A stretch of 64,000 nucleotides of DNA, taken from contig JAHBTE010000001.1 in assembly GCA_019638675.1 (NCBI GenBank), positions 900,605-964,604 on the forward strand, given 5' to 3'. Positions within the stretch are counted from its first letter, which is position 1. Each line of letters begins with the position of its first letter. A program made the position numbers and the translations under genes. This DNA comes from Fimbriimonadaceae bacterium. Lineage in GTDB: Bacteria > Armatimonadota > Fimbriimonadia > Fimbriimonadales > Fimbriimonadaceae. The notes under the pieces were generated by a model, which was not told the origin of the DNA, did no database searches, and saw only the letters and a program-made list of their open reading frames with translations. This document shows positions 1 to 64,000 of this stretch, piece after piece.

Positions 1-1
1 G

Positions 2-373
2 TCGGCGCGAAGTGTGATCCACCTTGTCGCTCACTCCGCTTGGTCAATTGACTGGATTCGTTCAACCCTAGGTGGCAAACCATATCCTGGCGCAACCACT
101 GCCGACGGCGACCGGGCGATGCGGGAATTTGAGATGGGCTTTACCGAAATCGAACCTGCTTTGGCCCTGCTGGACAAGAATACAAAAGGCTGGCTGAACT
201 ATGCCAGATCGCTGACGGTTGAAGATTTGGATCGAATCGTTGATATGCCGTTCAATTTGGGGCAAGTTTCAGTTCGCGATGTTCTGCTTGCCGCCGCTTG
301 GCATACCAACGACCACTGCGCTCAGATCGAATATATCCAGACGATTCTGGGCGACCGCGACTGGGGGTTCTAG
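2..373 (+). CDS. DinB family protein, 5' end outside the window
   Basis: The reading frame is already open at the first bases of the window (in-frame codons read S-A-R-S before the GTG at 14), so the true start lies upstream and roughly the first 30-40 residues are missing. The visible part ends in a helix with a WHTNDHCAQIEYIQ pattern, typical of the last helix of the DinB/YfiT four-helix bundle, where a histidine usually binds metal. These proteins act as small metal-dependent enzymes, often thiol transferases, but the substrate cannot be read from sequence. A second member lies at 7330-7794 and ends with a similar NYIQTLYGD motif. The stop overlaps the convergent esterase gene by 4 bases. 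Confidence 0.75.
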   Translation, partial: SARSVIHLVAHSAWSIDWIRSTLGGKPYPGATTADGDRAMREFEMGFTEIEPALALLDKNTKGWLNYARSLTVEDLDRIVDMPFNLGQVSVRDVLLAAAWHTNDHCAQIEYIQTILGDRDWGF

Positions 374-966
374 CCGCTCAGAAAACTCTTGATTGCAAGA
401 ATGTCTGCTTGAACCAGGTTGTGACCGGATTCAATCATTTTGAGAGTGGTGTCAGCACCTGATTCGTTGAAAATACGGGCCATGTGCTGACCTTGTTCCG
501 GCGGGCAGATTTGGTCAGTAATACCAACGTGAAGTTGCACTTTAACGTTTTGCAAATTGAGGTTGGGTGCTTGCGTTGGCAGGAACATCGGGCGGAGCAG
601 AACTGCTCCGCTGAGAATCCCTTGATTTGTGAGCAATAGATTCGATGCCATATTGGCCCCGTTACTGTAACCTAACGCGATCACGTGTTTACTTACGATT
701 TCTGGTCGTGTTTTTAACCAAGTGGTCAGCTCTTCGGTGCGGAACGCCAAGTCGTCGTAATCCAGTTTCCCTTCCGCGAATCGTCGGAAATATCGGTTCG
801 CTCCATGTTCCGAAACTTGTCCTCTTACTCCTAAAATCGGAAAGTTTGGCGCGATATCTTGGAGAATTTGGGTAAAGGCATGCTCGTCTCCGCCGGTTCC
901 GTGCAAGCCCAAGATGACGGGTCTGTCGTCATCGCCCGGCGTGAACGAAAAGTGAAATTCGCTCAC
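370..966 (-). CDS. Alpha/beta hydrolase, MhqD-like carboxylesterase
   Basis: A 198-residue phospholipase/carboxylesterase-family hydrolase. The oxyanion-loop motif LHGTGGDE is at residues 21-28, the nucleophile serine is S101 in GYSNG, and D151 (VGITDQ) and H182 (ESGHNL) complete a plausible triad. There is no signal peptide, so it is probably cytoplasmic. It follows the ring-cleaving dioxygenase gene with a 4-base overlap, the same pairing as mhqO-mhqD in Bacillus, where both are induced by quinones and phenols. A role in hydrolysing ring-opened products is inferred from this pairing; the actual substrate is unknown. Confidence 0.85.
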   Translation of the reverse strand: MSEFHFSFTPGDDDRPVILGLHGTGGDEHAFTQILQDIAPNFPILGVRGQVSEHGANRYFRRFAEGKLDYDDLAFRTEELTTWLKTRPEIVSKHVIALGYSNGANMASNLLLTNQGILSGAVLLRPMFLPTQAPNLNLQNVKVQLHVGITDQICPPEQGQHMARIFNESGADTTLKMIESGHNLVQADILAIKSFLSG

Positions 967-1934
967 TTTTTGCCTCTAGGAAAGTGGATTCCGGTCGGGC
1001 CGACGAACTCTGGAAGTCCAGCCGCTACTGCGTCGCGTTGTGGTTCTAACCAAGGCGGAAGTTGCAAGCTCGTACCAAGCTCTTCTGCCGATTCATTGAC
1101 CGTATTGCCTGGGTTATCTGTAGCGATTTCAAACAGTACACCGCCTGGCTCTCGGAAGTAGATGCTGTGGAAGTAAGTGCGGTCGATGATCTCCGTGGGG
1201 CGTTGCCCTGCATTCATGATCTGCTCGCGAACCACTTCGTGTGATGGATCATCGGCAACTCGGAATGCAACGTGATGAGTGATGCCAGTTCCCATGCGGC
1301 CAAACGGAACTTGTGGGCTTTGGGGAATCTGAATGTACCGCCCAAATGTGGAATCCGTGAAATTTGTTTCGTATAATTTTACGTCGTTTTCCTCTCCTTT
1401 TAGGCTGTAATCCATTGTTTCGGTGAGAAGCTTTTCCGTTGATTCCGGGCGAGCGGAAAGGAGGCGCACATGGTGGAATCCGTGGATTGCAAACGAAGCA
1501 GGGATTTCTCCGTAGTTCGCATCGGTGGCGGGAGTATCAATACTTTCAACCAATTGGATGATCATCTCATCTGGGTCGAGCAGAGTAAGCGTGGGGAAAC
1601 CGAATTCAATCGACTCATCCGCCTCGATTCCCGCGGCGGAAAGGCGGAGTTTCCAAAAATCGAGCGATCCTTTAGGAACAGCAAACGAAGTGGTGTCGGC
1701 TTGGCTAACCCCGGTCACTCCGCGTGGAGCGGAGGGCCAAGGGAAAAAGGTCAGCAAGGTGCCAGGTCGCCCGAGCCCGTCGCCGTAATAAAAGTGGTAG
1801 CTGCTCGGATCATCGTAATTGATGGTCACCTTCACCATCTTCATCCCCAGCGTTTTGGCATAAAAATCTACGTTTGCCTGCGGGTCGCCGCACATGCTGG
1901 TCACATGGTGAATTCCGAGAATTTGGTTAGTCAT
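963..1934 (-). CDS. Ring-cleaving dioxygenase, VOC family (MhqO-like)
   Basis: A 323-residue protein made of tandem glyoxalase/VOC modules. Likely metal ligands are H10 (GIHHV), H220 or H221 (THHVAF) and E269 (PGGVLFEI), the H/H/E pattern of extradiol dioxygenases. The family opens hydroquinone or catechol-type rings and protects against quinone stress. The ATG at 1934 is preceded by AGGA with 8-base spacing. It is the first gene of a two-gene operon with the esterase downstream (4-base overlap). A perfect 9-base inverted repeat lies 36 bases upstream of the start and may be the binding site of a repressor; no MarR-type regulator gene is visible in the window. Confidence 0.88.
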   Translation of the reverse strand: MTNQILGIHHVTSMCGDPQANVDFYAKTLGMKMVKVTINYDDPSSYHFYYGDGLGRPGTLLTFFPWPSAPRGVTGVSQADTTSFAVPKGSLDFWKLRLSAAGIEADESIEFGFPTLTLLDPDEMIIQLVESIDTPATDANYGEIPASFAIHGFHHVRLLSARPESTEKLLTETMDYSLKGEENDVKLYETNFTDSTFGRYIQIPQSPQVPFGRMGTGITHHVAFRVADDPSHEVVREQIMNAGQRPTEIIDRTYFHSIYFREPGGVLFEIATDNPGNTVNESAEELGTSLQLPPWLEPQRDAVAAGLPEFVGPTGIHFPRGKK

Positions 1935-1969
1935 TAGGAGTTCCTACGCATGATCATTATTGGTATTAC

Positions 1970-1995
1970 GAGACCTATCGTTTCGTATAGGTCTC
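1970..1995. promoter_or_regulatory. Perfect inverted repeat upstream of the MhqO-like gene
   Basis: GAGACCTAT, an 8-base spacer, then ATAGGTCTC: 9-base arms with no mismatch. It lies between the end of the aldehyde dehydrogenase gene (2022) and the dioxygenase start (1934). Neither side has a T-run, so it is a poor intrinsic terminator and more likely an operator or a 5'-UTR hairpin. Confidence 0.5.
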
Positions 1996-2021
1996 ACTAA
2001 AGTTTATCGCAAAAACTTATG

Positions 2022-3524
2022 CTAAACGTCGAACGTAATGCCTTGGGCAAGGGCGGGTTTTTGCGTTCCGTGATAGGTGGTGCTTGTTTGCCGGCGCATG
2101 TACGCCTTCCAAGAATCCGAGCCGGATTCACGCCCGCCGCCGGTTTCTTTTTCGCCACCAAACGCTCCTCCGATCTCTGCGCCGCTTGTGCCGATGTTCA
2201 CGTTGGCGATACCACAGTCAGAGTTCTGCTTGAAGTATTCAGCTTCGCGGAGATCGGTGGTCATGATCGCGGAACTCAGCCCTTGAGGAACCGAGTTGTG
2301 GACTTCCAGAACTTCTTCCAGCGAACTGTACGGCATGGCGTAAGTGAGGGGAGCGAAGGTTTCGTGATGGATCGCCTCGTGGTGGTGATTGATTTTCACG
2401 AGAGCCGGGTGAGCGTAAAATCCGCCCGATTCAGATAGAACACGCTCGCCGCCCACGACCTCAGTCGCGTGAGGTCGGATTGCTTCGATTGCGTTCTGCA
2501 TGCAGGTGAATGCTTCTTCGTCGATCAGCGGACCAACCAGGGTGCTAGCTTCCAGCGGGTTACCGATTTTGCTTGCGCCAATTTGAAGGTAAGCGGATTT
2601 CAGCGTGTCGAACAGCTGTTCGAACCGCGATTCGTGGACAAAAACGCGTCGGGTACTGGTACATCGTTGGCCAGCGGTGCCAACTGATCCGAACAAGATG
2701 CTCGGCAGGGCAACGTCAAGGTCAGCCGACGGAGTGACGATGATCGCGTTGTTGCCACCCAGTTCCAAAAGCGATTTGCCAAATCGAGCGGCAACCTTGG
2801 GGCCAACGATTCGGCCCATGCGGGTGGAGCCAGTCGCGGAAATTAGAGGGACACGGGTGTCTTCCACCATCTGATTGCCCTCAGCAGCACGCCCAATGAT
2901 GAGTTGACTCAGTCCGGCAGGAGCATCGGGGAAATCGGCAAGGACTTCATTGAGGATGTTCTGAACTGCGATCCCAGTAAGTGGGGTTTTCTCACTGGGC
3001 TTCCAAATGGTGCTATCGCCACAAACGAATGCGAGAGCGGCGTTCCAGCTCCACACCGCAACGGGGAAGTTGAACGCGCTGATGATTCCAACTGGGCCGA
3101 GGGGATGCCAGTTTTCTTGCATTGTGTGGTTAGCCCGTTCGGATTGGATTGTGAGGCCGTACAGTTGCCGACTAAGCCCAACTGCAAAGTCGCAGATGTC
3201 GATCATCTCTTGAACTTCGCCGCGGCCTTCCTCAATGATCTTTCCGCATTCCAGGGTGACGAGTTGAGCGAAGTCTTCTTTGCGTTCGCGGAGCTTGTTG
3301 CCCAGTTGTCGAACCAATTCACCTCGCCTTGGCGCAGGGATCAGTCGCCAGGCTTTGAACGCTGTCTGTGATTGCGCGATGATGGCATCAATTTCTGTGC
3401 TTGTGTGGCAACGCAGGGTCGTGAGCAAAGAGCCGTCTATCGGAGTGTGGACGGGCAGATCGTTTCCAGCAAAATCAGAAAGATTCGGTATCAGTTTATT
3501 AACGACAGCGGCAAATTGGCTCAT
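2022..3524 (-). CDS. Aldehyde dehydrogenase, ALDH7 (aminoadipate-semialdehyde) type
   Basis: About 500 residues, the normal length for NAD(P)-dependent aldehyde dehydrogenases. The ALDH7/antiquitin-like motifs SLLELGGNNA (general base Glu near residue 255) and GTAGQRCTSTRR (catalytic Cys near 288) are present, as is the NFPVAVWSW cofactor region. ALDH7 members oxidise alpha-aminoadipic semialdehyde / piperideine-6-carboxylate in lysine breakdown, and sometimes betaine or osmolyte aldehydes. The ATG at 3524 is preferred; an in-frame TTG at 3554 would add 10 residues. No Shine-Dalgarno is visible at either. No other lysine-catabolic gene is nearby, so the pathway is inferred from the family only. 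Confidence 0.88.
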   Translation of the reverse strand: MSQFAAVVNKLIPNLSDFAGNDLPVHTPIDGSLLTTLRCHTSTEIDAIIAQSQTAFKAWRLIPAPRRGELVRQLGNKLRERKEDFAQLVTLECGKIIEEGRGEVQEMIDICDFAVGLSRQLYGLTIQSERANHTMQENWHPLGPVGIISAFNFPVAVWSWNAALAFVCGDSTIWKPSEKTPLTGIAVQNILNEVLADFPDAPAGLSQLIIGRAAEGNQMVEDTRVPLISATGSTRMGRIVGPKVAARFGKSLLELGGNNAIIVTPSADLDVALPSILFGSVGTAGQRCTSTRRVFVHESRFEQLFDTLKSAYLQIGASKIGNPLEASTLVGPLIDEEAFTCMQNAIEAIRPHATEVVGGERVLSESGGFYAHPALVKINHHHEAIHHETFAPLTYAMPYSSLEEVLEVHNSVPQGLSSAIMTTDLREAEYFKQNSDCGIANVNIGTSGAEIGGAFGGEKETGGGRESGSDSWKAYMRRQTSTTYHGTQKPALAQGITFDV

Positions 3525-3561
3525 GCTTTGAGTTTGGCAGAGGGCTTGGTTCAAAAAGAAG

Positions 3562-3590
3562 GACGCCCCGGGCGAGTGGCCCAGGGCGTC
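3562..3590 (-). terminator. Intrinsic terminator of the PEP-CTERM gene
   Basis: A GACGCCC/GGGCGTC stem continues, after one mismatch, into GGGC/GCCC. Read on the minus strand it is followed by CTTCTTTTT. It sits 24 bases after the stop of the PEP-CTERM gene and only 38 bases before the aldehyde dehydrogenase start, so the latter needs its promoter in that short space or relies on read-through. Confidence 0.7.
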
Positions 3591-3613
3591 ATAGTCAACA
3601 CGATTGGAGTGAA

Positions 3614-4621
3614 TTACTTTTTGCGTCGTTTGAGAGCAGCAAGAGCAGCAGCTCCAGCAAGAACCGTCATGGTAGCTGGTTCGGGCACGGCTTCAACGCT
3701 GACGTTGTCGATGAGTCCGAACAGCAATGCTCGCGCGTTTGCATCGGCGCTTGAGCCGGCGTTAATATCTGATTGGGAGAAGTAAATGTTTCCGTTCAGG
3801 TTTGCCTTGGTAACAGATGCGATCGCCAATCCGTCAATTGACCAGCTCACAACGTCGCCAACTTTTGAGACTTCCCATCGTCGCCAAGCGAATGATTGAG
3901 TTCCAACTGCAGGAGTACCAGTTTGGCCCGGGAACAAAGCAAGTTGTGCGGCCGGAACTGTGCCTTGGAAACCGGAATAGTAGGGGTGAGTGTTGTTCGT
4001 TACACCAGCGACGTTTCCAGCTGCGTAGGCACCGGAAGTATCAGCAACTGGGGAGCCTGCGGCAGTATAGATTCGATAGTCGTTGCCTGATCCACCATCG
4101 CCTGTCGCCCCTACCGTTACACCAGGAACAGAGTTTCCGAACCAGTTAACTGCTGGCCCGCCACCTATTCCGGCCATAGATAGCTGGGTACTACCTGAAC
4201 CACCGCCTGGGAATGGCCCAACTGTGTTCATCCACATATCGAAGCGGAGAGTGTAGTCACCAGTAAAATTCTGACCAAGTGGAGATGCACTCATGCCGGA
4301 GAATATTCCGGTTCCTGGCACGTTGGCTTCCAACTTCATTCCCCGAGTTGTGCCGCCTGAATTAGGTGCAGAAGGAATTCCAACTGTTGAGTAGTCAAAG
4401 AAGAAGTCAGCTTCCCCACCGGAGTTGTTTCCGTTTACGTCACCAGCAATTGAAGAAAAGAATTGCCAGTTGGCCGAGTTGTCGACATCGAAGTTTTCAG
4501 TGTAGAGGGCCGCACTCGCCGTGCAAGCGAGGGCGCTGACCAGTAGACCGGAGCTAAGCAGTTTGAGGTTTTTAGGTGTCACCGTATTCATCTCCAAAAA
4601 AGAATGCAAGGTTATTTGCAT
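3614..4621 (-). CDS. Secreted PEP-CTERM sorting-domain protein
   Basis: A 335-residue exported protein. The N-terminus has a basic stretch (TPKNLKLL) and a hydrophobic core ending near ACTASAA, a likely signal peptidase I site. The C-terminus carries the PEP-CTERM signature: VPEPATM, a hydrophobic helix, and a KRRKK tail. Such proteins are processed by exosortase and displayed outside the cell, often with exopolysaccharide; no exosortase gene is in the window. The central part is rich in Gly, Ser and Asn and resembles a concanavalin-like beta-sandwich, though this is weak. The ATG at 4621 has AGAGGAG 7 bases upstream; a downstream ATG at 4591 has its GGAG too close. Confidence 0.85.
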   Translation of the reverse strand: MQITLHSFLEMNTVTPKNLKLLSSGLLVSALACTASAALYTENFDVDNSANWQFFSSIAGDVNGNNSGGEADFFFDYSTVGIPSAPNSGGTTRGMKLEANVPGTGIFSGMSASPLGQNFTGDYTLRFDMWMNTVGPFPGGGSGSTQLSMAGIGGGPAVNWFGNSVPGVTVGATGDGGSGNDYRIYTAAGSPVADTSGAYAAGNVAGVTNNTHPYYSGFQGTVPAAQLALFPGQTGTPAVGTQSFAWRRWEVSKVGDVVSWSIDGLAIASVTKANLNGNIYFSQSDINAGSSADANARALLFGLIDNVSVEAVPEPATMTVLAGAAALAALKRRKK

Positions 4622-4715
4622 CCAAGAACTCCTCTAGTATGCCGAAAAATGGATGAGCACGCTGATAATTCCCGTTTAACCTAGTATTTCTGCTAGGCGA
4701 AAAGTGATCTCACGC

Positions 4716-7232
4716 TTACCCCGAAACCATTGCGAGCACCGTGACGGTCAGTGGAGCGACTTTTCGAGTCGATTGGGAAAACTCCCGTGGCGTTTGGGCG
4801 ATTTCATTGGTTTGATACAGTTGCCAAGGCATTGTTCCGGGCAACGAGACGGATTTTTGCTCAAGCGTGCCGTTGAGGATCACCACGAATTCGCCTTCTA
4901 CTGATCGAATACGGTAAGCCACGACACCTTCGGGTGCGTCGATAAACAGAATTGATCCGGGCTTATTTGTTCGGAATTCAGGAATTCGCTTTCTGATAGC
5001 AATAAATTTCTTTGTAATCGCCGCCGTATCTTCAAACTCAGGCATACGTGACCAGTCAAATTGGTTTGCTGAATCTCCGGCGTTGTAAGAATTGTGATTC
5101 CCGCCCTTGGTGCGACCGATTTCTGGGCCGCCTTCTAGAAAGGGGATTCCTTGACTTAGCAAAACGGTGGCTGTCGCCAAAGTTTGTGCCCTTTTCTTCA
5201 GCTCAGGTGAAAGGTTAAAAAGTGCGAGCTTGTCATTGAGTGTGAGGTTATCGTGAGCGGACACATAGTTTATCGACTCGCTGGGGTGAATTGTAAAGGA
5301 ATCAACTGACCCAATGATGCCTTGCTTAACTGCTTCGATATTCTTGCCGGTCGTGATAAATCCTGCTGAAGGGCCATCGAGTTCGCCACGTAATGCGTTT
5401 CGGAAGTCGTCGTTAAAGACCCCGACTTTCATTCCTTTCTGAGCGCCCTTGGCAAATCGAACCGGGCCGCCACCAGTCCATGGTTCTCCATAAAATGTGG
5501 CGTCTGGTCGGATCGCATACACTGCCTCTGACCAATCTTTAACGCTTTCTGGTGTGAACATTCCGATGAGGTCAAATCGGAAACCATCAAGTTTGTACTC
5601 GTTGATCCAGAACAGGAGGCTATCGCGGACGAATTTGCGAACCATCGGTCTCTCGTCGTGCAATGCATTGCCGACTCCTGATTCGTTAAGTAATTCTCCG
5701 GCGTCGTTTGTCCGGAAATAGTAATACGGCACAGTTTCATCGAAGGCAGACCGCGTCCCGTTGGTTGGTACTGTGTGGTTATAAACAACGTCTTGCACCA
5801 CTCGCAATCCTGCTTTGTGCAGGGCGAGAATCATCTGCTTGGTTTCCCTAATGGTAGTCACAGGATTGGCTGGGTTAGTGCTGTACTGTTCTTCAGGAAC
5901 ATTAAAAAGAGTAGTTTCGTAACCCCAATTGTAATTTGTACTGTGGTCGGGGTTGAAGTTTTGGAATGGCAGAATGTGGATATCGGTGACTCCAAGCCAC
6001 TTAAGATAATCAAGTCCGGTAGGCAACCCTTTATATTTGGTTCCAGTTTGAGTTAATCCCAGATACTTTCCGCGCCACGCTTGTTTGACTCCACTTGCTG
6101 GATTGATCGTGAAATCTCTGACATGAAGCTCATAGATAATGGATTCCGTTTGACTGCGCTCAATTTTTGATAGTTTGCGACTCCAACCTGGCGGATCAGT
6201 AGCGGAAAGATCAACAATGACGCTTTTGGTTGAATCTGGAGTTGCGGCTGGAGCGTAAATGTCGGCCGCGAGCCGCGTTTTGCCGTAGGTTTCAAATTGA
6301 TATTGATAAGTCCATCCTACGAGATTCAGGTTTTTTGATCCATACCAAACGCCAGCCGTTCCCCTTTCCAATTCAATCAACAACGGAATGTGATAATCGG
6401 GATGGGAAAGAATTACCTTTGCAGATGTAGCCACGGGTGACCAAACTTTGAAGCTCGTTTTTGTTTTTGACAGAGTGTAGCCAAGGTCATTTTTAGGATA
6501 AATGAATTGAGGTTCGGAGAGTACTTCCCGTAGAACAACTGTTTGATATTCAAATGTGCCATTCGAGAGCATCATCGGTTCCAGTAATTCTTTGTTATTC
6601 AATGCGCGCGGGAGGGTTAGCGCAACCGACCTCACTTTTCGCTCAGGTTCTCCCTGAATCTGACCCTTGGCAATTGTGGGCTGAGCAACTTTATCAGGAT
6701 TATTGATTGAATCAAAAAACGTATTGCTATTAAAATCAACTACAAACTTTACGGCTTTTTCTGGACTTGGAACGGAGAGCTTAATGTTTTGTCCGTCTTG
6801 CTTTAGGTTAGCTCCCCAATTTTGTGCCCACGATCCGCCACGGGCAATTTTGAATTCGTACTCGCCTTCGGGAATGATTAAAGCGAGCTCGTACACTCCG
6901 GGCGCAACCTGAGTCATTCGAGTCGTATCGTCGTTTGGATCCCAAACGTTGCCACCAAGAGCGGCTGCAAAAGTGCCAGGCAACACTACTTTGTCGGGAG
7001 TCGCCGGCGAGGTTGGTCGTTTCGCGTACTCTGTTACTCTTAAAGAAACTGGCGTGAGCTTATTTTTCCCAATCCACAAGATGAAATCTGATGGCTCGAT
7101 GTTGCTGCGGGGAGTTGGCAGGGCGACTCTGATCTCACTACGCGAGTCGAGAAAGGCAGGATTGTGTTCGGAAATTTGAGCCAAACCCATGCCATAGAGG
7201 AGGCCCAAAGAAGCAATTGCCGCGCACTGCAT
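4716..7232 (-). CDS. pulA: Type I pullulanase (GH13), secreted
   Basis: An 838-residue alpha-1,6-debranching enzyme for pullulan, limit dextrin or glycogen. A short hydrophobic N-terminus (to about residue 20) suggests export. Residues 30-260 hold carbohydrate-binding/N-terminal beta domains, including a region around 105-170 like an E-set or CBM module. The catalytic TIM barrel carries all GH13 signatures: YNWGY (434-438, the pullulanase hallmark), DVVYNH (481-486), nucleophile D554 in GFRFDLIG, acid/base E583 in YGEPW, and AHDN (659-662). The start has no Shine-Dalgarno; instead TAAACT lies 6 bases upstream, so the mRNA may be leaderless. No maltose uptake genes are adjacent. Confidence 0.93.
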   Translation of the reverse strand: MQCAAIASLGLLYGMGLAQISEHNPAFLDSRSEIRVALPTPRSNIEPSDFILWIGKNKLTPVSLRVTEYAKRPTSPATPDKVVLPGTFAAALGGNVWDPNDDTTRMTQVAPGVYELALIIPEGEYEFKIARGGSWAQNWGANLKQDGQNIKLSVPSPEKAVKFVVDFNSNTFFDSINNPDKVAQPTIAKGQIQGEPERKVRSVALTLPRALNNKELLEPMMLSNGTFEYQTVVLREVLSEPQFIYPKNDLGYTLSKTKTSFKVWSPVATSAKVILSHPDYHIPLLIELERGTAGVWYGSKNLNLVGWTYQYQFETYGKTRLAADIYAPAATPDSTKSVIVDLSATDPPGWSRKLSKIERSQTESIIYELHVRDFTINPASGVKQAWRGKYLGLTQTGTKYKGLPTGLDYLKWLGVTDIHILPFQNFNPDHSTNYNWGYETTLFNVPEEQYSTNPANPVTTIRETKQMILALHKAGLRVVQDVVYNHTVPTNGTRSAFDETVPYYYFRTNDAGELLNESGVGNALHDERPMVRKFVRDSLLFWINEYKLDGFRFDLIGMFTPESVKDWSEAVYAIRPDATFYGEPWTGGGPVRFAKGAQKGMKVGVFNDDFRNALRGELDGPSAGFITTGKNIEAVKQGIIGSVDSFTIHPSESINYVSAHDNLTLNDKLALFNLSPELKKRAQTLATATVLLSQGIPFLEGGPEIGRTKGGNHNSYNAGDSANQFDWSRMPEFEDTAAITKKFIAIRKRIPEFRTNKPGSILFIDAPEGVVAYRIRSVEGEFVVILNGTLEQKSVSLPGTMPWQLYQTNEIAQTPREFSQSTRKVAPLTVTVLAMVSG

Positions 7233-7294
7233 GAATTTAGTTTACAAAATTTTAGCTTGTGAATACGTAATCATAAAACTATTTTCAAATCCTG

Positions 7295-7323
7295 TTGACA
7301 TTTAATGTAGACGCAAATATACT
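7295..7323 (+). promoter_or_regulatory. Consensus promoter of the DinB gene, probably leaderless
   Basis: TTGACA (7295-7300), a 17-base spacer and TATACT (7318-7323). The start codon follows after only 6 bases (7330), so the expected transcription start falls on or next to the ATG. No Shine-Dalgarno is present. Confidence 0.8.
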
Positions 7324-7329
7324 AATTGT

Positions 7330-7794
7330 ATGCGAGCACAAGATTTTATTGCCGACGAAACGATGAGGGCTTCCGAAGGCTTGATCCATCAAGCGACCAA
7401 GATGGGTGAAAAAGCCACCTGGAGTCCCCTGGATGAAGGTCGAACTGCACTTGACCAAGTGGCCGAATGTGCCCTCATTTGCTCTTCGATGGTGGATGTC
7501 CTCAAGAACTGGAAGATGCCCGATTTCACTCCAGAAATGATGGAAGAGTATGAAAAGAATAAAGCAGCTTTATCGATGGATGAAGCAATAGCTATGCTCC
7601 GAGAAAAAACATCAGCACTTTGTGACGTCATTCGAGCCGTTCCCGATGAGGAACTGGTTGGGACAATGCAATTTTGGGGGCCAGAACCTTGGTCAAAAGT
7701 AGGCGTGATGAACTATCACAACTGGAACATGACTTATCACAACGGTCAACTTAACTACATCCAAACGCTTTACGGCGATAAATCTATGGGCTAA
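7330..7794 (+). CDS. DinB family protein
   Basis: A 154-residue four-helix-bundle protein of the DinB/DUF664 type. The last helix contains the NYHNWNMTYHNGQLNYIQ pattern, with histidines placed as in metal-binding DinB enzymes. Related to the truncated gene at the left end of the window. DinB proteins in other bacteria are damage-inducible or act as thiol-dependent transferases; nothing here tells the substrate. The start is fixed by a consensus promoter whose -10 box ends 6 bases before the ATG. The CDF transporter gene begins 9 bases after the stop, so the two are probably co-transcribed. Confidence 0.8.
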   Translation: MRAQDFIADETMRASEGLIHQATKMGEKATWSPLDEGRTALDQVAECALICSSMVDVLKNWKMPDFTPEMMEEYEKNKAALSMDEAIAMLREKTSALCDVIRAVPDEELVGTMQFWGPEPWSKVGVMNYHNWNMTYHNGQLNYIQTLYGDKSMG

Positions 7795-7803
7795 CCTAAA
7801 AGA

Positions 7804-8724
7804 ATGAGCGAACTCACCCGGGCGGAGGCAGTTAAACTCGCCCGGCATTCGGTGTTAGTGGGAGTGTTCTCAAATGGAGCACTTGCAATCATCAAGGGGC
7901 TAGCTGGAGTGCTTGGACACTCTCAGGCCCTTATCGCCGATGCGGTTGAATCAAGCTCTGATGTTTTAAGTTCGCTGGTTGTCTTCTTCGGGTTGAAAGT
8001 CGCCGCCGAAGCTCCCACCCAGAAACATCCTTACGGAAAGGGCCGAGCTGAACCGATGGCGGCGGCAATTATCGCTGTTGCATTGTTTATCGCTGCAATT
8101 GCTGTGGCGGTTACAAGTATTCATGAAATCGTGACCCCTCACCTCACGCCGGCACCTTTTACGCTTGTGGTTCTGGTTGGAGTAATCGCTGTTAAAGAAG
8201 GACTGTTTCGGTTCGTTCGCACCCGGGGTAAGCAGGTGCGGAGCTTAGCTCTAGAAGCTGATGCCTGGCACCATCGCAGCGATGCGATCACATCGCTAGC
8301 TGCGCTGCTCGGCATTAGCATTGCGCTCATAGGGGGAAAAGGATGGGAAGCCGCTGATGATTGGGCGGCTTTGGTTGCGGCAGGAATCATGATGTTCAAT
8401 GCTTGGCATCTTCTGCGCCCTGCCATAAGCGAATTAACGGATGCGGTACCAGACCAAAAGATAGTGACGGAAATCCGCGACATTGCCTATTCGATCAAAG
8501 GCGTTAAAGGAACCCATCGCTGTTGGGTTCGCAAACTCGGACTCGATTATTTTGTCGATCTTGACGTGCTTGTAGACGGAGAGTTGACGGTTCGAGAAGG
8601 GCATGACTTGGCCCACGCCGTTCATGATGCCGTCACTGAGCAACTTCCATTTGTCCGCAAAGTTATGGTTCACGTAGAGCCGATGGACGAATTTGGACGC
8701 CATAAATTAGATTGGGAAGAGTAA
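7804..8724 (+). CDS. Cation diffusion facilitator (CDF) metal efflux transporter
   Basis: A 306-residue inner-membrane metal/proton antiporter with about six helices. The signature HPYGKGRAEP follows helix 2; metal-site residues appear as the Asp pair in ADAVESSSD and as HxxxD in DAWHHRSDAIT. A C-terminal cytoplasmic ferredoxin-like domain of about 80 residues ends in VMVHVEP, as usual for the family. It exports divalent cations such as Zn, Co, Fe or Mn; the exact ion cannot be decided. It lies 9 bases downstream of a DinB gene and convergent to the tRNA-Sec gene. Confidence 0.92.
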   Translation: MSELTRAEAVKLARHSVLVGVFSNGALAIIKGLAGVLGHSQALIADAVESSSDVLSSLVVFFGLKVAAEAPTQKHPYGKGRAEPMAAAIIAVALFIAAIAVAVTSIHEIVTPHLTPAPFTLVVLVGVIAVKEGLFRFVRTRGKQVRSLALEADAWHHRSDAITSLAALLGISIALIGGKGWEAADDWAALVAAGIMMFNAWHLLRPAISELTDAVPDQKIVTEIRDIAYSIKGVKGTHRCWVRKLGLDYFVDLDVLVDGELTVREGHDLAHAVHDAVTEQLPFVRKVMVHVEPMDEFGRHKLDWEE

Positions 8725-8728
8725 ACAT

Positions 8729-8823
8729 TGGCGGGAACGTGTGGGAATCGAACCCACCCAGCGCCCTAAAGCGCCGCACTCGGTTTTGAAGACCGGGGGG
8801 CACACCAGCACCCATTCGCTCCC
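8729..8823 (-). tRNA. selC: Selenocysteine tRNA, anticodon UCA
   Basis: A 95-base tRNA with encoded CCA (8729-8731 on the minus strand). The anticodon loop reads CUUCAAA, giving UCA, which reads UGA. Traits specific to tRNA-Sec are visible: a long acceptor stem (7 clear pairs, GGGAGCG/CGTTCCC, with an A-A opposition at position 8), a 6-pair D stem (GGGTGC/GTGCCC) with a 4-base loop, a long variable arm (GCGC...GCGC) and a T arm GTGGG-TTCGATT-CCCAC. This differs from a Ser or Leu tRNA. No selA, selB, selD or selenoprotein was found in the window, so the partner genes must lie elsewhere. Confidence 0.92.
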
Positions 8824-8839
8824 AAAAAGATTCTTATTT

Positions 8840-10273
8840 TTAATCGCTTAAAAGAGGGCCTGTAGTAGGATCCTCGTTTGATGGCTCAAGGTTATCAGTA
8901 GGTTGAGACTGCTTAAGCAATTCCTCAATCTCTTTTCGTTTCACTACTTCGCCTTTGAATATCTTTAGGCGAGATTGATGATCACGATACTGGCTGATTT
9001 CAGATTCAATATAATTGATATCCTCGAAATTTGGTTTTTCTAGCAGCTCCGAAATGTAATAGTAGCACCCTCGGGCATAAAGGTAAGCACCAACAACATT
9101 AGGATCGAGATCAATTTGCTCTTGGAATGAAGCAATCGCCCAAAATAGGTGATCTCGAGCTTCGTTGTCATCACCCTGCTGGAAATTCAACTCAAACTCG
9201 GATAGCCTGTGTTTAGCCTGCCGAATGGAATTGGGTTGCTGAGATTCACCGTCAGAACTCTTGAATTCCAAGATGTAAAAGTAGCCAATGAGCAATATTA
9301 GCAGCAAAGAGGCTGCTCCGAAAGAGGGTAAATGCAGATCTGCAGGCTGTAGATGCCCATTTACTACCGAGTGGCTAAGAATTCTGCTGATCATTGCTGT
9401 TGCAACAATGGCAATAAGGAGCGACACCTCGAATGCTTTAAAATCAAGTAACTCGGCTTTAGCGTTTTTCGCGTCATTGTCATGGGCAATTTCATTTATG
9501 TACCTACCTAGGCCAAGCATGAGGAGATATGGCAAGGGGGCAACAATTAATAGTTCCACAGTAGATAACACGTCAACGATGATTTCATGAGATGTTCCAA
9601 TGTATGTTATTTTTCCGCCTAAAAATACGGGGATACGCGCAGAAATCTCCTGGACGACAGCTGACAGTAATTTAAAGAATGCTGCTAAAAAGATAATAAT
9701 CATCATCAAAGCAGAAAAAATAGTAAAATAAAAATGCAAGTTTGAGACGAAAAGTTGAATTTTTGAATAACGATTTCGCTCTCGATCGATAGTCTTCTTA
9801 TCACTGCTATTAAGGTCTCTAAGTAGATTTAGAATTGATTCTTGTGTCAAAAATGCTGAAACAATAATGCTCAGCCACATGAAGGAAAAGCACAGAGTCC
9901 AATAGGAGTCTGCTTTAAACGTATAAAGAGGTTGATTAATGTCAAAAATAGAACGAAATTCCACTGATTGTATGTACTCGTTTAACTCAGCCCAATGAAA
10001 AAACCACATAGCAAATGTAGAGGAAACAATAAAAGAACTTATTATTGAGAGACGACGGGTTCGCCTTAACTTTCGGATGTTTTCGTCGCCTTCTGGTGGT
10101 TGAGGAATCTTTCTTCTAGCAGAATATGAAACGATCCAAATCACAGTGCTCACAATAAAAGTTATGACTTGAATGGCTAAACTGGGCACTATATTAAGTG
10201 CCGCCAATATCCATAAGATTATGTGCGGAATTCGCGATTTGAGCAAATGATTCTGTATATCCATACGCGTCAA
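8840..10273 (-). CDS. Eight-helix membrane protein with C-terminal TPR-like tail, unknown function
   Basis: About 477 residues from the preferred start. Roughly eight hydrophobic helices run through the first 340 residues, including clusters ILWILAALNIVPSLAI and YFTIFSALMMIIIFLAAFF. A charged C-terminal tail of about 130 residues follows, with one TPR-like unit (AIASFQEQIDLDPNVVGAY). The region around the last helices faintly recalls UPF0114/YqhA, too weakly to name it. The gene is clearly richer in A+T than its neighbours. A strong promoter at 10301-10330 places transcription start near 10294, so longer starts (up to 10474) are unlikely. TTG 10273 has GGAG 5 bases upstream; ATG 10264 is the alternative. 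Confidence 0.7.
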   Translation of the reverse strand: MTRMDIQNHLLKSRIPHIILWILAALNIVPSLAIQVITFIVSTVIWIVSYSARRKIPQPPEGDENIRKLRRTRRLSIISSFIVSSTFAMWFFHWAELNEYIQSVEFRSIFDINQPLYTFKADSYWTLCFSFMWLSIIVSAFLTQESILNLLRDLNSSDKKTIDRERNRYSKIQLFVSNLHFYFTIFSALMMIIIFLAAFFKLLSAVVQEISARIPVFLGGKITYIGTSHEIIVDVLSTVELLIVAPLPYLLMLGLGRYINEIAHDNDAKNAKAELLDFKAFEVSLLIAIVATAMISRILSHSVVNGHLQPADLHLPSFGAASLLLILLIGYFYILEFKSSDGESQQPNSIRQAKHRLSEFELNFQQGDDNEARDHLFWAIASFQEQIDLDPNVVGAYLYARGCYYYISELLEKPNFEDINYIESEISQYRDHQSRLKIFKGEVVKRKEIEELLKQSQPTDNLEPSNEDPTTGPLLSD

Positions 10274-10300
10274 AATATCTCCGACGTAAGATAGTTGCAT

Positions 10301-10330
10301 AGTATAAAGACTAAAACCAAACCTTGTCAA
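10301..10330 (-). promoter_or_regulatory. Consensus promoter of the AT-rich membrane protein gene
   Basis: On the minus strand: TTGACA, an 18-base spacer, TATACT. It lies in the 105-base region shared with the divergent OsmC gene and constrains the start of the membrane protein gene to downstream of about 10294. Confidence 0.8.
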
Positions 10331-10378
10331 TACTGTAGAGACAATCTTTTTAAAGCCTACTGGTTCATACTGGTAACG

Positions 10379-10789
10379 ATGAACGTGATTTGGAAAGGAG
10401 ATATGGCTTTTGAAGCGACGGGTGACAGTGGTCAGAGCTTTGTGATGGACGCCTATCCCGAAGCAGGAGGGCACAATTTAGGGCCAACTCCAGTGGAAGC
10501 ACTCTTAGGATCGCTAGCTGCATGTTCGGCAATGGATGTGATTTCAATCTTGAAAAAGAAACAGCAGGTAGTGACGAGCTATCGGATTGAAATCAACGGA
10601 GTGCGAACCAAAGAAGGGGAATGGCCAAGGCCTTTCGAGCAAATTACGATTAAGCATATCGTAACGGGCGAAAACTTGGATGAAGCCGCCGTTGCTCGAT
10701 CAGTGCAGCTCAGTGACGAAAAGTACTGTACGGTTATGGCAACCCTACGTGTTGTGCCCCAAATAGATTCGGTTTACGAGATTTATTAA
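10379..10789 (+). CDS. OsmC family peroxiredoxin-like protein (YhfA type)
   Basis: A 136-residue OsmC/Ohr-fold protein. Two conserved cysteines are present, one in LAACSAMD and one in DEKYCTVM, the pair used by OsmC/Ohr proteins to reduce organic hydroperoxides. The opening WKGDMAFEATGDSG and the GGHNLGPTPVEALLGSL stretch match the YhfA subgroup. The ATG at 10379 fits the family start; a longer reading from 10295 would overlap the divergent promoter. CATACT lies 7 bases before the ATG and no Shine-Dalgarno is seen, so the message may be leaderless. Divergent from the AT-rich membrane protein; a strong terminator follows. Confidence 0.85.
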   Translation: MNVIWKGDMAFEATGDSGQSFVMDAYPEAGGHNLGPTPVEALLGSLAACSAMDVISILKKKQQVVTSYRIEINGVRTKEGEWPRPFEQITIKHIVTGENLDEAAVARSVQLSDEKYCTVMATLRVVPQIDSVYEIY

Positions 10790-10793
10790 ATAA

Positions 10794-10829
10794 AAATCTC
10801 CTGGTAGGCGGTCGCGTACCAGGAGATTT
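10794..10829. terminator. Bidirectional intrinsic terminator
   Basis: AAATCTCCTGGTA and TACCAGGAGATTT form a perfect 13-base stem around a 10-base loop. A-rich and T-rich flanks on both sides let it serve both the OsmC gene and the convergent polysaccharide-export gene. Confidence 0.88.
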
Positions 10830-10843
10830 GAACTTTAACTTGC

Positions 10844-11773
10844 TTAGTTGCGAGATCGGAACGGGCTGAAGCCGAATCGATCGAAGATGAAAAAGACGTT
10901 TGCGATAGAGTTGATCATTTCAAAATCAACGTTTCCGCTATCGGGAACGAAAACCAAGTCACCAGGTCGCATCACAATGTTATCTGCCGCACTCTTGCCC
11001 CCAGCAAATGCAACGAGGTCAGCTTCAATCGCAAGAAAGTCGCCTGGACGACCGGGCAGGGGTCGGAAGACTTGCACTCGGCTCAGTCGCGATTTGCGCG
11101 GAATTTGGCCAGCTTGCTCGACTACTTCGGTTAAGGTCATATTTTCGCGGTAGTCCACCGGGCCAGCCCGTTGCACCCGTCCCGCAACGATGACGCGGTT
11201 GTCGTTTTGTTCAGGAACGATGAGGTTATCGCCGTCATCAACAACGTAGTTTTGACTGCTATCACCATTCAGAAGCGCGCGCAGGTCAATGGGAATTCGT
11301 TCTTGGCTGTTCTTCTTTACCAAATAAGCTTTGCTGAGATCAGCGCGACCGTTCGTGCTCGTACCGCCACCAGCGTTGACGAGGTCTAAAAGACGATCAC
11401 CGGGCCGCATATCGTAAACGCCAGGTCGTCCGACAAATCCACCGACCGAAGCTTTGACGCGTCGGTATTCGCGAATAGTGACCGATACAATTGGATCGTT
11501 CAGCTTGAGCCTGTCAACGTACGCCGCTGTTAAGTCGGCTTCGAGCTCTTTAATAGTTTTGCCGCCAGCTTTAACCGTTCCAAGAAATGGAGCAGAAATG
11601 TTGCCATCTGGACCAACCGGTACTATGGCGCTGATTTCTGGAAGTTGATAAACCGCAATAATTAATACATCTTCTGGTTGCAGTCGGTAGGTTTCGCCTG
11701 ACACCTGCGCCAAGGCAGCTTGAACCAAAACCCCCGCCACCAAAATACTTGCCAACTTCTTGAACTGACTCAT
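10844..11773 (-). CDS. Polysaccharide export protein, Wza-like with SLBB domains
   Basis: About 309 residues with a signal peptide (KKLASILVAGVLVQAALAQ). A Poly_export domain (about residues 25-105, opening YRLQPEDVL) is followed by two SLBB-type domains, one near VGGFVGRPGVYDMRPGDRLL and one near VIVAGRVQRAGPVDY. Wza-like proteins form the outer-membrane channel for capsule or exopolysaccharide. There is no lipobox cysteine, unlike E. coli Wza, and no other export genes (kinase, flippase, polymerase) are adjacent, so it stands alone. An in-frame GTG at 11785 would add four residues. TATAAT at 11816-11821 on the minus strand is a possible -10 box. Confidence 0.88.
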   Translation of the reverse strand: MSQFKKLASILVAGVLVQAALAQVSGETYRLQPEDVLIIAVYQLPEISAIVPVGPDGNISAPFLGTVKAGGKTIKELEADLTAAYVDRLKLNDPIVSVTIREYRRVKASVGGFVGRPGVYDMRPGDRLLDLVNAGGGTSTNGRADLSKAYLVKKNSQERIPIDLRALLNGDSSQNYVVDDGDNLIVPEQNDNRVIVAGRVQRAGPVDYRENMTLTEVVEQAGQIPRKSRLSRVQVFRPLPGRPGDFLAIEADLVAFAGGKSAADNIVMRPGDLVFVPDSGNVDFEMINSIANVFFIFDRFGFSPFRSRN

Positions 11774-11830
11774 CGCAAATCGCACTCTTTACGGATAAAT
11801 CCGAAATCAAACCGGATTATAGCTGAATTA

Positions 11831-12517
11831 TCAGTTTATTTCCTGCTTTCTTGAGCCTTCTATAACGATTGTAAATTCACCTTTTGGCGGAACTTGCTTA
11901 TCCGAAGGTAAATCTGGCAGGGCTCCGCGAAAAATTTGTTCATGTAACTTCGTTAATTCGCGGGTAATTGCGTACCTTCTAGAACCCAAAACACGACCGC
12001 AGATTTCAAGTGTTTTCAAAAATCTATGGGGGCTCTCAAAAAAGACTAGTGTAAACGTTGAATCAACAAATGGCTCAATTACCTTAGCTGCTGGGCCGGG
12101 TTTACGCGGAAGAAATCCCAGGAACGCATACCTTTGGGCAAAAAATCCGCTCGCGCTCAAAGCTGTGCTCACGGCACTGGGGCCAGGGATTGGGACAACC
12201 TCGACTTCGGAATCCAAAGCTAAATCCACTAATTGCGAACCGGGGTCACTAATCGCAGGCGTACCAGCATCGGTGAGTAGTGCTACTGTCTCACCTGATT
12301 CCAGCCGCTCTAGATAAGAACGAATTTTTGCTTCTTGAGTGTGTTCACTCAAGGTTGCCATTGGTTTGGATATCTCAAAAGCGTGTAAGAGCTTGCCCGT
12401 GACCCGCGTGTCTTCTGCTAGCACGAGATCACATTCTTCTAATGCTTTTTGAGCACGGGGAGAGAAGTCGTTCAAATTTCCAATAGGGCCGGCCACTACA
12501 TACAAGCGACCGGCCAT
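11831..12517 (-). CDS. rsmI: 16S rRNA (cytidine-1402-2'-O)-methyltransferase
   Basis: A 228-residue tetrapyrrole-methylase-fold enzyme that uses SAM to methylate the ribose of C1402 in 16S rRNA. Signatures: YVVAGPIGNLNDFSPRA at the N-terminus, AEDTR, LLTDAGTPAISDPG, PIPGPSAVSTALSASG and RELTKLHEQIFRG. Typical RsmI proteins are about 270-290 residues; this one ends right after the catalytic domain (KGEFTIVIEG) and lacks the small C-terminal domain. The UGA stop is immediately followed by UAA, so selenocysteine read-through is not an explanation. It starts 5 bases after the upstream SurA-like gene and is probably co-transcribed with it. Confidence 0.93.
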   Translation of the reverse strand: MAGRLYVVAGPIGNLNDFSPRAQKALEECDLVLAEDTRVTGKLLHAFEISKPMATLSEHTQEAKIRSYLERLESGETVALLTDAGTPAISDPGSQLVDLALDSEVEVVPIPGPSAVSTALSASGFFAQRYAFLGFLPRKPGPAAKVIEPFVDSTFTLVFFESPHRFLKTLEICGRVLGSRRYAITRELTKLHEQIFRGALPDLPSDKQVPPKGEFTIVIEGSRKQEIN

Positions 12518-12522
12518 ATTGG

Positions 12523-14250
12523 TTAGTTTCCTGTGGTTCCTGTTCCGCCAGGAGTTCCAGTAGTTGGAGCCGTACTTCCAGTTGTTCCAGTAGTGCCACT
12601 TGGATCGGGCACGACTTCCTTGTCCAATTCTTCCTGCGCTTTCTTGGCTTCTGCTTCTGCTTCTGCTTTATCTTTATCGGCCTGAATTTTTTCCTTTAGC
12701 CAATTATCCAAAATTTCCTGAATGGTTTTGTGCTCGTCTGCAGTGAACTTCTTATCAGCCAGAGCTTTGTTATTCATGGTCGTAATTTGGTTATAAACGG
12801 CCTGACCCATTGCCTCGTAATCCGAGTTCAGATCTGCAGCCTCTTTTAGGAAAAGAAAACCTTCTTCATTGCGCCCAGCATTAAGTAACTCTTGCGCAAA
12901 CCGGATTCGGAAATCCGCATCTTCAAAGTTCTCAAGCATGCGTTGAGCCACATCAATTCGGTCATCGAGCATTTCTTTTTGCTCTTCAGCGGTCGCTTTG
13001 GCGTAGATCGATTCTGTGAGGATGAACTCGGCTGCCACAACTAGATTGCCGCCAGCCGTTGACGATTTCGCTTTCGCCAATTGATTCTTCAAATCCTCAT
13101 CGTATTTCGCAGCGTCAATCTGTGCTGCTTGATCCGTGAGTAATTTGTATGTATCGTAGGCAATCTCCAAACCCTTGTCAGTAAAAGTGGGCTTGAAAGT
13201 TTCCATTTTTGCTTTGAAGTCCTCATCCAAGGCATTGTTTGCACGGGATTGGCGAGCGTTTTCGAGCAAAGTAGCTTTATTCTTTTCAAACTCCTTTGGT
13301 AACTTAGTGTTGACAGACTTGAGTTGGTAAATAACTGGCGAGCCACTTTGCATTAGGATTTCACTCGTTTCGCCAACCTTTAAATCTTTTAGCCCTTTCA
13401 TGGATGTATCCACTTCCAACAAGCCAACCGATAGAGTGGTTGTTTTATCTTCTTCCTTGGCATCGGGGTTGTACTTAGATTGAACATCGACAAATTTAGT
13501 GCCGCTTTTAATCTCACCTAATGCCTTCAGTGCCTCGTCCTGTCGGTCGCCTAGGGATTTCTTCAAATCTTCAAATCGGATAACTTCAAACGTGTACTCC
13601 GAAAATGAATTTTTCAGGTCTTCTTCCGTGTACTTGACGTTATTCTTGTAGTGAATGACCAAGGCACCACTGAGCATATTTGACTTGATCTCTTTCTGTT
13701 TTTCTGGATCGTTGAAATCTTTCTCAAGAGCGTCAACATTATCTTTAACCCATTGATCGCGTGGTTTGCCCAGTATTGTTTCCAACTGCTTATTCGCCTC
13801 TGCTTCGCTGGCGTCCGGTTTGATTTGACCGTTGATCATCAACTGAACGCGAGCTTGATCCAATGACTGGTTGGCTTGAGCTTCACCGATTTGACGAATA
13901 TTTTCTTTGGTGACCGCAACTCCCTTTTCTTGGGCAAGAGCTTTAATTGCTGCTAATTGCACATAGGTGTTTACAACTGTCGCATTAAGAGCAAGCTCAC
14001 CTTGCGGAGTTCCGCGTGAAGCACCTTGGCTAGTTGCCGTTTGGCTAAGCTTTTCGTTAAATTCTTGCAAATGGACTTTGGTGGAGCCGACAGAAAACAA
14101 CTCAGGATTGGTGCGGGGATCTTTTTCTGGATCTCCACCAAACTTGAGGCCAGTAGCGACCATGCCAAGGGCGAGGAGCAGGGCGATTAGGCCAAGAAAC
14201 ACCTGGCACCCTTTGTTTTCCATAGCTTTGCGAATTTGAACGATTGACAA
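12523..14250 (-). CDS. SurA/PpiD-like periplasmic folding factor
   Basis: A 575-residue protein with one N-terminal membrane anchor (VFLGLIALLLALGMVATGL) after a short cytoplasmic basic stretch, a SurA N-terminal-like helical region (about 50-170), a central region that could hold a parvulin-like domain around residues 225-320 (a diagnostic active site is not obvious), and a long charged helical C-terminus. The tail is Ala/Glu/Lys-rich coiled coil ending in a low-complexity Pro/Thr/Gly segment. The topology resembles PpiD/PrsA, which help outer-membrane or secreted proteins fold. The TTG at 14250 has AGGAG with 8-base spacing and is preferred over the ATG at 14223, which has none. Divergent from lexA, upstream of rsmI. 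Confidence 0.75.
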   Translation of the reverse strand: MSIVQIRKAMENKGCQVFLGLIALLLALGMVATGLKFGGDPEKDPRTNPELFSVGSTKVHLQEFNEKLSQTATSQGASRGTPQGELALNATVVNTYVQLAAIKALAQEKGVAVTKENIRQIGEAQANQSLDQARVQLMINGQIKPDASEAEANKQLETILGKPRDQWVKDNVDALEKDFNDPEKQKEIKSNMLSGALVIHYKNNVKYTEEDLKNSFSEYTFEVIRFEDLKKSLGDRQDEALKALGEIKSGTKFVDVQSKYNPDAKEEDKTTTLSVGLLEVDTSMKGLKDLKVGETSEILMQSGSPVIYQLKSVNTKLPKEFEKNKATLLENARQSRANNALDEDFKAKMETFKPTFTDKGLEIAYDTYKLLTDQAAQIDAAKYDEDLKNQLAKAKSSTAGGNLVVAAEFILTESIYAKATAEEQKEMLDDRIDVAQRMLENFEDADFRIRFAQELLNAGRNEEGFLFLKEAADLNSDYEAMGQAVYNQITTMNNKALADKKFTADEHKTIQEILDNWLKEKIQADKDKAEAEAEAKKAQEELDKEVVPDPSGTTGTTGSTAPTTGTPGGTGTTGN

Positions 14251-14317
14251 TTCAGTAACTCCTGAGAAAGAAACGTTATTTTGACATCGGATGGTTTCCG
14301 GGGTCTGGGTTCAGGGC

Positions 14318-14346
14318 TTGACAAGTAGACAAAAAGTGTGAATAAT
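14318..14346 (+). promoter_or_regulatory. lexA promoter
   Basis: TTGACA (14318-14323), 17-base spacer, AATAAT (14341-14346). The transcription start is expected near 14353, inside the palindrome GTCTGGCAGAC, with an untranslated leader of about 38 bases and GAGGA before the ATG. Confidence 0.65.
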
Positions 14347-14352
14347 ATAAAT

Positions 14353-14363
14353 GTCTGGCAGAC
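14353..14363. promoter_or_regulatory. Candidate LexA autoregulatory operator
   Basis: The short perfect palindrome GTCT-GGC-AGAC sits at the expected transcription start of lexA, where an autorepressor would block initiation. It is not one of the classical LexA boxes (CTGT-N8-ACAG or GAAC-N4-GTTC), but LexA boxes differ between phyla. The assignment is inference from position and symmetry. Confidence 0.35.
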
Positions 14364-14390
14364 GTAAGGATATATCTGCTGAGGAAAACA

Positions 14391-15023
14391 ATGGCCAAAG
14401 GTTTAACAACGCGACAGGAAGAGATTCTGCGATTTATTTCCGACTACCATGCGGAGCAAGGCTATCCACCTTCGATTCGCGAGATCGGAGCACGTTTTGG
14501 CATTGGTTCTTTACGCGGCGTTACGGTTCACCTCGACGCGCTTGAAAAGAAAGGATGTATAGAACGGGCAAACACTCCTCGCTCAATAAAAGTGATTCAC
14601 CCGGCTTACCAGAGTGCGGTCAACGTTTCCATGTTGCCTCTCCTCGGAACAATCGCGGCTGGTGCCCCGATTTTGGCCGAGCAGTACACAGAAGATTTAA
14701 TTCCCGTACCCAGCGAAATGGTGCGGAATATCGCTAACGCTTTTGTCCTTCGGGTCAAAGGTGACTCCATGACCGGCGAGGGGATTAACCCCCGCGACCT
14801 TGTTGTCATCAAGCCACAAGAATCCGGCTCTCATGGCGAACTCGTTGCCGTGCTCATGGGTGACGAAGCCACGGTAAAGCGGCTTCACATGCGCGATGGA
14901 GAAGTCAAGCTGATTGCCAGCAACCCGGCTTACGAACCGATTGAAGTCAGTGAAAGCGATGGAGCTCGCATTCTTGGGCGCGTTGTTGGGCTGTTGCGCG
15001 ACTATCAGGGTATGGCCTTTTAA
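14391..15023 (+). CDS. lexA: LexA SOS repressor/autoprotease
   Basis: A 210-residue LexA. A winged helix-turn-helix DNA-binding domain occupies residues 1-65 (TTRQEEILRFI, YPPSIREIGARFGI). The self-cleavage site is A90-G91 in TIAAGAP. The catalytic serine is S126 (KGDSM) and the catalytic lysine is K163 (ATVKRL), so it should be fully competent for RecA-stimulated cleavage. The recognition helix region (IGSLRGVTVHL) differs from E. coli (SPNAAEEHL), in line with a different operator sequence. GAGGA precedes the ATG. It is divergent from the SurA-like gene and convergent with the lipoprotein gene (no bases between stops). Confidence 0.96.
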   Translation: MAKGLTTRQEEILRFISDYHAEQGYPPSIREIGARFGIGSLRGVTVHLDALEKKGCIERANTPRSIKVIHPAYQSAVNVSMLPLLGTIAAGAPILAEQYTEDLIPVPSEMVRNIANAFVLRVKGDSMTGEGINPRDLVVIKPQESGSHGELVAVLMGDEATVKRLHMRDGEVKLIASNPAYEPIEVSESDGARILGRVVGLLRDYQGMAF

Positions 15024-15593
15024 CTAAGGCCCCGAAATATAACGCAGTCGGTTAACCAAACTCCCGTTGATCCTGTGCTCTTGGCGGACAATGCCGAGCC
15101 CCGCGGAAAACCACGTGAGCAGTTCGTGAGAATTCTTACCATCCTGCAAGGTGAGAGTCGTTTCTGTTGCTTGCACTGTTCGAGTGCCAATTTTCTCCTC
15201 GGTTTGGATGGATTTGAGTGAAGCAGAGGCTGAAGTAATCACACCCGCAGTGCGTATTTTTCCTTTCCAGGCCAGCGAATCATTTGGTGAAAGCGGGGCA
15301 AAGATCGGAATTGGCGGAAAGAATTCTGATCCAGCCAGTTCACCAGCAACTAAATGATTGCCTTGCCAAGCAAGCGTTGTGGTGCCAAGTCGCGAAGTCA
15401 GAGCTACTCCGCTGGTCTTGCCAACTGGTACTGCACTCGTAATTTCAAACTGCTCCACCCGCGATGCCAATCCAGGGTTGCATTGGTAAGTCCAAACTGA
15501 GCCTTCTTCAAGCGGCATCAGTTTGTGCGACGAGTAGCAACCGCTAAGAAAAAGAGTTAATCCTATAGGAAGCAGATAGACAACGCGTTTCAA
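15024..15593 (-). CDS. Putative lipoprotein of unknown function
   Basis: A 189-residue protein with a lipoprotein signal peptide: MKRVVYLL, hydrophobic core and lipobox LSGC with the acylated cysteine at residue 19. The mature part, opening with LMPLEEGSVWTYQC, is a beta-rich domain of the kind seen in many secreted proteins that begin with 'GSxWxY'. No enzyme motif is visible. Its start overlaps the stop of the upstream helicase gene by 4 bases, so it is probably the second gene of that operon, though a link to DNA repair is doubtful. Confidence 0.72.
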   Translation of the reverse strand: MKRVVYLLPIGLTLFLSGCYSSHKLMPLEEGSVWTYQCNPGLASRVEQFEITSAVPVGKTSGVALTSRLGTTTLAWQGNHLVAGELAGSEFFPPIPIFAPLSPNDSLAWKGKIRTAGVITSASASLKSIQTEEKIGTRTVQATETTLTLQDGKNSHELLTWFSAGLGIVRQEHRINGSLVNRLRYISGP

Positions 15594-17809
15594 ACAGACT
15601 CCAGCTTTGCAAGAGATTGAACCATCTTTTTGATCCCTGTCGCACCGGGAAACGCTACCGTGACTTCAGCATCGTTTTTGAGAGGCGCGCAGGCAACGAC
15701 AATGCCAATCCCAAATTTACGATGGCTGACTTTTTGGCCAACTGTAAATGGAGGTGTCCATCCCGCAGATTTTTCTCGTGGCTCTTCGGCAACGGCGTAG
15801 CCACCTGTTCGGAGCGGCTCCAGTCGAGGAGTTCCGCTCGGTCGAGAAAATGATTGAGCCGACATTGTTGTCCCTGGCATTTGGTCAACGATTTCGCGAG
15901 GAAGGTCATCTATAAACCGACTGCGAGGATTAAAATTAGCCTGACCGTACTGGGATCGGCGTTGGGCGTAAGTGAGATAGAGTGCCTCTCGCGCCCTGGT
16001 CATTCCCACATAACAAAGGCGTCGTTCTTCTTCAAGTTCGCTATCTGATCCTAGAGCACGTGAGTGGGGGAATACGCCTTCTTCTAACCCCATCAAGAAC
16101 ACGGCGGGAAACTCTAGACCTTTGCTTGAGTGGAGCGTCATCAGCTTCACTCCGTCTCCATTGTCCTTCATCGTATCGATGTCACTGACAAGGGCAACCG
16201 TTTCCAAGAATGAGCCAAGATTGACTTCGTTTGCTGGGTCAGTATCGTATTGCGCGGTTACGTTAACAAGCTCCTGCAAGTTTTCAAGCCGAGCCTGAGC
16301 TTCTTCAGTTCGGTCGGCGCGGAGTTCATCCAAGTATCCGCTTGCTTGCATGATATATTTGAGCACGGGAGTGATTGGCCCTGGTTCGGCAAGCTCAATT
16401 CCATCTTCGATCGTTTTAGTAAAGTTACGAATGCCTTGTACAGTTTTTTTGGTGAGTTCTTGTTCAAAGGTTGGGCTAGCAAACGCATCAAACAGCGAAA
16501 TTCCTTGTGATTCAGCGAACTGCTCGGCTTTACTGATTGCGCCTGGGCCAATCGCTCTCGCTGGAGTGTTGATTACACGGCGAAGAGAGATTTCATCGGC
16601 CAAGTTCCAAATCACCCGCAGATAGGCGATCATATCCTTAATCTCTTTGCGGTCATAAAACCGAGTGCCGCCAACGAGAATGTGAGGCACTTGGTGACCA
16701 AGGAACGCTTCTTCTATCGCTCGAGACTGAGCATTGGTTCTGTATAGAACCGCAAAATCGCCGTATGATCGCCTTCCCGTGCGAACCTCCCGCATGATCG
16801 TGTCCACCACCAGCCTGGCTTCATCGTTTTCGGTTCCAGTTTCGCCGATAGAAATAAGCTCGCCAGAGCCGTTATCTGTCCAAAGTTTTTTATCGTTTCT
16901 GGTTCGGTTGTGTCGAACAACACTGTGCGCACCTTTAAGAATGTTTTGCGTAGATCGGTAGTTTTGATCAAGGGTGATGAGGTTAGCGTCCGGGTGATCA
17001 ACGCTGAACCGCATCATCAAACTCACGTCCGCGCCGCGCCAACCGTAGATGGATTGATCGTCGTCGCCAACGACGGTGAGATTGCGATGCTTTGAACTTA
17101 AAAGGTCAGCCAACCGGTATTGACTGAGGTTCACGTCTTGGTATTCGTCCACCAAAACATGGAGAAACTTATCTTGGTATTTCTCTCGCACCACTTGCGA
17201 TTCATCCATCAAGCGCACGGCTTTGAATAGTAAATCGTCAAAGTCGAGAGCGTTCGCAGCCGTCAAACGCTTTTGATAATCTTTGTAGATTCCTGAAACC
17301 GTTCTTTCAAAAAAGCTACTTGCCCTTTCCTCATACTTTTCTGGTGAGAGCAGTTGTTCTTTTGCGCGGCTGATTTCGCCAAGAACACTTCGCGGCTGGA
17401 TTGCTTTGTCATCGAATCCCCGCTTTTTAATAATATCTTTAGCCAGCGAAACTTGCTCGGAATCATCATAAATCACAAAGTTACGGTCAAGCCCAATCGC
17501 CATTCCATCCATGCGCAGTAAGCGAGCACATAGTGAGTGGAACGTGCCCATCCATATATCCTTTGCTTGGTCGCCCACAAGGTGCTCGATTCGCTCCCTC
17601 ATTTCCTTAGCGGCTTTATTAGTAAATGTCACTGCTAAGATTCGCCAAGGGGGAGTGCCCTCTTGGATCAAACGGGCGATTCGATAAGTGATGACTCGAG
17701 TTTTGCCAGAGCCTGCTCCTGCGACGATCATGACTGGCCCGCCTTGATGAACAACAGCTTCGTGCTGTCTAGGATTAAGGGTGTCAAGATCGAGCGGAAT
17801 AGTGGACAT
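15590..17809 (-). CDS. pcrA: ATP-dependent 3'-5' DNA helicase, PcrA/UvrD family
   Basis: A 739-residue superfamily 1A helicase for nucleotide-excision and mismatch repair and for clearing stalled RNA polymerase or RecA. Motifs in order: Q motif LNPRQHEAV (11-19), Walker A AGAGSGKT (30-37), VTFTNKAAKEM, VDEYQDVN (Walker B), GDDDQSIYGWRGA, LDQNYRST, LMTLHSSKGLEF and VGMTRAREAL. The C-terminus ends in a Tudor-like PcrA tail (VGQKVSHRKFGIGIV) known to bind RNA polymerase. Length is usual for PcrA. The lipoprotein gene overlaps its stop. Divergent from the secreted protein gene at 17982. Confidence 0.95.
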   Translation of the reverse strand: MSTIPLDLDTLNPRQHEAVVHQGGPVMIVAGAGSGKTRVITYRIARLIQEGTPPWRILAVTFTNKAAKEMRERIEHLVGDQAKDIWMGTFHSLCARLLRMDGMAIGLDRNFVIYDDSEQVSLAKDIIKKRGFDDKAIQPRSVLGEISRAKEQLLSPEKYEERASSFFERTVSGIYKDYQKRLTAANALDFDDLLFKAVRLMDESQVVREKYQDKFLHVLVDEYQDVNLSQYRLADLLSSKHRNLTVVGDDDQSIYGWRGADVSLMMRFSVDHPDANLITLDQNYRSTQNILKGAHSVVRHNRTRNDKKLWTDNGSGELISIGETGTENDEARLVVDTIMREVRTGRRSYGDFAVLYRTNAQSRAIEEAFLGHQVPHILVGGTRFYDRKEIKDMIAYLRVIWNLADEISLRRVINTPARAIGPGAISKAEQFAESQGISLFDAFASPTFEQELTKKTVQGIRNFTKTIEDGIELAEPGPITPVLKYIMQASGYLDELRADRTEEAQARLENLQELVNVTAQYDTDPANEVNLGSFLETVALVSDIDTMKDNGDGVKLMTLHSSKGLEFPAVFLMGLEEGVFPHSRALGSDSELEEERRLCYVGMTRAREALYLTYAQRRSQYGQANFNPRSRFIDDLPREIVDQMPGTTMSAQSFSRPSGTPRLEPLRTGGYAVAEEPREKSAGWTPPFTVGQKVSHRKFGIGIVVACAPLKNDAEVTVAFPGATGIKKMVQSLAKLESV

Positions 17810-17981
17810 TGGGTGCAGATATTTTGCGCGATTTTTTGCCTGGAGAGTGGTACACTTTTCCCCGCGTAGGGCTTATTCAATCTCGTTTCCAACCTGTAAC
17901 GTTGGGAACAGCTTGGTGCGTCTCAAACGTAGGAAGACCAGTAGATACGTTGATTCGTGGTCGCGTATCGGAGATTTTAGA

Positions 17982-19508
17982 ATGAAGAGATTAATGGCAG
18001 CAGCGTTGGCAACCGTTTTGGTTGCAGGAGCATTTGCGCAAGGTACGTTCACTATCCGACGGCCTGCAGATGGTTCCAAGGTTCGCGAGGTTGTGAATGT
18101 GCGAATTCCGAAGAACAGCATTCCAGAAGGTGGTTACCTTGGAATCCTTGTCAACGGAAAGTTTTTGGAAGCAGTTGTTCCTGATGTTGAAGGCGACGAC
18201 TATGTTTACAAACTCGACACGAAAAAACGCCGATTGGCTGATGGCCCTTTAACCATTGAAGCAGTTCTTTACCTGTACCGCGAAGGTGCGCCAATGGTGC
18301 TGAACCGATCAAGTGTTAACGTCACCCTGGATAACTCCACGAGTATCAATGCAAGCCGCCCAGACGGATTCCGCTTGCGATACAAGTTCACTCCAGGACG
18401 TGAATACATTTACAATCGAAACCAACGTTCAACAATCGCTTTGATTTCGCAAGCACAAGCACAGCTTGGATCACGAGCCGCGGAAATTGAACTAGACGAA
18501 GAAAACGTACGGTACTTGATTGCCCATGAAAACGTTTACAAGACTGCATCTGGAACTGAAGGATTGATCCGAATGCAGGCGTTGCCAGAAAAAGGAAAAG
18601 ATTCGGCAATGCTAGTTGTAAGTGGTGAGACAACAGCTAAAAAGTACATGGACTACGAAATGCATCCGATCTTTATGCGGGTCACCGATACTGGTCGTGA
18701 AGTATTCACAAGCCTTCCAATCTATTTCCCTATGGAAGGCACCAGTGGTGAGGGTGCGCGATACGATCTTTTTGCACTGTTCCCAATGGCGGTTCTGCCA
18801 GCAAAGAATGTGGAAGTCGGTGACAAATGGCAAGCCGCAATCCCACAGGGTGATCTTGACCTAGTAAACCGCGATATCCGAGATAAGTACATTACCAATC
18901 TCCCGGGTAGCGCGATTCTTGAAGGTGTTGAGTGGGAGCAAGGAGTTCCTTGTGCAAAGATTCGAAGTTCCTTGGCACTTGGTGCCCGCGACCTCAAAAA
19001 CTTTGGCAACTTCAACGGAGTAGAAGGCGAAGCGCAAAACGTTAAGCTTGAATCAGTTCAATGGTTCGCTATTGACCGAGGAATTCTCATCAAAGAAGAT
19101 GTCCGGTTTACCTTTGAAGTCCTTGTAGAAGTAGCACCTCAAGGTGCTGGCGGTGGTAACGGTGGCGGCCCAACTGGTGGTGAATCAGCTGGTGGAGCCG
19201 GTGGTCGTAGAGGCCCAGCCGGTGCAGCTGGTGCCGGTGGCGGCGGTGGTGAACCAGGCGGCGATGTGGGTGGACGAGTTAACAAACCAGGTGGTGTATC
19301 TCCACTTTCATTCGTGGGAAGCCCTCTTGGCGATTTGATGAACCAAACTACTCTGCGACGACTACTGCAAGAAGGCGTTGGTAGTGGAGTCGGCGGCCCA
19401 TCAGGATTTGGTGGCGGCGATGGTCGAGGTAATGGAAGCGCTGGATCGGTTCCAGTGAAGATGATTCTTCGACAAACTTCTAGCTACACCACAACTCTCG
19501 AAAAATAA
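17982..19508 (+). CDS. Secreted protein with N-terminal Ig-like domain and Gly-rich tail, unknown function
   Basis: A 508-residue exported protein. Signal peptide MKRLMAAALATVLVAGAFAQ, then an Ig-like domain (about 22-105, FTIRRPADGSKV) and a beta-rich domain (about 115-380). Residues around 388-450 form a low-complexity Gly/Ala/Pro run, a flexible linker or surface tail. The segment VEVGDKWQAAIPQGD echoes the smaller secreted protein at 25133, hinting at a related fold. The ATG at 17982 is chosen because GGAG lies 8-9 bases before it and the signal peptide begins there; an upstream in-frame ATG at 17781 would run antisense into the helicase start. A 172-base leader region precedes it, containing a small CCAAC/GTTGG hairpin. 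Confidence 0.72.
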   Translation: MKRLMAAALATVLVAGAFAQGTFTIRRPADGSKVREVVNVRIPKNSIPEGGYLGILVNGKFLEAVVPDVEGDDYVYKLDTKKRRLADGPLTIEAVLYLYREGAPMVLNRSSVNVTLDNSTSINASRPDGFRLRYKFTPGREYIYNRNQRSTIALISQAQAQLGSRAAEIELDEENVRYLIAHENVYKTASGTEGLIRMQALPEKGKDSAMLVVSGETTAKKYMDYEMHPIFMRVTDTGREVFTSLPIYFPMEGTSGEGARYDLFALFPMAVLPAKNVEVGDKWQAAIPQGDLDLVNRDIRDKYITNLPGSAILEGVEWEQGVPCAKIRSSLALGARDLKNFGNFNGVEGEAQNVKLESVQWFAIDRGILIKEDVRFTFEVLVEVAPQGAGGGNGGGPTGGESAGGAGGRRGPAGAAGAGGGGGEPGGDVGGRVNKPGGVSPLSFVGSPLGDLMNQTTLRRLLQEGVGSGVGGPSGFGGGDGRGNGSAGSVPVKMILRQTSSYTTTLEK

Positions 19509-19548
19509 GTCCCGTGGCGCATAAAAAGTCGCCAATAATAGAAAGGTC

Positions 19549-20358
19549 ATGGCGTTGAAGCTAGACCAAACAGAACGCAGTTCATCGGATAATAACGATG
19601 AACTGCGTTTGACTTTAGGAGAGCACCTCGAAGATCTCCGAGGTCGAATCGTTCGAGTAGTGGTCATCTTAACCGTCGGAATGGTCGTCGGGTGGTTCCT
19701 CGTGATGCCGTTTTACGAGATGATCATGTCTCACGTGAAAAGCGGTTTACCCAACGATTTTAACTACCGGATTGTTTGGCGTAGCGTCACCGAGCCGTTT
19801 ATGTTCTATCTAAAAATGTCTTTCCTTCTCGGTTTGTTTATCACGATTCCATTTACCGTCATGCAGATTTGGGGGTTCATTTCTCCTGGCTTGCGGCCGC
19901 ATGAACGGAGACCCCTTCAGCGAGTTGTACCGATTTCGGTTGGTCTCTTTTTCATCGGTGCGTTTTTAGGATGGTGGATTCTGCCGCCGACCATTTCCTG
20001 GTTTGCGGGAATGGCTATGGGCTTCAAGGACATTGAAATCCTTCAAGAACCAAAAGAGATTATTGATTTCTGCACAAAGATGATTTTGGCTTTTGGGATC
20101 GGATTCCAATTGCCGTTGTTAGTGTTCTTTATGGCTCGGCTTGGAATCATCACGCCACAAGCGATCACTCGTTATTGGCGACATGCGACGGCAGGCGTTT
20201 TCTTGGTTACGGCGATAATCACTCCAAGTGGCGACCCGGTGAGTATGATGGTCATGGCAGTACCACTAACGGTTCTGACTTTCGGTTCCATTGCCGCCGC
20301 CCGGTTAACGATGAAGAACCGAGATGGCGAAGATGATGTCCTGAATCATCTGGATTAG
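19549..20358 (+). CDS. tatC: Sec-independent (Tat) translocase subunit TatC
   Basis: A 269-residue, six-helix inner-membrane protein that recognises twin-arginine signal peptides. Conserved marks include EHLEDLRGRI at the N-terminus, the glutamate-containing first periplasmic loop (SVTEPF), LRPHERR in the second cytoplasmic loop and AIITPSGDPVSMM near helix 5. GAAAGG lies 2-3 bases before the ATG. No tatA or tatB gene is adjacent. The next gene begins 2 bases after the stop, so tatC and the helicase are probably co-transcribed. Confidence 0.95.
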   Translation: MALKLDQTERSSSDNNDELRLTLGEHLEDLRGRIVRVVVILTVGMVVGWFLVMPFYEMIMSHVKSGLPNDFNYRIVWRSVTEPFMFYLKMSFLLGLFITIPFTVMQIWGFISPGLRPHERRPLQRVVPISVGLFFIGAFLGWWILPPTISWFAGMAMGFKDIEILQEPKEIIDFCTKMILAFGIGFQLPLLVFFMARLGIITPQAITRYWRHATAGVFLVTAIITPSGDPVSMMVMAVPLTVLTFGSIAAARLTMKNRDGEDDVLNHLD

Positions 20359-20360
20359 CT

Positions 20361-22601
20361 ATGGATCATTTGCGAATCGCGCAGTTGCTCGGTTCACGTG
20401 GGGTTCACCAGATTGAGCTTCCGGCAAAGGATGGGGAATATGCGGATGTCCCCACAAGCCTTTCACCGAAACTCATAGAATGGCTTAACCGGGCAGGAAT
20501 AGAAAAACTGTTTTCTCACCAAGCGGAGTCTTTGACCCAGTTCTCTGCAAAGAACGATCTAATGATCCTCACAGGGACGGGAAGCGGGAAGTCGCTTTGT
20601 TACACAATTCCGGCTTTGGAAACTTGCCTTAGTGAGCCAGCGGCGCGCTGTTTGTTTCTCTTTCCCACTAAAGCTCTTGCTCAAGATCAACTAGGCAAGC
20701 TAGAGCAACTCATTCCGGGCGACGAAGTACTTTGTTCTACTTACGATGGAGATACGGCTAAGAGCAATCGGAGCGCGATTAGAAAGCAAGCGAATATTGT
20801 GCTCACAAACCCCGATATGGTGCATATTGGGATGCTTCCCGGTCATGAAAATTGGGTTCGTTTCCTCAAAAACCTGCGACTAATCGTTGTTGATGAAGCG
20901 CATGTTTACCGAGGTGCCTTCGGAGGCCACGTTGGGTGGGTTCTGCGGCGGTTACTCCGTCTCTGCCAGTGGCACGGAGCGAATCCGCAGATCATCGCTA
21001 GTTCGGCCACAATCAGCAACCCAGTTCAACATTTCGAAGCTTTGACCGGGCGAACGCCGAAACTTATTTCCGCCGACGGAGCCCCGCAAGGGGCGAAGCA
21101 GATTATTGTTGTAGAAGCTCCTGATCTCGAAGCAGATTCTGCACCGAGCCCAAATTTTGAATCCGCGCAACTCTTGGCGGAAGCTGTATCCCATCATGTG
21201 AAAACGATGGTGTTCTGCCGGTCTCGTAATGGAGTTGAACTTGTTTTGCGAATGGCTCGGCAGGAACTTGAAAAAAATAACGGCAACACGAATTGGGTCG
21301 ATGCTTACCGAGGGGGCTACACACCAAGCGAGCGGCGTGGAATTGAGCGGCGGTTGTTTTCTGGCGATTTGAGAGGCCTGGCGACAACAAATGCGATGGA
21401 ATTGGGCGTTGACGTTGGTGGGCTAGACATGGTGATCCTGAACGGTTACCCAGGTTCGCGTGCTAGCTTTTTACAGCAGTCCGGTCGAGCGGGAAGGGCA
21501 GGTCGAGATGGATTAGCTCTCATGATCGCCCATGCTGATCCTCTGGAACAATTTTTGGCAAGGCGTATCAACTTACTGGTTGGAGAATCAGAACCCAGCA
21601 TTGCCAGTGTGAAGAATCACGTGATTCAAGTAAAACAACTGCGATGCGCGGCTTACGAGCGGGCCATTTCAACTGCCGAGGCTCAAGAATGGGGAGTCGA
21701 GCGTGAAATCGAAGAACTCGCTGATGCAGGCGAGCTTGTTCATTCCGCCGGAATGTGGTTCTATCCATCACACAAGGCTCCGGCAGGAGATGTGAACATT
21801 CGCAATGCCGACGGAGAATCTGTGCAGCTTTCGGCTGGCGAACATTTCCTCGGAGAGATGGAGCGGTGGCGAGCAATGCAGAACGCTCATGTGGGTGCTG
21901 TGTATTTGCACCGTGGAGAGACTTACCAAGTTCATGTCATTGATTGGAATCAGAGTCGTGCTGAACTGAGTAACTTCGACGGCGATTACTACACAGTGGC
22001 ATCGGTGCAGAGTGTTATCGAATCTCAAGCGAATCTTAGAGGTAAAAAAACCGACCGATTTGAAGCATCTCTTGAGGCGGTTTCCGTCACCACGCTTGTC
22101 ACAGGCTTTAAAAAAGTCTCTTTGAAAGGCGGGTCTATACTCAGTGAAGAACCGCTTGATCCCCAATCAAGAACAATTGATACCGTTGCCTTGAGAATTT
22201 CTTTAGCTTGGGACAGCGTTCCAGGCCTGGAAATCGGCAGCGAAAAAGCGACAGGTGGAATTCATGCTTTGGAGCACGTTTTAGGTGCGGTTCTTCCATT
22301 GATAGCAGGATGCGACCGAAGGGATATCGGCACCGCATGGTACATGGTTGCCCCCGATAAACTTGAACCTTCTGTTTTCCTCTACGATCTTGCTCCGGGT
22401 GGGCTTGGGCTAGTCGAACAAGGATTCCAAGATTTAACTCAGCTTTTGGTTCGTGCAAATGAGTTAGTTTCGTCGTGCAATTGCGTAGACGGGTGCCCTC
22501 TTTGCATCATGTCTACTTTGTGTGAGTGCAGTAACGAAAACCTAAACAAACCAATGGTTTTAGCGATTCTGCAGGCATTATCGCTGAGCCTGGGTCAGTA
22601 A
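20361..22601 (+). CDS. DEAH-box helicase with DUF1998 domain (MrfA/YprA-like)
   Basis: A 746-residue superfamily 2 helicase. Q-motif region then Walker A LTGTGSGKSLCYT, FPTKALAQDQ, STYDGDT, Walker B VVDEAHVYRG, SSATISNP, ATNAMELGVDVGG and the arginine-finger motif QQSGRAGRAGR. The C-terminal DUF1998/MZB region holds a cysteine cluster (CNCVDGCPLC, then more Cys in CECSN) that binds zinc in this family. Bacillus MrfA repairs mitomycin C damage independently of UvrABC. It follows tatC by 2 bases, and aroF starts 27 bases later. The neighbours do not add functional information. Confidence 0.88.
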   Translation: MDHLRIAQLLGSRGVHQIELPAKDGEYADVPTSLSPKLIEWLNRAGIEKLFSHQAESLTQFSAKNDLMILTGTGSGKSLCYTIPALETCLSEPAARCLFLFPTKALAQDQLGKLEQLIPGDEVLCSTYDGDTAKSNRSAIRKQANIVLTNPDMVHIGMLPGHENWVRFLKNLRLIVVDEAHVYRGAFGGHVGWVLRRLLRLCQWHGANPQIIASSATISNPVQHFEALTGRTPKLISADGAPQGAKQIIVVEAPDLEADSAPSPNFESAQLLAEAVSHHVKTMVFCRSRNGVELVLRMARQELEKNNGNTNWVDAYRGGYTPSERRGIERRLFSGDLRGLATTNAMELGVDVGGLDMVILNGYPGSRASFLQQSGRAGRAGRDGLALMIAHADPLEQFLARRINLLVGESEPSIASVKNHVIQVKQLRCAAYERAISTAEAQEWGVEREIEELADAGELVHSAGMWFYPSHKAPAGDVNIRNADGESVQLSAGEHFLGEMERWRAMQNAHVGAVYLHRGETYQVHVIDWNQSRAELSNFDGDYYTVASVQSVIESQANLRGKKTDRFEASLEAVSVTTLVTGFKKVSLKGGSILSEEPLDPQSRTIDTVALRISLAWDSVPGLEIGSEKATGGIHALEHVLGAVLPLIAGCDRRDIGTAWYMVAPDKLEPSVFLYDLAPGGLGLVEQGFQDLTQLLVRANELVSSCNCVDGCPLCIMSTLCECSNENLNKPMVLAILQALSLSLGQ

Positions 22602-22628
22602 GAATCCGCTGGTATTCTGCGGCCTGCC

Positions 22629-23657
22629 ATGTTGGTTTTGATGAAGGTTGGAGCAACGGATGCTCAAATAGATCAAGTCTGCGAGATTATCCGTCACCGT
22701 GGAATTGAGCCGCTTGTTCTGCCGGGCGAACCCCGCCGAGCTGTTGGTATTCCTTCTAGCCTCAGCCAAGATCAGCGAGTTGACTTGGAATCAATTCTCG
22801 GCCGCCTTGATTTCGTCAGCAAAATCACCCAAACTTCCAGTCCATTTCGCCTTGCGGGATTAGAATTCCACCCTCAAAAGACTGAAGTCACGGCGGGCGG
22901 GGTTACCTTCTCGGATGGCAGATTCGTAGTGATTGGCGGACCCTGCTCCGTAGAAAGTTACGATCAGTTTTTATCTGCCGCGAAAGTGGTGAAATCAAGT
23001 GGAGCCACCATGCTCCGAGGCGGCGCTTTTAAGCCGCGCACATCCCCTTATGCGTTCCAAGGTCTGCAAGAAGAAGGTCTGCGCATTATAAAGCAAGTTT
23101 CGCAAGAAACTGGGCTTGCAACCATTACCGAGGTGATGTCGCCCGACATGGTAGAACTGGTAGCAGAACACGTAGATATGTTACAGATTGGGGCGCGAAG
23201 TATGCAAAATTTCCCGCTGTTGATTGAAGCCGGAAAAAGCATGAAGCCAGTGTTTCTCAAGCGTGGCCCAGCGGCAAGCATCGATGAGTTCCTGCTGGCA
23301 AGCGAATACGTTTTGAACCAAGGAAATAACAATGTTGTGCTTTGCGAGCGCGGAATCCTCGCGATGGATAAAACTTATGTCCGCAATACTCTTGACCTGA
23401 ACGCGGTTCCAGTATTAAAAGGTTTAACTCATTTGCCAGTGGTGGTTGATCCAAGCCACGGAACTGGGGTCGCAAATCTCGTTGGGCCGATGGCAAAAGC
23501 CGCCATGGTTGCGGGAGCAGACGGAGTGATGATAGAAATGCACCCTGACCCCAACGAAGCCCTGAGCGATGGATCGCAGGCTCTAGATTCAGAGCAGTTT
23601 TCTAGTTTGGTAGCAGAACTGAAAAAGCTTGCCGCTTATTGCGAACTCAGTTTCTAA
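22629..23657 (+). CDS. aroF: 3-deoxy-7-phosphoheptulonate synthase (DAHP synthase), type I beta
   Basis: A 342-residue enzyme that condenses phosphoenolpyruvate and erythrose 4-phosphate, the first step of the shikimate pathway. The N-terminal 75 residues form the ferredoxin/ACT-like regulatory domain of the Thermotoga type (MLVLMKVGATDAQI), which in relatives confers feedback control by Tyr or Phe. The catalytic barrel shows GGPCSVES, LRGGAFKPRTSPY, IGARSMQNF, LKRGP and VVDPSHGTG. The 3' end overlaps the convergent gene at 23647 by 11 bases. No other aro gene is adjacent. Confidence 0.95.
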   Translation: MLVLMKVGATDAQIDQVCEIIRHRGIEPLVLPGEPRRAVGIPSSLSQDQRVDLESILGRLDFVSKITQTSSPFRLAGLEFHPQKTEVTAGGVTFSDGRFVVIGGPCSVESYDQFLSAAKVVKSSGATMLRGGAFKPRTSPYAFQGLQEEGLRIIKQVSQETGLATITEVMSPDMVELVAEHVDMLQIGARSMQNFPLLIEAGKSMKPVFLKRGPAASIDEFLLASEYVLNQGNNNVVLCERGILAMDKTYVRNTLDLNAVPVLKGLTHLPVVVDPSHGTGVANLVGPMAKAAMVAGADGVMIEMHPDPNEALSDGSQALDSEQFSSLVAELKKLAAYCELSF

Positions 23658-25065
23658 GAGCCTCTAAGCTCTTGAGATAAGCGAGTGGTTTGGGTTTGTC
23701 TTTCCACACGACACTGCTATCTCCGCGAACGTAGGCGGTTCCGTAAGGCGTTTCAATGAACCCAACGATGGTGCCGGTGATATCTTCAATCTCCGTCATG
23801 TTTTCGCCGTTCATCATGTAAACAAAGCCGTCGGTTAGCGAACTATTTTTCATATATGGATAAATTGATTCCGCCCAACCTTGGGCAAGCGGGAAGCAAT
23901 CGTCGTAATCGGCTCCGTAAATCATCATTGCCGTACCAACTTGCTTTGCTCGGCTCATAGTTTCTCGCTTGATAACATCTATCAATGCGACTTCGTAATC
24001 TTTGGCGCTTATCGGTACTAAATCGAGGACATAAAGTCCAGATCGATCCACATACCAAAATCCTTTGTTCATACCGATCACTTCTCCCATCAAGCCGTCT
24101 TTGGTAATGACTAATACTTGCTGCTTTTCTTTTGGAACTTTCGAACCAGACCCGGAAACCGACGCAGGCGGAATTGATTGTTCTGTGAAAGAGGAAATTG
24201 GCGTAAGGTTGTCGTAGTCGTGGGTGGCGGAGGTCAGGAATATTCCACCATGCTCGATGTTGGAAACTGCCACGAGTTGATTCGGGTCTATTCTGTTGCT
24301 GATTTCAGTTTGGCTACTGGGAAAGAGTTCGCCTGTATTGAGATTTAACTCCAAGAGCGACAAAGTTCGCGTATTGCGATCATACACTTGGGTTAACAAC
24401 GCGCTATTCTGCACAAAAAATACTTTTGAAATCAGCATCGATTTCGGGTTTAGCGATTTAACGTAATTGCCATTCAAGTCATAGAACTCTATCCACACGG
24501 GTGAACGGACTTCCTCATTGTAAGCCGTACAAATTGAGACAACTGCCCCTTGGTTGGGAACATATAAAAGTTGTCGATAGATGGGTTGGTTGCCAGCACG
24601 GTTTGCGATTACAGTGAATTTCTTAGTTTGTGGACTGTAAAAGGCGGCGGTATAGCCAGATTCCGTGGCGTATTCTAAATAGAGCAAAGAAAGACCTTGC
24701 ACCCATGTAGCCGATTCTAAGATCGCTCCCTGCACAGCTAGCCGTTGAACCAAACTGGATTGTTTAGCGACCCGGTCATAGACATACAGGCCGTTATTAG
24801 GATCTTTCGCTAATTCTTCTGCCTGCGTTGATTCGGGCGAATAGTTGATCTTAGTTCTGTTCAGCTGGCCGCCGTATTGAAACGCGATGTACCGACAATC
24901 ATCGCTCACTTCAACCATACCGATAGCGCCGTAAGCGATTTGAAGTGGAGGAGCCGCAAATAGGTAATGGTCGCCGACCTTAATCGTATGGGGAAGTTTG
25001 ATTGTGTTGTCTGCAAAACATACAGCTGTGAGTAATAAACCGATGATCGCTATGAACTTTCTCAT
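23647..25065 (-). CDS. Secreted propeller-like protein with prepilin-type C-terminal tail
   Basis: A 472-residue exported protein (signal peptide MRKFIAIIGLLLTAVCFA). Residues 30-340 consist of beta-strand repeats that resemble a propeller (e.g. YVYDRVAKQSSLV, LSLLELNLNTGEL). The last 100 residues match the tail of DUF1559/prepilin-type proteins abundant in Armatimonadota: SRAKQVGTAMMIYGADYDDCFP, then IYPYMKNSS, VYMMNG and a final strand region with YVRGDSSVVW. In those proteins this follows a pilin helix; here it is fused to the propeller and the pilin N-terminus is absent. AAGGG precedes the ATG with 6-base spacing. Function unknown. Confidence 0.72.
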   Translation of the reverse strand: MRKFIAIIGLLLTAVCFADNTIKLPHTIKVGDHYLFAAPPLQIAYGAIGMVEVSDDCRYIAFQYGGQLNRTKINYSPESTQAEELAKDPNNGLYVYDRVAKQSSLVQRLAVQGAILESATWVQGLSLLYLEYATESGYTAAFYSPQTKKFTVIANRAGNQPIYRQLLYVPNQGAVVSICTAYNEEVRSPVWIEFYDLNGNYVKSLNPKSMLISKVFFVQNSALLTQVYDRNTRTLSLLELNLNTGELFPSSQTEISNRIDPNQLVAVSNIEHGGIFLTSATHDYDNLTPISSFTEQSIPPASVSGSGSKVPKEKQQVLVITKDGLMGEVIGMNKGFWYVDRSGLYVLDLVPISAKDYEVALIDVIKRETMSRAKQVGTAMMIYGADYDDCFPLAQGWAESIYPYMKNSSLTDGFVYMMNGENMTEIEDITGTIVGFIETPYGTAYVRGDSSVVWKDKPKPLAYLKSLEALRN

Positions 25066-25132
25066 CTTAAACCCTTTGATGCAATTTTAGCTTTGATTCG
25101 TTCCACAAGTTGCAAGTACACGTCTATCTAAT

Positions 25133-25798
25133 ATGACTTGCATAACCTTGGCTTTCTTCACGTTAGCTTCAACACTGGCGAATCGCCCAGTTGATGAAGC
25201 TTACGCGTTGCAGTGGATGCCAACCAAAGGGCAATCCTTGAATATAGCAATGGAAATCCGAGGCATGGAAGGCGGTCAGCCACTTTCTATTGATGCCGCG
25301 GTGAAGCAAACCGTTGACTCTGTCTCAAAAGAGGGTTACCAAATGACAAGTGAAAGCCTTGGTGCACTGGTTCGGATAGGTGGTCAAGAGATTCGTGATG
25401 ATCGTAAGACCAAAACCGTTGTGAAGTATTTCCCGAACGGAGCCGTGAAGGAATTCGGCAAGACCGACGACAAGGGTGAATCGATGCGTGTTGCGGTGGC
25501 TACCCGGTTTATTGCCCCCTCGGTGCCCACCAAGGTCGGAGATGGCTGGCTTTATGTGTATCCCGAAAAAGGCGATTTCCCCGGCGCTCGCATGAGCTTT
25601 TCGCTGAAATCTGTTGAAGACGGAATCGCAACCGTGACGTTCATTTTTGGTTCCGATCGAAGGGAACGACCTTACGTTGGTCGCGGCACCTGGAAGATTG
25701 ATGCAAAAACCGGGCTATGGATCAGCCTAGAAGCAACCATCGAAGCGTGGCTGGATGGCGGTAAAGCTCCTGGCACGATCAAAATGACACACAGCTAG
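25133..25798 (+). CDS. Small secreted protein, unknown function
   Basis: A 221-residue protein with a short signal peptide (MTCITLAFFTLASTLA). The mature part is beta-rich, with VGDGWLYVYPEKGD followed by GRGTWKIDAKTGLWISLEATIEAW, the pattern of lipocalin-like or DUF6263-like secreted proteins. It shares the 'VGDxW' feature with the larger protein at 17982. No catalytic motif is evident. Its stop overlaps the convergent coaBC gene by 4 bases and its start is 67 bases from the divergent propeller-like protein gene. Confidence 0.68.
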   Translation: MTCITLAFFTLASTLANRPVDEAYALQWMPTKGQSLNIAMEIRGMEGGQPLSIDAAVKQTVDSVSKEGYQMTSESLGALVRIGGQEIRDDRKTKTVVKYFPNGAVKEFGKTDDKGESMRVAVATRFIAPSVPTKVGDGWLYVYPEKGDFPGARMSFSLKSVEDGIATVTFIFGSDRRERPYVGRGTWKIDAKTGLWISLEATIEAWLDGGKAPGTIKMTHS

Positions 25799-26973
25799 GC
25801 TTCGGCAAGGGTTTTGAGCAACCAAAGCGAACAGGCCAGCTTTGATTGCTTGCCCGATTCGTAAGTTTTTCCATCGGCGGTGATGAGAGTGAGTTCATTT
25901 TCATCACTTCCGAAACCAATATCGGAGCGGGAAATATCGTTTAGAGCAATTGCAGAAACGCCTTTACGCCGCATTTTTTCGGCGGCATATTCCGTATCTG
26001 CCGATGGCTCTGCCGCAAAAGCGATGACCTTTTTATCCGGGAACTCTTTAGCCAGCGTTCCAATAATATCAGGGTTCGGAGTGAGAGTGATTTGGATATC
26101 TTCACTTGAACGCCGGAGTTTTGTATTCGATGGCTGTGCAACCGAATAATCAGCCACTGCGGCTAGACCAATGATCCAATCTGCCTTATCTGCATGCCTT
26201 TGAGCGGCCTTCAACATCTCGTTTGCGGTGACGACTGGCACCAGTTGGATATCTGGCGGAGTGAGTAAATCAGTTGGGCCAGAAACCAAAACTACATCTG
26301 CTCCAAGCAGGCGTGCGGCGCGTGCCATTGCTAATCCCATCTTTCCGCTCGAACGGTTCGAAATGTATCGAACTGTATCAATCGGTTCTTGAGTTGGCCC
26401 AGAAGTGATGAGAATGGTTTTGCCTTCAAGGAGTTTCGATTGGTTCAAAAACTCAAGGGACTCTCGCAAGATGTGAGCGTTGTTCGCGAGCTTTCCTTGC
26501 CCGTTTTCGCCGCAAGCGACTTCGCCTTCGGTTGGTTCGACTATTTGCACTCCTCGGTTGGAGAGCTTCTTGAGCGATGCTTGCGTTTCCGGGTGGTTGT
26601 ACATCGAAGGGTTCATCGCCGGCGCAATCAGAATCGGTGCGGTGGACGCAAGCAAGATTGTGGTCAGCATGTCGTCACCAACCCCGTTTGCGATCCTATT
26701 AATCGTATTAGCGGTTGCCGGGGCGACGACGATCAGATCTGCGGCACGTGCCCAATCAATGTGAGCCATACGGCCAGCTACAGGTTCTTCAAATGTATCG
26801 GTGAGGCATGGCTGACCAGTGAGTGCTTCAAATAAAGCGGGTTGAACAAAATTACTTGCGGCGTCGGTTAAGCAAACCCGAACTGTGTGCCCGGCGCGCA
26901 TAAAATCACGAGCTAAGTCACAAGCGCGGTACGCGGCGACGCTTCCGCTCACCCCTAAGACGATGTTTGACAT
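25795..26973 (-). CDS. coaBC: Bifunctional phosphopantothenoylcysteine decarboxylase/synthetase
   Basis: A 392-residue fusion enzyme for two steps of coenzyme A synthesis. The N-terminal CoaC flavoprotein half (1-180) begins VLGVSGSVAAYRA, has the active-site His in HIDWARAADL, PAMNPSMY, and the reactive Cys in ACGENGQGKLA. The C-terminal CoaB half starts LITSGPTQEPIDTVRYISN and contains the nucleotide-site residues of SSGKMG and AVADY. Length is usual. It overlaps the upstream gmk gene by 19 bases, giving the common bacterial order gmk-coaBC (rpoZ is missing between them). Confidence 0.95.
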   Translation of the reverse strand: MSNIVLGVSGSVAAYRACDLARDFMRAGHTVRVCLTDAASNFVQPALFEALTGQPCLTDTFEEPVAGRMAHIDWARAADLIVVAPATANTINRIANGVGDDMLTTILLASTAPILIAPAMNPSMYNHPETQASLKKLSNRGVQIVEPTEGEVACGENGQGKLANNAHILRESLEFLNQSKLLEGKTILITSGPTQEPIDTVRYISNRSSGKMGLAMARAARLLGADVVLVSGPTDLLTPPDIQLVPVVTANEMLKAAQRHADKADWIIGLAAVADYSVAQPSNTKLRRSSEDIQITLTPNPDIIGTLAKEFPDKKVIAFAAEPSADTEYAAEKMRRKGVSAIALNDISRSDIGFGSDENELTLITADGKTYESGKQSKLACSLWLLKTLAEA

Positions 26974-27530
26974 ACTTCCTCCTTGATTTGTCGAAGTTTA
27001 GCCACACAATTTTCTACGGTGTCATTGACTATTTGATATTGATAGTGAGGCGCTTGGTCGATTTCCTGTTGAGCGTTTTTTAGCCGTTTGATCAATTTTT
27101 CTTTATCTTCGGTGCCGCGATCAGTTAGCCGACGTTCAAGTTCTTCCCAACTGGGCGGCAGGATGAATACAGAGATGATGTCAGGGCGGAGTTGCATTAC
27201 GGTAAGCGCTCCTTGAACATCTATTTTGAGGATAGCGGTTTTGCCTTCGGCAACCATCCTCTCAAGATCAACCAAGGGTGTTGCATAGAAGTTGCCATGA
27301 ACCTCTTTGTGCTCTAGAAAGTAACTTTCGTCAGCCAGTTTTTTGAAATGTTCACGGCTGACGAAGTGATAATCAACTCCATCTACTTCACCTTCTCTTG
27401 GCGCACGAGTGGTGTAAGCAATGACTCGTTCAACCGTTTGGTCAATGAGTTTCCAAGCATCAATAACTGTATCTTTGCCGACTCCGGAAGGGCCGCTGAT
27501 GATCATGGCGAGTCCATGTTGGCTGTTCAT
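26955..27530 (-). CDS. gmk: Guanylate kinase
   Basis: A 191-residue enzyme that phosphorylates GMP to GDP with ATP. P-loop SGPSGVGKDTVI at 13-24, GMP-binding YTTRAPREGEVDGVDYHFV, and the lid region DRGTEDKEKLIKRL. A Lys-Asp replaces the more common Lys-Gly/Ser-Thr after the P-loop lysine, a tolerated variant. It overlaps yvcK by 4 bases and coaBC by 19 bases, so translational coupling along this operon is likely. Confidence 0.95.
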   Translation of the reverse strand: MNSQHGLAMIISGPSGVGKDTVIDAWKLIDQTVERVIAYTTRAPREGEVDGVDYHFVSREHFKKLADESYFLEHKEVHGNFYATPLVDLERMVAEGKTAILKIDVQGALTVMQLRPDIISVFILPPSWEELERRLTDRGTEDKEKLIKRLKNAQQEIDQAPHYQYQIVNDTVENCVAKLRQIKEEVCQTSS

Positions 27531-28849
27531 TTCTTTAATAAATCGATTAACCTGGCGGCTACACGCATCGGGTCGTGGCGAACATAATCCGATTCGCTCA
27601 TAAAGTTGCCCGGAACAGGCTTAAATCCCATCTGTTTGATCCGATCAGTGTCGGCAATCACCAATTCTTGACCCGATTCCTTGTACTTAGAAGCCAAGTC
27701 TTGGGTCGGAGGAGCGGTGTTCACGAGCACGTAATCAAAGACTCGGTTGGGAACGTTCGCTTGCAGAGCCATGACGTGCTCCGCCGCCGAAAAAGCGTCG
27801 CTCTCTCCGGATTGAGTCATTACGTTGCAGACATAAGCCTTAACGGCGTTGCTTTCATGAATTGCATCGGCAATGCCGGGTACGAGGAGATTGGGAACCA
27901 GGCTCGTGTAAACACTTCCGGGGCCAATAACAATCAAATCGGCTTCTTGAATTGCCTCAATCGCCATAGGGTGAGGCCGGGCATGAGAAGGGCTCAGATA
28001 AATGCGCTGAATCTTGAGAGATGATTCGACGATAGTCGTTTCGCCAACTAGCTCCACGTCTCCTTCCATCAACGCTTTTAGAACGACTTTTTCGGTAGTG
28101 GATGGAATGACGCGACCGCGGATCGCCAAAACCTCAGAGGCCAAGCTCAAAGCCTGGTCAAAATCGCCGTTTGCTTGTTCGACGAATCCAGCCAGGAGCA
28201 AGTTGCCGATAGAATGTCCACTCAGCGGGCCAGAAACCGATGAAAACCGATACTGGAACAGGTCGGTCATGCGCTTTTCCGCGTCGGCAAGGGCCACCAG
28301 GCAGTTCCGCATATCACCGGGAGGAATAATCCCAAGATCGCGGGAAAGCCGTCCACTGCTGCCACCGTCGTCGGTGACCGTGACCACCGCAGTAATGTTG
28401 CTGCTGTACTGCTTGAGCCCTCGCAAGAGAGTGCTTAAACCGGTTCCACCGCCTAACGCAACAATCCGTGGGCCACGGGCAAGTTGCTGACGCTTGAGGT
28501 ATCCAGTAACGAGTGCATTTCTACCGGGAGTTGCGGCAACACTTCCAAGTCGGCGGAAGAATCCTCGCAAACCGCGAAAGATTCCGTACCCGCCTGCACC
28601 CATCAAAACGCCGCCGATGAAGTGGGTAAACGGTCTGGCATCGGTGGTGCCAGTAATGTTTCTCGCAAAGTTATCCCAACTGTTGCCAATCCCCGTAAAA
28701 ATAGACTGCAAAACGTACTGAAAACTCATGTGAATGCCGAGCGCAAGCACAATCAGACTCGCAACGGCGAGGAGAACATATCTAAAAAGATCAGCCGTCG
28801 GGGCAAGCCAATTTTGTAGGCGGCGGCTAGTCTTTGTCTTTCTTTTCAT
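27527..28849 (-). CDS. yvcK: YvcK/CofD-family gluconeogenesis factor with N-terminal membrane helices
   Basis: About 440 residues. The C-terminal 320 residues are the YvcK/GlmR domain: ALGGGTGLSTLLRGLK, VTVTDDGGSSGRLS, PPGDMRNCL, SGHSIGNLLL and IGPGSVYTSLVPNLL. YvcK binds UDP-GlcNAc and couples carbon supply to cell-wall synthesis in Bacillus. The first 110 residues add two hydrophobic segments, so this protein is probably membrane-bound, as in some other phyla. The ATG at 28849 is preferred because it begins a basic stretch (MKRKTKTSRR) and leaves only a 23-base overlap with the holin-like gene; a start at 28906 would overlap by 80 bases. Confidence 0.92.
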   Translation of the reverse strand: MKRKTKTSRRLQNWLAPTADLFRYVLLAVASLIVLALGIHMSFQYVLQSIFTGIGNSWDNFARNITGTTDARPFTHFIGGVLMGAGGYGIFRGLRGFFRRLGSVAATPGRNALVTGYLKRQQLARGPRIVALGGGTGLSTLLRGLKQYSSNITAVVTVTDDGGSSGRLSRDLGIIPPGDMRNCLVALADAEKRMTDLFQYRFSSVSGPLSGHSIGNLLLAGFVEQANGDFDQALSLASEVLAIRGRVIPSTTEKVVLKALMEGDVELVGETTIVESSLKIQRIYLSPSHARPHPMAIEAIQEADLIVIGPGSVYTSLVPNLLVPGIADAIHESNAVKAYVCNVMTQSGESDAFSAAEHVMALQANVPNRVFDYVLVNTAPPTQDLASKYKESGQELVIADTDRIKQMGFKPVPGNFMSESDYVRHDPMRVAARLIDLLKK

Positions 28850-29213
28850 CAGGGACAAACACGCCGAGCACCGCCGAAATCGCGGAAACCAGCAGCGAAC
28901 CAACAAATGCCGCTAAAAAGCCGTTGACTTTAAAGCCCAAACCCATGCTTCCAACCGCCCAGAACAAGGCGGCATTGATGACCAGCGCGAACAAACCGAA
29001 GGTCATGCAGTTGAGGGGCAATGTCATGAGCTTGAGCAGCTTTCCGAGAGTTGCGTTGACGATTGCCAGCACGGCACTGCCGACAAAGAGCACCCCGATT
29101 CCGCCTGGAGTCGGGTCAACAATAATCGAATCCTTCATCACAAAACCAGTGAGGTACGAGGCAGCAATTATCGAAACAACCAGAACAACCCATCGAATAA
29201 CCAGAACTTTCAT
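28827..29213 (-). CDS. Phage holin 4 superfamily membrane protein (PF04020-like)
   Basis: About 128 residues with four hydrophobic segments, the pattern of the widespread 'phage holin family 4' proteins (YvlD-like) found in bacterial chromosomes and not implicated in lysis. The conserved central stretch LKLMTLPLNCMTFGLFALVINAALFWAVG is split across helices 2 and 3, and the C-terminus is charged (PDEKKDKD). AGAGG lies 6 bases before the ATG at 29213. It is the first gene of the run leading to yvcK, gmk and coaBC and is divergent from mutS. Confidence 0.85.
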   Translation of the reverse strand: MKVLVIRWVVLVVSIIAASYLTGFVMKDSIIVDPTPGGIGVLFVGSAVLAIVNATLGKLLKLMTLPLNCMTFGLFALVINAALFWAVGSMGLGFKVNGFLAAFVGSLLVSAISAVLGVFVPDEKKDKD

Positions 29214-29304
29214 GGCAAGCCTCTCGTATTTTAGCTGGTTCCGCAAACGAACTGTGGGGTGGAGTAAAGACTCGCTTCAGAATTCGACATACTGAACAGA
29301 GTTC

Positions 29305-31869
29305 ATGAAGGCTCAAACCCCCATGTTGCAGCAATACTTCCGGGCGAAAGAAGCTCATCCGGGAGTTTTGTTGGCGATGCGGGTTGGAGATTTCTATGAA
29401 TTCTACGGCGAGGATGCGGAAACTGCCGCCGCCGCAGTGGAAATCACCCTCACAGGGCGGGAAGACGGCAGCAATGGCCGGATCGCGATGGCCGGAGTGC
29501 CATTCCACTCGGTAGAAAAATATCTTGCCCGCTTGGTCAAAGCAGGCTACAAGGTCGCGCTCTGCGACCAAGTTGAAGACCCGAAACAAGCAAAAGGGCT
29601 TGTCCGCCGTGAAGTGACTCGCGTTCTGACTTCGGGAACGCTAATCGAAGAATCAATGCTCACTCCCGGAGCAAATAACTTTTTGGCGGCGCTTTGTATT
29701 CTTGATGGCAAGGCAGGGATCGCCACCTTAGATTCTTCGACTGGCGAGTTCATGGTCACTGAGTTTGAGGGTGAAGCAACGAGCGACCGAGTGTTACAAG
29801 AACTTGCGCGGTTGATGCCCGCCGAACTTTTGTTTTCGCAAAAGCAAAGCGCGGGAATTGAAGAAACGATTTCTAAAGGTCTGGGTGTGATCACAACTGA
29901 TCGAGATCAGCCAGATGCGAGGAGAGCTGATCGCGCTCTCCGCGAGCAGTTTGGCGTTACACACCTCGGCGGGTTTGGACTAGATGATAAACCGGGAGCA
30001 GCAATCGCCGCAAGCATGGTGCTGGATTACGCCAAGCACAACGGACTTGGCCTCGCCCATGTCAACGGCGTGGCTTGGTATTCCACCGACGGCTTTATGC
30101 AACTTGACCCAAGCTCGCGGAGGAGTTTGGAACTCACGCAAAACCTCGCGGATGGATCGCGCAAAAATACGCTCCTCAGTGTTTTGGATGACACGGTCAC
30201 AACCATGGGTGCGCGCCTCCTGCGCCGCTGGATTGAACAGCCGTTGCTCGACGTTGAGATGATCCGTTCTCGCCAGGGTGCGGTAGAACGGTTTACCAAT
30301 CATGTATTGGTTCGATCTGACTTAAGAGCGGCCCTTAAAAAGATTTCTGACATCGAACGAAGTGTCAGCCGGTGCGCTTCTGGCTTAGCATCTCCACGGG
30401 ATTTGCTCGGCTTGAGGGATTCCTTAGATGCTTTGCCGTTGGTGGACGACGCTCTGCGCAAAGTTGCGCTTGAACACCTCAAAGATCTCCGCGCAGAATT
30501 TGACCTTCACCGCGAACTTGCTGATTTGCTCCGCCGGTCGGTTGCGGACACAGCTCCGTTATCCGCTAGGGAAGGAGGAGTCATTCAAGCGGGCTACGAC
30601 CTGGAACTGGATGAACTCCGCTCGCTCGCCCGTGATGGAAAGGGATATATCGCGAAACTCGAAGCGCAGGAACGAGCGGCAACTGGCATCGACCGCTTAA
30701 AGGTGGGATATAACTCGGTTTTTGGTTATTACCTAGAAGTCGGGCGATCTCATGCAGATCAAGTTCCGGCGCATTACATCCGCAAACAAACGCTTGCCAA
30801 CGCCGAGCGGTACATCACGGCTGAACTTAAAGATCACGAGTCGGCAGTTTTGGGAGCGGAAGAAAAAGCGGCTGATCTTGAGTACGAATTGTTCTGCAGG
30901 CTACGGAACCAAATCACCGTAGCTGGGGCATCGCTTTTGAAAACGGCAAGGGTGATTACTGAACTTGACGTGCTTTGCTCGCTCGCAGAGGTCGCTCTCG
31001 CACGTGGTTACGTGAAGCCCGAAATCGTTGACGAAGACGTTTTAGAAGTCGAAGCTGGACGCCACCCGGTAGTGGATGTCGGCGTTGGCAGTTTTGTACC
31101 GAACGACCTCAATCTTGCGGAAGAAACCCGCCTGATCGTGCTCACGGGGCCAAACATGAGCGGAAAATCAACCTTCCTTCGGCAAGCGGCAATGATCGTA
31201 GTTCTCGCTCAGATCGGCTCATTTGTGCCCGCAACAAAATGCCGACTTGGGTTGTGCGACCGAGTCTTCACCCGTATTGGGGCAAAAGATGAAATTGCGC
31301 TTGGTCAGAGCACTTTCATGGTTGAAATGGTGGAGAGTGCCAACATCCTCAACAACGCCACCGCTCGGAGTTTGGTGGTGCTGGATGAAGTCGGACGCGG
31401 AACTTCTACTTACGATGGCCTTGCCATCGCTTGGGCGATGGTGGAGTATTTGGCAAGTGCTAGAGCCAAAACCCTTTTTGCCACCCACTATCACCAAATC
31501 AACCAGATCGCCGAACAAACAGCGGGAGTCGCGAACTTCCGTGTCGCCGTTGAAGAGCGTGGCGACCAAATCGTTTGGGCACACAAGGTTTTGCCGGGAG
31601 GAACCGATAAAAGCTACGGAATCCACGTTGCGAAAATGGCGGGAGTTCCACCGAGCGTTGTCCGCCGATCAGAGGAAGTTCTTGCCGCACTAGAAGGCAA
31701 AGATCAAGCTCCGGTTTCCGTTCCTGCGAACTTGCAGACGATGCAGATGACCCTTTTTGAAGAACAGCCTCACGCGGTAGTAGAGGCTTTGAAAGATTTA
31801 GATGTGAACCAACTTAGCCCGCTCGAAGCCTTGATGAAACTCGACGAGTGGAAGCGGTCGCTGAAATAA
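29305..31869 (+). CDS. mutS: DNA mismatch repair protein MutS
   Basis: An 854-residue MutS1 that recognises mismatches and small loops. The mismatch-reading Phe-x-Glu motif is in GDFYEFYGEDA near residue 32-36; connector, lever and clamp domains follow. The ATPase has Walker A TGPNMSGKST, Walker B VVLDEVGRGTSTYDG and the ATHYH switch. Length is typical of MutS1. It is divergent from the holin-like gene and convergent with the gene at 31871 (1 base between stops). No mutL is in the window. The palindrome GAACAGAGTTC immediately precedes the ATG. Confidence 0.96.
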   Translation: MKAQTPMLQQYFRAKEAHPGVLLAMRVGDFYEFYGEDAETAAAAVEITLTGREDGSNGRIAMAGVPFHSVEKYLARLVKAGYKVALCDQVEDPKQAKGLVRREVTRVLTSGTLIEESMLTPGANNFLAALCILDGKAGIATLDSSTGEFMVTEFEGEATSDRVLQELARLMPAELLFSQKQSAGIEETISKGLGVITTDRDQPDARRADRALREQFGVTHLGGFGLDDKPGAAIAASMVLDYAKHNGLGLAHVNGVAWYSTDGFMQLDPSSRRSLELTQNLADGSRKNTLLSVLDDTVTTMGARLLRRWIEQPLLDVEMIRSRQGAVERFTNHVLVRSDLRAALKKISDIERSVSRCASGLASPRDLLGLRDSLDALPLVDDALRKVALEHLKDLRAEFDLHRELADLLRRSVADTAPLSAREGGVIQAGYDLELDELRSLARDGKGYIAKLEAQERAATGIDRLKVGYNSVFGYYLEVGRSHADQVPAHYIRKQTLANAERYITAELKDHESAVLGAEEKAADLEYELFCRLRNQITVAGASLLKTARVITELDVLCSLAEVALARGYVKPEIVDEDVLEVEAGRHPVVDVGVGSFVPNDLNLAEETRLIVLTGPNMSGKSTFLRQAAMIVVLAQIGSFVPATKCRLGLCDRVFTRIGAKDEIALGQSTFMVEMVESANILNNATARSLVVLDEVGRGTSTYDGLAIAWAMVEYLASARAKTLFATHYHQINQIAEQTAGVANFRVAVEERGDQIVWAHKVLPGGTDKSYGIHVAKMAGVPPSVVRRSEEVLAALEGKDQAPVSVPANLQTMQMTLFEEQPHAVVEALKDLDVNQLSPLEALMKLDEWKRSLK

Positions 31870-31870
31870 C

Positions 31871-32650
31871 TTAGTAACTCACGTCAACTGTTTGGCGGTC
31901 TGTGCTTTGAGTCGGATTTTCGAGCAGAGGATCAACACCGCGAGCCTTTGCGTCATCCAACACATGATCAACACTGGCGAGCCGGAGTTTTTCATCGTTC
32001 ACGGCTTCTCGGGCTCGGTCAGAAGAATGTGGCCCGAACTCAGCAAGTCGTTGCAAGGCTAACAGAACGCCGTTTTGACCGACGATCTGCGATTTCACTA
32101 CTCCAAAGGCCTGCCGGACAAGGGGAGGATCGTTTGACCGATAGTCGTGCATTCGCGTGTTTTGCGTGTAAGCAGAAATTGCCGATTGGGCAAATGCGCT
32201 GATCGGTCGCCCAGAAAGATAATGCTGGTTCACATTAAACAGAGGTTCGCCATTGACCTCTGCGTGGCTGATAATATCCTTTGCTGCTCCGGATGCGCTC
32301 CGAATCAAACGTTGATTGGAACGGTTGCTGACAGGCCCAAGTGGAGTTTGCGCAAGGGTTGTGACCACTGATTCCAGAAGGTCGGTGAGCTGACCAATCG
32401 TGCTTTTGAATGCCCAAATCTTATCAAGAGAGTTCTGTAACTGGAGAATACGGGCGTCGAACTGTTCCTTCGATTCACCCAAAGGCATGAAACCACGTTC
32501 AAAATTTTGGTTTGGGTCACGGTCACTCGAAGGCTTTTGACTAGATGGGGACTCGTTAACCCGCCCTGCTTGCTGAGCGTGAAGGCTCACCAAGAGCGGA
32601 CTTTGAATAGCCGCAGGCGCAATATGGTCGTTGCTGACTCGGGTTTCCAT
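31871..32650 (-). CDS. Uncharacterised helical protein, faintly flagellin-like
   Basis: A 259-residue protein without signal peptide or membrane segment. The first 55 residues are polar and probably disordered; residues 60-110 and 190-240 form amphipathic helices. The phrase AEVNGEPLFNV and a C-terminal helix with NDEKLRLASVDHVLDDAKARG faintly recall the NG-LF and SRI-D-D-A patterns of flagellin-type proteins, but conserved flagellin residues are not clear and no flagellar genes are near. Base composition is like the neighbours. Convergent with mutS. I do not assign a function. Confidence 0.5.
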   Translation of the reverse strand: METRVSNDHIAPAAIQSPLLVSLHAQQAGRVNESPSSQKPSSDRDPNQNFERGFMPLGESKEQFDARILQLQNSLDKIWAFKSTIGQLTDLLESVVTTLAQTPLGPVSNRSNQRLIRSASGAAKDIISHAEVNGEPLFNVNQHYLSGRPISAFAQSAISAYTQNTRMHDYRSNDPPLVRQAFGVVKSQIVGQNGVLLALQRLAEFGPHSSDRAREAVNDEKLRLASVDHVLDDAKARGVDPLLENPTQSTDRQTVDVSY

Positions 32651-32749
32651 CTAAAAAATCAACGGTGGAGACACAGTTGCCTCAAAGATGTTGTTCCCGA
32701 GGGAGCTTAGGAAATTAGCAGTGAGTTTGCTAGGGTTTGAGGCGAAAAC

Positions 32750-34288
32750 TTACTGAATTAGTCGCACTTTTTGCCAGAAATCCTTGACAGGAATCTTGAG
32801 CCCTCGGGCGATGGAAATTGGGGCATCGGCTTCTTCTGGCACGGCGTATTTGTGGTCTAACCGGGTGATTTCTTCTATAGAATCAAAATCTCGGCGGAGG
32901 TTTGGCCCGATTTCGCCGATGATGATGAGGGTTTGCCCATCCCAATCTCCCGGCCCCCAAATCCAGTAATTGTTGTGCCGACCAATGACTTTCAGGCCTT
33001 CGATGTCACGGCTGTAGAAAGAAACCGCAGCGGATTCTCCGTAGTTTTGCCCGTAGATTGGAGTGCGGAGGCGTTCTTCTTCGGGCAAAGAAAACCACAC
33101 TTTTTCCGCCGCCTCTGCCATTTCTGGCCAGCCGAACATATCGCCGAATCCTTGCAATGGATTCTTGGCTCCTTTTTCTGCGGGCGGCGGCTTGATTGGA
33201 CTGATGTCGGCAATTTCAATTACCACTGGTGGTGGCAAGAGTGGGAGCGCGAGCGACAGTGTAAATGCCATCAGCAGAACAGTGATGCTAGTGTAGGAAA
33301 TAACCCGAGTTTTCGATCTTGCCAGCCAATCGGCAAGCCAAATCGCGCCGATCGGGGCGACAAATACGTAAGCAGGGGCGATGTAATTCTCACGAGCGCG
33401 CTGGGTGACAAAGAGAATGATGAGAACCATCAAGTAGGGGATCGCTATCCCGCGATACTGCGGATTTCGAACCGCTAAGATGATGCCAGCAATCCACATT
33501 ACGCTCAGGGCCGGATTGGTAACCACGATTTGCAGTCCAACCATGATGTGGGGAGGCAATGGCACCATTTTGTTCATCGCCGCGTTTTTGATGAATTCCC
33601 GGGTGATCCAGTCGTGTTCCTGTTGCCAAATAAAGTGGGGTGCAAACAGTAAGGCGGCAATTCCTAGCCCAGCCCACGGAAGAACGCTTTTTAACTCATC
33701 TCGCCGAGGCGTTGTCAGGGTAGCTAAGGCAATTCCAGTTACGAGCCACGCTCCACTTAGCTTGTTGAGCAATGCAAGCCCGCAAAAGAATCCAACCCAG
33801 AGCCACAGTTTTCGATTTGCTTGAGCCGAAATCCAGCAGAGAGCTGCCGCCGCCCACAAACAGATATCGATTCCGTTCATCGAATATAGGTGGCTGACCA
33901 CCGCGTAAACCGGAGCCAATCCGGCGAATGAGGCGGCGAGGAATTGCGCCCACCGATTACCACCTAGTTTGTAAGCCACCAGCCCATAGAGGATGGGTGA
34001 AATACATCCGACTAGAATTCCTGGAAGCCGCACAACCCACAGTGCTTCTCCCAAAAAAGTCGTGAACAGCTTGAGCACAGCTACGGAAAGGGGCGGGTGG
34101 TCAACATATCCCCAATCAAAATGCCGCGCACATTCCAGATAATAAAGCTCGTCGCGGAAGTAGCCGTAGCCACCAATACAAAGCAGGTGGAGAATAAAAG
34201 TCACCGCCGCAATTCCTAGCAAAGAAGGCCAATGCGGTGACCCTCCGGCTGAATTCGATATGGGGGCTTGGGGGGTGGCCTGCTCCAT
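32750..34288 (-). CDS. GT39/GT83 family membrane glycosyltransferase (ArnT/PMT-like)
   Basis: A 512-residue multi-spanning GT-C enzyme. The first periplasmic loop has the diagnostic RDELYYLECARHFDWGYVDHPPL, with the acidic catalytic residue and the DHPP motif, followed by about ten helices and a C-terminal soluble domain. Such enzymes move a sugar from a polyprenyl-phosphate carrier to lipid A, protein or another glycolipid in the periplasm. The acceptor is unknown. The ATG at 34288 precedes a short polar N-terminus; an in-frame TTG at 34354 would extend it by 22 residues without a family match. Divergent from the LpxH-like operon, which supports an envelope role. Confidence 0.82.
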   Translation of the reverse strand: MEQATPQAPISNSAGGSPHWPSLLGIAAVTFILHLLCIGGYGYFRDELYYLECARHFDWGYVDHPPLSVAVLKLFTTFLGEALWVVRLPGILVGCISPILYGLVAYKLGGNRWAQFLAASFAGLAPVYAVVSHLYSMNGIDICLWAAAALCWISAQANRKLWLWVGFFCGLALLNKLSGAWLVTGIALATLTTPRRDELKSVLPWAGLGIAALLFAPHFIWQQEHDWITREFIKNAAMNKMVPLPPHIMVGLQIVVTNPALSVMWIAGIILAVRNPQYRGIAIPYLMVLIILFVTQRARENYIAPAYVFVAPIGAIWLADWLARSKTRVISYTSITVLLMAFTLSLALPLLPPPVVIEIADISPIKPPPAEKGAKNPLQGFGDMFGWPEMAEAAEKVWFSLPEEERLRTPIYGQNYGESAAVSFYSRDIEGLKVIGRHNNYWIWGPGDWDGQTLIIIGEIGPNLRRDFDSIEEITRLDHKYAVPEEADAPISIARGLKIPVKDFWQKVRLIQ

Positions 34289-34399
34289 TGCGGGTTTGAA
34301 TTGGCAGATAATACTTGAGCACCTTGCCAGACGACTAGACCATTGAATCCACAAAATTACTAATCGCGTACAATAGGCTGGGGAAACGCCCGGCTATTC

Positions 34400-35212
34400 A
34401 TGTTGCCGCAAACTCACTTTCGTTCGGTCTTCGTATCAGATATCCATCTGGGAGCGGTTGGTTCACAAACTGAACCAGCTTTGCGCTTTTTGGAATCAGT
34501 GAGTTGCGACTACTTGTATTTGGTTGGCGACGTCATTGACGGCTGGGTTGGTCGCAAAGACCGCAAATGGACTCCGATGGGTACGGGGATCATCCGCGAA
34601 GTTTTGGAAAAGGGCAACAAGGGCACGGTTGTTCGTTACACGCCAGGGAATCACGACGCGTTTATGCGGCGCATGCACGGGGTTCAACTAGGCAATATCT
34701 TTATCGAACACAGCTTTTTGCATACAACGGCAGATGGACGAGATTTACTGGTTGTTCACGGCGACCTGTTTGACCGCAGTTGCACTAAATATCAACCCGT
34801 CGCCTTTATCGGAGCCTGGGCATACGAATACCTCGGTATGGCGAATTCTGCGCTGAACAAAAAACGCAATAAGGATGGCAAGCGACCGATTGATTTCACC
34901 ACAGTCACTAAGCGGGGGATTAAGAAATTTATTGGTAAAGCTACGAACTACGAGCAGTCGGTCATGGATTACGCAAGGGAAAGCGGGTTCGATGGTGTCG
35001 TTTGCGGGCACGTTCACCGTCCGCAAATTCAAATTTGCGATAACGGATTTGTTTATGTCAACACGGGTGACTGGGTAGAGCATTGCACGGCGGTAGTTGA
35101 ACATGAGGATGGTCGGTTAGAACTCCTCAGGTTTTCTCAAGACTCTCAACAAGAATCCACACTTGGAGCGTGGGAAGCGATCAAAAAACTCGTTTCTCCC
35201 GCGGCGAAGTAA
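34400..35212 (+). CDS. LpxH2-like metallophosphatase (COG2908)
   Basis: A 270-residue calcineurin-like phosphatase. Metal-binding motifs are complete: SDIHLG, GDVIDGW, PGNHDAF, VVHGDLFD, and GHVHRP near the C-terminus. It matches the longer COG2908 subgroup (conserved GDWVESCTA-like GDWVEHCTA end) related to UDP-2,3-diacylglucosamine pyrophosphatase, which releases lipid X in lipid A synthesis. In many bacteria this subgroup sits beside glycosyltransferases, as here. Whether it truly acts in lipid A synthesis or on another phospholipid/glycolipid is open, since no other lpx gene is in the window. First gene of a three-gene operon. Confidence 0.85.
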   Translation: MLPQTHFRSVFVSDIHLGAVGSQTEPALRFLESVSCDYLYLVGDVIDGWVGRKDRKWTPMGTGIIREVLEKGNKGTVVRYTPGNHDAFMRRMHGVQLGNIFIEHSFLHTTADGRDLLVVHGDLFDRSCTKYQPVAFIGAWAYEYLGMANSALNKKRNKDGKRPIDFTTVTKRGIKKFIGKATNYEQSVMDYARESGFDGVVCGHVHRPQIQICDNGFVYVNTGDWVEHCTAVVEHEDGRLELLRFSQDSQQESTLGAWEAIKKLVSPAAK

Positions 35213-35227
35213 GGAGATTTCCTATTT

Positions 35228-36010
35228 ATGATGAACGTGCTAGAGCGGCTAGGTGTAAGAGCCTTGCATCTCTTTGCATGTCGCATCACGGGTGAGGAAC
35301 CGTTGCCGACTCTCAAGCAAGCGCCTACTTACGAACATTACTCAGCGCACGAGATTAACGAACTCCGCATGGACGCTCGGTATTTTGGGTCTGCTAACTT
35401 TTGGCGATTGCTCATGCACGTTCCAATCATGCTGATGTTTTGGAAATTCAACGCGGTTTTTCCGGCTTCATTCTTTTTGCTTCTGATTCTCTTCCATGCT
35501 TCTCTGTTAGTGTTAGAAAGCTACAAGGCGATGGTCATTCAACTTTTACAGCCAATAGAAAAAGAAGAAAAAGAACTCCCGATGGTGCGTTGCGAAATCT
35601 GGGGTGATTGGTTATTCGCACCAAAAAAATGGGAGACAGACGGCTTATACAAAGTTCTGGGAGTTTACGGGTTCCGAGACCTCGTTGAATGGGTGATCTC
35701 TCATCTGAAACTCACTAAAGAGGAACGCCAAGCCGGCAAGACATTGGAGTTCGTGGGGGGCAGTTCGCTCCGGGATGTGGTCACTTTTGAAAATGGGTCG
35801 CGGGTGAACGAATGCGTTCACCTCACAATGGCGACAATTGACCTCGTCCCGATTGTGTTTGCGATCTATCACGAACTTTGGTTAGCCCTACCCTTTACTT
35901 TGTGGGTGTTCTGGGGAGATTTTTGGTGCGCCTTATTACAACGGCTCAATCGGCGCAGAATCTGGACTTTGATTAAGCGTGCACGTAAACTAGAGGCTCG
36001 CAAGTCATGA
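35228..36010 (+). CDS. Conserved-context membrane protein of unknown function
   Basis: A 260-residue protein with two adjacent hydrophobic segments at about 60-105 (LLMHVPIMLMF, SFFLLLILFHASLLVLESY), a soluble middle region, and a hydrophobic Trp-rich stretch near 210-240 (ELWLALPFTLWVFWGDFW), then a basic C-terminus. No known domain is recognised. GGAG lies 11 bases before the first ATG. It starts 15 bases after the LpxH-like gene and overlaps the glycosyltransferase gene by 4 bases (ATGA), so it very probably works with them, perhaps as a glycolipid transporter or scaffold; this is inference. Confidence 0.7.
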   Translation: MMNVLERLGVRALHLFACRITGEEPLPTLKQAPTYEHYSAHEINELRMDARYFGSANFWRLLMHVPIMLMFWKFNAVFPASFFLLLILFHASLLVLESYKAMVIQLLQPIEKEEKELPMVRCEIWGDWLFAPKKWETDGLYKVLGVYGFRDLVEWVISHLKLTKEERQAGKTLEFVGGSSLRDVVTFENGSRVNECVHLTMATIDLVPIVFAIYHELWLALPFTLWVFWGDFWCALLQRLNRRRIWTLIKRARKLEARKS

Positions 36011-37092
36011 AATCCCCACGCCTGCTCATTCTCTCCGCTTCCACCGGTAACGGGCACATGTCAGCGGCAAATGCGATTGCGGCGGATGCAGAGAGCCAGG
36101 GGTTGTTCGCGCAGGTTGTTGACGTCCTTGATTTCAGTCCAAAAGGGTTTCGGAGTTGGTACAGGGGCGGTTATGAAAAGCTGGTGCGGGATCGCCCGGA
36201 AGTTTGGGGCCACCTTTACCGGAGTTCGGATCGCCCGTTGTTCAACTACGGCTTTCAGACCGGGCTCGATTGGTGGTTTACGCGCCGGATTGAGCAAGCC
36301 ATCCAAGAAACGAAGCCTGATTGGGTGGTGTGCACGCACAGTCTTCCTCAGCCGAGGTTGGTTCCGCTCCGGCGCGAATATGGATTCAAAATCGCAATCG
36401 TTGTCACGGATTTATATGTCCACCGGATGTGGTTACGAGGCCGTCCCGATTACTTTTTTGTCCCCCAAGAATGGTCGCGAGAAGTGCTTATCCGCCGACT
36501 TCCAAAAATTGGCCGCCACAGTTTGGTGACCGGGATCCCAATTCACCCAGTTTTTCGCGGAGTTGGTGAGAGAGATTGGAACGCAGACTTTTCAGTTTTG
36601 ATGAGTAGCGGTGGTATCGGTGGCGGCCCCTTGGTTGGCGCGGTTCGGGCTGTGCGGGATGCTGGTGCCAAGGTGGCGGTAATCGCTGGGCGAAATGAGG
36701 CCGCTCGGTTAGAACTCGAATCGGAATTCGGTGCAGATCCACTTGTCGAAGTTCTTGGCCACGTTACGCAACAAGAAATGGCTGACCGGATGCGGAGCGT
36801 TCATTTGCTAGTGGGTAAATCTGGCGGATTGACCACCTTTGAAGCGTTGGCGGTCGGTGTTCCGTTCGCCGTCTATATGCCGTTTTTGATTCCGGGGCAA
36901 GAAGAAGGCAACGCTCAGTTTATTCGTGATGCCGGAGCGGGCGACATCTTACGCAGTGAAGATGAACTGCGTAACTTTGTTCAAAAAATGAGCGGTGATC
37001 GCGGCAAATTGGAACAGATGAGCCAAGCGGCGGTTGCTCACGCCCACCCGGAAGCAGCTCGTGAAATCGTTGAAAAACTCAGGAAACTCTAG
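36007..37092 (+). CDS. MGDG synthase/UgtP-like glycosyltransferase (GT28)
   Basis: A 361-residue cytoplasmic GT-B enzyme. The N-terminal half opens LILSASTGNGHMSAA, the diagnostic glycine-histidine loop of MGDG synthase and of diacylglycerol glucosyltransferases; the C-terminal half has MSSGGIGGGP and the sugar-nucleotide motif KSGGLTTFEALAVGVP with PGQEEGNA. Family members add galactose, glucose or GlcNAc to diacylglycerol or a lipid carrier. Last gene of the three-gene operon with the LpxH-like phosphatase, so a glycolipid product for the envelope is likely. The stop overlaps the convergent gene at 37089 by 4 bases. Confidence 0.87.
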   Translation: MKSPRLLILSASTGNGHMSAANAIAADAESQGLFAQVVDVLDFSPKGFRSWYRGGYEKLVRDRPEVWGHLYRSSDRPLFNYGFQTGLDWWFTRRIEQAIQETKPDWVVCTHSLPQPRLVPLRREYGFKIAIVVTDLYVHRMWLRGRPDYFFVPQEWSREVLIRRLPKIGRHSLVTGIPIHPVFRGVGERDWNADFSVLMSSGGIGGGPLVGAVRAVRDAGAKVAVIAGRNEAARLELESEFGADPLVEVLGHVTQQEMADRMRSVHLLVGKSGGLTTFEALAVGVPFAVYMPFLIPGQEEGNAQFIRDAGAGDILRSEDELRNFVQKMSGDRGKLEQMSQAAVAHAHPEAAREIVEKLRKL

Positions 37093-37814
37093 TTTGTTGC
37101 CCGGCAAATATCTTTATACTTTGCCGCAAGCGTAAAGCTGTGCTTGTCAAAAAAGTCGCCCATGATGCGGACAAAAGAGCTTCCAATAAATAAAAACTCT
37201 ACGATCATGATCAAGGCTCCAGCGGGTGTGTTCTTACCTGCCTCTGGGTTGATGAGAGTGATCAGCGCTAACACTGGCGAACTAATCAGAAAATTAACAA
37301 GCGAGAAGCCAATCGCTACTGGTAAGGCCGCTCGGTGAACCGGAACCATGTCTTTTTGGAGATCAAAAAACTGGTGAACTGGGTCACGGTGGATCATTCT
37401 ATAAATCGAACGGTTATCTAGCCACCAGGCAATCTGGAATGCAATTGCCGTTACGATAAAGCAGAGAAACGGGGTTGCATACAGGCCGAGCCACTGGCTT
37501 CCAAACCGATACTGGAGCACTCCACCCAAAAAGATTCCTAAAAGATTCGTCCACCCTGTAGCAAAGAAGACTCCCATCAGCTTGCCACGGAAGATTTCGG
37601 GGAGTTCTTCGTGCGTTGCTTCACCGTTCAGCAAGCTCTTACGTTTTTCCAGAGCCGCTTTGGTTGCGATCATATCCTCGCGGAATCGACGGACATGGTA
37701 GCGGATGCTGAACATATCCCGAACCGCTTCGCCCATCGATTTCTTCGGCGCGCGATGGTGAACATCTTTGGCGCTGCCAGTGGTCGTAGCCGGATCGGGC
37801 GGGGATTGCAACAT
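37089..37814 (-). CDS. Four-helix membrane protein, unknown function
   Basis: A 241-residue protein. The first 75 residues are charged and cytoplasmic-looking (REDMIATKAALEKRK), then about four hydrophobic segments follow, e.g. LGLYATPFLCFIVTAIAFQIAWW and ALPVAIGFSLVNFLISSPVLALI. The short C-terminus is soluble. No recognised family. It converges on the glycolipid operon and is divergent from the sugar dehydrogenase gene, with a 154-base gap in which no clear site was found. Confidence 0.65.
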   Translation of the reverse strand: MLQSPPDPATTTGSAKDVHHRAPKKSMGEAVRDMFSIRYHVRRFREDMIATKAALEKRKSLLNGEATHEELPEIFRGKLMGVFFATGWTNLLGIFLGGVLQYRFGSQWLGLYATPFLCFIVTAIAFQIAWWLDNRSIYRMIHRDPVHQFFDLQKDMVPVHRAALPVAIGFSLVNFLISSPVLALITLINPEAGKNTPAGALIMIVEFLFIGSSFVRIMGDFFDKHSFTLAAKYKDICRATN

Positions 37815-37968
37815 GAGAAAGTCGAAAGCGCAAGCAGAATACCAGTGACGGCGGTTTAGTATTCGTAAGTACTTTTTTCTATACGCGGCAATTTGGCGCG
37901 CGGTTGAAAATAGTGAGGATTCAAGGCTTTCGGTGTTATTTGATGATTTGGAAGTGTAGGATAGAAAT

Positions 37969-39195
37969 ATGAAGGTTCAAACCGTTTGCGGTTCGTTAGC
38001 CGCGCTGAGTTTAGTTGCGATTGGAGCGATTGCTTGCACCGGAGCGGCGCAAGCCAAAGATGAAGGTTCGGCTGTCGCTAAAGTTGCCGAACAATCTCCA
38101 TCGCAAAAAGTGACAACTCAAGGCCCACCATCCGAAGAAACTGGCTGGAAGGAAGAGGTTGTCGTCAGCGGTTTGGATACTCCCTGGGGCATGACTTGGC
38201 TTCCAGATGGAAGGCTGATCTTTACTGAAAAGGCGGGCAGAATCACTATTTTTGATCCTAAATCTGGCGACAGAGTGAATCTGACTGGATTGCCGGAAGT
38301 GCTCGTTAACGGGCAAGGTGGTTTGATGGATATTTCGCTCCACCCTAAGTTCAAAGAAAACGGATACGTTTACATGACGGTCGCGCAAGGGACTGCTCGG
38401 GAAAACCATACAGTTCTGGCAAGGGGCAAGCTGGTGGGTGACAGGTTAGAAGGAACTACAGTTTTGTTCCGCCCGAACTTTAAGAAGCAGGGTGGTCAGC
38501 ACTTTGGTTCGCGAATACTCTGGTTGCCCGACGGCACTCTTCTATTCAGCTTAGGCGATGGAGGCAATCCGCCGAGTTCGATTAACGGCAAACTCACCCG
38601 CCACTATGTGCAAGATATGGATAGCCACTTAGGCAAGCTCCTGCGGCTCGACGAAAACGGTAAAGCTCCTAAGGATAATCCTTTTGTCAATCAGAGTGGG
38701 GCATTGCCAGAAATCTTCTCGGTGGGCCACCGCAATATCCAAGGATTAGCTTATGATCCAAACCTCAAAATGATTTGGGCGAACGAACACGGAGCCAACG
38801 GCGGTGATGAAGTCAACCAAATACAAAAAGGGAAGAACTACGGTTGGCCACTTGCTACGTTTAGCCGCGAATATTCCGGGCCAATCATTACCGAAAACAC
38901 TTCTTTGCCGGGATACGAAGATCCGAAGGTCGCCTGGACTCCTTGCCCTGCGCCATGCGGTTTGGCTTACTACAACGGCAACAAGTACCCACAATTCAAA
39001 GGTGATTTGTTTAGCGGTGGATTAGCCGGACAAGATATCCGTCGACTTGACTTGGACTCAAAAGGAAACGTCACCAAGCTCACACGCTTCAACATTAAAT
39101 CCCGGGTGAGAAACGTTGCTGTCGGCCCGGATGGCTATCTCTACTTTGCTACCGATGAACGAGGCGCCAGAATTAGCCGGATCATCCTAGACTAG
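37969..39195 (+). CDS. PQQ-dependent sugar dehydrogenase (glucose/sorbosone dehydrogenase fold)
   Basis: A 408-residue exported protein. Signal peptide ends near ACTGAAQAK. The rest is a six-bladed beta-propeller of the GSDH family with the conserved GLDTPWGMTWLPDGRL, MDISLHPKF, SVGHRNIQGLAY, NEHGANGGDEVN and KNYGWP motifs, including the His and Arg residues that contact PQQ and sugar in relatives. It oxidises aldose sugars in the periplasm, if PQQ is available; no pqq genes are visible. AGGA lies 7 bases before the ATG. A strong bidirectional terminator separates it from the convergent porin gene. Confidence 0.88.
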   Translation: MKVQTVCGSLAALSLVAIGAIACTGAAQAKDEGSAVAKVAEQSPSQKVTTQGPPSEETGWKEEVVVSGLDTPWGMTWLPDGRLIFTEKAGRITIFDPKSGDRVNLTGLPEVLVNGQGGLMDISLHPKFKENGYVYMTVAQGTARENHTVLARGKLVGDRLEGTTVLFRPNFKKQGGQHFGSRILWLPDGTLLFSLGDGGNPPSSINGKLTRHYVQDMDSHLGKLLRLDENGKAPKDNPFVNQSGALPEIFSVGHRNIQGLAYDPNLKMIWANEHGANGGDEVNQIQKGKNYGWPLATFSREYSGPIITENTSLPGYEDPKVAWTPCPAPCGLAYYNGNKYPQFKGDLFSGGLAGQDIRRLDLDSKGNVTKLTRFNIKSRVRNVAVGPDGYLYFATDERGARISRIILD

Positions 39196-39203
39196 ATTAA
39201 AAG

Positions 39204-39235
39204 AGAAAACCCTTGGCTCTCGCCAAGGGTTTTCT
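39204..39235. terminator. Bidirectional intrinsic terminator
   Basis: AGAAAACCCTTGGC and GCCAAGGGTTTTCT form a perfect 14-base stem with a TCTC loop. It lies between the convergent sugar dehydrogenase and porin genes and suits both directions. Confidence 0.9.
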
Positions 39236-39243
39236 AACATCCA

Positions 39244-40422
39244 CTAAAACTTAAACGAAAGTTGAGTGTAGAAGTAGATTTGTCGTTCGGCGCTTCCACC
39301 GTTTAAGTTCTTGATGAAGTTACCAGGTTCAAAAACTCCGAATCCAGCCTTGAACGCAGCCCAATGAAACTCGTGGTTGACTTCCAGATTGAGTTCTGTT
39401 CCAAGATGTGTTCCGCTCATTCCGGTGGGATCAATAAAGTTGCCCCCTGGCCCTTTATTCAGGCTGGATGATCGGTAAAACCCGTCGGCAGGATCGAATA
39501 GCCAGAACCCGTGCAAGTTTGCGGTTAGGCTGGTTTTTTTAGTAAAGCTGTACTTGGTTTTGAGGGCGATTTCTTTCATGTTTCGCCAGCCAACCATGTC
39601 CATGTAGCCGTACTTTGAGTGAGTAGAAGCCGAAAGTTCATCAAACGTGCGCGAGTGGTTCGCCGATTGCCCGCCGGATGCTAAATTGCCTTCAAGCGTG
39701 ACTTTAAACTTTTCAGAGACTGGTATAGCAATGTCAGCGTGCACGGCGTAAGCGGAGTGTTCTTTGCCAGCTGACTCGCCGAATTGGACGGCTAGTTCTA
39801 GGTTTGTTGCATGACCTGCGAGTTTGCTCTTCCATGTTCTGTCAAGAGTGTGGATGGCGGTGCTTCCTGATGAGGTGACGTCGGATTTGAAGAAATAAGA
39901 CGAGTTGCCACCCGCGTGGTGAGCGCTAAATCCGGCAAGGCGTGCGTCGTGTGAGCGATTCTTCACAATTGCATCCTTTATGAAAAATGCTTGAAAGTCG
40001 CCATTCTCAAAATGAATGCCATCAAAGGTTCGGGATACATTGCCCCAATCTGAGGTTGCGACGAGGCGGCCGTCGTTGATTTCAAATTTTTGACGGCCCA
40101 GAGTCCACGCTTGACCGTTTTCTGTGTGTTTGAGATAGAACTCATTGAGGTCGCTGTTGGTGGTCGAATTGTCACCGCTTGCCATCCAGTTCTGGCTATG
40201 CGCAAATTGGTAAACAGTCCGAAACTGCCACTGGCCGTAGTCAACCGTAAAACCTGGTTCAAATCGAGTGAGGAATGAAGAGTAGTTGTCCGCGTCTGGT
40301 TCGTAGAAATCTTTGTCTGTCGCGCGCTCAAATCGTGTACGTAGCTTCACATCTGTCGTGACTCGTGGCTCTTGGTTTTTGATCGTTTCTGCGGCTAGGA
40401 TGAGGTAGGAAGCAAAAGGCAT
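39244..40422 (-). CDS. Outer-membrane beta-barrel porin, alginate-export type
   Basis: A 392-residue protein with alternating amphipathic strands and a C-terminal phenylalanine (TQLSFKF), the hallmark of outer-membrane barrels. Motifs such as LGRQKFEINDGRLVATSDWGN resemble the AlgE/OprD-like 'alginate export' family (PF13372), which move anionic polysaccharide or small molecules. The N-terminus (MPFASYLILAAETIK) is short for a signal peptide, so the start may be imperfect; GAGAGA lies just upstream of the ATG. CATAAT at 40440-40445 on the minus strand is a likely -10 box. Two adjacent palindromes upstream suggest tight regulation. Confidence 0.75.
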   Translation of the reverse strand: MPFASYLILAAETIKNQEPRVTTDVKLRTRFERATDKDFYEPDADNYSSFLTRFEPGFTVDYGQWQFRTVYQFAHSQNWMASGDNSTTNSDLNEFYLKHTENGQAWTLGRQKFEINDGRLVATSDWGNVSRTFDGIHFENGDFQAFFIKDAIVKNRSHDARLAGFSAHHAGGNSSYFFKSDVTSSGSTAIHTLDRTWKSKLAGHATNLELAVQFGESAGKEHSAYAVHADIAIPVSEKFKVTLEGNLASGGQSANHSRTFDELSASTHSKYGYMDMVGWRNMKEIALKTKYSFTKKTSLTANLHGFWLFDPADGFYRSSSLNKGPGGNFIDPTGMSGTHLGTELNLEVNHEFHWAAFKAGFGVFEPGNFIKNLNGGSAERQIYFYTQLSFKF

Positions 40423-40447
40423 TGGGTTCTCTCGCCAAGATTATGCA

Positions 40448-40483
40448 GAATTGTTAATAACAATTCCTTAATCGAATATTAAG
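40448..40483. promoter_or_regulatory. Two adjacent palindromes in the porin promoter
   Basis: GAATTGTTA-A-TAACAATTC (40448-40466, perfect 9-1-9) is directly followed by CTTAAT-N5-ATTAAG (40467-40483, perfect 6-5-6). They lie just upstream of the porin -10 box, about where the -35 region should be, and are likely operator sites for a dimeric regulator. Confidence 0.55.
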
Positions 40484-40605
40484 CGAAAGTTAATATTTCA
40501 ATTTCCGGTTGATGGGGGAATATGCGTTTGATTACCAGGATTTGCTGTAAATATTGACTGCTTTGGACCAAATTCTTCTACACTAGAGATTCCAGTTGTG
40601 GAGTT

Positions 40606-42210
40606 ATGATGAGAATTGCATGCATGCGAACGGTTTGCCGCCGATTTGCAGGGCTGTTAGTGGTTGCGGGTGCCGTCAGCACCGCTTGGGCGCAATCAGG
40701 GGACAAGGTTTCCCAATACAGCAACTTAAACTTGGCGGCTTTTGGGGCGGGATCAGGAAACGATTGCTGGGGATACGTTTCACCTAGCGGCCGCGAATAC
40801 GCGATTATGGGTTTGAACAATCAGGTTGCGTTTGTAGAAATCACCAATCCGGAAAGCCCAGAAATTATCGAGCAGATTCCTCATACCAGCAGCACATGGG
40901 GAGATATAAAAGTTTGGGGGCACTACGCCTATGCAGTTACCGAGGCTAGTAGCACAGGCATTCAGGTCATTGATATGTCAGACATTGATAATGGCAACGT
41001 AACGCTGGTTAAGACGATTGAAAGTCCGGGCCGTAGCCACAATGTTGTGCTGGATACAGATAACGGATTCTTATACACAGTTGGCAGTCGCAACGGTACT
41101 GGCACGACGATGTGTTTTGACCTCTCCGATCCGGCTAACCCGGTGCAAGTGGGTGCCAACAGCATGACCGAAAACTATATTCACGATGCTCAGGTGATGA
41201 CTTGGACATCGGGTGATTTGGCAGGTCGCCAATTGTTTTTTGGATGCAGTGAAAGTCGAGGAGTGGATATCTATGATATGACCGACAAGAATGCGCCAGT
41301 GCTTGTGAATCGTGTTGTGTATCCTAACATGAATTACTGTCACCAGGCATGGGTGAGCGAAGATAGAAGATTCTTGTTTGTTGATGATGAACTTGACGAA
41401 GGAAATCTGCTTGTTCCTACCCGATCTCTGATGTTTAACATTGAAGACCCTGAAAACGCATACTTTATGGGGACATTCTCTACGGGTCTGCTAGCTATTG
41501 ACCATAACCAGTATGTTTCCGATGGATTCGCCTTCCAAGCTAACTATCGAAGCGGGCTTCGCATTTTTGATGTGTCTCAAATGCCGTCTTTGCCAGTGGA
41601 GGTGGGCTACTACGATACGTATCCCGCAAATAACAATCGTGGATATGATGGAGCTTGGAGTTGTTATCCATTCTTTCCGAGTGGAAATGTAATCATCAGT
41701 GACATTAACCGCGGCTTGTTCGTAGTTGATACTACTGAAGCAACTACCAGAAAGCGTCCGGCAAATGATTACGTTGTCGTAAAGGGACAAGTGATGTCGG
41801 GAGGGCTAGGGGATACTGAACAAAACGGCGGCGGCTCGTTGGATATTGGTATTGGCCCCAATGGGAATCTAGACCGTTCACCAGTTGAAGTTGTCTTCGA
41901 GACTGCGGCTTATGATGAAAGCCCGTTGAAATTGAAAGTTGAAGCAAGGACAAGGAGCAATATTTATGGCTATCAACAAAGATTGGCTCTTTACAATTGG
42001 AGCTTAAACCAGTGGGAAACCATTGATTCTCGGTTAATTTCGCCAGTCATAAATGACGTCGTTGTTTCTGGAACTGGTTCAATATCGCGTTTCGTACAGC
42101 CAGGAACGAAAATAATGAAGCTACGTCTTCGATATGAAGCTACGACAGGCGTTGCGAGAGGATCGTTACTCGTGTCCGTTGACCAGATTCAATTCCAAAT
42201 CACGCGGTAG
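40606..42210 (+). CDS. Secreted LVIVD-repeat protein, choice-of-anchor B type
   Basis: A 534-residue exported protein. Signal peptide ends near VSTAWAQS. The body is a beta-propeller of LVIVD-like repeats: AFVEITNPESPEIIEQI, IQVIDMSDIDNGNVTLV, CFDLSDPANPVQVG, YDMTDKNAPVLVNR and LRIFDVSQMPSLPVEVGYY. This is the pattern of 'choice-of-anchor B' cell-surface proteins, which usually carry different C-terminal anchors; here the last 130 residues form a beta-sandwich-like domain. The function is unknown. GGAG lies just before two tandem ATGs; the second (40609) has better spacing. The stop touches the convergent cytochrome gene with no gap. Confidence 0.8.
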   Translation: MMRIACMRTVCRRFAGLLVVAGAVSTAWAQSGDKVSQYSNLNLAAFGAGSGNDCWGYVSPSGREYAIMGLNNQVAFVEITNPESPEIIEQIPHTSSTWGDIKVWGHYAYAVTEASSTGIQVIDMSDIDNGNVTLVKTIESPGRSHNVVLDTDNGFLYTVGSRNGTGTTMCFDLSDPANPVQVGANSMTENYIHDAQVMTWTSGDLAGRQLFFGCSESRGVDIYDMTDKNAPVLVNRVVYPNMNYCHQAWVSEDRRFLFVDDELDEGNLLVPTRSLMFNIEDPENAYFMGTFSTGLLAIDHNQYVSDGFAFQANYRSGLRIFDVSQMPSLPVEVGYYDTYPANNNRGYDGAWSCYPFFPSGNVIISDINRGLFVVDTTEATTRKRPANDYVVVKGQVMSGGLGDTEQNGGGSLDIGIGPNGNLDRSPVEVVFETAAYDESPLKLKVEARTRSNIYGYQQRLALYNWSLNQWETIDSRLISPVINDVVVSGTGSISRFVQPGTKIMKLRLRYEATTGVARGSLLVSVDQIQFQITR

Positions 42211-43434
42211 TTAACGAGAGGCTCTGGGTTCAATCGTGAAGATGTGCATTCTGCACAATTCATCATCCAATCCAGGGCCGCTTTTTATGTCAGCCGGAAT
42301 TTTATCCGCATTCATCGGACAACTTTCATCGTTCGCATAGTTGAATTGGAATAACAACGTTGAGTGAGCAGGTGCTTTTATCTGACCGGGCATGATGTAG
42401 TTCCCTCGCCAATAAGGGTTCCATCGGTCAGTTTGAAACAAAGTCTTGACCGATTGACCGGGATAGGTGAGGGTTGCTGAAACAGTTGAGCAGTAAAACC
42501 TTGCTTCTGGGATGAGGGCAAATACTTCTGTCTCGCGTTCCAGGCTCTTGCCGACTGACAGTGTGGGATTGGTGCCAGCTTCAATAGTAAAGTTTTCATT
42601 CGCCAGAACTTCGGATTTCAAAATTTTGGCTCCCGGCTGTTTAACGGTTTTGAACGCGATTTTGTAGCCAGCATCTTCTGCTTTGCCGGTCGGTTGGAAA
42701 AAAGACTGGACAAGCAAGGTTGAATTGGCAGGAATCGTGTACGTTGTATTTGCCGGGAGGTTCCATACAGGAAACCCTGGTGACCAGACTCCAATCAATT
42801 GGGCTGAAGGGTCAGGGAAGTTTCCTGATGTTTCGTAAGGCACTGAACTCGCCTGCGAAGTCGGAGCAATGGCAATCATCGCATGACGTAACGATTTCGG
42901 GCTGTTGGGAGCCACTTCAAACGCGGTGAGATGAATCGGTTTTGACCCGAGCGGAATCGCCGTGACTTGCCAATAAGGTGCGCCTTCAACTTTAGTTTTT
43001 AAGTTTGCGTGTGAATTCAGGATGGTATCAGGAGATTCCAAGGAAAACTCTTGGGATGGTTTCGCGGAAATCTCAATCGGATCACCTTCGGGGGCGCCGC
43101 CGTTGATCCAATGCTGAAAAGTAACAATTTCTAGATTTGTTAGCTGGGGTGTTGTTGCGATCTCCCCAAAATCCGAATGCACCTGCATTGGTGGCATAGA
43201 ACGACTTAATGCCATAGTCTTGACAAGCCTTAGATTTTTTTTGTAATCGGCAAACGTGACCAGAGGAAACGGCCCGACCCCGTTTGACTGGTGGCAAGGC
43301 ATACATTTGGTCTGAACGATCGGCAAGATATCTTGACTGAAGGTTGGAATCTTGCGTTCCTGTGGCACTTGAGACGTGACCAATATCAACAGAATTGAAC
43401 TGGCAAGCGGAATGTATTTGTGCCAGTTCTGCAT
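42211..43434 (-). CDS. c-type cytochrome with degenerate copper-monooxygenase-like domain
   Basis: A 407-residue exported protein. After an N-terminal hydrophobic anchor, a cytochrome c module has heme motif CMPCH near residue 40 and a likely axial Met in SRSMPPMQ. The C-terminal 270 residues follow the fold pattern of the ascorbate-dependent type II copper monooxygenases (LRHAMIAIAP, YTIPANSTLLVQSFFQPTGK, DELCRMHIF). The His-x-His pair normally seen before PTGK is replaced by Ser-Phe-Phe, so one copper site looks lost. The start has TAAACT 6 bases upstream and no Shine-Dalgarno. Divergent from the redoxin gene with only 42 bases between start codons, suggesting joint function. Confidence 0.78.
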   Translation of the reverse strand: MQNWHKYIPLASSILLILVTSQVPQERKIPTFSQDILPIVQTKCMPCHQSNGVGPFPLVTFADYKKNLRLVKTMALSRSMPPMQVHSDFGEIATTPQLTNLEIVTFQHWINGGAPEGDPIEISAKPSQEFSLESPDTILNSHANLKTKVEGAPYWQVTAIPLGSKPIHLTAFEVAPNSPKSLRHAMIAIAPTSQASSVPYETSGNFPDPSAQLIGVWSPGFPVWNLPANTTYTIPANSTLLVQSFFQPTGKAEDAGYKIAFKTVKQPGAKILKSEVLANENFTIEAGTNPTLSVGKSLERETEVFALIPEARFYCSTVSATLTYPGQSVKTLFQTDRWNPYWRGNYIMPGQIKAPAHSTLLFQFNYANDESCPMNADKIPADIKSGPGLDDELCRMHIFTIEPRASR

Positions 43435-43476
43435 GGAAACAGTTTACCTATCCTGTTTTTTCAGTAATATCTAAGG

Positions 43477-44037
43477 GTGAATGCACTGATTGCGGGACTC
43501 ATCTTGACGCAAGCGGGGCGCGGTCTCCCTACAAATCCGGTCTCTTTGGAGGGAACTCTCAACCTGAAAGGCGAGCTTTCAAAAATCTCCACCCAAGAAT
43601 TTCAAGCGACAGTCTTCTTGTTTATCGCCGCTGAGTGTCCGATTGCAAATCGTTACGCGCCCGAAATTGGGCGAATTTATTCGGAGTATTCACCAAAAAA
43701 AGTGCAGTTCTTCCGGGTTTACGTTGACCCATTGGAACGAGCCGCTGAATTCAAAAAGCACGGTGAGGATTACAACCTTAAAATGTCAGCGTTGCTTGAT
43801 CCCAATAAGTCCTTGGTCAAAGCAACTGGCGTAAGGGTGACTCCCGAGGCGGTAGTTTTAAACTCAAAAGGAGTGATGAAGTACCGTGGCCGTATTGACG
43901 ATATGAACATTGAGCACGGCAAAGTGCGCGAGGGATATCGCCGCGATCTCCGTGTCGCGCTGGATGAAATCATTGCTGGGAAAGCTGTGAGCATGCCGGA
44001 AGCCACTGCCATCGGCTGCTACATTCCGGGCGATTAG
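43477..44037 (+). CDS. Redoxin/thioredoxin-like protein
   Basis: A 186-residue AhpC/TSA-Redoxin fold protein. The active-site region AAECPIANRYAPE has one Cys (not CxxC), as in redoxin proteins that partner with cytochrome c in Planctomycetes and allied phyla. A second Cys is near the C-terminus (AIGCYIPGD). The N-terminus is weakly hydrophobic and may direct export. The start is GTG at 43477; TAATAT lies 6 bases upstream, so the message is probably leaderless. Divergent from the cytochrome gene; overlaps the convergent sigma-factor gene by 4 bases. Confidence 0.82.
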   Translation: MNALIAGLILTQAGRGLPTNPVSLEGTLNLKGELSKISTQEFQATVFLFIAAECPIANRYAPEIGRIYSEYSPKKVQFFRVYVDPLERAAEFKKHGEDYNLKMSALLDPNKSLVKATGVRVTPEAVVLNSKGVMKYRGRIDDMNIEHGKVREGYRRDLRVALDEIIAGKAVSMPEATAIGCYIPGD

Positions 44038-45191
44038 ATTTGGGTTAACCGCTCAACTAAACTAGCCCGAATCGGCTGAGAAATGGTTGCGGCAATCGCT
44101 TTTTTATAAGCTGAAGATGCCGCTGTTTTATTTCCTAATTTCATGTAGAAGTGAGCGACCGCGCAATGAAAGTGCGGGGTTTTCGCGATCACTTTATGGT
44201 CTTTGAGTGAATTCAGCTTATCCAGCCCAGCCTGAGCACCATGTGCTTGCCCAAACGCAATTGCATGAGAAAGCAAGGCCATGGGGGATGGCGACATCTC
44301 CACAATCATCGAGTGCCATCGGAGAATTTGTTCGGGTGACTCGTTCGCTGTGATTGCGGCGGCTAGCCCGGCCTCCAAATGATATCGGCTCAAAACTGTG
44401 CTTTTTTGAGCGCATTCTAGGGCGGCGAATCCAGCGACTATTTCGTTTGAATTCCACAGAGAACGGTTCTGATCCTCAAGCAGAATGGGGAGTCCATCTT
44501 CGGTCATTCGGGCAGGTAAACGGCTGGAATGAAAGTGCATCAGGGCAAGCAGGGCAAAAATTTCAGGATGATCTTCTCCGATCATCACCGCTAGCTGTTG
44601 AGTGAAAATAATCGCCTCACGCGCTAGGTCACGGCGAACATAGTCATCTCCTCTGGTTGCCTCATATCCTTCATTAAACAGCAAATACAAAGAGAGCAAA
44701 ACGGTGGGGAGGTTTTCTTCAATTGATTGCTCGGTAAGGTCAGTTGGTGTGAGTTTGTTCTTAGCGCGGCTGATTCTGCGTTGAACAGCTTCCTCGGATT
44801 CGTGTAAAGCATGCGCGATTTCGAGAGCGGTCAACCCGCCCAGAGTTCGCAGGATGAGGCAGATTTGATCCAACGGTGAAAGGATTGGGTTGCACACCAT
44901 AAAGTAAAGGGCGAGTTCATCCGGCGAGTTTTCATCTGCCACCGCATGGACATCTTCTAATGCTGTCTCTCTTGCAGATTTCCTGAATTGGTCAATCAGC
45001 CGTCGTTCTGCCGTTGTGATCAGCCAAGCGATTTCGTTTTGCGGGCTTCCCGATTCTGGCCAAGAGTGCAGAGCGGCAACGAATGCCTCTTGAGTTGCAT
45101 CTAGGATGGATTCTAGGTGTTGAGGGCCGAACTTTCGCAGTAGAGTCGCAGTGACTTTTCCGTGATGTTCGCGAAAATTCGGCCCAGACAT
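44034..45191 (-). CDS. ECF sigma factor, ECF42 type with C-terminal TPR/DUF6596 extension
   Basis: A 385-residue sigma factor. Region 2 lies at about 10-80 (ILDATQEAFVAALHSWP, ITTAERRLIDQFRKSA), region 4 at about 105-160 (RTLGGLTALEIAHALHESEEAVQRRISRAKNKL). The remaining 220 residues are the DUF6596/TPR-like extension that defines the ECF42 group and is needed for its activity in Streptomyces. There is no anti-sigma factor nearby, as expected for this group. It starts 3 bases after the YCII/DGPF gene, so the two are co-transcribed. A promoter-like site matching ECF42 elements lies upstream, suggesting autoregulation. Target genes and inducing signal are unknown. Confidence 0.9.
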   Translation of the reverse strand: MSGPNFREHHGKVTATLLRKFGPQHLESILDATQEAFVAALHSWPESGSPQNEIAWLITTAERRLIDQFRKSARETALEDVHAVADENSPDELALYFMVCNPILSPLDQICLILRTLGGLTALEIAHALHESEEAVQRRISRAKNKLTPTDLTEQSIEENLPTVLLSLYLLFNEGYEATRGDDYVRRDLAREAIIFTQQLAVMIGEDHPEIFALLALMHFHSSRLPARMTEDGLPILLEDQNRSLWNSNEIVAGFAALECAQKSTVLSRYHLEAGLAAAITANESPEQILRWHSMIVEMSPSPMALLSHAIAFGQAHGAQAGLDKLNSLKDHKVIAKTPHFHCAVAHFYMKLGNKTAASSAYKKAIAATISQPIRASLVERLTQI

Positions 45192-45194
45192 AGA

Positions 45195-45716
45195 TTAATA
45201 GTTCATTTGTTCGCGGACTTCAATCGTTCCGCCGTTTGCGATGCCGGGGCAGTCTTTAGCAATTTCTGTTGCTTCGGCAAGATCGTTCGCCATGAAAACG
45301 TAGTAGCCGCCAACGACTTCCTTTGCCAGCGAATAAGGGCCATCGGTAACCGAAAGCTTGCCGTCAACCAACTTCATGACTTTTCCATGTTCGCTCAGCC
45401 CTTCTGCATCAACCAGCCGGCCTTCTTCTTTCAGCCGGGCGGCATAGTCGGAATATTTTTGAACGGCGGCCTGCATTTGCTCCTTGGTGTAAGAAGCCCA
45501 CTGCTTTTCTGATTCAGCACTGGAATAAATGACGAGGAGATATTTTTTCATAGCTTTTTTCTCTTGGAGCTTTGGCTCTTGCCGGGGAGTCGGTTGGGAA
45601 TGAAGAATACCGACATCGCTTGGTTTTGAGCCTAGTTTTTGGTGAACGTGAGCCGTGCAGATTAGCCCAGCTAAGCTGACCGCGCAGATAGAAACTTCGA
45701 TGAATTTGAGGGTCAT
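45195..45716 (-). CDS. YCII/DGPF-family protein with N-terminal hydrophobic extension
   Basis: A 173-residue protein. The last 118 residues are the YCII-related dimeric alpha/beta domain (KKYLLVIYSS, then SVTDGPYSLAKEVVGGYYVF, a DGPY variant of the DGPF motif). Genes of this family accompany ECF42 sigma factors. The full reading adds about 55 residues with a hydrophobic helix (VSICAVSLAGLICTA) and polar linker. The ATG at 45716 has CCGGAGG with 7-base spacing, so the extension looks real; the classical family start corresponds to an internal ATG at 45551 with only a weak site. Membrane tethering or export of the domain would be unusual. Confidence 0.85.
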   Translation of the reverse strand: MTLKFIEVSICAVSLAGLICTAHVHQKLGSKPSDVGILHSQPTPRQEPKLQEKKAMKKYLLVIYSSAESEKQWASYTKEQMQAAVQKYSDYAARLKEEGRLVDAEGLSEHGKVMKLVDGKLSVTDGPYSLAKEVVGGYYVFMANDLAEATEIAKDCPGIANGGTIEVREQMNY

Positions 45717-45752
45717 AGTCTTGCCTCCGGAATTTCCGGCCTCAAATGCACC

Positions 45753-45779
45753 GTCGTTTCTCAGTTCCAGAAACCGACA
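45753..45779 (-). promoter_or_regulatory. Candidate ECF42-type promoter upstream of the DGPF-sigma operon
   Basis: On the minus strand: TGTCGG, 17 bases, CGAC. The ECF42 promoter described in Streptomyces venezuelae has TGTCGA at -35 and CGA(T/C) at -10 (recalled knowledge). The same -35 and spacer recur before the second DGPF gene. A 13-base palindrome, CCGGAATTTCCGG (45727-45739), lies between this site and the start codon and includes part of the Shine-Dalgarno. Confidence 0.6.
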
Positions 45780-45782
45780 GGG

Positions 45783-46109
45783 TTAGTTGCTAAGACAGAA
45801 AGGATCTTCAGCTTCCCGAGACGGAGTTATTGGAAGCAAACTTGCGGGCACGCCAGCCGAATCTCCGAATTGATCCTCGTAGATGAACACCCAGTAGTCG
45901 GGAAGAACTTCTGCGGCGGCAAACAAGTAAGTGCGACCGTGCTTTCGGATCGCGTAGATGGGAAAACTGACATTAGGATGCTCAAGAAAGCCTTCAGGAA
46001 AAGCGTATTCACCAGTGAACGTCCAAGAATGCGCCCAAACATTCAGGCCGTGAACAATCGCCTGGCGGCCCTTTAAACTGTATGCAAAATTTGTCCAGCG
46101 ACCTCGCAT
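45783..46109 (-). CDS. Small hypothetical protein
   Basis: A 108-residue soluble protein with many aromatic residues and a pattern of short strands (WTFTGEYAFPEGF, VSFPIYAIRKHGRTYLFAAAEVLPDYWVFIYED). No known family is recognised and there is no signal peptide. It lies between the peroxiredoxin gene (divergent) and the sigma-factor operon on the same strand; its stop is just upstream of the ECF42-like promoter. The strand pattern and composition look like a real protein, but the evidence is limited to that. Confidence 0.55.
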   Translation of the reverse strand: MRGRWTNFAYSLKGRQAIVHGLNVWAHSWTFTGEYAFPEGFLEHPNVSFPIYAIRKHGRTYLFAAAEVLPDYWVFIYEDQFGDSAGVPASLLPITPSREAEDPFCLSN

Positions 46110-46225
46110 GGTGATTCTAGTGTATAGGATTGGGAGGGAAAGTTCCAGTTGATTTTTTAACAGTTATCCTCTAGCGGAACTATTTACGCTTAATGCGTAT
46201 TTTGCAGTTTGTGAAGGAGAATGCA

Positions 46226-46861
46226 ATGATCTCGAATGGAATGAAATTGGCTTGCGCGGGAGTTTTGGTGATTGGAGCCGGTATGGCAATTGCTGGATTG
46301 GATGATATGGTGGCTTCGAGTGCGGAAACGACTAAACCTCTAAAGGCGGGTGTGAAGGCTCCTAATCCTGGTCTTCATAACCTGGAGGGCAAGAAAACTG
46401 ACCTTGCTACTATCGCTGGCGAAAAGCCAACGGTTCTGATTTTTTATCGTGGTGGCTGGTGTCCTTATTGCAACCGACACCTTGCAGAACTTGGAAAAAT
46501 TGAAAATGACCTTGTAGAAATGGGCTATCAGATGGTCGCGGTCAGCCCAGATACCCCAGCGGAGCTCAACAAGAGCGTGGAAAAAGGCGAGCTCAAATAC
46601 AAGCTTTTCTCGGATTCAATGGCTGACGCGGCGAAGCAGTTCGGAATCGCCTTCAAAGTCGAAGAATCGCTGGTCACTAAGTACAAAAATGACTACAAGA
46701 TTGATCTAGAGGCGGCGTCCGGGCAGAAGCACCACATTTTGCCCGTGCCATCGGTCTTCATTATCAAAAAGGGCATGATCATCTACTCCTATTCAAACCC
46801 AGATTATCGAGTTCGGCTAAAAGGCGATGAAGTTCTTGCTGCGGCCAAAGCGGCGATGTAG
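46226..46861 (+). CDS. Exported peroxiredoxin-like protein (AhpC/TSA)
   Basis: About 211 residues from the preferred ATG. A membrane anchor or signal peptide (LACAGVLVIGAGMAIAGL) precedes an AhpC/TSA domain with the active-site motif FYRGGWCPYCNRHLAEL, a CxxC as in the 'peroxiredoxin-like' PrxQ/2-type branch. GGAG lies 6 bases before the ATG at 46226; a start at 46193 would add 11 residues without such a site. It probably reduces peroxides outside the cytoplasm. It lies inside the ECF42 module, on the opposite strand, ending 1 base from the second YCII gene, which hints at a link to oxidative stress. Confidence 0.85.
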   Translation: MISNGMKLACAGVLVIGAGMAIAGLDDMVASSAETTKPLKAGVKAPNPGLHNLEGKKTDLATIAGEKPTVLIFYRGGWCPYCNRHLAELGKIENDLVEMGYQMVAVSPDTPAELNKSVEKGELKYKLFSDSMADAAKQFGIAFKVEESLVTKYKNDYKIDLEAASGQKHHILPVPSVFIIKKGMIIYSYSNPDYRVRLKGDEVLAAAKAAM

Positions 46862-46862
46862 C

Positions 46863-47210
46863 TTAGATTTCGCGCACATCAATTGTCCCGCCTGTTTCAA
46901 GGGCGGGACATTGTTTTGCTAGCTCGGTTGCTTCTTCAAGATTTGCGGCGGTAAACAAATAGAACCCACCCACGAGTTCCTTTGCCAGCGTGTACGGGCC
47001 ATCGGTCACAGATATTTCGCTTTGTTTTTTGCGGACTACGTTTCCACCTGTCTTTAATCCATCTGCCTCAATCAATCGGCCTTCTTGAGCAAGTCTCTCG
47101 GCGAAGTCTTTGTACTTTTTTATCGCGGCGCGGCGTTCCTCTAACGGCAGCGCATCGAAAGCCGCTTCGGATTCTTCCGAGTAGTACAAAAGCAGGAGGT
47201 ACTTGTTCAT
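46863..47210 (-). CDS. YCII/DGPF-family protein
   Basis: A 115-residue YCII-domain protein, the canonical length. Opens NKYLLLLYYSEESEAAFD and has SVTDGPYTLAKELVGGFYLF, the DGPY variant of the DGPF motif, followed by a C-terminal TIDVREI. It is a close paralogue of the domain at 45195-45551. Function of DGPF proteins is not known. The start codon directly follows the stop of the MFS gene; an ECF42-like promoter inside the end of that gene would give an almost leaderless mRNA, because only 10 bases separate its -10 element from the ATG. Confidence 0.88.
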   Translation of the reverse strand: MNKYLLLLYYSEESEAAFDALPLEERRAAIKKYKDFAERLAQEGRLIEADGLKTGGNVVRKKQSEISVTDGPYTLAKELVGGFYLFTAANLEEATELAKQCPALETGGTIDVREI

Positions 47211-48485
47211 CTATGTAGCAGACGGGGCAAGGTCGTCACTGCCGACATTTTCATGCGATTCCACGAATTCTAAGTCACGTCCGTATGTTTCGGGCAACCG
47301 ATAAACCGCCCAAACCGCCAGCGAGAGCACCACGACTCCGAGAATCGTTAGCGCGCCGATCGGGCCGAACTGGGGAATCAGTAATCCGCGAATAATCGAA
47401 AGCGGGATTACCAACCCACGCACAAAACTTGGAGCAGTCACCGCAACCGTACCGCGAAGGTTGGTGCCGAACGTTTCCCCAGCCGTAGTGACGAACACGG
47501 CCCAATATCCCGCACCGACACCAGCAACAAACATCAGCCAATAGAACGAGGTTCGATCTTTGGTGACAGTGAGAATGAGGGCAATCGCAATCGCCATTAA
47601 AGTCAACGCGGCGGTGAACGCCTTTCTCCTGCTTTTGAGGATTTGGGAAAGCCCACCAAAAATCACATCGCCGACGGTTAAACCAATTGCAGAAATCATG
47701 ATGATATCGGCGACTGGGAAGGGGTTAGCGATGTTGAGGGCTTCTTGAAGTTCCTTGGAGAACGTCATAAACAGTCCAGCAAAAAACCAAACCGGAGCTC
47801 CGTTGAGAATGGTCGCTAGGTAGCGAGTCGCCCGTTCTTTGGTTTTGAACAGTCCGAGAAAATCACCACGCCGGATATTGTCGTTTTCTTTGAGCCGCTC
47901 GAACATTCCGGATTCAAAGACGCCGATTCGGAATATCAGCAGGGCGATTCCCATTCCACCACCGATCCAGTAACCGATGTTCCATGGGAAGACCTTGGCG
48001 AACATTGCCGCCGCAACCGAACCGGCCACTCCGCAAGTGGCAACGAGAGTGGTCGCCCACCCACGAAACTCTTTCGGCACTAGCTCCGAAACCAAAGCGA
48101 TTCCTGCACCTAGCTCACCCGCCAGGCCGACTCCCGCTACAAATCGGCACACAGCGTACATCGGGATATTAGCCACAAATCCGTTGGCGATATTGGCGAT
48201 GCTGTAGAGGAAGATCGAGCCGAAAAGCACGGCGAGACGCCCTTTTTTATCGGAAATGATTCCGAAGGCGATTGCCCCCAGAATGAATCCCGCCATCTGA
48301 GTGTTCAGCAACAGGTGGCCCATCGCTTCGTTGCTGGCTTTATCGGTAAAGCCCAACGCGTTGAGGCTATCCACCCGTAAAACTGAATAAAGCCAGATAT
48401 CGTAAACATCCACAAAGTAACCGAGCGATGCGGCTACGATGGCAAGTATAACGTTCGATTTTTTTGCCGTCCCCGTTGACTGCAT
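47211..48485 (-). CDS. MFS transporter
   Basis: A 424-residue major facilitator with about 12 helices. The loop 2-3 signature appears as GIISDKKGRLAVLFGS and the helix 4-5 region as RFVAGVGLAGELGAGIALVSELVPKEFRG, the pattern of the sugar/organic-acid/phosphate-type MFS (MHS-like) branch. The substrate cannot be predicted. The C-terminal 20 residues also encode a candidate promoter for the following YCII gene. It lies in the same transcriptional direction as the ECF42 module and may be part of it. The start lacks a clear Shine-Dalgarno site. Confidence 0.85.
   Translation of the reverse strand: MQSTGTAKKSNVILAIVAASLGYFVDVYDIWLYSVLRVDSLNALGFTDKASNEAMGHLLLNTQMAGFILGAIAFGIISDKKGRLAVLFGSIFLYSIANIANGFVANIPMYAVCRFVAGVGLAGELGAGIALVSELVPKEFRGWATTLVATCGVAGSVAAAMFAKVFPWNIGYWIGGGMGIALLIFRIGVFESGMFERLKENDNIRRGDFLGLFKTKERATRYLATILNGAPVWFFAGLFMTFSKELQEALNIANPFPVADIIMISAIGLTVGDVIFGGLSQILKSRRKAFTAALTLMAIAIALILTVTKDRTSFYWLMFVAGVGAGYWAVFVTTAGETFGTNLRGTVAVTAPSFVRGLVIPLSIIRGLLIPQFGPIGALTILGVVVLSLAVWAVYRLPETYGRDLEFVESHENVGSDDLAPSAT
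47221..47247 (-). promoter_or_regulatory. Candidate ECF42-type promoter of the second DGPF gene
   Basis: On the minus strand: TGTCGG, 17 bases, CGTC, lying inside the last codons of the MFS gene. The hexamer and spacer are identical to the site at 45753-45779; the -10 differs in one base (CGTC versus CGAC). The distance to the ATG at 47210 is 10 bases. Confidence 0.5.
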
Positions 48486-48511
48486 GATGAATTAGGACGG
48501 AGAAACCGCGA

Positions 48512-49030
48512 CTATTGCTTTTTGGATAAAGTCATTTCCATCATTTTTATGCGCTTGTCGCCGACAACGGAATAACCAATTTCGTTCCATTCACCCTTGG
48601 GTGTGATCACCATTTCGTACTCGGTTTTTTGCCCAGCTAACTCGGCCGGAATTTCCCAGCGGTAGCTGTTTTTGCCGACTTTGAGTTCAAATGTGTTTCT
48701 CATTCCATTAGCGAGTTGGGCCGTCATCATGTATTTTTGCGTTGCTTGATCGTAAGTGATCATGGCGGCGGCATCGTGCATCGGAATAACTTGATCGCCT
48801 CGCTTCATCGTGTGATAACCCGTCACAAAGAGAGCGGTCCCGCCTGCTTTGTATTCCACTTTTTCACTTCCGACGAGGTCAACTTTTCGGTCGCCAGCAT
48901 AATAGGCGGCGGTTCCTTCCCAATACCCTTCAAGAAAGCTTAAAGCCTTCATCTTTTCTGCTTGTTCCTTTCCACCAAAGTCGGGGATTTGAGTAGCGAG
49001 AATTGCGGCAAGCGAGAGGCTAGTAATCAT
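48512..49030 (-). CDS. Small secreted lipocalin-like/DUF1579-like protein
   Basis: About 172 residues. A signal peptide (MITSLSLAAILATQ) precedes a beta-barrel-like domain of strands with LSFLEGYWEGTA at its start, the typical 'xxGxWxG' opening of DUF1579/lipocalin-like proteins. The ligand is unknown. The ATG at 49030 is preferred since it begins the signal peptide and avoids overlap with the divergent S4 gene; TAATCT lies 7 bases upstream and there is no Shine-Dalgarno, so the transcript may be leaderless. Confidence 0.72.
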   Translation of the reverse strand: MITSLSLAAILATQIPDFGGKEQAEKMKALSFLEGYWEGTAAYYAGDRKVDLVGSEKVEYKAGGTALFVTGYHTMKRGDQVIPMHDAAAMITYDQATQKYMMTAQLANGMRNTFELKVGKNSYRWEIPAELAGQKTEYEMVITPKGEWNEIGYSVVGDKRIKMMEMTLSKKQ

Positions 49031-49044
49031 TAGTAATAGATTAC

Positions 49045-49314
49045 ATGGCGGAGCCGCTTTTTGGTAGCGGGTTAAATGAGAATGTGGAACCACAAAGCCG
49101 CGAATTTGAAATCCATACCGAGTTCATCACATTGGGCCAGCTTGTGAAAGCACTTGGCTTGATCGGTATGGGCGGGGAGATTCGGGCGTTTTTGGAAGAA
49201 ACGGAGATTGAAGTCAACGGCGAACCAGAAAATCGTCGGGGACGGAAGTTGTACGAAGGCGACCGCGTGACTTTTCCTGAGGTTGGGGAAGTTCTGGTTC
49301 GTTATCCGGAGTAA
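49045..49314 (+). CDS. S4 domain RNA-binding protein, YaaA-like
   Basis: An 89-residue protein. Residues 25-85 form an S4 RNA-binding domain of the YaaA type: FITLGQLVKALGLIGMGGEIRAFL, then EIEVNGEPENRRGRKLYEGDRVTF. Relatives act in ribosome or DNA-replication-associated contexts (yaaA is near dnaA/recF in Bacillus), but the exact target is unknown. Only 14 bases separate the ATG from the divergent start at 49030; a GTG at 49084 would begin nearer the domain, so the start is uncertain. Confidence 0.85.
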   Translation: MAEPLFGSGLNENVEPQSREFEIHTEFITLGQLVKALGLIGMGGEIRAFLEETEIEVNGEPENRRGRKLYEGDRVTFPEVGEVLVRYPE

Positions 49315-49334
49315 AACTGCTGTAATATCAAAAT

Positions 49335-49934
49335 ATGATTGCGACACTAACGTGCCTTTTAGTAATTGATTATCGCAGCATTGTTCCGCATAGTTCTTTG
49401 GAATACGCCGATTCACTAAAGTATGCGAACCACATTTGGCAGGTCAAGAAATTTAAGATTGCTGACGGAACTGGCGCAAACTACGAGTTGGTCAAGGTTC
49501 TGTGTGACGGCAAAATGGTTCACAGCTATAACAGTGGTGGTTACAACGACATTGGGTTTTTGCACGTTCCGGGCGGAAGTAAATTCATCGTTACCATTGG
49601 TCATTCATGGGCAGGCAATGGCAAGTACACCAAGTTCTATCGTCTCGGAGTGGATGGCAGACTCACGTTAATTTTAGGACAGGATATTCAAAATGGCGGG
49701 CCAGTATTCCGAGATATGGATGGCGACGGAAAAGTGGAGTGGATATTCGATTCCCGCAACTTTTACGATGATAATCAACGGGAATATGGTCGAAACCTGC
49801 TGGTTTACAAGCCGAGCAAATCGGGTGAGCTTGCCTTGTGGAAGGAGGTTCCAAATCGCAATAAGATCAAGCTTCCGTGGCTCATGGGGCCGGGGTTTGA
49901 TGATAAGCCGTTCGGGTTCCGGTACGATTATTAG
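49335..49934 (+). CDS. Secreted protein with Asp-rich repeat, paralogue A
   Basis: A 199-residue protein with a short hydrophobic N-terminus (MIATLTCLLVI). The C-terminal half contains GPVFRDMDGDGKVEWIFDSRNFY, an Asp-rich loop like an FG-GAP/dockerin calcium site, then NLLVYKPSKSGELALWKEVPNRNKI. The same sequence pattern occurs in the gene at 50217, so they are paralogues from a local duplication. Function unknown; these loops usually bind calcium. TAATAT lies 6 bases before the ATG, suggesting a leaderless mRNA. The stop overlaps the convergent zinc-ribbon gene by 4 bases. Confidence 0.7.
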   Translation: MIATLTCLLVIDYRSIVPHSSLEYADSLKYANHIWQVKKFKIADGTGANYELVKVLCDGKMVHSYNSGGYNDIGFLHVPGGSKFIVTIGHSWAGNGKYTKFYRLGVDGRLTLILGQDIQNGGPVFRDMDGDGKVEWIFDSRNFYDDNQREYGRNLLVYKPSKSGELALWKEVPNRNKIKLPWLMGPGFDDKPFGFRYDY

Positions 49935-50146
49935 TCAATCGCAAAGCGGTGCTTGAACATTTTAAGTCCGCACTTGAAAAGCTCTGAGAATCCGCACTTC
50001 TCGCAAGTTACAACTGTGAAGATGGCGTTATCAACGTCAAAAAACGCAACTAGTCCGCCTTCGGCACCTCCCAGCTCGGAGACCGAATACTTTTCGCACT
50101 CACATTTTGGACACTTGAAACTGAACACGCTTACTATACGACTCAA
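49931..50146 (-). CDS. Small zinc-ribbon protein
   Basis: A 71-residue protein with two Cys pairs: FKCPKCECEK near the start and VVTCEKCGFSELFK near residue 45-55. This matches stand-alone zinc-ribbon proteins (DUF2082-like) of unknown role. The start is uncertain: TTG at 50146 or GTG at 50128; neither has a Shine-Dalgarno. It is placed between the two Asp-rich paralogues on the opposite strand, so either it is part of the unit or the duplication happened around it. Confidence 0.7.
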   Translation of the reverse strand: MSRIVSVFSFKCPKCECEKYSVSELGGAEGGLVAFFDVDNAIFTVVTCEKCGFSELFKCGLKMFKHRFAID

Positions 50147-50216
50147 TGGTTCAGTAGGATTTGATTTTAAGCATTTGATGCTTTGCCTTGATCGTGTGTG
50201 ATCGCATAATAGTTAT

Positions 50217-50870
50217 ATGTTTTTCGCTTTCCTATCTGCGTATGCTCTCGTTCCGTGGGAGATTAAAAAGGTATTTTTCGAACCTTATCAAGAGTTGCGA
50301 TACTACGATGAGGTTCGGTATGCAGGCGGCACTTGGCGAGCGGAAACCCTCGATGACTTTTCGGAATACGGTGTTCCTAATCATTACGCAAGATTACTTT
50401 TTAATGGTCAAGAGGTTTTTACAAATTTCCCAGAACAACACTTAGAACGTGGTGATGGATTTTACAACGACGCCGGATTCATCCACTCACCAGACAGCAA
50501 GATATTCTTTGTCCACAGAGAGCATTCAGGTATGGGCCACGGCGAATCGACTACATTCTATTCATTACATGCTGACGGACGGATTATCAAAATCCACAGA
50601 GAGAGTATTGAGGGTAACGGCCCTATTTTTCGTGATTTCGATGGTGATGGCAAATTAGAATGGGTGTTCGATGATAGCGACTATTATTTTTACTATGGGA
50701 AAACACCGAAGTGGTTACTCGTCTATAAACCCTCTCCTTCAGGCAAGCTGAAGCTTTGGAAGAAAATTCCAAATAAGCACAAGGTTTGGATTGACCGTCT
50801 TCAGGCTCCCAGTGAGCAGAAGGAAAGAATTCGTCCAGTAAAGGGGCTTCAGAAATTCAAGTTTGAGTAG
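50217..50870 (+). CDS. Secreted protein with Asp-rich repeat, paralogue B
   Basis: A 217-residue relative of the protein at 49335: shared motifs are GPIFRDFDGDGKLEWVFDDSDY and KWLLVYKPSPSGKLKLWKKIPNKHKV. A short hydrophobic N-terminus (MFFAFLSAYALVPW) may be a signal peptide or anchor. CATAAT lies 6 bases before the ATG with TTGCCT 16 bases further up, and there is no Shine-Dalgarno, so a leaderless transcript is likely. Convergent with the DUF1080 gene, 7 bases between stops. Function unknown. Confidence 0.7.
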   Translation: MFFAFLSAYALVPWEIKKVFFEPYQELRYYDEVRYAGGTWRAETLDDFSEYGVPNHYARLLFNGQEVFTNFPEQHLERGDGFYNDAGFIHSPDSKIFFVHREHSGMGHGESTTFYSLHADGRIIKIHRESIEGNGPIFRDFDGDGKLEWVFDDSDYYFYYGKTPKWLLVYKPSPSGKLKLWKKIPNKHKVWIDRLQAPSEQKERIRPVKGLQKFKFE

Positions 50871-50877
50871 TAAGAAA

Positions 50878-51615
50878 CTAGAGTTTCTTGACCTCAATAT
50901 TCCGGAACTCCACCGGATGCGACTCGGACTGCAAAGATACCGTTCCTTTTGTCACGGCAAGCGAATTCTTCTTGAGCAACGGTTTTGCATCCGCGTCGCC
51001 GGGATCAAATTCTACTTTTTCGTACCGATAAACCTCTTTGCCGTTGATGCGGTGGATGATGTTGGTGGCGTTCACCTCAAGCTCAGCTTTTACCCAGGCT
51101 TCGCCTTCAATTGATGGCCCGTTGACTTCAATTACATGCTGGGTGATCATCTTGCCATCTTTCCAGATGTTGGTTCCGGGCGAGCATAAGTTGCCGGTGC
51201 CTCGCGTTTGACCAGCATCCGCACCGAGGAATTGAAATTCGGCACTCACCGGGAACGATTGATCCTTACCCATGGATTCTGCAGATTGACCAAGGTACAT
51301 GATGCCGCTGTTTTTGTATGCCCATCCTGGCCCGCCAGGGCATTGTGTGCCAGTGAATCGATATTCTAGCCGCATGATGAAATGCTTGTATTCGGTTTCG
51401 TAGAAAAGGTGCCCAAAGCGGTCATCAAACTGACGGCCGTAGCCATCGTAGTTCACTTGAATCACGCCGTTCGCCACCCGGAATGTGTTGGCAAAGTTAT
51501 CGCCTGCTTCATGCCCTTTGATCTTCGCTGCCCATCCATCAAGGTTCTTGCCGTTGAAGATCGGCTTGAAATCTTCTTTTTGGGCGAGGAGAAGGGCGGC
51601 AATCGCGGCGAGCAT
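50878..51615 (-). CDS. Secreted DUF1080 (3-keto-disaccharide hydrolase-like) protein
   Basis: A 245-residue exported protein (signal peptide MLAAIAALLLAQ). The rest is the concanavalin-like DUF1080 domain: FKPIFNGKNLDGWAAKI, YKNSGIMYLGQ, SAEFQFLGAD and RNIEVKKL. Some DUF1080 members hydrolyse 3-keto-glucosides; others only bind sugar. In Planctomycetes and Armatimonadota they are usually secreted and numerous. The substrate is not predictable. The upstream methyltransferase gene ends 33 bases before on the same strand. Confidence 0.85.
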   Translation of the reverse strand: MLAAIAALLLAQKEDFKPIFNGKNLDGWAAKIKGHEAGDNFANTFRVANGVIQVNYDGYGRQFDDRFGHLFYETEYKHFIMRLEYRFTGTQCPGGPGWAYKNSGIMYLGQSAESMGKDQSFPVSAEFQFLGADAGQTRGTGNLCSPGTNIWKDGKMITQHVIEVNGPSIEGEAWVKAELEVNATNIIHRINGKEVYRYEKVEFDPGDADAKPLLKKNSLAVTKGTVSLQSESHPVEFRNIEVKKL

Positions 51616-51648
51616 ATTGGGATTAAGACACGAATTGGCGAGAGGAGT

Positions 51649-52371
51649 TCAATTATCCGGCGATTTGAACGCAAATATCTGGAACGTGGGGCACCGGAAC
51701 TCTTGCAGATAGTGTTCACTCGATTCCGGCGGTAGCGGTTCAAGAAAATGCGTGAGCACCATGCCTTGAGACAGGAACAAATTCAGAGTATGTGAAAGTG
51801 GGCGGTGGTAATTGATAATTTCAAGGCCACCCCAAGCAAGTTCCATACTGAAATGCTCCATGTATCGGTCAATGGTGCGGTAGAGATGTTTTCCGTTTTC
51901 ATCTTTCACCCAGCCAGGTGTGCACGAACCCATGTTGGAAATCGTGACGATAAATATCTGCCCGCCTGGTTTTAAAACGCGGACCATTTCATTAGCGGCG
52001 GCTCGATCATCGGGAATATCAATGAGGGTGAGGTAAGAAACAACGATGTCGAATGAGTTATCTGGAAACGGGAGAGATTCGGCAACAGCTTCTATATAGG
52101 TTCCGCTCGGATGTTTTGCTTGAGCGTGAGCAATGAATTCCGGAGCCGGGTCGATTCCAGTCGTGATTGCGCCTTGCTCGCTGAGTTGTCGGCAAAGTCT
52201 TCCTTCGCCACAACCGACATCTAGTACGGTCTTTTCTTTGAGCGTTGGCAGAATATTGGCAAGAGCGGGATCAAGTACTTGGCTGCGGGCGAAGTCTCCA
52301 GTTTCACCCTGTAGAGTGATCCAGGCATTGGACGATTGACGCCACTTAGAAATTTGATCAGAATTCAGCAT
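51649..52371 (-). CDS. Class I SAM-dependent methyltransferase
   Basis: A 240-residue cytoplasmic methyltransferase of the UbiE/Methyltransf_11 type. Motif I VLDVGCGEGRLCRQL, acidic post-I end TTGIDPAPE, motif II FDIVVSYLTLIDI and motif III RVLKPGGQIFIV are present. Roughly the last 80 residues are a substrate-binding lid, with no indication of the substrate. It lies upstream of the DUF1080 gene on the same strand; they could be co-transcribed. The start has no obvious Shine-Dalgarno. Confidence 0.85.
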   Translation of the reverse strand: MLNSDQISKWRQSSNAWITLQGETGDFARSQVLDPALANILPTLKEKTVLDVGCGEGRLCRQLSEQGAITTGIDPAPEFIAHAQAKHPSGTYIEAVAESLPFPDNSFDIVVSYLTLIDIPDDRAAANEMVRVLKPGGQIFIVTISNMGSCTPGWVKDENGKHLYRTIDRYMEHFSMELAWGGLEIINYHRPLSHTLNLFLSQGMVLTHFLEPLPPESSEHYLQEFRCPTFQIFAFKSPDN

Positions 52372-52407
52372 ACTACGAACAAGGATATCTGAGAAAATGG
52401 GGTTGAA

Positions 52408-53040
52408 ATGATAATCGCGGCTAAACGCAATGTTCTCATTGTTACACTAGGAATAGGGTTAGCAATGGTTGCCGGCTTATTGGTTGGAGCACCGGTCGCT
52501 AGCAAAGTTGTCAAGGTTGATTTGCAAAATTTGGAGCCAGGTCAATCAATGATAGTCGGTCAATTTGAGATCGGACTTCCAAGTGGCACCGGAGCATTTG
52601 GCGGCCCATTTACCCTCGGGACATTGAGCAGAGTAGAGAAGGCGGATAGGGATGGACATTTAGAGACGTTATGGGTTGGAGAACTAAATAATCATCGAGG
52701 CGATGATGCTTTGCTACTTGTGCGCGAAGAATCCACCGCGAGATGGATAACTCTTTATCTTTATTCACAGGGAAAGCTAGAAATTTTGCCTACGCTTTCT
52801 AAATCTCAATTCGATGAATATCGAGGGAAGGATAAAGTTACAGTTGAAGGCGGCAGGATCAAGCGGGTTTTCCCCCTTTATGTTGATACTGTCAGAACCA
52901 GGTTGAATGCTAACTATACAATCGAGGATTTTAAGGCAGGAGAGTTACCAGTAAAAACTGATTCTGATTGCAACGCCGATCCAAGTGGTGGGTATCGAAC
53001 GTATTGGTTTGATATGAAAACGAGAACATGGGTGCGATAG
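52408..53040 (+). CDS. Hypothetical exported or membrane-anchored protein
   Basis: A 210-residue protein with one N-terminal hydrophobic helix (VLIVTLGIGLAMVAGLLVGAPV) that is likely an uncleaved anchor or signal peptide. The rest is a soluble alpha/beta domain, ending RTYWFDMKTRTWVR. No known family is recognised. A GGGG run lies 5-6 bases before the ATG. It is divergent from the methyltransferase and convergent with the VanW fusion gene. The reading frame and composition support a real gene, but nothing tells its role. Confidence 0.6.
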   Translation: MIIAAKRNVLIVTLGIGLAMVAGLLVGAPVASKVVKVDLQNLEPGQSMIVGQFEIGLPSGTGAFGGPFTLGTLSRVEKADRDGHLETLWVGELNNHRGDDALLLVREESTARWITLYLYSQGKLEILPTLSKSQFDEYRGKDKVTVEGGRIKRVFPLYVDTVRTRLNANYTIEDFKAGELPVKTDSDCNADPSGGYRTYWFDMKTRTWVR

Positions 53041-53072
53041 TAAGTGTTTCAAAGGATTTACTACCGGAAGAG

Positions 53073-54863
53073 TTAATGTATTAGATTCTTCATAGTGTAA
53101 ACCATTCGGTCAATATTATTGAACTCAACATCGTATATGTTCTCTGACTTTGGCACTCCTGCCATGGCAGTTGTGATGATCGGTACTCCATCCACAAACG
53201 CTTGAAGCAGTTGCGATGGTCGGTCTTCTAATGCACTTGGCGCGATAACGGCGAGAGCGCCATGATGTGTATAGATTTTTGAATCTAAGGTAGTGACATC
53301 TTTCCAAAAATCAGGCGCATCAAGATTTTTGCCCGCCACCGCCACTGGCAATCCCGTGATTTTTGCGACTTCTCTAACTGCATGCGCTCCTTTCCGTGCC
53401 GCTGTTGGCCCGGGAAAATAGAGGTAGGGTTCTCTATATTCATCATAAGGTTGATTTGTTTGATTTGGCAATATATATTTAATTAAACTTGCTGTTTGCT
53501 TGCCGGTATTGGGGTATTGCTCGGCTAAGTATGGGCTTGCTGTAATCACTTCGGCAGCAAATCCGAGGGCTTGTGATTCCTGGCGGCTCATCCGGCTAGG
53601 AACCCGGAAGTCAGCGAGCGCTTTTGCTTCGGGCAGTTGCTTTGCTGCTTCGTCTAAAAGTGATTCGGTGAGTTCCATTGGCATACGGCTGAGGAATACG
53701 GAAAACGTTCTGCCAAATAGCAACCCAGTTTCAAGCAAGTTACCTAGTTCGTCAGTGTCACACAATCCATTCAATAACTTAATATCTATAACCAAATGGT
53801 GGGAATTAAAAGGGATTTTGCTTGCTAGTGTGCGTGCGATTCGCTCAGTGCCCTCAATCATGATGCGGCGAGAAATAGGGGGAGGGTGGTTCCCACGAAG
53901 TTTCAGCGCACGAATTACTGCCTGCTTCGTTGCAAAGTTTGCAGTAGCCGCTGATTCAGGCAATTTGTAGCGGGCAAGCTTAAAGCGATGACCGTCGAGG
54001 GGTGCAAGAATCTGGTCTCCTGTTTTTGCTTGGCTACTGATAAGGTGGGCGAATTCAGGAGTGACCGCATCGACTAGAAAAGTGATCGGTTCATCAGTTT
54101 GGCGGGCGGCAATAGTTCCGGGCAGGTCGTGGCGGTGGCATACGGTTTCTCCGCAGGTCATGCAAGATCCAAGATCGTTTTCGAGCAGTTTTAACGCGAT
54201 CCGTTTTGGCTTTTTTGACTCTGTTTTAACCGTATGAGAAGGCTCAGTGAAGAATAGGATCACAAGTTCGGTTTGGGTGAGTTTTGCCCGAATCCATAGG
54301 GGCGATTGCGGAGTGAATCGGAGATCAATGTGGTTCCAGGCAACCGTGGCATCACGTTCACGATCGGCGGCACTGCCGGGAATCACTTGCGTGTGAGGGT
54401 GCCGCTCATCAATCCGGCACCCGGCTTGAAGAGCAAGATCATACAAAGCGTTGGAAATCTGGCAAAGCCCGCCTCCAACGCTGGGAATAATGCAGCCTTC
54501 ACGTAATTCACGCCCCGGTTTGAATCCTCGTTGCTTGGTCGCCCGTCCAATCTGCCGCCAAAAACTGAATGTTTCTCCGGCGGGAATACAGATACCGTCA
54601 ATCTTGCGAAGGGCAATCCGTAGATTCTGAATCTTTCCAAGTTGCAACCGGCGTTCAGCGATTGAGTTCTCTGTGAAAAGAGGGGTGATGGATTCAAGCT
54701 TCTGGGTGAGTTCAGGGTGCTCGGAATAGTCAGGCTGAAATCGCTTGATTGGTTGAGCCAGATTCAAAAGCCCGCGTTGGCATTGCAACAGAATCACCCT
54801 CGTTCGGAACCAGGCCGATTGTTGAAGGGTTGGCAGTTGCCGATCCGAACTTGTGGGCTGCAT
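53073..54863 (-). CDS. VanW-domain protein fused to a glycosyltransferase-like C-terminal domain
   Basis: A 596-residue protein. Residues 45-210 form the VanW domain (AGETFSFWRQIGRATKQRG, PSVGGGLCQISNALYDLAL). A Cys-rich motif (SCMTCGETVCHRHD) near residue 235-250 looks like a small metal site. The last 260 residues have a glycosyltransferase group 1-like end: YFPGPTAARKGAHAV, then VIAPSALEDRPSQLLQAFVDGVPIITTAMAGV, with the E-x7-E-type loop. VanW proteins act at the cell envelope, sometimes with glycopeptide resistance, but their reaction is unknown. No signal peptide is seen with the start at 54863. The fusion is unusual. Confidence 0.75.
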   Translation of the reverse strand: MQPTSSDRQLPTLQQSAWFRTRVILLQCQRGLLNLAQPIKRFQPDYSEHPELTQKLESITPLFTENSIAERRLQLGKIQNLRIALRKIDGICIPAGETFSFWRQIGRATKQRGFKPGRELREGCIIPSVGGGLCQISNALYDLALQAGCRIDERHPHTQVIPGSAADRERDATVAWNHIDLRFTPQSPLWIRAKLTQTELVILFFTEPSHTVKTESKKPKRIALKLLENDLGSCMTCGETVCHRHDLPGTIAARQTDEPITFLVDAVTPEFAHLISSQAKTGDQILAPLDGHRFKLARYKLPESAATANFATKQAVIRALKLRGNHPPPISRRIMIEGTERIARTLASKIPFNSHHLVIDIKLLNGLCDTDELGNLLETGLLFGRTFSVFLSRMPMELTESLLDEAAKQLPEAKALADFRVPSRMSRQESQALGFAAEVITASPYLAEQYPNTGKQTASLIKYILPNQTNQPYDEYREPYLYFPGPTAARKGAHAVREVAKITGLPVAVAGKNLDAPDFWKDVTTLDSKIYTHHGALAVIAPSALEDRPSQLLQAFVDGVPIITTAMAGVPKSENIYDVEFNNIDRMVYTMKNLIH

Positions 54864-54944
54864 GGAAATTTCTATTAATCTAACGCGTAAAGAATACTCT
54901 TGGTTGTGAGTTGAAATCACTTTTTGCTGGCTATACTCAAACCT

Positions 54945-57506
54945 ATGTTAACGGCATTGGTGTGCGGGCTTGTTTTGGCGGGCCAAGAACAGTTCGATTT
55001 TTATGATCGAGGCTGGTACTTCCCCGGAGTACCAAGGCCGGAATCTATTCTTGGCTACGAACTGGGTTCCCAACACACGGTTTACCGTGACCAAGAACGT
55101 GTCGTCACCGCCATCGCCGCTAGTTCGCCAGAGCGCGTGCGGATGATGGAATACGGAAAGAGCACTGAGGGCCGCACCCTTCGTGTTCTGGCGATTTCTA
55201 GCCCAGAAAATATTGCTCGTCTCGACGAAATTCAAGCTGATCTTGGTCGACTAGCTAATCCGAAGCCAGAGGATGATATTGTCGCCATTCAGAAACGAAC
55301 GCCAGTTCTGGTTTGGATTAACGAGTGCATCCACGGAGACGAAACCGCCAGTTTTGAATCGGCAATGGCGCTCATTTACAATCTCGCCGCTTCTAACAGT
55401 GCTGAAATTACTTCCATGCTGCGCGATGCCATTGTGATGGTGAATCCGGTTTACAACCCGGATGGTCATGAGCGGTATGTGGTGGCGTACAACTCGATTC
55501 CGAACGGTAATCCCGGTCGCGATGCTTACGACCGTGCAATGCCAAGCGCGTTTTTTGGTCGGGCGAACCATTACCGGTTTGATATGAACCGCGACCGGAT
55601 TTCTATGAGCCAGGCCGAAACTCGCCAAGAAGTGGCGATGTTCCTCAAGTGGAACCCACAAGTTTATGTCGATCAGCACGGTCAGGTTGAAACGTACTTC
55701 TTTCCGCCTGTTCAGCAAAGCGTGAACGTGAATGCCGACCGCAACCGCTATAACCATTGGACAGATGTGTTCGGTCGCGCAACCGCAAAAGCGTTTGATA
55801 ACGAGGGGTGGACTTACTTTATCCGCGATAGTTTCGATTTCTACAATGTGTGCTACCTGGATTCCCACACGACTTTGATGGGTGCCATCGGCATGACCCA
55901 CGAAACCGACGGTGGTCGAGTGATGTCGCAACGCCGGGTGGATGATACGATCCTCACCATGCGGCAAGGAGCGGAAAAGCACTTCACTTCTGCGCTTGCG
56001 GTGATTGGTAGTGCGGCAAAGAATCGTGCTGAACTGCTCAAGTCGTATTCCGATTTCAAAGCGAAAGCAGTGAGCGGTGAGCACGCAGGGAAGTTCCAGC
56101 GTGTGATTTTGGACGGGAATCAATCGGAACTCAGCCGGTTAAAAGAGCATCTGGCAAGGTCTGGGATCGTAGCGCAGTTTGCGGGCGAAGTTTGGCTCCA
56201 AAAAGGAGCGCACGATTATTGGAGTGACTGGAAAGGCAATCTTGAAGTAAAGCAAGGCATGCTTGTAGTGGATATGAACCAGTCGCAAGGGCCGCTGGCA
56301 AAAGCGTTGCTGGAACCGTTCTCCGATTTTGAGCCAGAGTTCATTGCTCGGCAACGCAAGAAGGCTTTAGAGGATAAAGAGAACCGTCCGAACGAAGATA
56401 TTGATTACTACGAGTTCTATGATTCCACTGCGTGGGCTTTGCCATACGCTTACAATCTCAAAGCTTGGTGGTGTGAGTCTCGGTCAAAAATTGAAACGAC
56501 TTCAATCAGTGGTTATAGTTGGCTCCATATTGTGCCACCAGGCGAGGCAGGCTATATGCTGGAATATGGAGATCAGAATGATCTCCTAATTATTGCTAAA
56601 GCACTTGCGAAAGGCGTGAAGGTTTCTCTTGTCACCAGGTCGACGCACATTGACGGCAAGGCAATTAATCCAGGTTCATTTATGATCTTGCGGGCAAGAA
56701 ATGACGATAAGCAATTGGGTGCTTTGCGCTCAGTTATTGATGATTCTAGATTCAAGTATTCAGGTATGAGCCCGCTTCGCCCACTCAGCACAAGCTATCC
56801 CGACGAGGGGCGGCAAGGGCCAGGAAGCGAATCAGTTGTCCAACTCCGCAAACCGAAAATCGGCGTGGTTTTTGGTAACGCCGGAAATCTCCGTGCTGGT
56901 GCGCTTTGGTATTTGCTGGAGCAGGAGTTCAAGTTGCCATACGATTCTCTTTCAAGCAGTGTTTTCAACCGCAACTTGGATGAATACACATGCCTAATCG
57001 TTCCCGGCGGAGTTGGTGCACGACCGACTGGCAAACTGCGCGAATGGGTGGAAAATGGCGGTTGTTTGATCGCTCTTGGCGGAGTGGACTGGGTAAACGG
57101 TAAAGACGCTTTCCTCAATTTGGATGAAGTAACCACCGATCCGGATTTGCCAGGAGCGATTTTCCAAGCTGAGCTTGATCCATTCAGCTATTTAAGCTAT
57201 GGCTATCCGCGCACGGGCAACGAGAAAATCAAAATCGCCGTTCCGATTGACGGAAGCAGTTTCTGGAAAGCACCAAAAGGCGGTAGCGCGGTTCAGCTCT
57301 CTGCAGATGAGAGCGTAAAAAAACTGCTTTGCGGTTGGTCTTGGGATGAAACAGAAAAGGATCTGCAGGGCGTTGCCTGGGCGCACGATCAATCGGTTGG
57401 CCGTGGCCGAGTGGTGGCGTTTCCGTTTGATCCAACTGATCGAGCGCAATGGCCCGGATTGCACAAAATACTCTTAAACGCGATGATTCTTGGGCCGAGC
57501 CGATAG
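54945..57506 (+). CDS. Exported M14-family zinc carboxypeptidase
   Basis: An 853-residue peptidase with a signal peptide ([16 protein letters not shown]). The M14 catalytic domain shows zinc ligands H130 and E133 in [11 protein letters not shown] and H245 in [10 protein letters not shown], substrate-binding NRDR near residue 215 and a catalytic Glu in MTHETDGG. A long C-terminal part has an amidotransferase/DJ-1-like Rossmann region ([27 protein letters not shown]) common in large M14 proteins of Bacteroidota and relatives. It trims peptides in the periplasm or outside the cell. The start at 54945 is set by TATACT 7 bases upstream; an ATG at 54924 precedes that box. Confidence 0.88.
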
Positions 57507-57507
57507 C

Positions 57508-58014
57508 GTGAACGTCAGAGTCTCAGCGGTTCAAGCTGACATAACGACGCTGAAAGTAGATGCGATTGTCAATGCCGCCAATACTTCACTGCTGGGTGGA
57601 AGTGGGGTTGATGGTGCGATTCACCGGGCGGCGGGGCCAGATTTAGTTCATGAATGCAGGTTGCTCGGCGGGTGCAAGGTCGGAGAAGCGAAGCTGACCG
57701 CCGGTTACTTATTGCCCGCAAAACACATAATTCACACTGTTGGGCCAGTGTGGAGAGGAGGCGAATATGGAGAGCCAGCTTTGCTTTCTTCTTGTTATAG
57801 GAATTCCCTGCAAATAGCAGAAAATCTGGCTATTGGCTCTGTCGCATTTCCTTGTATCAGCACAGGAATTTTTGGCTACCCTATTGATTTGGCTTCTCGA
57901 ATTGCAATTCAGGCAGTAGCCGAACACTGCACTATGAAAAGTAATTTATCGGAGGTGATTTTTTGTTGCTTCTCTGCAACCGATTTAGAGGCTTATCTCA
58001 GCTCACTCAAGTAG
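57508..58014 (+). CDS. Macro-domain protein (ADP-ribose/O-acetyl-ADP-ribose deacetylase-like)
   Basis: A 168-residue stand-alone macro domain. Diagnostic motifs are [22 protein letters not shown] near the N-terminus, with the Asn and Asp that contact ADP-ribose, and [15 protein letters not shown] near residue 115-130. Members such as E. coli YmdB remove acetyl or ADP-ribosyl groups. GTG at 57508 begins 1 base after the stop of the M14 peptidase gene, so the two are probably coupled; an ATG at 57490 within the peptidase gene is an alternative. A weak terminator follows. Confidence 0.9.
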
Positions 58015-58017
58015 GGA

Positions 58018-58040
58018 AAGCTCGTAGACCAGGGCTTTTT
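58018..58040 (+). terminator. Weak intrinsic terminator after the macro-domain gene
   Basis: AAGCTC and GGGCTT form a 6-base stem (one G-T pair) with an 8-base loop, followed by five T residues. It lies 3 bases after the stop codon. Confidence 0.5.
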
Positions 58041-58061
58041 ATGCGAAAATGGCAATGAGAG

Positions 58062-58079
58062 GGAGACTTATTCGTCTCC
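58062..58079 (+). promoter_or_regulatory. Hairpin at the ribosome-binding region of the YbjN-like gene
   Basis: GGAGAC, 6 bases, GTCTCC: a perfect 6-base stem that ends 7 bases before the ATG at 58087 and contains the only GGAG. It occupies the position where the ribosome should bind, so it may restrict translation. Confidence 0.45.
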
Positions 58080-58086
58080 AATTATC

Positions 58087-58569
58087 ATGAGCAGTTCACT
58101 TACAAAGTTTTCGAGCTTAGTTGGATTAGTTGCAGTTGGCAGTGTTGCCTTCAACGCGATGGGGGCACAAACAGATGTTGACCGACTTGATGCGGCGGAA
58201 TTGAAAAAGCTTTTCGTTGATCTCGGGCACGAAGTCAAAGACCTCAATACAGAAGTTGGCAAAGAGAAGTTCTCGATCACGATCACGACTGGCGGATTCA
58301 ACGTGCCTATCGGGGTCGAAATTGCTCCGAGCAAAAACTACATTTGGCTTACGGCGAACGTCGGTAAAGCCGATTCGGCGACCAAGTACGAAGGCATGGT
58401 CAAGCAGAATTCTAAGATTCAGCCCACCTTCTTTTATGTGACAGATAACGACAATGTGATGGTTGGTTTGCCGGTAGAGAACCACGATGTCACTCCGGTT
58501 TGGATGAAAAAGTGCTTGGAAAAGATTTCTAATGATGTCGCAAACACTTCTTCAGTCTGGTCTAAGTAG
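58087..58569 (+). CDS. Secreted YbjN/type III chaperone-like fold protein
   Basis: A 160-residue exported protein with signal peptide SLVGLVAVGSVAFNAMGA. The mature part (VDRLDAAELKKLFVDLGHEVKDL, then IEIAP-like strand VEIAPSKNYIWLTANV, then a C-terminal helix) follows the alpha-beta pattern of YbjN and CesT-type chaperone domains. Function unknown. It is convergent with the LigD-PE gene (2 bases between stops). The ribosome-binding region is covered by a hairpin. Confidence 0.72.
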   Translation: MSSSLTKFSSLVGLVAVGSVAFNAMGAQTDVDRLDAAELKKLFVDLGHEVKDLNTEVGKEKFSITITTGGFNVPIGVEIAPSKNYIWLTANVGKADSATKYEGMVKQNSKIQPTFFYVTDNDNVMVGLPVENHDVTPVWMKKCLEKISNDVANTSSVWSK

Positions 58570-58571
58570 CC

Positions 58572-59105
58572 TTATCTGATCTCCTGCAATAATCGCCCGG
58601 TAAGGATTGAGCGGTCATCCCATTGATCGCAACATTTCGCTTCCGCATCGGGCAATTTATAAAACATCCATCGGCTTCCTTGGCGAATAAAACGGAAATC
58701 CCCTTTGAGCCGTTGACTAAAAAGCCGAACGGTGAGTTCACCGCGTAAGAGTGAATTCCGTACTTGAATATCGTGACATTCGCCTTTTGCGAAAAGTGGA
58801 GCATAGACACCGTGATCCCAAACTGCGACTGGTCCAGCGCCATAACTACCAGCGGGGATTAGCCTCTCAGTCAAAAGGTATTCGGGGTTGTGGTCTTCCA
58901 CTGGTGTTGCTGGGATTTTCAATTCGGGGATCAGGCTGGGATGGCAGGGCAATACCCAACTACAGAGCCGTCCACATGCTTCTAATCGAAAATCATCGTG
59001 AAGGGTAGAAGCCTGATGATGCTTGACCACGAAGCGCAAGTGAGGTTCTAATTGCTCCCATAAAGGCGGCTGATACCAAATTGTTTTATGATGGGCGAGG
59101 TTCAT
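58572..59105 (-). CDS. Stand-alone LigD-type 3'-phosphoesterase domain protein
   Basis: A 177-residue protein made only of the phosphoesterase (PE) domain found at the N-terminus of DNA ligase D. The active-site motif KHHQASTLHDDFRLE retains His, His, Asp, Arg and Glu in order; VEDHNPEY provides the further His and Tyr; IPAGSYGAGPVAVWD follows. PE domains remove 3'-phosphates or 3'-ribonucleotides at DNA breaks. Neither the ligase nor the polymerase module of LigD is present here, and no Ku gene is nearby. The ATG at 59105 is set by TATAAT 7 bases upstream; a longer reading to 59255 is unlikely. Confidence 0.85.
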   Translation of the reverse strand: MNLAHHKTIWYQPPLWEQLEPHLRFVVKHHQASTLHDDFRLEACGRLCSWVLPCHPSLIPELKIPATPVEDHNPEYLLTERLIPAGSYGAGPVAVWDHGVYAPLFAKGECHDIQVRNSLLRGELTVRLFSQRLKGDFRFIRQGSRWMFYKLPDAEAKCCDQWDDRSILTGRLLQEIR

Positions 59106-59113
59106 AAAAGCAA

Positions 59114-59139
59114 TTATAGTATATATTTGTCTACTATAA
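59114..59139. promoter_or_regulatory. Inverted repeat in the LigD-PE/adenosine deaminase intergenic region
   Basis: TTATAGTA, 10 bases, TACTATAA: perfect 8-base arms. The left arm overlaps the TATAAT of the LigD-PE promoter (59113-59118, minus strand), so protein binding there would compete with RNA polymerase. It also lies upstream of the adenosine deaminase gene. Confidence 0.45.
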
Positions 59140-59201
59140 GCAAGATATTTTGCCAGTTTATCTAAGCCTGGGCGCAAAAGTGAGAGGTGCCAAGATAAGG
59201 C

Positions 59202-60203
59202 ATGGTTTCTTTGGAAGAATGTCGGGCGATGCCGAAGGTGGAGCTTCACGTTCATCTTGAAGGTTCGATCCGTCCGGAGACAGTACTCCAGCTTTCTAAG
59301 AAGAACAATATAGCCTTGCCTTACGACACATTAGAAGGGCTGAAGCAGTGGTATCAATTCCGAGATTTTCCTCACTTTGTGGAAGTGTATGTGGCGGTCT
59401 CCAAGTGCATTAAAACCCCGGAAGACATAGAGTTTATTGCACGGGAATTCTTGGTTGGCCAGAAAGAGCAGAACATCCTGCACAGTGAGGTCACGTTCAC
59501 CGCGTCAACCATTAAAAATCACTGCGGAATCCCGTGGGACGAGCAAATTGATGCGCTCGAAAGGGCAATCAAATTTGGGCAAGACGAGCTAGGTGTGAGC
59601 ATGCTCCTCATCATTGACATTGTTCGGGGCGATTCTCCAGAAGCGGGACTGAAGGTGGCAGAAATGGCGGTTTCGGGAATCGGTCGTGGAGTCGGGGCAC
59701 TCGGGCTGGCGGGTCAAGAGGGGCCAAATCAAGCGATGCCGTACAAAGAAGCCTACGAACTCGCTTGGGCTTACGGATTGCCAGTTATTCCGCATGCCGG
59801 TGAAACCCAAGGAGCTGATAGTATTTGGGAAGCACTCAATTTCACCAAGTGTCAGCGTATCGGGCATGGAATTCGGTGTTTAGAAGACCCCGTTCTGGTT
59901 GAAACATTGCGCGAAAAGGAAGTAGTGCTAGAGGTCTGCCCGACTTCAAATGTTTGCCTCACGCCGATCAAGCGTATCGAAGTCCACCCGATCAAACAGT
60001 TGGTTGATGAAGGGTTGCAGGTGACAATCAATTCGGATGATCCGCCGATGTTCAGCACCACTTTGAGTGATGAGTTTGCTAAGTGTTCAACTGCTTTCGG
60101 CTGGGATATGGATGTGTTGCGAGAGTTTTCGGTTCGTGCGGCAGAGAATTCACTTTTGAGTGCAGAGGCGAAAACAAAGTTAATACAAAACGTGCAGAAA
60201 TAA
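59202..60203 (+). CDS. add: Adenosine deaminase
   Basis: A 333-residue TIM-barrel amidohydrolase. Zinc ligands in MPKVELHVHLEGSI, then LAGQEG (substrate Glu region), PHAGE with the catalytic His and Glu, IGHGIR, and the catalytic Asp pair in NSDDPPMF. It converts adenosine (or deoxyadenosine) to inosine in purine salvage; some relatives act on other aminopurines. Length is usual. A strong terminator follows. Divergent from the LigD-PE gene. Confidence 0.93.
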   Translation: MVSLEECRAMPKVELHVHLEGSIRPETVLQLSKKNNIALPYDTLEGLKQWYQFRDFPHFVEVYVAVSKCIKTPEDIEFIAREFLVGQKEQNILHSEVTFTASTIKNHCGIPWDEQIDALERAIKFGQDELGVSMLLIIDIVRGDSPEAGLKVAEMAVSGIGRGVGALGLAGQEGPNQAMPYKEAYELAWAYGLPVIPHAGETQGADSIWEALNFTKCQRIGHGIRCLEDPVLVETLREKEVVLEVCPTSNVCLTPIKRIEVHPIKQLVDEGLQVTINSDDPPMFSTTLSDEFAKCSTAFGWDMDVLREFSVRAAENSLLSAEAKTKLIQNVQK

Positions 60204-60204
60204 A

Positions 60205-60234
60205 AAAGCTCCTATCAACTGATAGGAGCTTTTC
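60205..60234. terminator. Bidirectional intrinsic terminator
   Basis: AAAAGCTCCTATCA and TGATAGGAGCTTTT form a perfect 14-base stem with a 2-base AC centre. It serves the adenosine deaminase gene and the convergent DUF1328 gene. Confidence 0.88.
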
Positions 60235-60238
60235 AGCT

Positions 60239-60403
60239 TTAGGCTCGTAAGCCTGGCTTAAAGATTAGACTCAAGAGTCCGAAGACGAGGAATAACACGA
60301 ACAGAAGCTGTGCGATTCCGGTTGCGGCGCCAGCGATGCCACCAAACCCGAGGATTGCGGCAATGAGCGCGATGACGAAGAAGACTATCGCGTAGTGAAG
60401 CAT
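60239..60403 (-). CDS. DUF1328/YtjA family small membrane protein
   Basis: A 54-residue protein with two hydrophobic helices, [22 protein letters not shown] and [21 protein letters not shown], the standard form of YtjA/DUF1328. These small proteins occur widely near stress genes; the molecular role is unknown. GGAGG lies 11 bases before the ATG at 60403. It follows the CsbD gene by 1 base, so the two form an operon. Confidence 0.9.
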
Positions 60404-60404
60404 C

Positions 60405-60851
60405 TTATTTTTTTCCTCCGGTGAGATATGGACTGCGGTAAGCACCGTATGCCCAATCATCAACCATTTCGTAAGCGTCGCCGCGACTGATGTTGTATTC
60501 GCGTTGGATCATTCCGGCAAGGATGTCTCGTTTTCCGTGAGATTCCGCAAGTTCATTTTCCGTCGTTGCGCCGTATTCTTCCTTGAAGTGTCCAACGAGC
60601 TCAGTCCAGCGACCTTGGATGTTATTCCAAATTGTTTCAGTGGTATCTGGTTCGTCTGTCCGTTTTGCCCAAGTGTGCAAAGCGTCTTCAGCTTTGTCTT
60701 TGGTCATGCCGTACTTTTCTTGAAGCAAACCAACGAGCTGATCTTTTTTGCCAGCGGCTTGTTCCAATTGATCGTCAGTTAGGTCACCCCACTTTTCGCG
60801 GAAGTTGCCTTTGACTTGTTTCCATTTACCTTCGATTGTGTCCCAATTCAT
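60405..60851 (-). CDS. CsbD family general stress protein, two-domain form
   Basis: A 148-residue soluble protein with two CsbD-like modules. The first (1-60) reads [24 protein letters not shown] and ends [13 protein letters not shown]; the second (about 73-125) reads [21 protein letters not shown]. CsbD is induced in the Bacillus general stress response, but its role is unknown. Most CsbD proteins have one domain of 60-70 residues, so the duplication is a variant. Upstream, TATAAC occurs about 20 bases before the start and could be a -10 box. Operon partner of the DUF1328 gene. Confidence 0.9.
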
Positions 60852-60959
60852 TAAAGTGTGTACCTCAGTTATAATTTACGATTTCGAACCCAAAGGCTCC
60901 GTTGAGGCGGGACTGGTTTTCATAAAGAACGTATCAATTTTGGAAAGAAACAAAGAGAA

Positions 60960-60988
60960 GAGTGGCGACCTCTTGCGAGGCACCACTC
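60960..60988 (-). terminator. Intrinsic terminator of the PfpI-like gene
   Basis: On the minus strand: GAGTGG/CCACTC outer stem, CCTC/GAGG inner stem capped by a GCAA tetraloop, followed by the T-rich TTCTCTTTGTTTC. It starts about 23 bases after the stop of the PfpI-like gene. Confidence 0.7.
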
Positions 60989-61011
60989 GTTTTACACTGG
61001 AGACAATCAGC

Positions 61012-61560
61012 TTAGGCGTGTTGCCCTTGATGACGTCCCTCTTTAACTTCCTCTGCCACTTTTTGAGCGAACTCATCGGTGGGAACAGAAGAAACTGCGG
61101 TTGTCAGACCACTATCTGTAGTCATGTCAGAAGATCGGATTTGTGCGCCGTGTTTTGGGAAATCCGAGAGAGCAATTGAATCGCCGCTGATGTTGCGCCC
61201 CTCAAGGACGCCTAACTCGGCAAGAAATTGCACTCCGGCGCCGTGGGCCGCGACAGGTTTCTTTTGAACAAAGAAGCTGACAGCGAATGCGCCCATTTCG
61301 GGATTTTCTGCAAGTTGATTCACGCGCGATTCATCCGCAATCACGAGAAGTGAGTCAAATCCTGTTGGATCGGCAAGTTGAATATTCATTGCCTTCCCGG
61401 TTTCGAGTCCAGCAGGCAGGCCATCCGCACCGGGAGTGATTGCCACCATATCGGCACCGAGTTCGTGCAATTTGTTGCAGATCGCTAAACTTGTCGCATG
61501 GTCGTGAGTTGAAAGAAGAGTCGCAATCTTATGACCATTTAAAGGAGCATGGGTGCTCAT
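61012..61560 (-). CDS. DJ-1/PfpI-like protein lacking the usual catalytic cysteine
   Basis: A 182-residue protein of the PfpI/DJ-1 superfamily, close to the C-terminal domain of large catalases: HKIATLLSTHDHATSL, GADGLPAG, FDSLLVIADES, KPVAAHGAGVQFLAELGVL and TTDSGLTTAVSS. The nucleophile elbow normally reads A-x-C-H/G; here the position is His/Gly (AAHGAG), so a DJ-1-type enzyme activity is unlikely and a structural or regulatory role is more probable. It overlaps the BON lipoprotein gene by 4 bases, so the two form an operon. Confidence 0.83.
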   Translation of the reverse strand: MSTHAPLNGHKIATLLSTHDHATSLAICNKLHELGADMVAITPGADGLPAGLETGKAMNIQLADPTGFDSLLVIADESRVNQLAENPEMGAFAVSFFVQKKPVAAHGAGVQFLAELGVLEGRNISGDSIALSDFPKHGAQIRSSDMTTDSGLTTAVSSVPTDEFAQKVAEEVKEGRHQGQHA

Positions 61561-61991
61561 TTTCTCACCTCAAGTTTATTTTCGAGTTTCTGAGTTGCGC
61601 CGGTTTCCTTAAGAATTTCCTTGGCGATCTCTTCAGCCTCATCTTTTTGCTTTTGCGTTACAACGTAACCGTTAAGAGTAACCATTTCTGGGGTTGAATC
61701 CACGTCAATTTTTATGTTAGATTCATGAGTAATGGGGTTGGCCAAAAGTGCACTCTTAATTCGTGCTGTCAATGTGGTTGCAGCGACGCCTTTGCTAGCT
61801 TCAACGACGTCATCGGCGGCTTTTTCTGCTCCTTCTTGAACGTCATCTGCCATTTCTTTACTGGCGTCGGCGACCGCTTGGGTATTTTCTTTTGTGTCTT
61901 CGGCCATGCCAGCGGCGGTATCGTTACAGCCAATAATTCCAAGGCTTGCAAACGCAAGAAGGGCGATAGCGGGGATTGTTTTTAAATTCAT
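61557..61991 (-). CDS. BON-domain lipoprotein
   Basis: About 144 residues. The signal peptide MNLKTIPAIALLAFASLGIIGC ends in a lipobox cysteine (residue 22). A helical Ala/Glu/Lys region (about 25-65, VADASKEMADDVQEGAEKAAD) is followed by a BON domain (about 70-140: TARIKSALLANP, VTLNGYVVTQKQKDEAEEIAKE). BON domains bind the outer membrane or lipids; OsmY-type proteins respond to osmotic stress. GAGG lies 9 bases before the ATG at 61991. First gene of the two-gene operon with the PfpI-like gene. Confidence 0.88.
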   Translation of the reverse strand: MNLKTIPAIALLAFASLGIIGCNDTAAGMAEDTKENTQAVADASKEMADDVQEGAEKAADDVVEASKGVAATTLTARIKSALLANPITHESNIKIDVDSTPEMVTLNGYVVTQKQKDEAEEIAKEILKETGATQKLENKLEVRK

Positions 61992-62086
61992 GTTGATTGA
62001 CCTCATACAATTTAAATAATATGTAAATGTTCAAAAAGCGTTCGTCTAGAAAGGCCAAAAATAAATAGAGAAAATATAAAGAATAC

Positions 62087-62779
62087 TTATCCTTTAGTCA
62101 CGAGCCTGTACCCAACACCGGCTTCGGTGAGAATGAATTGTGGGTTGGCTGGCTCATCTTCAATTTTGTGCCGCAGATTCTTCATGTGAACCCGCAAATA
62201 TTGAACTTCAAAATCGTAGCCTGGTCCCCAAACATCGCTGAGGAGCATTTTGTGAGTCACAACCTTATCTGCGTACTTCGCCATGAACGCCAAGAGCTTG
62301 TACTCAATCGGTGTGAGCTTTAGCACTTCGTCTTTTTTGTAGACGAGTCGGGCGGCGAGGTCAAGTTTGCAGTCGCCGAATTCCACCACCGGCTCGGCGG
62401 CGGCACTGCCTAACGTGCGGCGGAGCATCACCTTCACGCGCGCCATGAGTTCCTTTACACTGAATGGTTTGGTGAGGTAGTCATCCGCACCTGCGTCAAG
62501 TGCTTCTACTTTGTCGTCTTCATGCCCGCGTGCGGTTAAAACAATAATCGGAACTTGGCTCCACTCCCGAATTTGCTTTGCAACTTCGACTCCATCAATA
62601 TCCGGTAATCCTAAGTCGAGCAAAATCACGTCTGGCATTTCTGTGCCAGCCAGCCGTAAAGCGGTTTGACCGTCTTCGGCTTCTATGACTTTGTATTCAG
62701 TGCCAGCAAAAGAAGATTTCAAGAATTTTCTGATCTGGGCTTCGTCGTCAACTACAAGGATTTTTACTGCGATACTCAT
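62087..62779 (-). CDS. kdpE: OmpR-family response regulator, KdpE-like
   Basis: A 230-residue regulator. The receiver domain (1-120) has the phosphate-accepting Asp in MPDVILLDLGLPDIDG, switch Thr/Ser in IIVLTARGHEDDKV and Lys in DDYLTKPF. The winged-helix DNA-binding domain (130-228) ends VQYLRVHMKNLRHKIEDEPANPQFILTEAGVGYRLV. In E. coli KdpE turns on the Kdp potassium ATPase genes. It overlaps the sensor kinase gene by 4 bases. The kdpFABC genes are not in the window and may lie beyond its right end. Confidence 0.92.
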   Translation of the reverse strand: MSIAVKILVVDDEAQIRKFLKSSFAGTEYKVIEAEDGQTALRLAGTEMPDVILLDLGLPDIDGVEVAKQIREWSQVPIIVLTARGHEDDKVEALDAGADDYLTKPFSVKELMARVKVMLRRTLGSAAAEPVVEFGDCKLDLAARLVYKKDEVLKLTPIEYKLLAFMAKYADKVVTHKMLLSDVWGPGYDFEVQYLRVHMKNLRHKIEDEPANPQFILTEAGVGYRLVTKG

Positions 62780-64000
62780 GATGTTTCTACGTCGATTGGA
62801 GCCGATTCCACGGCGGGAAGTCTGATATCGAATTCTGCACCGGAGTGACCGTCGGATCGGTTACACGCCATTACGTTGCCGCCGTGGAGTTCGGCGACTG
62901 CTTTTACAATTGCTAAGCCAAGGCCTGTTCCTTCTACCTTATGGCCCTGCTGAAATCTTGTGAACTTCTCAAAGATTGAGTCGATCCCCTCTTCTGGCAA
63001 ACCTGGCCCATCATCAATTACGGATATCTGAACCCATTGCTTGTCCCTTTGGGCTTTGACTGTAATCGTACATCCAGCGGGTGTGTATTTAATGGCGTTT
63101 CCGATGAGATTCACAAGTGCTTGATTAAAAATGAGTGCATCTACGGCAACATCGGGGATATCTTCTGCAATGTCGAGAATCAGTTTATGGTGCTCCAACT
63201 GGGGCCGCATTTGGCTGACGGCAGTGCCGATGAGCTCTTCGACAAACATGACTTCCGTGTCAAGGTCAAGGTGGGCACTTTCCAGTTTTGTAATGCTGAG
63301 TAGGTTGTTGACCAAGTTAGTCAATCGCCACGCCTGATCACGAATGGTTGTGTATGTTTCAACACGGAGCTCAGCCGGGAGATTGGGGTCTTCCGCCAAT
63401 TGATTCGCATACCCAGTGATGCTGGTCAGCGGAGTTTTGAGATCATGGCTGACGCTGCGGAGGAGGGTGTTCTGTAAGTTTGTATCTCGAATTTTCTGGT
63501 CTGCTTCACGCTGAGCGGTTTCGAATCCGATACGCTCAAACGCCAATCCAATCAAACTGCCGAAAGTGTCGAGAATACGTAGCTGGTCGGGGGGAAATGT
63601 ACCGCGATGGCTCCCTGGATAAACTGCAAGACAACCCTTGAAATTGTTTTTCGACTGTAGAGATAAATACAGACCGTAGGCGAGGGGATAAACCTGAGTT
63701 CCAATTCCCGCTTCGATGCCTTGACTGAGGCAGATGTCGCGTGCCTTACGGTCTTCAGGAGAGGAATCCATATCAACGTTTCCGTGACGAATCGTTGTTA
63801 CTTCCTGCCCTTCGTATTGGACAAAAAGGGCGATGTCCGAATCGATCACGTCGCGGATATGGGCCTCGGCCAAACTGGCGATTTCTTCAAGACTGTTTTT
63901 CTGTAGCAAATCCCGGGTGAGATTGAACAAAGCAGATTTCCTGCGTTCTTGAATTTGAGTCTCTTTGAGTCCAGTTTTCACCTGCCAAGTAAGCGTATTG
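62776..64000 (-). CDS. kdpD: Sensor histidine kinase, KdpD-like, N-terminal part outside the window
   Basis: The frame stays open to the window end: codons before the GTG at 63981 read N-T-L-T-W-Q, matching the end of the KdpD transmembrane region, so the gene continues past 64000. Visible are a coiled linker (ERRKSALFNLTRDLL), a GAF domain (about 45-155 of the visible part), the HisKA box with phosphorylated His in SVSHDLKTPLTSITGYANQL, and the ATPase with N box NQALVNLIGNAIKYTP, G1 DDGPGLPEEG and G2 GTGLGLAIVKA. KdpD senses potassium and ionic strength. Missing are the KdpD N-terminal and Usp domains, which should lie to the right. Confidence 0.9.
   Translation of the reverse strand, partial: NTLTWQVKTGLKETQIQERRKSALFNLTRDLLQKNSLEEIASLAEAHIRDVIDSDIALFVQYEGQEVTTIRHGNVDMDSSPEDRKARDICLSQGIEAGIGTQVYPLAYGLYLSLQSKNNFKGCLAVYPGSHRGTFPPDQLRILDTFGSLIGLAFERIGFETAQREADQKIRDTNLQNTLLRSVSHDLKTPLTSITGYANQLAEDPNLPAELRVETYTTIRDQAWRLTNLVNNLLSITKLESAHLDLDTEVMFVEELIGTAVSQMRPQLEHHKLILDIAEDIPDVAVDALIFNQALVNLIGNAIKYTPAGCTITVKAQRDKQWVQISVIDDGPGLPEEGIDSIFEKFTRFQQGHKVEGTGLGLAIVKAVAELHGGNVMACNRSDGHSGAEFDIRLPAVESAPIDVETS

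Follow-up and report, generated by a model that had tools for sequence, protein, structure and literature searches.

ECF42 is a very widespread group of sigma factors. The suspected sensors in this group are the TPR-rich extension of the sigma factor and perhaps the DGPF/YCII proteins (reviewed in PMC8999054). RpoE10 of Sinorhizobium meliloti belongs to ECF42, and three promoters listed for it have the sequence TGTCGG-N17-CGTC (PMC6180224, Table 1), with the mapped start 9 nt after the CGTC in the promoter table (PMC6180224). Expression of the YCII-rpoE10 operon did not rise when RpoE10 was overexpressed, in spite of the matching motif present there (PMC6180224).

The DGPF–sigma system described here, from a Fimbriimonadaceae bacterium (Armatimonadota), is a further instance of this already known type. 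It lies in a 64 kb stretch of DNA, referred to below as the window. The features considered are as follows, in window positions:

44034–45191, minus strand: ECF42-type sigma factor gene (385 aa; sigma-70 regions 2 and 4, DUF6596 C-terminal extension)
45195–45551, minus strand: DGPF1, YCII-family protein (PF03795; 118 aa; true start at 45551, not 45716)
45589–45615, minus strand: site 3, TGTCGG-N17-CGAC, putative proximal promoter of the DGPF1–sigma operon, predicted start near 45580
45753–45779, minus strand: site 1, TGTCGG-N17-CGAC, putative distal second promoter of the DGPF1–sigma operon
46863–47210, minus strand: DGPF2, YCII-family protein (115 aa)
47211–48485, minus strand: MFS transporter gene, with site 2 within its 3' end
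47221–47247, minus strand: site 2, TGTCGG-N17-CGTC, inside the MFS 3' end, before DGPF2

The sigma factor is the sole PF20239 (DUF6596) protein in the genome, and is 87% identical to that of the closest named relative, Fimbriimonadaceae bacterium ACE_ARM8. A Pfam scan placed PF04542 and PF08281/PF04545 above their cut-offs, corresponding to sigma regions 2 and 4 only, and PF20239 matched the C-terminal extension with an E-value of 4.8e-30. (The ECF42 trait of a TPR-rich DUF6596 extension of ~200 residues was scored via DUF6596.) The two DGPF proteins scored 59.1 and 56.7 bits for PF03795, compared to a gathering cut-off of 24. Among the nine proteins of the locus, the Pfam scan found no anti-sigma gene near the sigma gene. 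The locus thereby presents the traits of the ECF42 group: the sigma regions, the extension, an adjoining DGPF/YCII gene, predicted promoters of the form TGTCG(A/G)-N17-CG(A/T)C, and no nearby anti-sigma gene. The DGPF1 gene is the immediate upstream neighbour of the sigma gene, while DGPF2 is placed past a divergent AhpC/TSA gene and abuts the MFS gene. The ECF42 operon is bordered on both sides by genes of the AhpC/TSA-redoxin family (46193–46861 and 43477–44037), both on the opposite (plus) strand, which may point to oxidative stress.

Three sites around the DGPF–sigma locus

Sites 1 and 2 had been described in the earlier note, and both were present exactly as claimed (site 1, TGTCGGTTTCTGGAACTGAGAAACGAC, 45753–45779, minus strand; site 2, TGTCGGCAGTGACGACCTTGCCCCGTC, 47221–47247, minus strand). 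Site 3 (TGTCGGTATTCTTCATTCCCAACCGAC, 45589–45615, minus strand) had not been noticed. The pattern TGTCGG-N17-CGWC thus has three matches in the 64 kb window, where 0.25 were expected, and only 1 of 100 dinucleotide shuffles of the window reached three matches. All three exact sites are on one strand and span 1.7 kb around the DGPF–sigma locus. Sites 1 and 2 are not chance occurrences. Allowing one mismatch in the window search gave 10 matches against 6.65 expected, which was not useful, and the motif search found no site before the neighbouring 48512–49093 gene.

We consider it highly probable that these sites are ECF42-type promoters and that the sigma factor transcribes its own operon together with the DGPF2, DUF6265 and DUF1579 genes. 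The sigma factor (44034–45191) would, with RNA polymerase, recognize TGTCGG at −35 and CG(A/T)C at −10, separated by a 17-base spacer. It would transcribe its own DGPF1–sigma operon, with site 3 as the main promoter and the distal site 1 probably used as well, forming a positive feedback loop. Its further targets would be DGPF2, by way of site 2 within the MFS gene, and two unlinked genes, encoding DUF6265 (C1:357340) and DUF1579 (C1:894602) proteins. The proposal of the earlier note that the ECF42 factor drives the DGPF–sigma operon and the second DGPF gene is supported by computation: the motif is identical to that of the listed S. meliloti RpoE10 promoters, its presence before DGPF genes of relatives goes with the presence of ECF42, a 17-base spacer is strongly preferred, the boxes but not the spacers are kept in the sister species, and the arrangement is found again in other phyla. 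Self-activation is not guaranteed, given the outcome of RpoE10 overexpression in S. meliloti. Also against the proposal, site 2 would give a leader of only ~2 nt and could be MFS coding sequence, site 1 is unusually far out, and about half of the ECF42-linked YCII genes lack the exact motif.

Site 3 lies 37 nt before the conserved DGPF1 start codon (ATG 45551), and site 1, which falls just past the stop codon of the 45783–46109 gene, lies 201 nt before it. In the orthologous loci L035, L037, L038, L039, L041, L052 and L088, a motif is found 18–55 nt before the DGPF ATG; site 3 falls within this range, and is therefore the counterpart of the motifs in those loci. Being the nearest of the three to the conserved DGPF start, it is the best candidate for the main promoter of the DGPF1–sigma operon. 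The earlier note had named only site 1 before this operon; its position is distal and the likely main promoter is the one that had been missed, but in the sister species all 10 box bases of site 1 are conserved while 7 of the 17 spacer bases have changed, indicating that it is probably also used, as a second, distal promoter. Tandem sites that look like ECF42-type promoters recur in the cyanobacterial plasmid loci L230 and L231, where two N17 sites are found 81–82 nt apart before a YciI gene that is divergent from the sigma gene. Loci L037 and L041 have tandem DGPF genes ahead of the sigma gene, each with its own putative N17 promoter.

The open frame of DGPF1 extends upstream to ATG 45716. 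The extension (window 45552–45716, minus strand) includes a hydrophobic segment and has a good ribosome-binding site, but comparison of the two species gives no sign of selection at the protein level. We considered the possibility of two products: a longer DGPF1, carrying a hydrophobic extension at its N terminus, made from site 1, and a short cytosolic form made from site 3. ATG 45716 is preceded by GGAGG and lies 36 nt from site 1, resembling the spacing between site 3 and ATG 45551, and the frame is open in both species. However, substitutions between the species are distributed 8/4/10 over the three codon positions in the in-frame extension, compared to 1/0/28 from 45551 on, and the extension is therefore not under protein-level constraint. 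The same pattern places the DGPF1 start at 45551 and led us to reject the long start at 45716. Two products are thus quite improbable.

As the earlier note had stated, site 2 is within the coding end of the MFS gene, whose stop codon, TAG, is immediately followed by the ATG of DGPF2; the −10 element ends just 10 nt before this ATG. With the start expected 9 nt past CGTC, by the S. meliloti rule, the leader of the DGPF2 mRNA would be ~2 nt, and transcription from site 2 would be nearly leaderless. The motif-to-gene distance of the DUF6265 target is also 10 nt, in both species. The last 17 MFS codons, which overlap site 2, are unchanged in the sister species, whereas ~30% of the synonymous codons of the gene have changed; at the synonymous rate of the gene, no change in these codons has P of about 0.004.

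Alternatively, only site 3 and the unlinked targets might work, with sites 1 and 2 matching the motif by chance or as coding sequence. DGPF2 would then be expressed only by translational coupling, as second gene of an operon with the MFS gene. Such an arrangement would agree with the direct junction of the MFS stop and DGPF2 start codons, with the position of site 2 in a conserved coding gene 10 nt from the ATG, and with the 201 nt distance of site 1, and a second site at that place is seen in the sister species alone and in no other relative. However, the boxes of site 1 were kept while its spacer changed, the MFS codons under site 2 lack synonymous changes, the DUF6265 target has an equal distance that is conserved too, and cyanobacterial plasmids also have paired sites ahead of YciI genes. 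We therefore regard this alternative as unlikely and retain sites 1 and 2 as probable promoters.

The motif in relatives and across the genome

Relatives were searched over a sample of about 48 ECF42 loci, using the pattern TGTCG(A/G)-N17-CG(A/T)(C/T) within 120 nt of a YCII gene, with gene starts estimated by script. The N17 motif was present within this distance of 28 of the 64 ECF42-linked DGPF/YCII genes and of 11 of the 21 unlinked YCII genes in ECF42-bearing genomes, compared to 0 of 20 YCII genes, of mixed subtypes, in genomes that lack ECF42. The difference between unlinked and ECF42-less genes was significant when related genomes were treated as independent (Fisher p = 0.00016). Shuffled sequences gave <0.05 motif matches per set. 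No exact motif was present before about half of the ECF42-linked YCII genes. Seventeen was the only favoured spacer length; others were rare, and the few 13-base spacers arose mostly where the −10 region contains a second CG.

This arrangement is seen again in Pseudomonadota, Actinomycetota and Cyanobacteriota, and was found on plasmids of Pseudomonas, Streptomyces, Embleya, Chroococcidiopsis, Leptolyngbya, Nostoc, Burkholderia, Phyllobacterium, Sinorhizobium, Neorhizobium and Vibrio. The predicted ECF42 promoter is the same in these three phyla as in Armatimonadota, so that regulons can be predicted in uncultured lineages. A full ECF42 copy is also found on a P. putida plasmid (L237), between IS6100 copies near sul1, and many Klebsiella and E. 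coli plasmids (hits H35–H60) carry a match that is limited to the C-terminal (DUF6596) 150 residues of ECF42.

The genome was then scanned by pattern search, with the reversed pattern as a control. The exact motif gave 14 matches in the 2.85 Mb genome, against 8 for the control; in genome G004 there were 15 matches and 18 control matches. Five of the 14 are placed as promoters: the three window sites, a site 10 nt before the DUF6265 gene (C1:357340) and a site 17 nt before the DUF1579 gene (C1:894602). Both of these targets have short signal-peptide-like starts. The sister genome has exact copies of all five promoter-placed sites, compared to two of the nine other matches (p = 0.02), and between the two species the five sites have 0 changes in 50 box bases and 16 in 85 spacer bases (p = 0.0005). 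Boxes, and not spacers, are thus conserved. What we observed directly is the motif, where it lies, how it is conserved and that it depends, across genomes, on ECF42 being present; that the ECF42 factor at 44034–45191 makes transcripts from these sites is what we infer from them.

In G004, a site likewise precedes relatives of the DUF6265 and DUF1579 genes, and in both G004 and G007 a site precedes the gene of a double YCII-like protein. These proteins (L158 in G007, L163 in G004) are built of two YCII-like halves, begin with a short stretch resembling a signal peptide, and are preceded by the N17 motif at 18–20 nt. On a Leptolyngbya plasmid, too, there is a DUF1579 gene close to the ECF42 locus. 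The third YCII gene of the genome, in a VOC–YCII operon (L067), had no site. The short list of predicted targets (DGPF, DUF6265, DUF1579 and double-YCII proteins) narrows the purpose of ECF42.

The looser pattern suggested in the earlier note, with A or G at the sixth position, a spacer of 16 or 17 and a terminal C or T, would return mostly noise: with the −10 relaxed to CGWT, there were 10 matches compared to 13 in the control, which is background. The expectation that the regulon could be read from sequence was correct only in a restricted sense, as the bare motif was insufficient (14 vs. 8), while motif, position and conservation together sufficed. Judged from sequence, it is position and conservation that separate the putative real sites from background. 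The genome counts, only modestly above the reversed control here and below it in G004, could suggest that the motif is a word common in the sequence of these genomes at large and has nothing to do with the sigma factor. Its absence before YCII genes in ECF42-less genomes, the strong preference for one spacer length and its identity with the RpoE10 promoters make that reading scarcely credible, and we continue to regard the motif as that of the ECF42 factor.

Residue 137 and the sixth −35 base

Across 39 sigma–promoter pairs, the sixth base of the −35 element tracked residue 137 of the recognition helix without exception: Ala or Gly with A (26 pairs), Gln, Glu or Ser with G (12 pairs), and Arg with C (one pair, TGTCGC in Roseibium). 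(The first survey of Armatimonadota loci had admitted only A or G as the sixth base.) The tree shows at least two origins of the G state, and the two to three independent changes are too few for a sign test. Wider sampling found Ser with A in L252 and with TGTCCA in Caballeronia and Paraburkholderia, so that Ser is ambivalent at this position. The Caballeronia and Paraburkholderia plasmid loci (L242, L243) have the variant TGTCCA-N17-CGTC before a YciI gene, and a different recognition helix, AAMSKRL.

We take residue 137 to be aligned with R171 of SigE, by way of the RxRA(K/R) segment, and the same shared segment would align it with K170 of SigW. If TGTCGG is set on TGAAAC, position −31 would correspond to the sixth letter. 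In SigW, K170 makes contact with the G of the template strand that faces C-31 (PMC6713349). The pairing of Lys or Arg with C in SigW and SigE fits the Arg/C case of Roseibium. Residue 137 alone may set the sixth −35 letter (A for Ala, Gly or Thr; G for Gln or Glu; C for Arg) by reading the template-strand base, as SigW K170 does, a proposal that we see as evenly balanced between right and wrong. If true, a single residue would separate the ECF42 regulons of different lineages, or switch them, and the co-variation offers a directly testable specificity rule.

Comparison with known systems

The locus is most like the S. meliloti RpoE10 regulon, with which it shares identical boxes and spacer, the YCII–sigma gene pair and a small (here predicted) regulon of poorly known genes. 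The targets differ: glyoxalase-like and hydrophobic-ligand-binding proteins in S. meliloti, compared to a second DGPF protein and DUF6265 and DUF1579 proteins here. The ECF42 factors of S. venezuelae (Sven_0747, Sven_4377 and Sven_7131; PMC8999054) likewise have a long C-terminal extension and a YCII/DGPF neighbour, and plasmid-borne ECF42 loci of Streptomyces have the N17 motif, as here; however, the Streptomyces loci examined have A as their sixth −35 base, where the Fimbriimonadaceae clade has G. SigW of Bacillus subtilis and SigE of E. coli belong to different ECF groups and are held by anti-sigma factors, unlike ECF42 here. In their sigma-4 domains bound to the −35 element, the counterpart of residue 137 in the recognition helix makes contact with the template base that faces −31 (PMC6713349), with Lys or Arg paired with C, where the present sigma factor has Gln with G.
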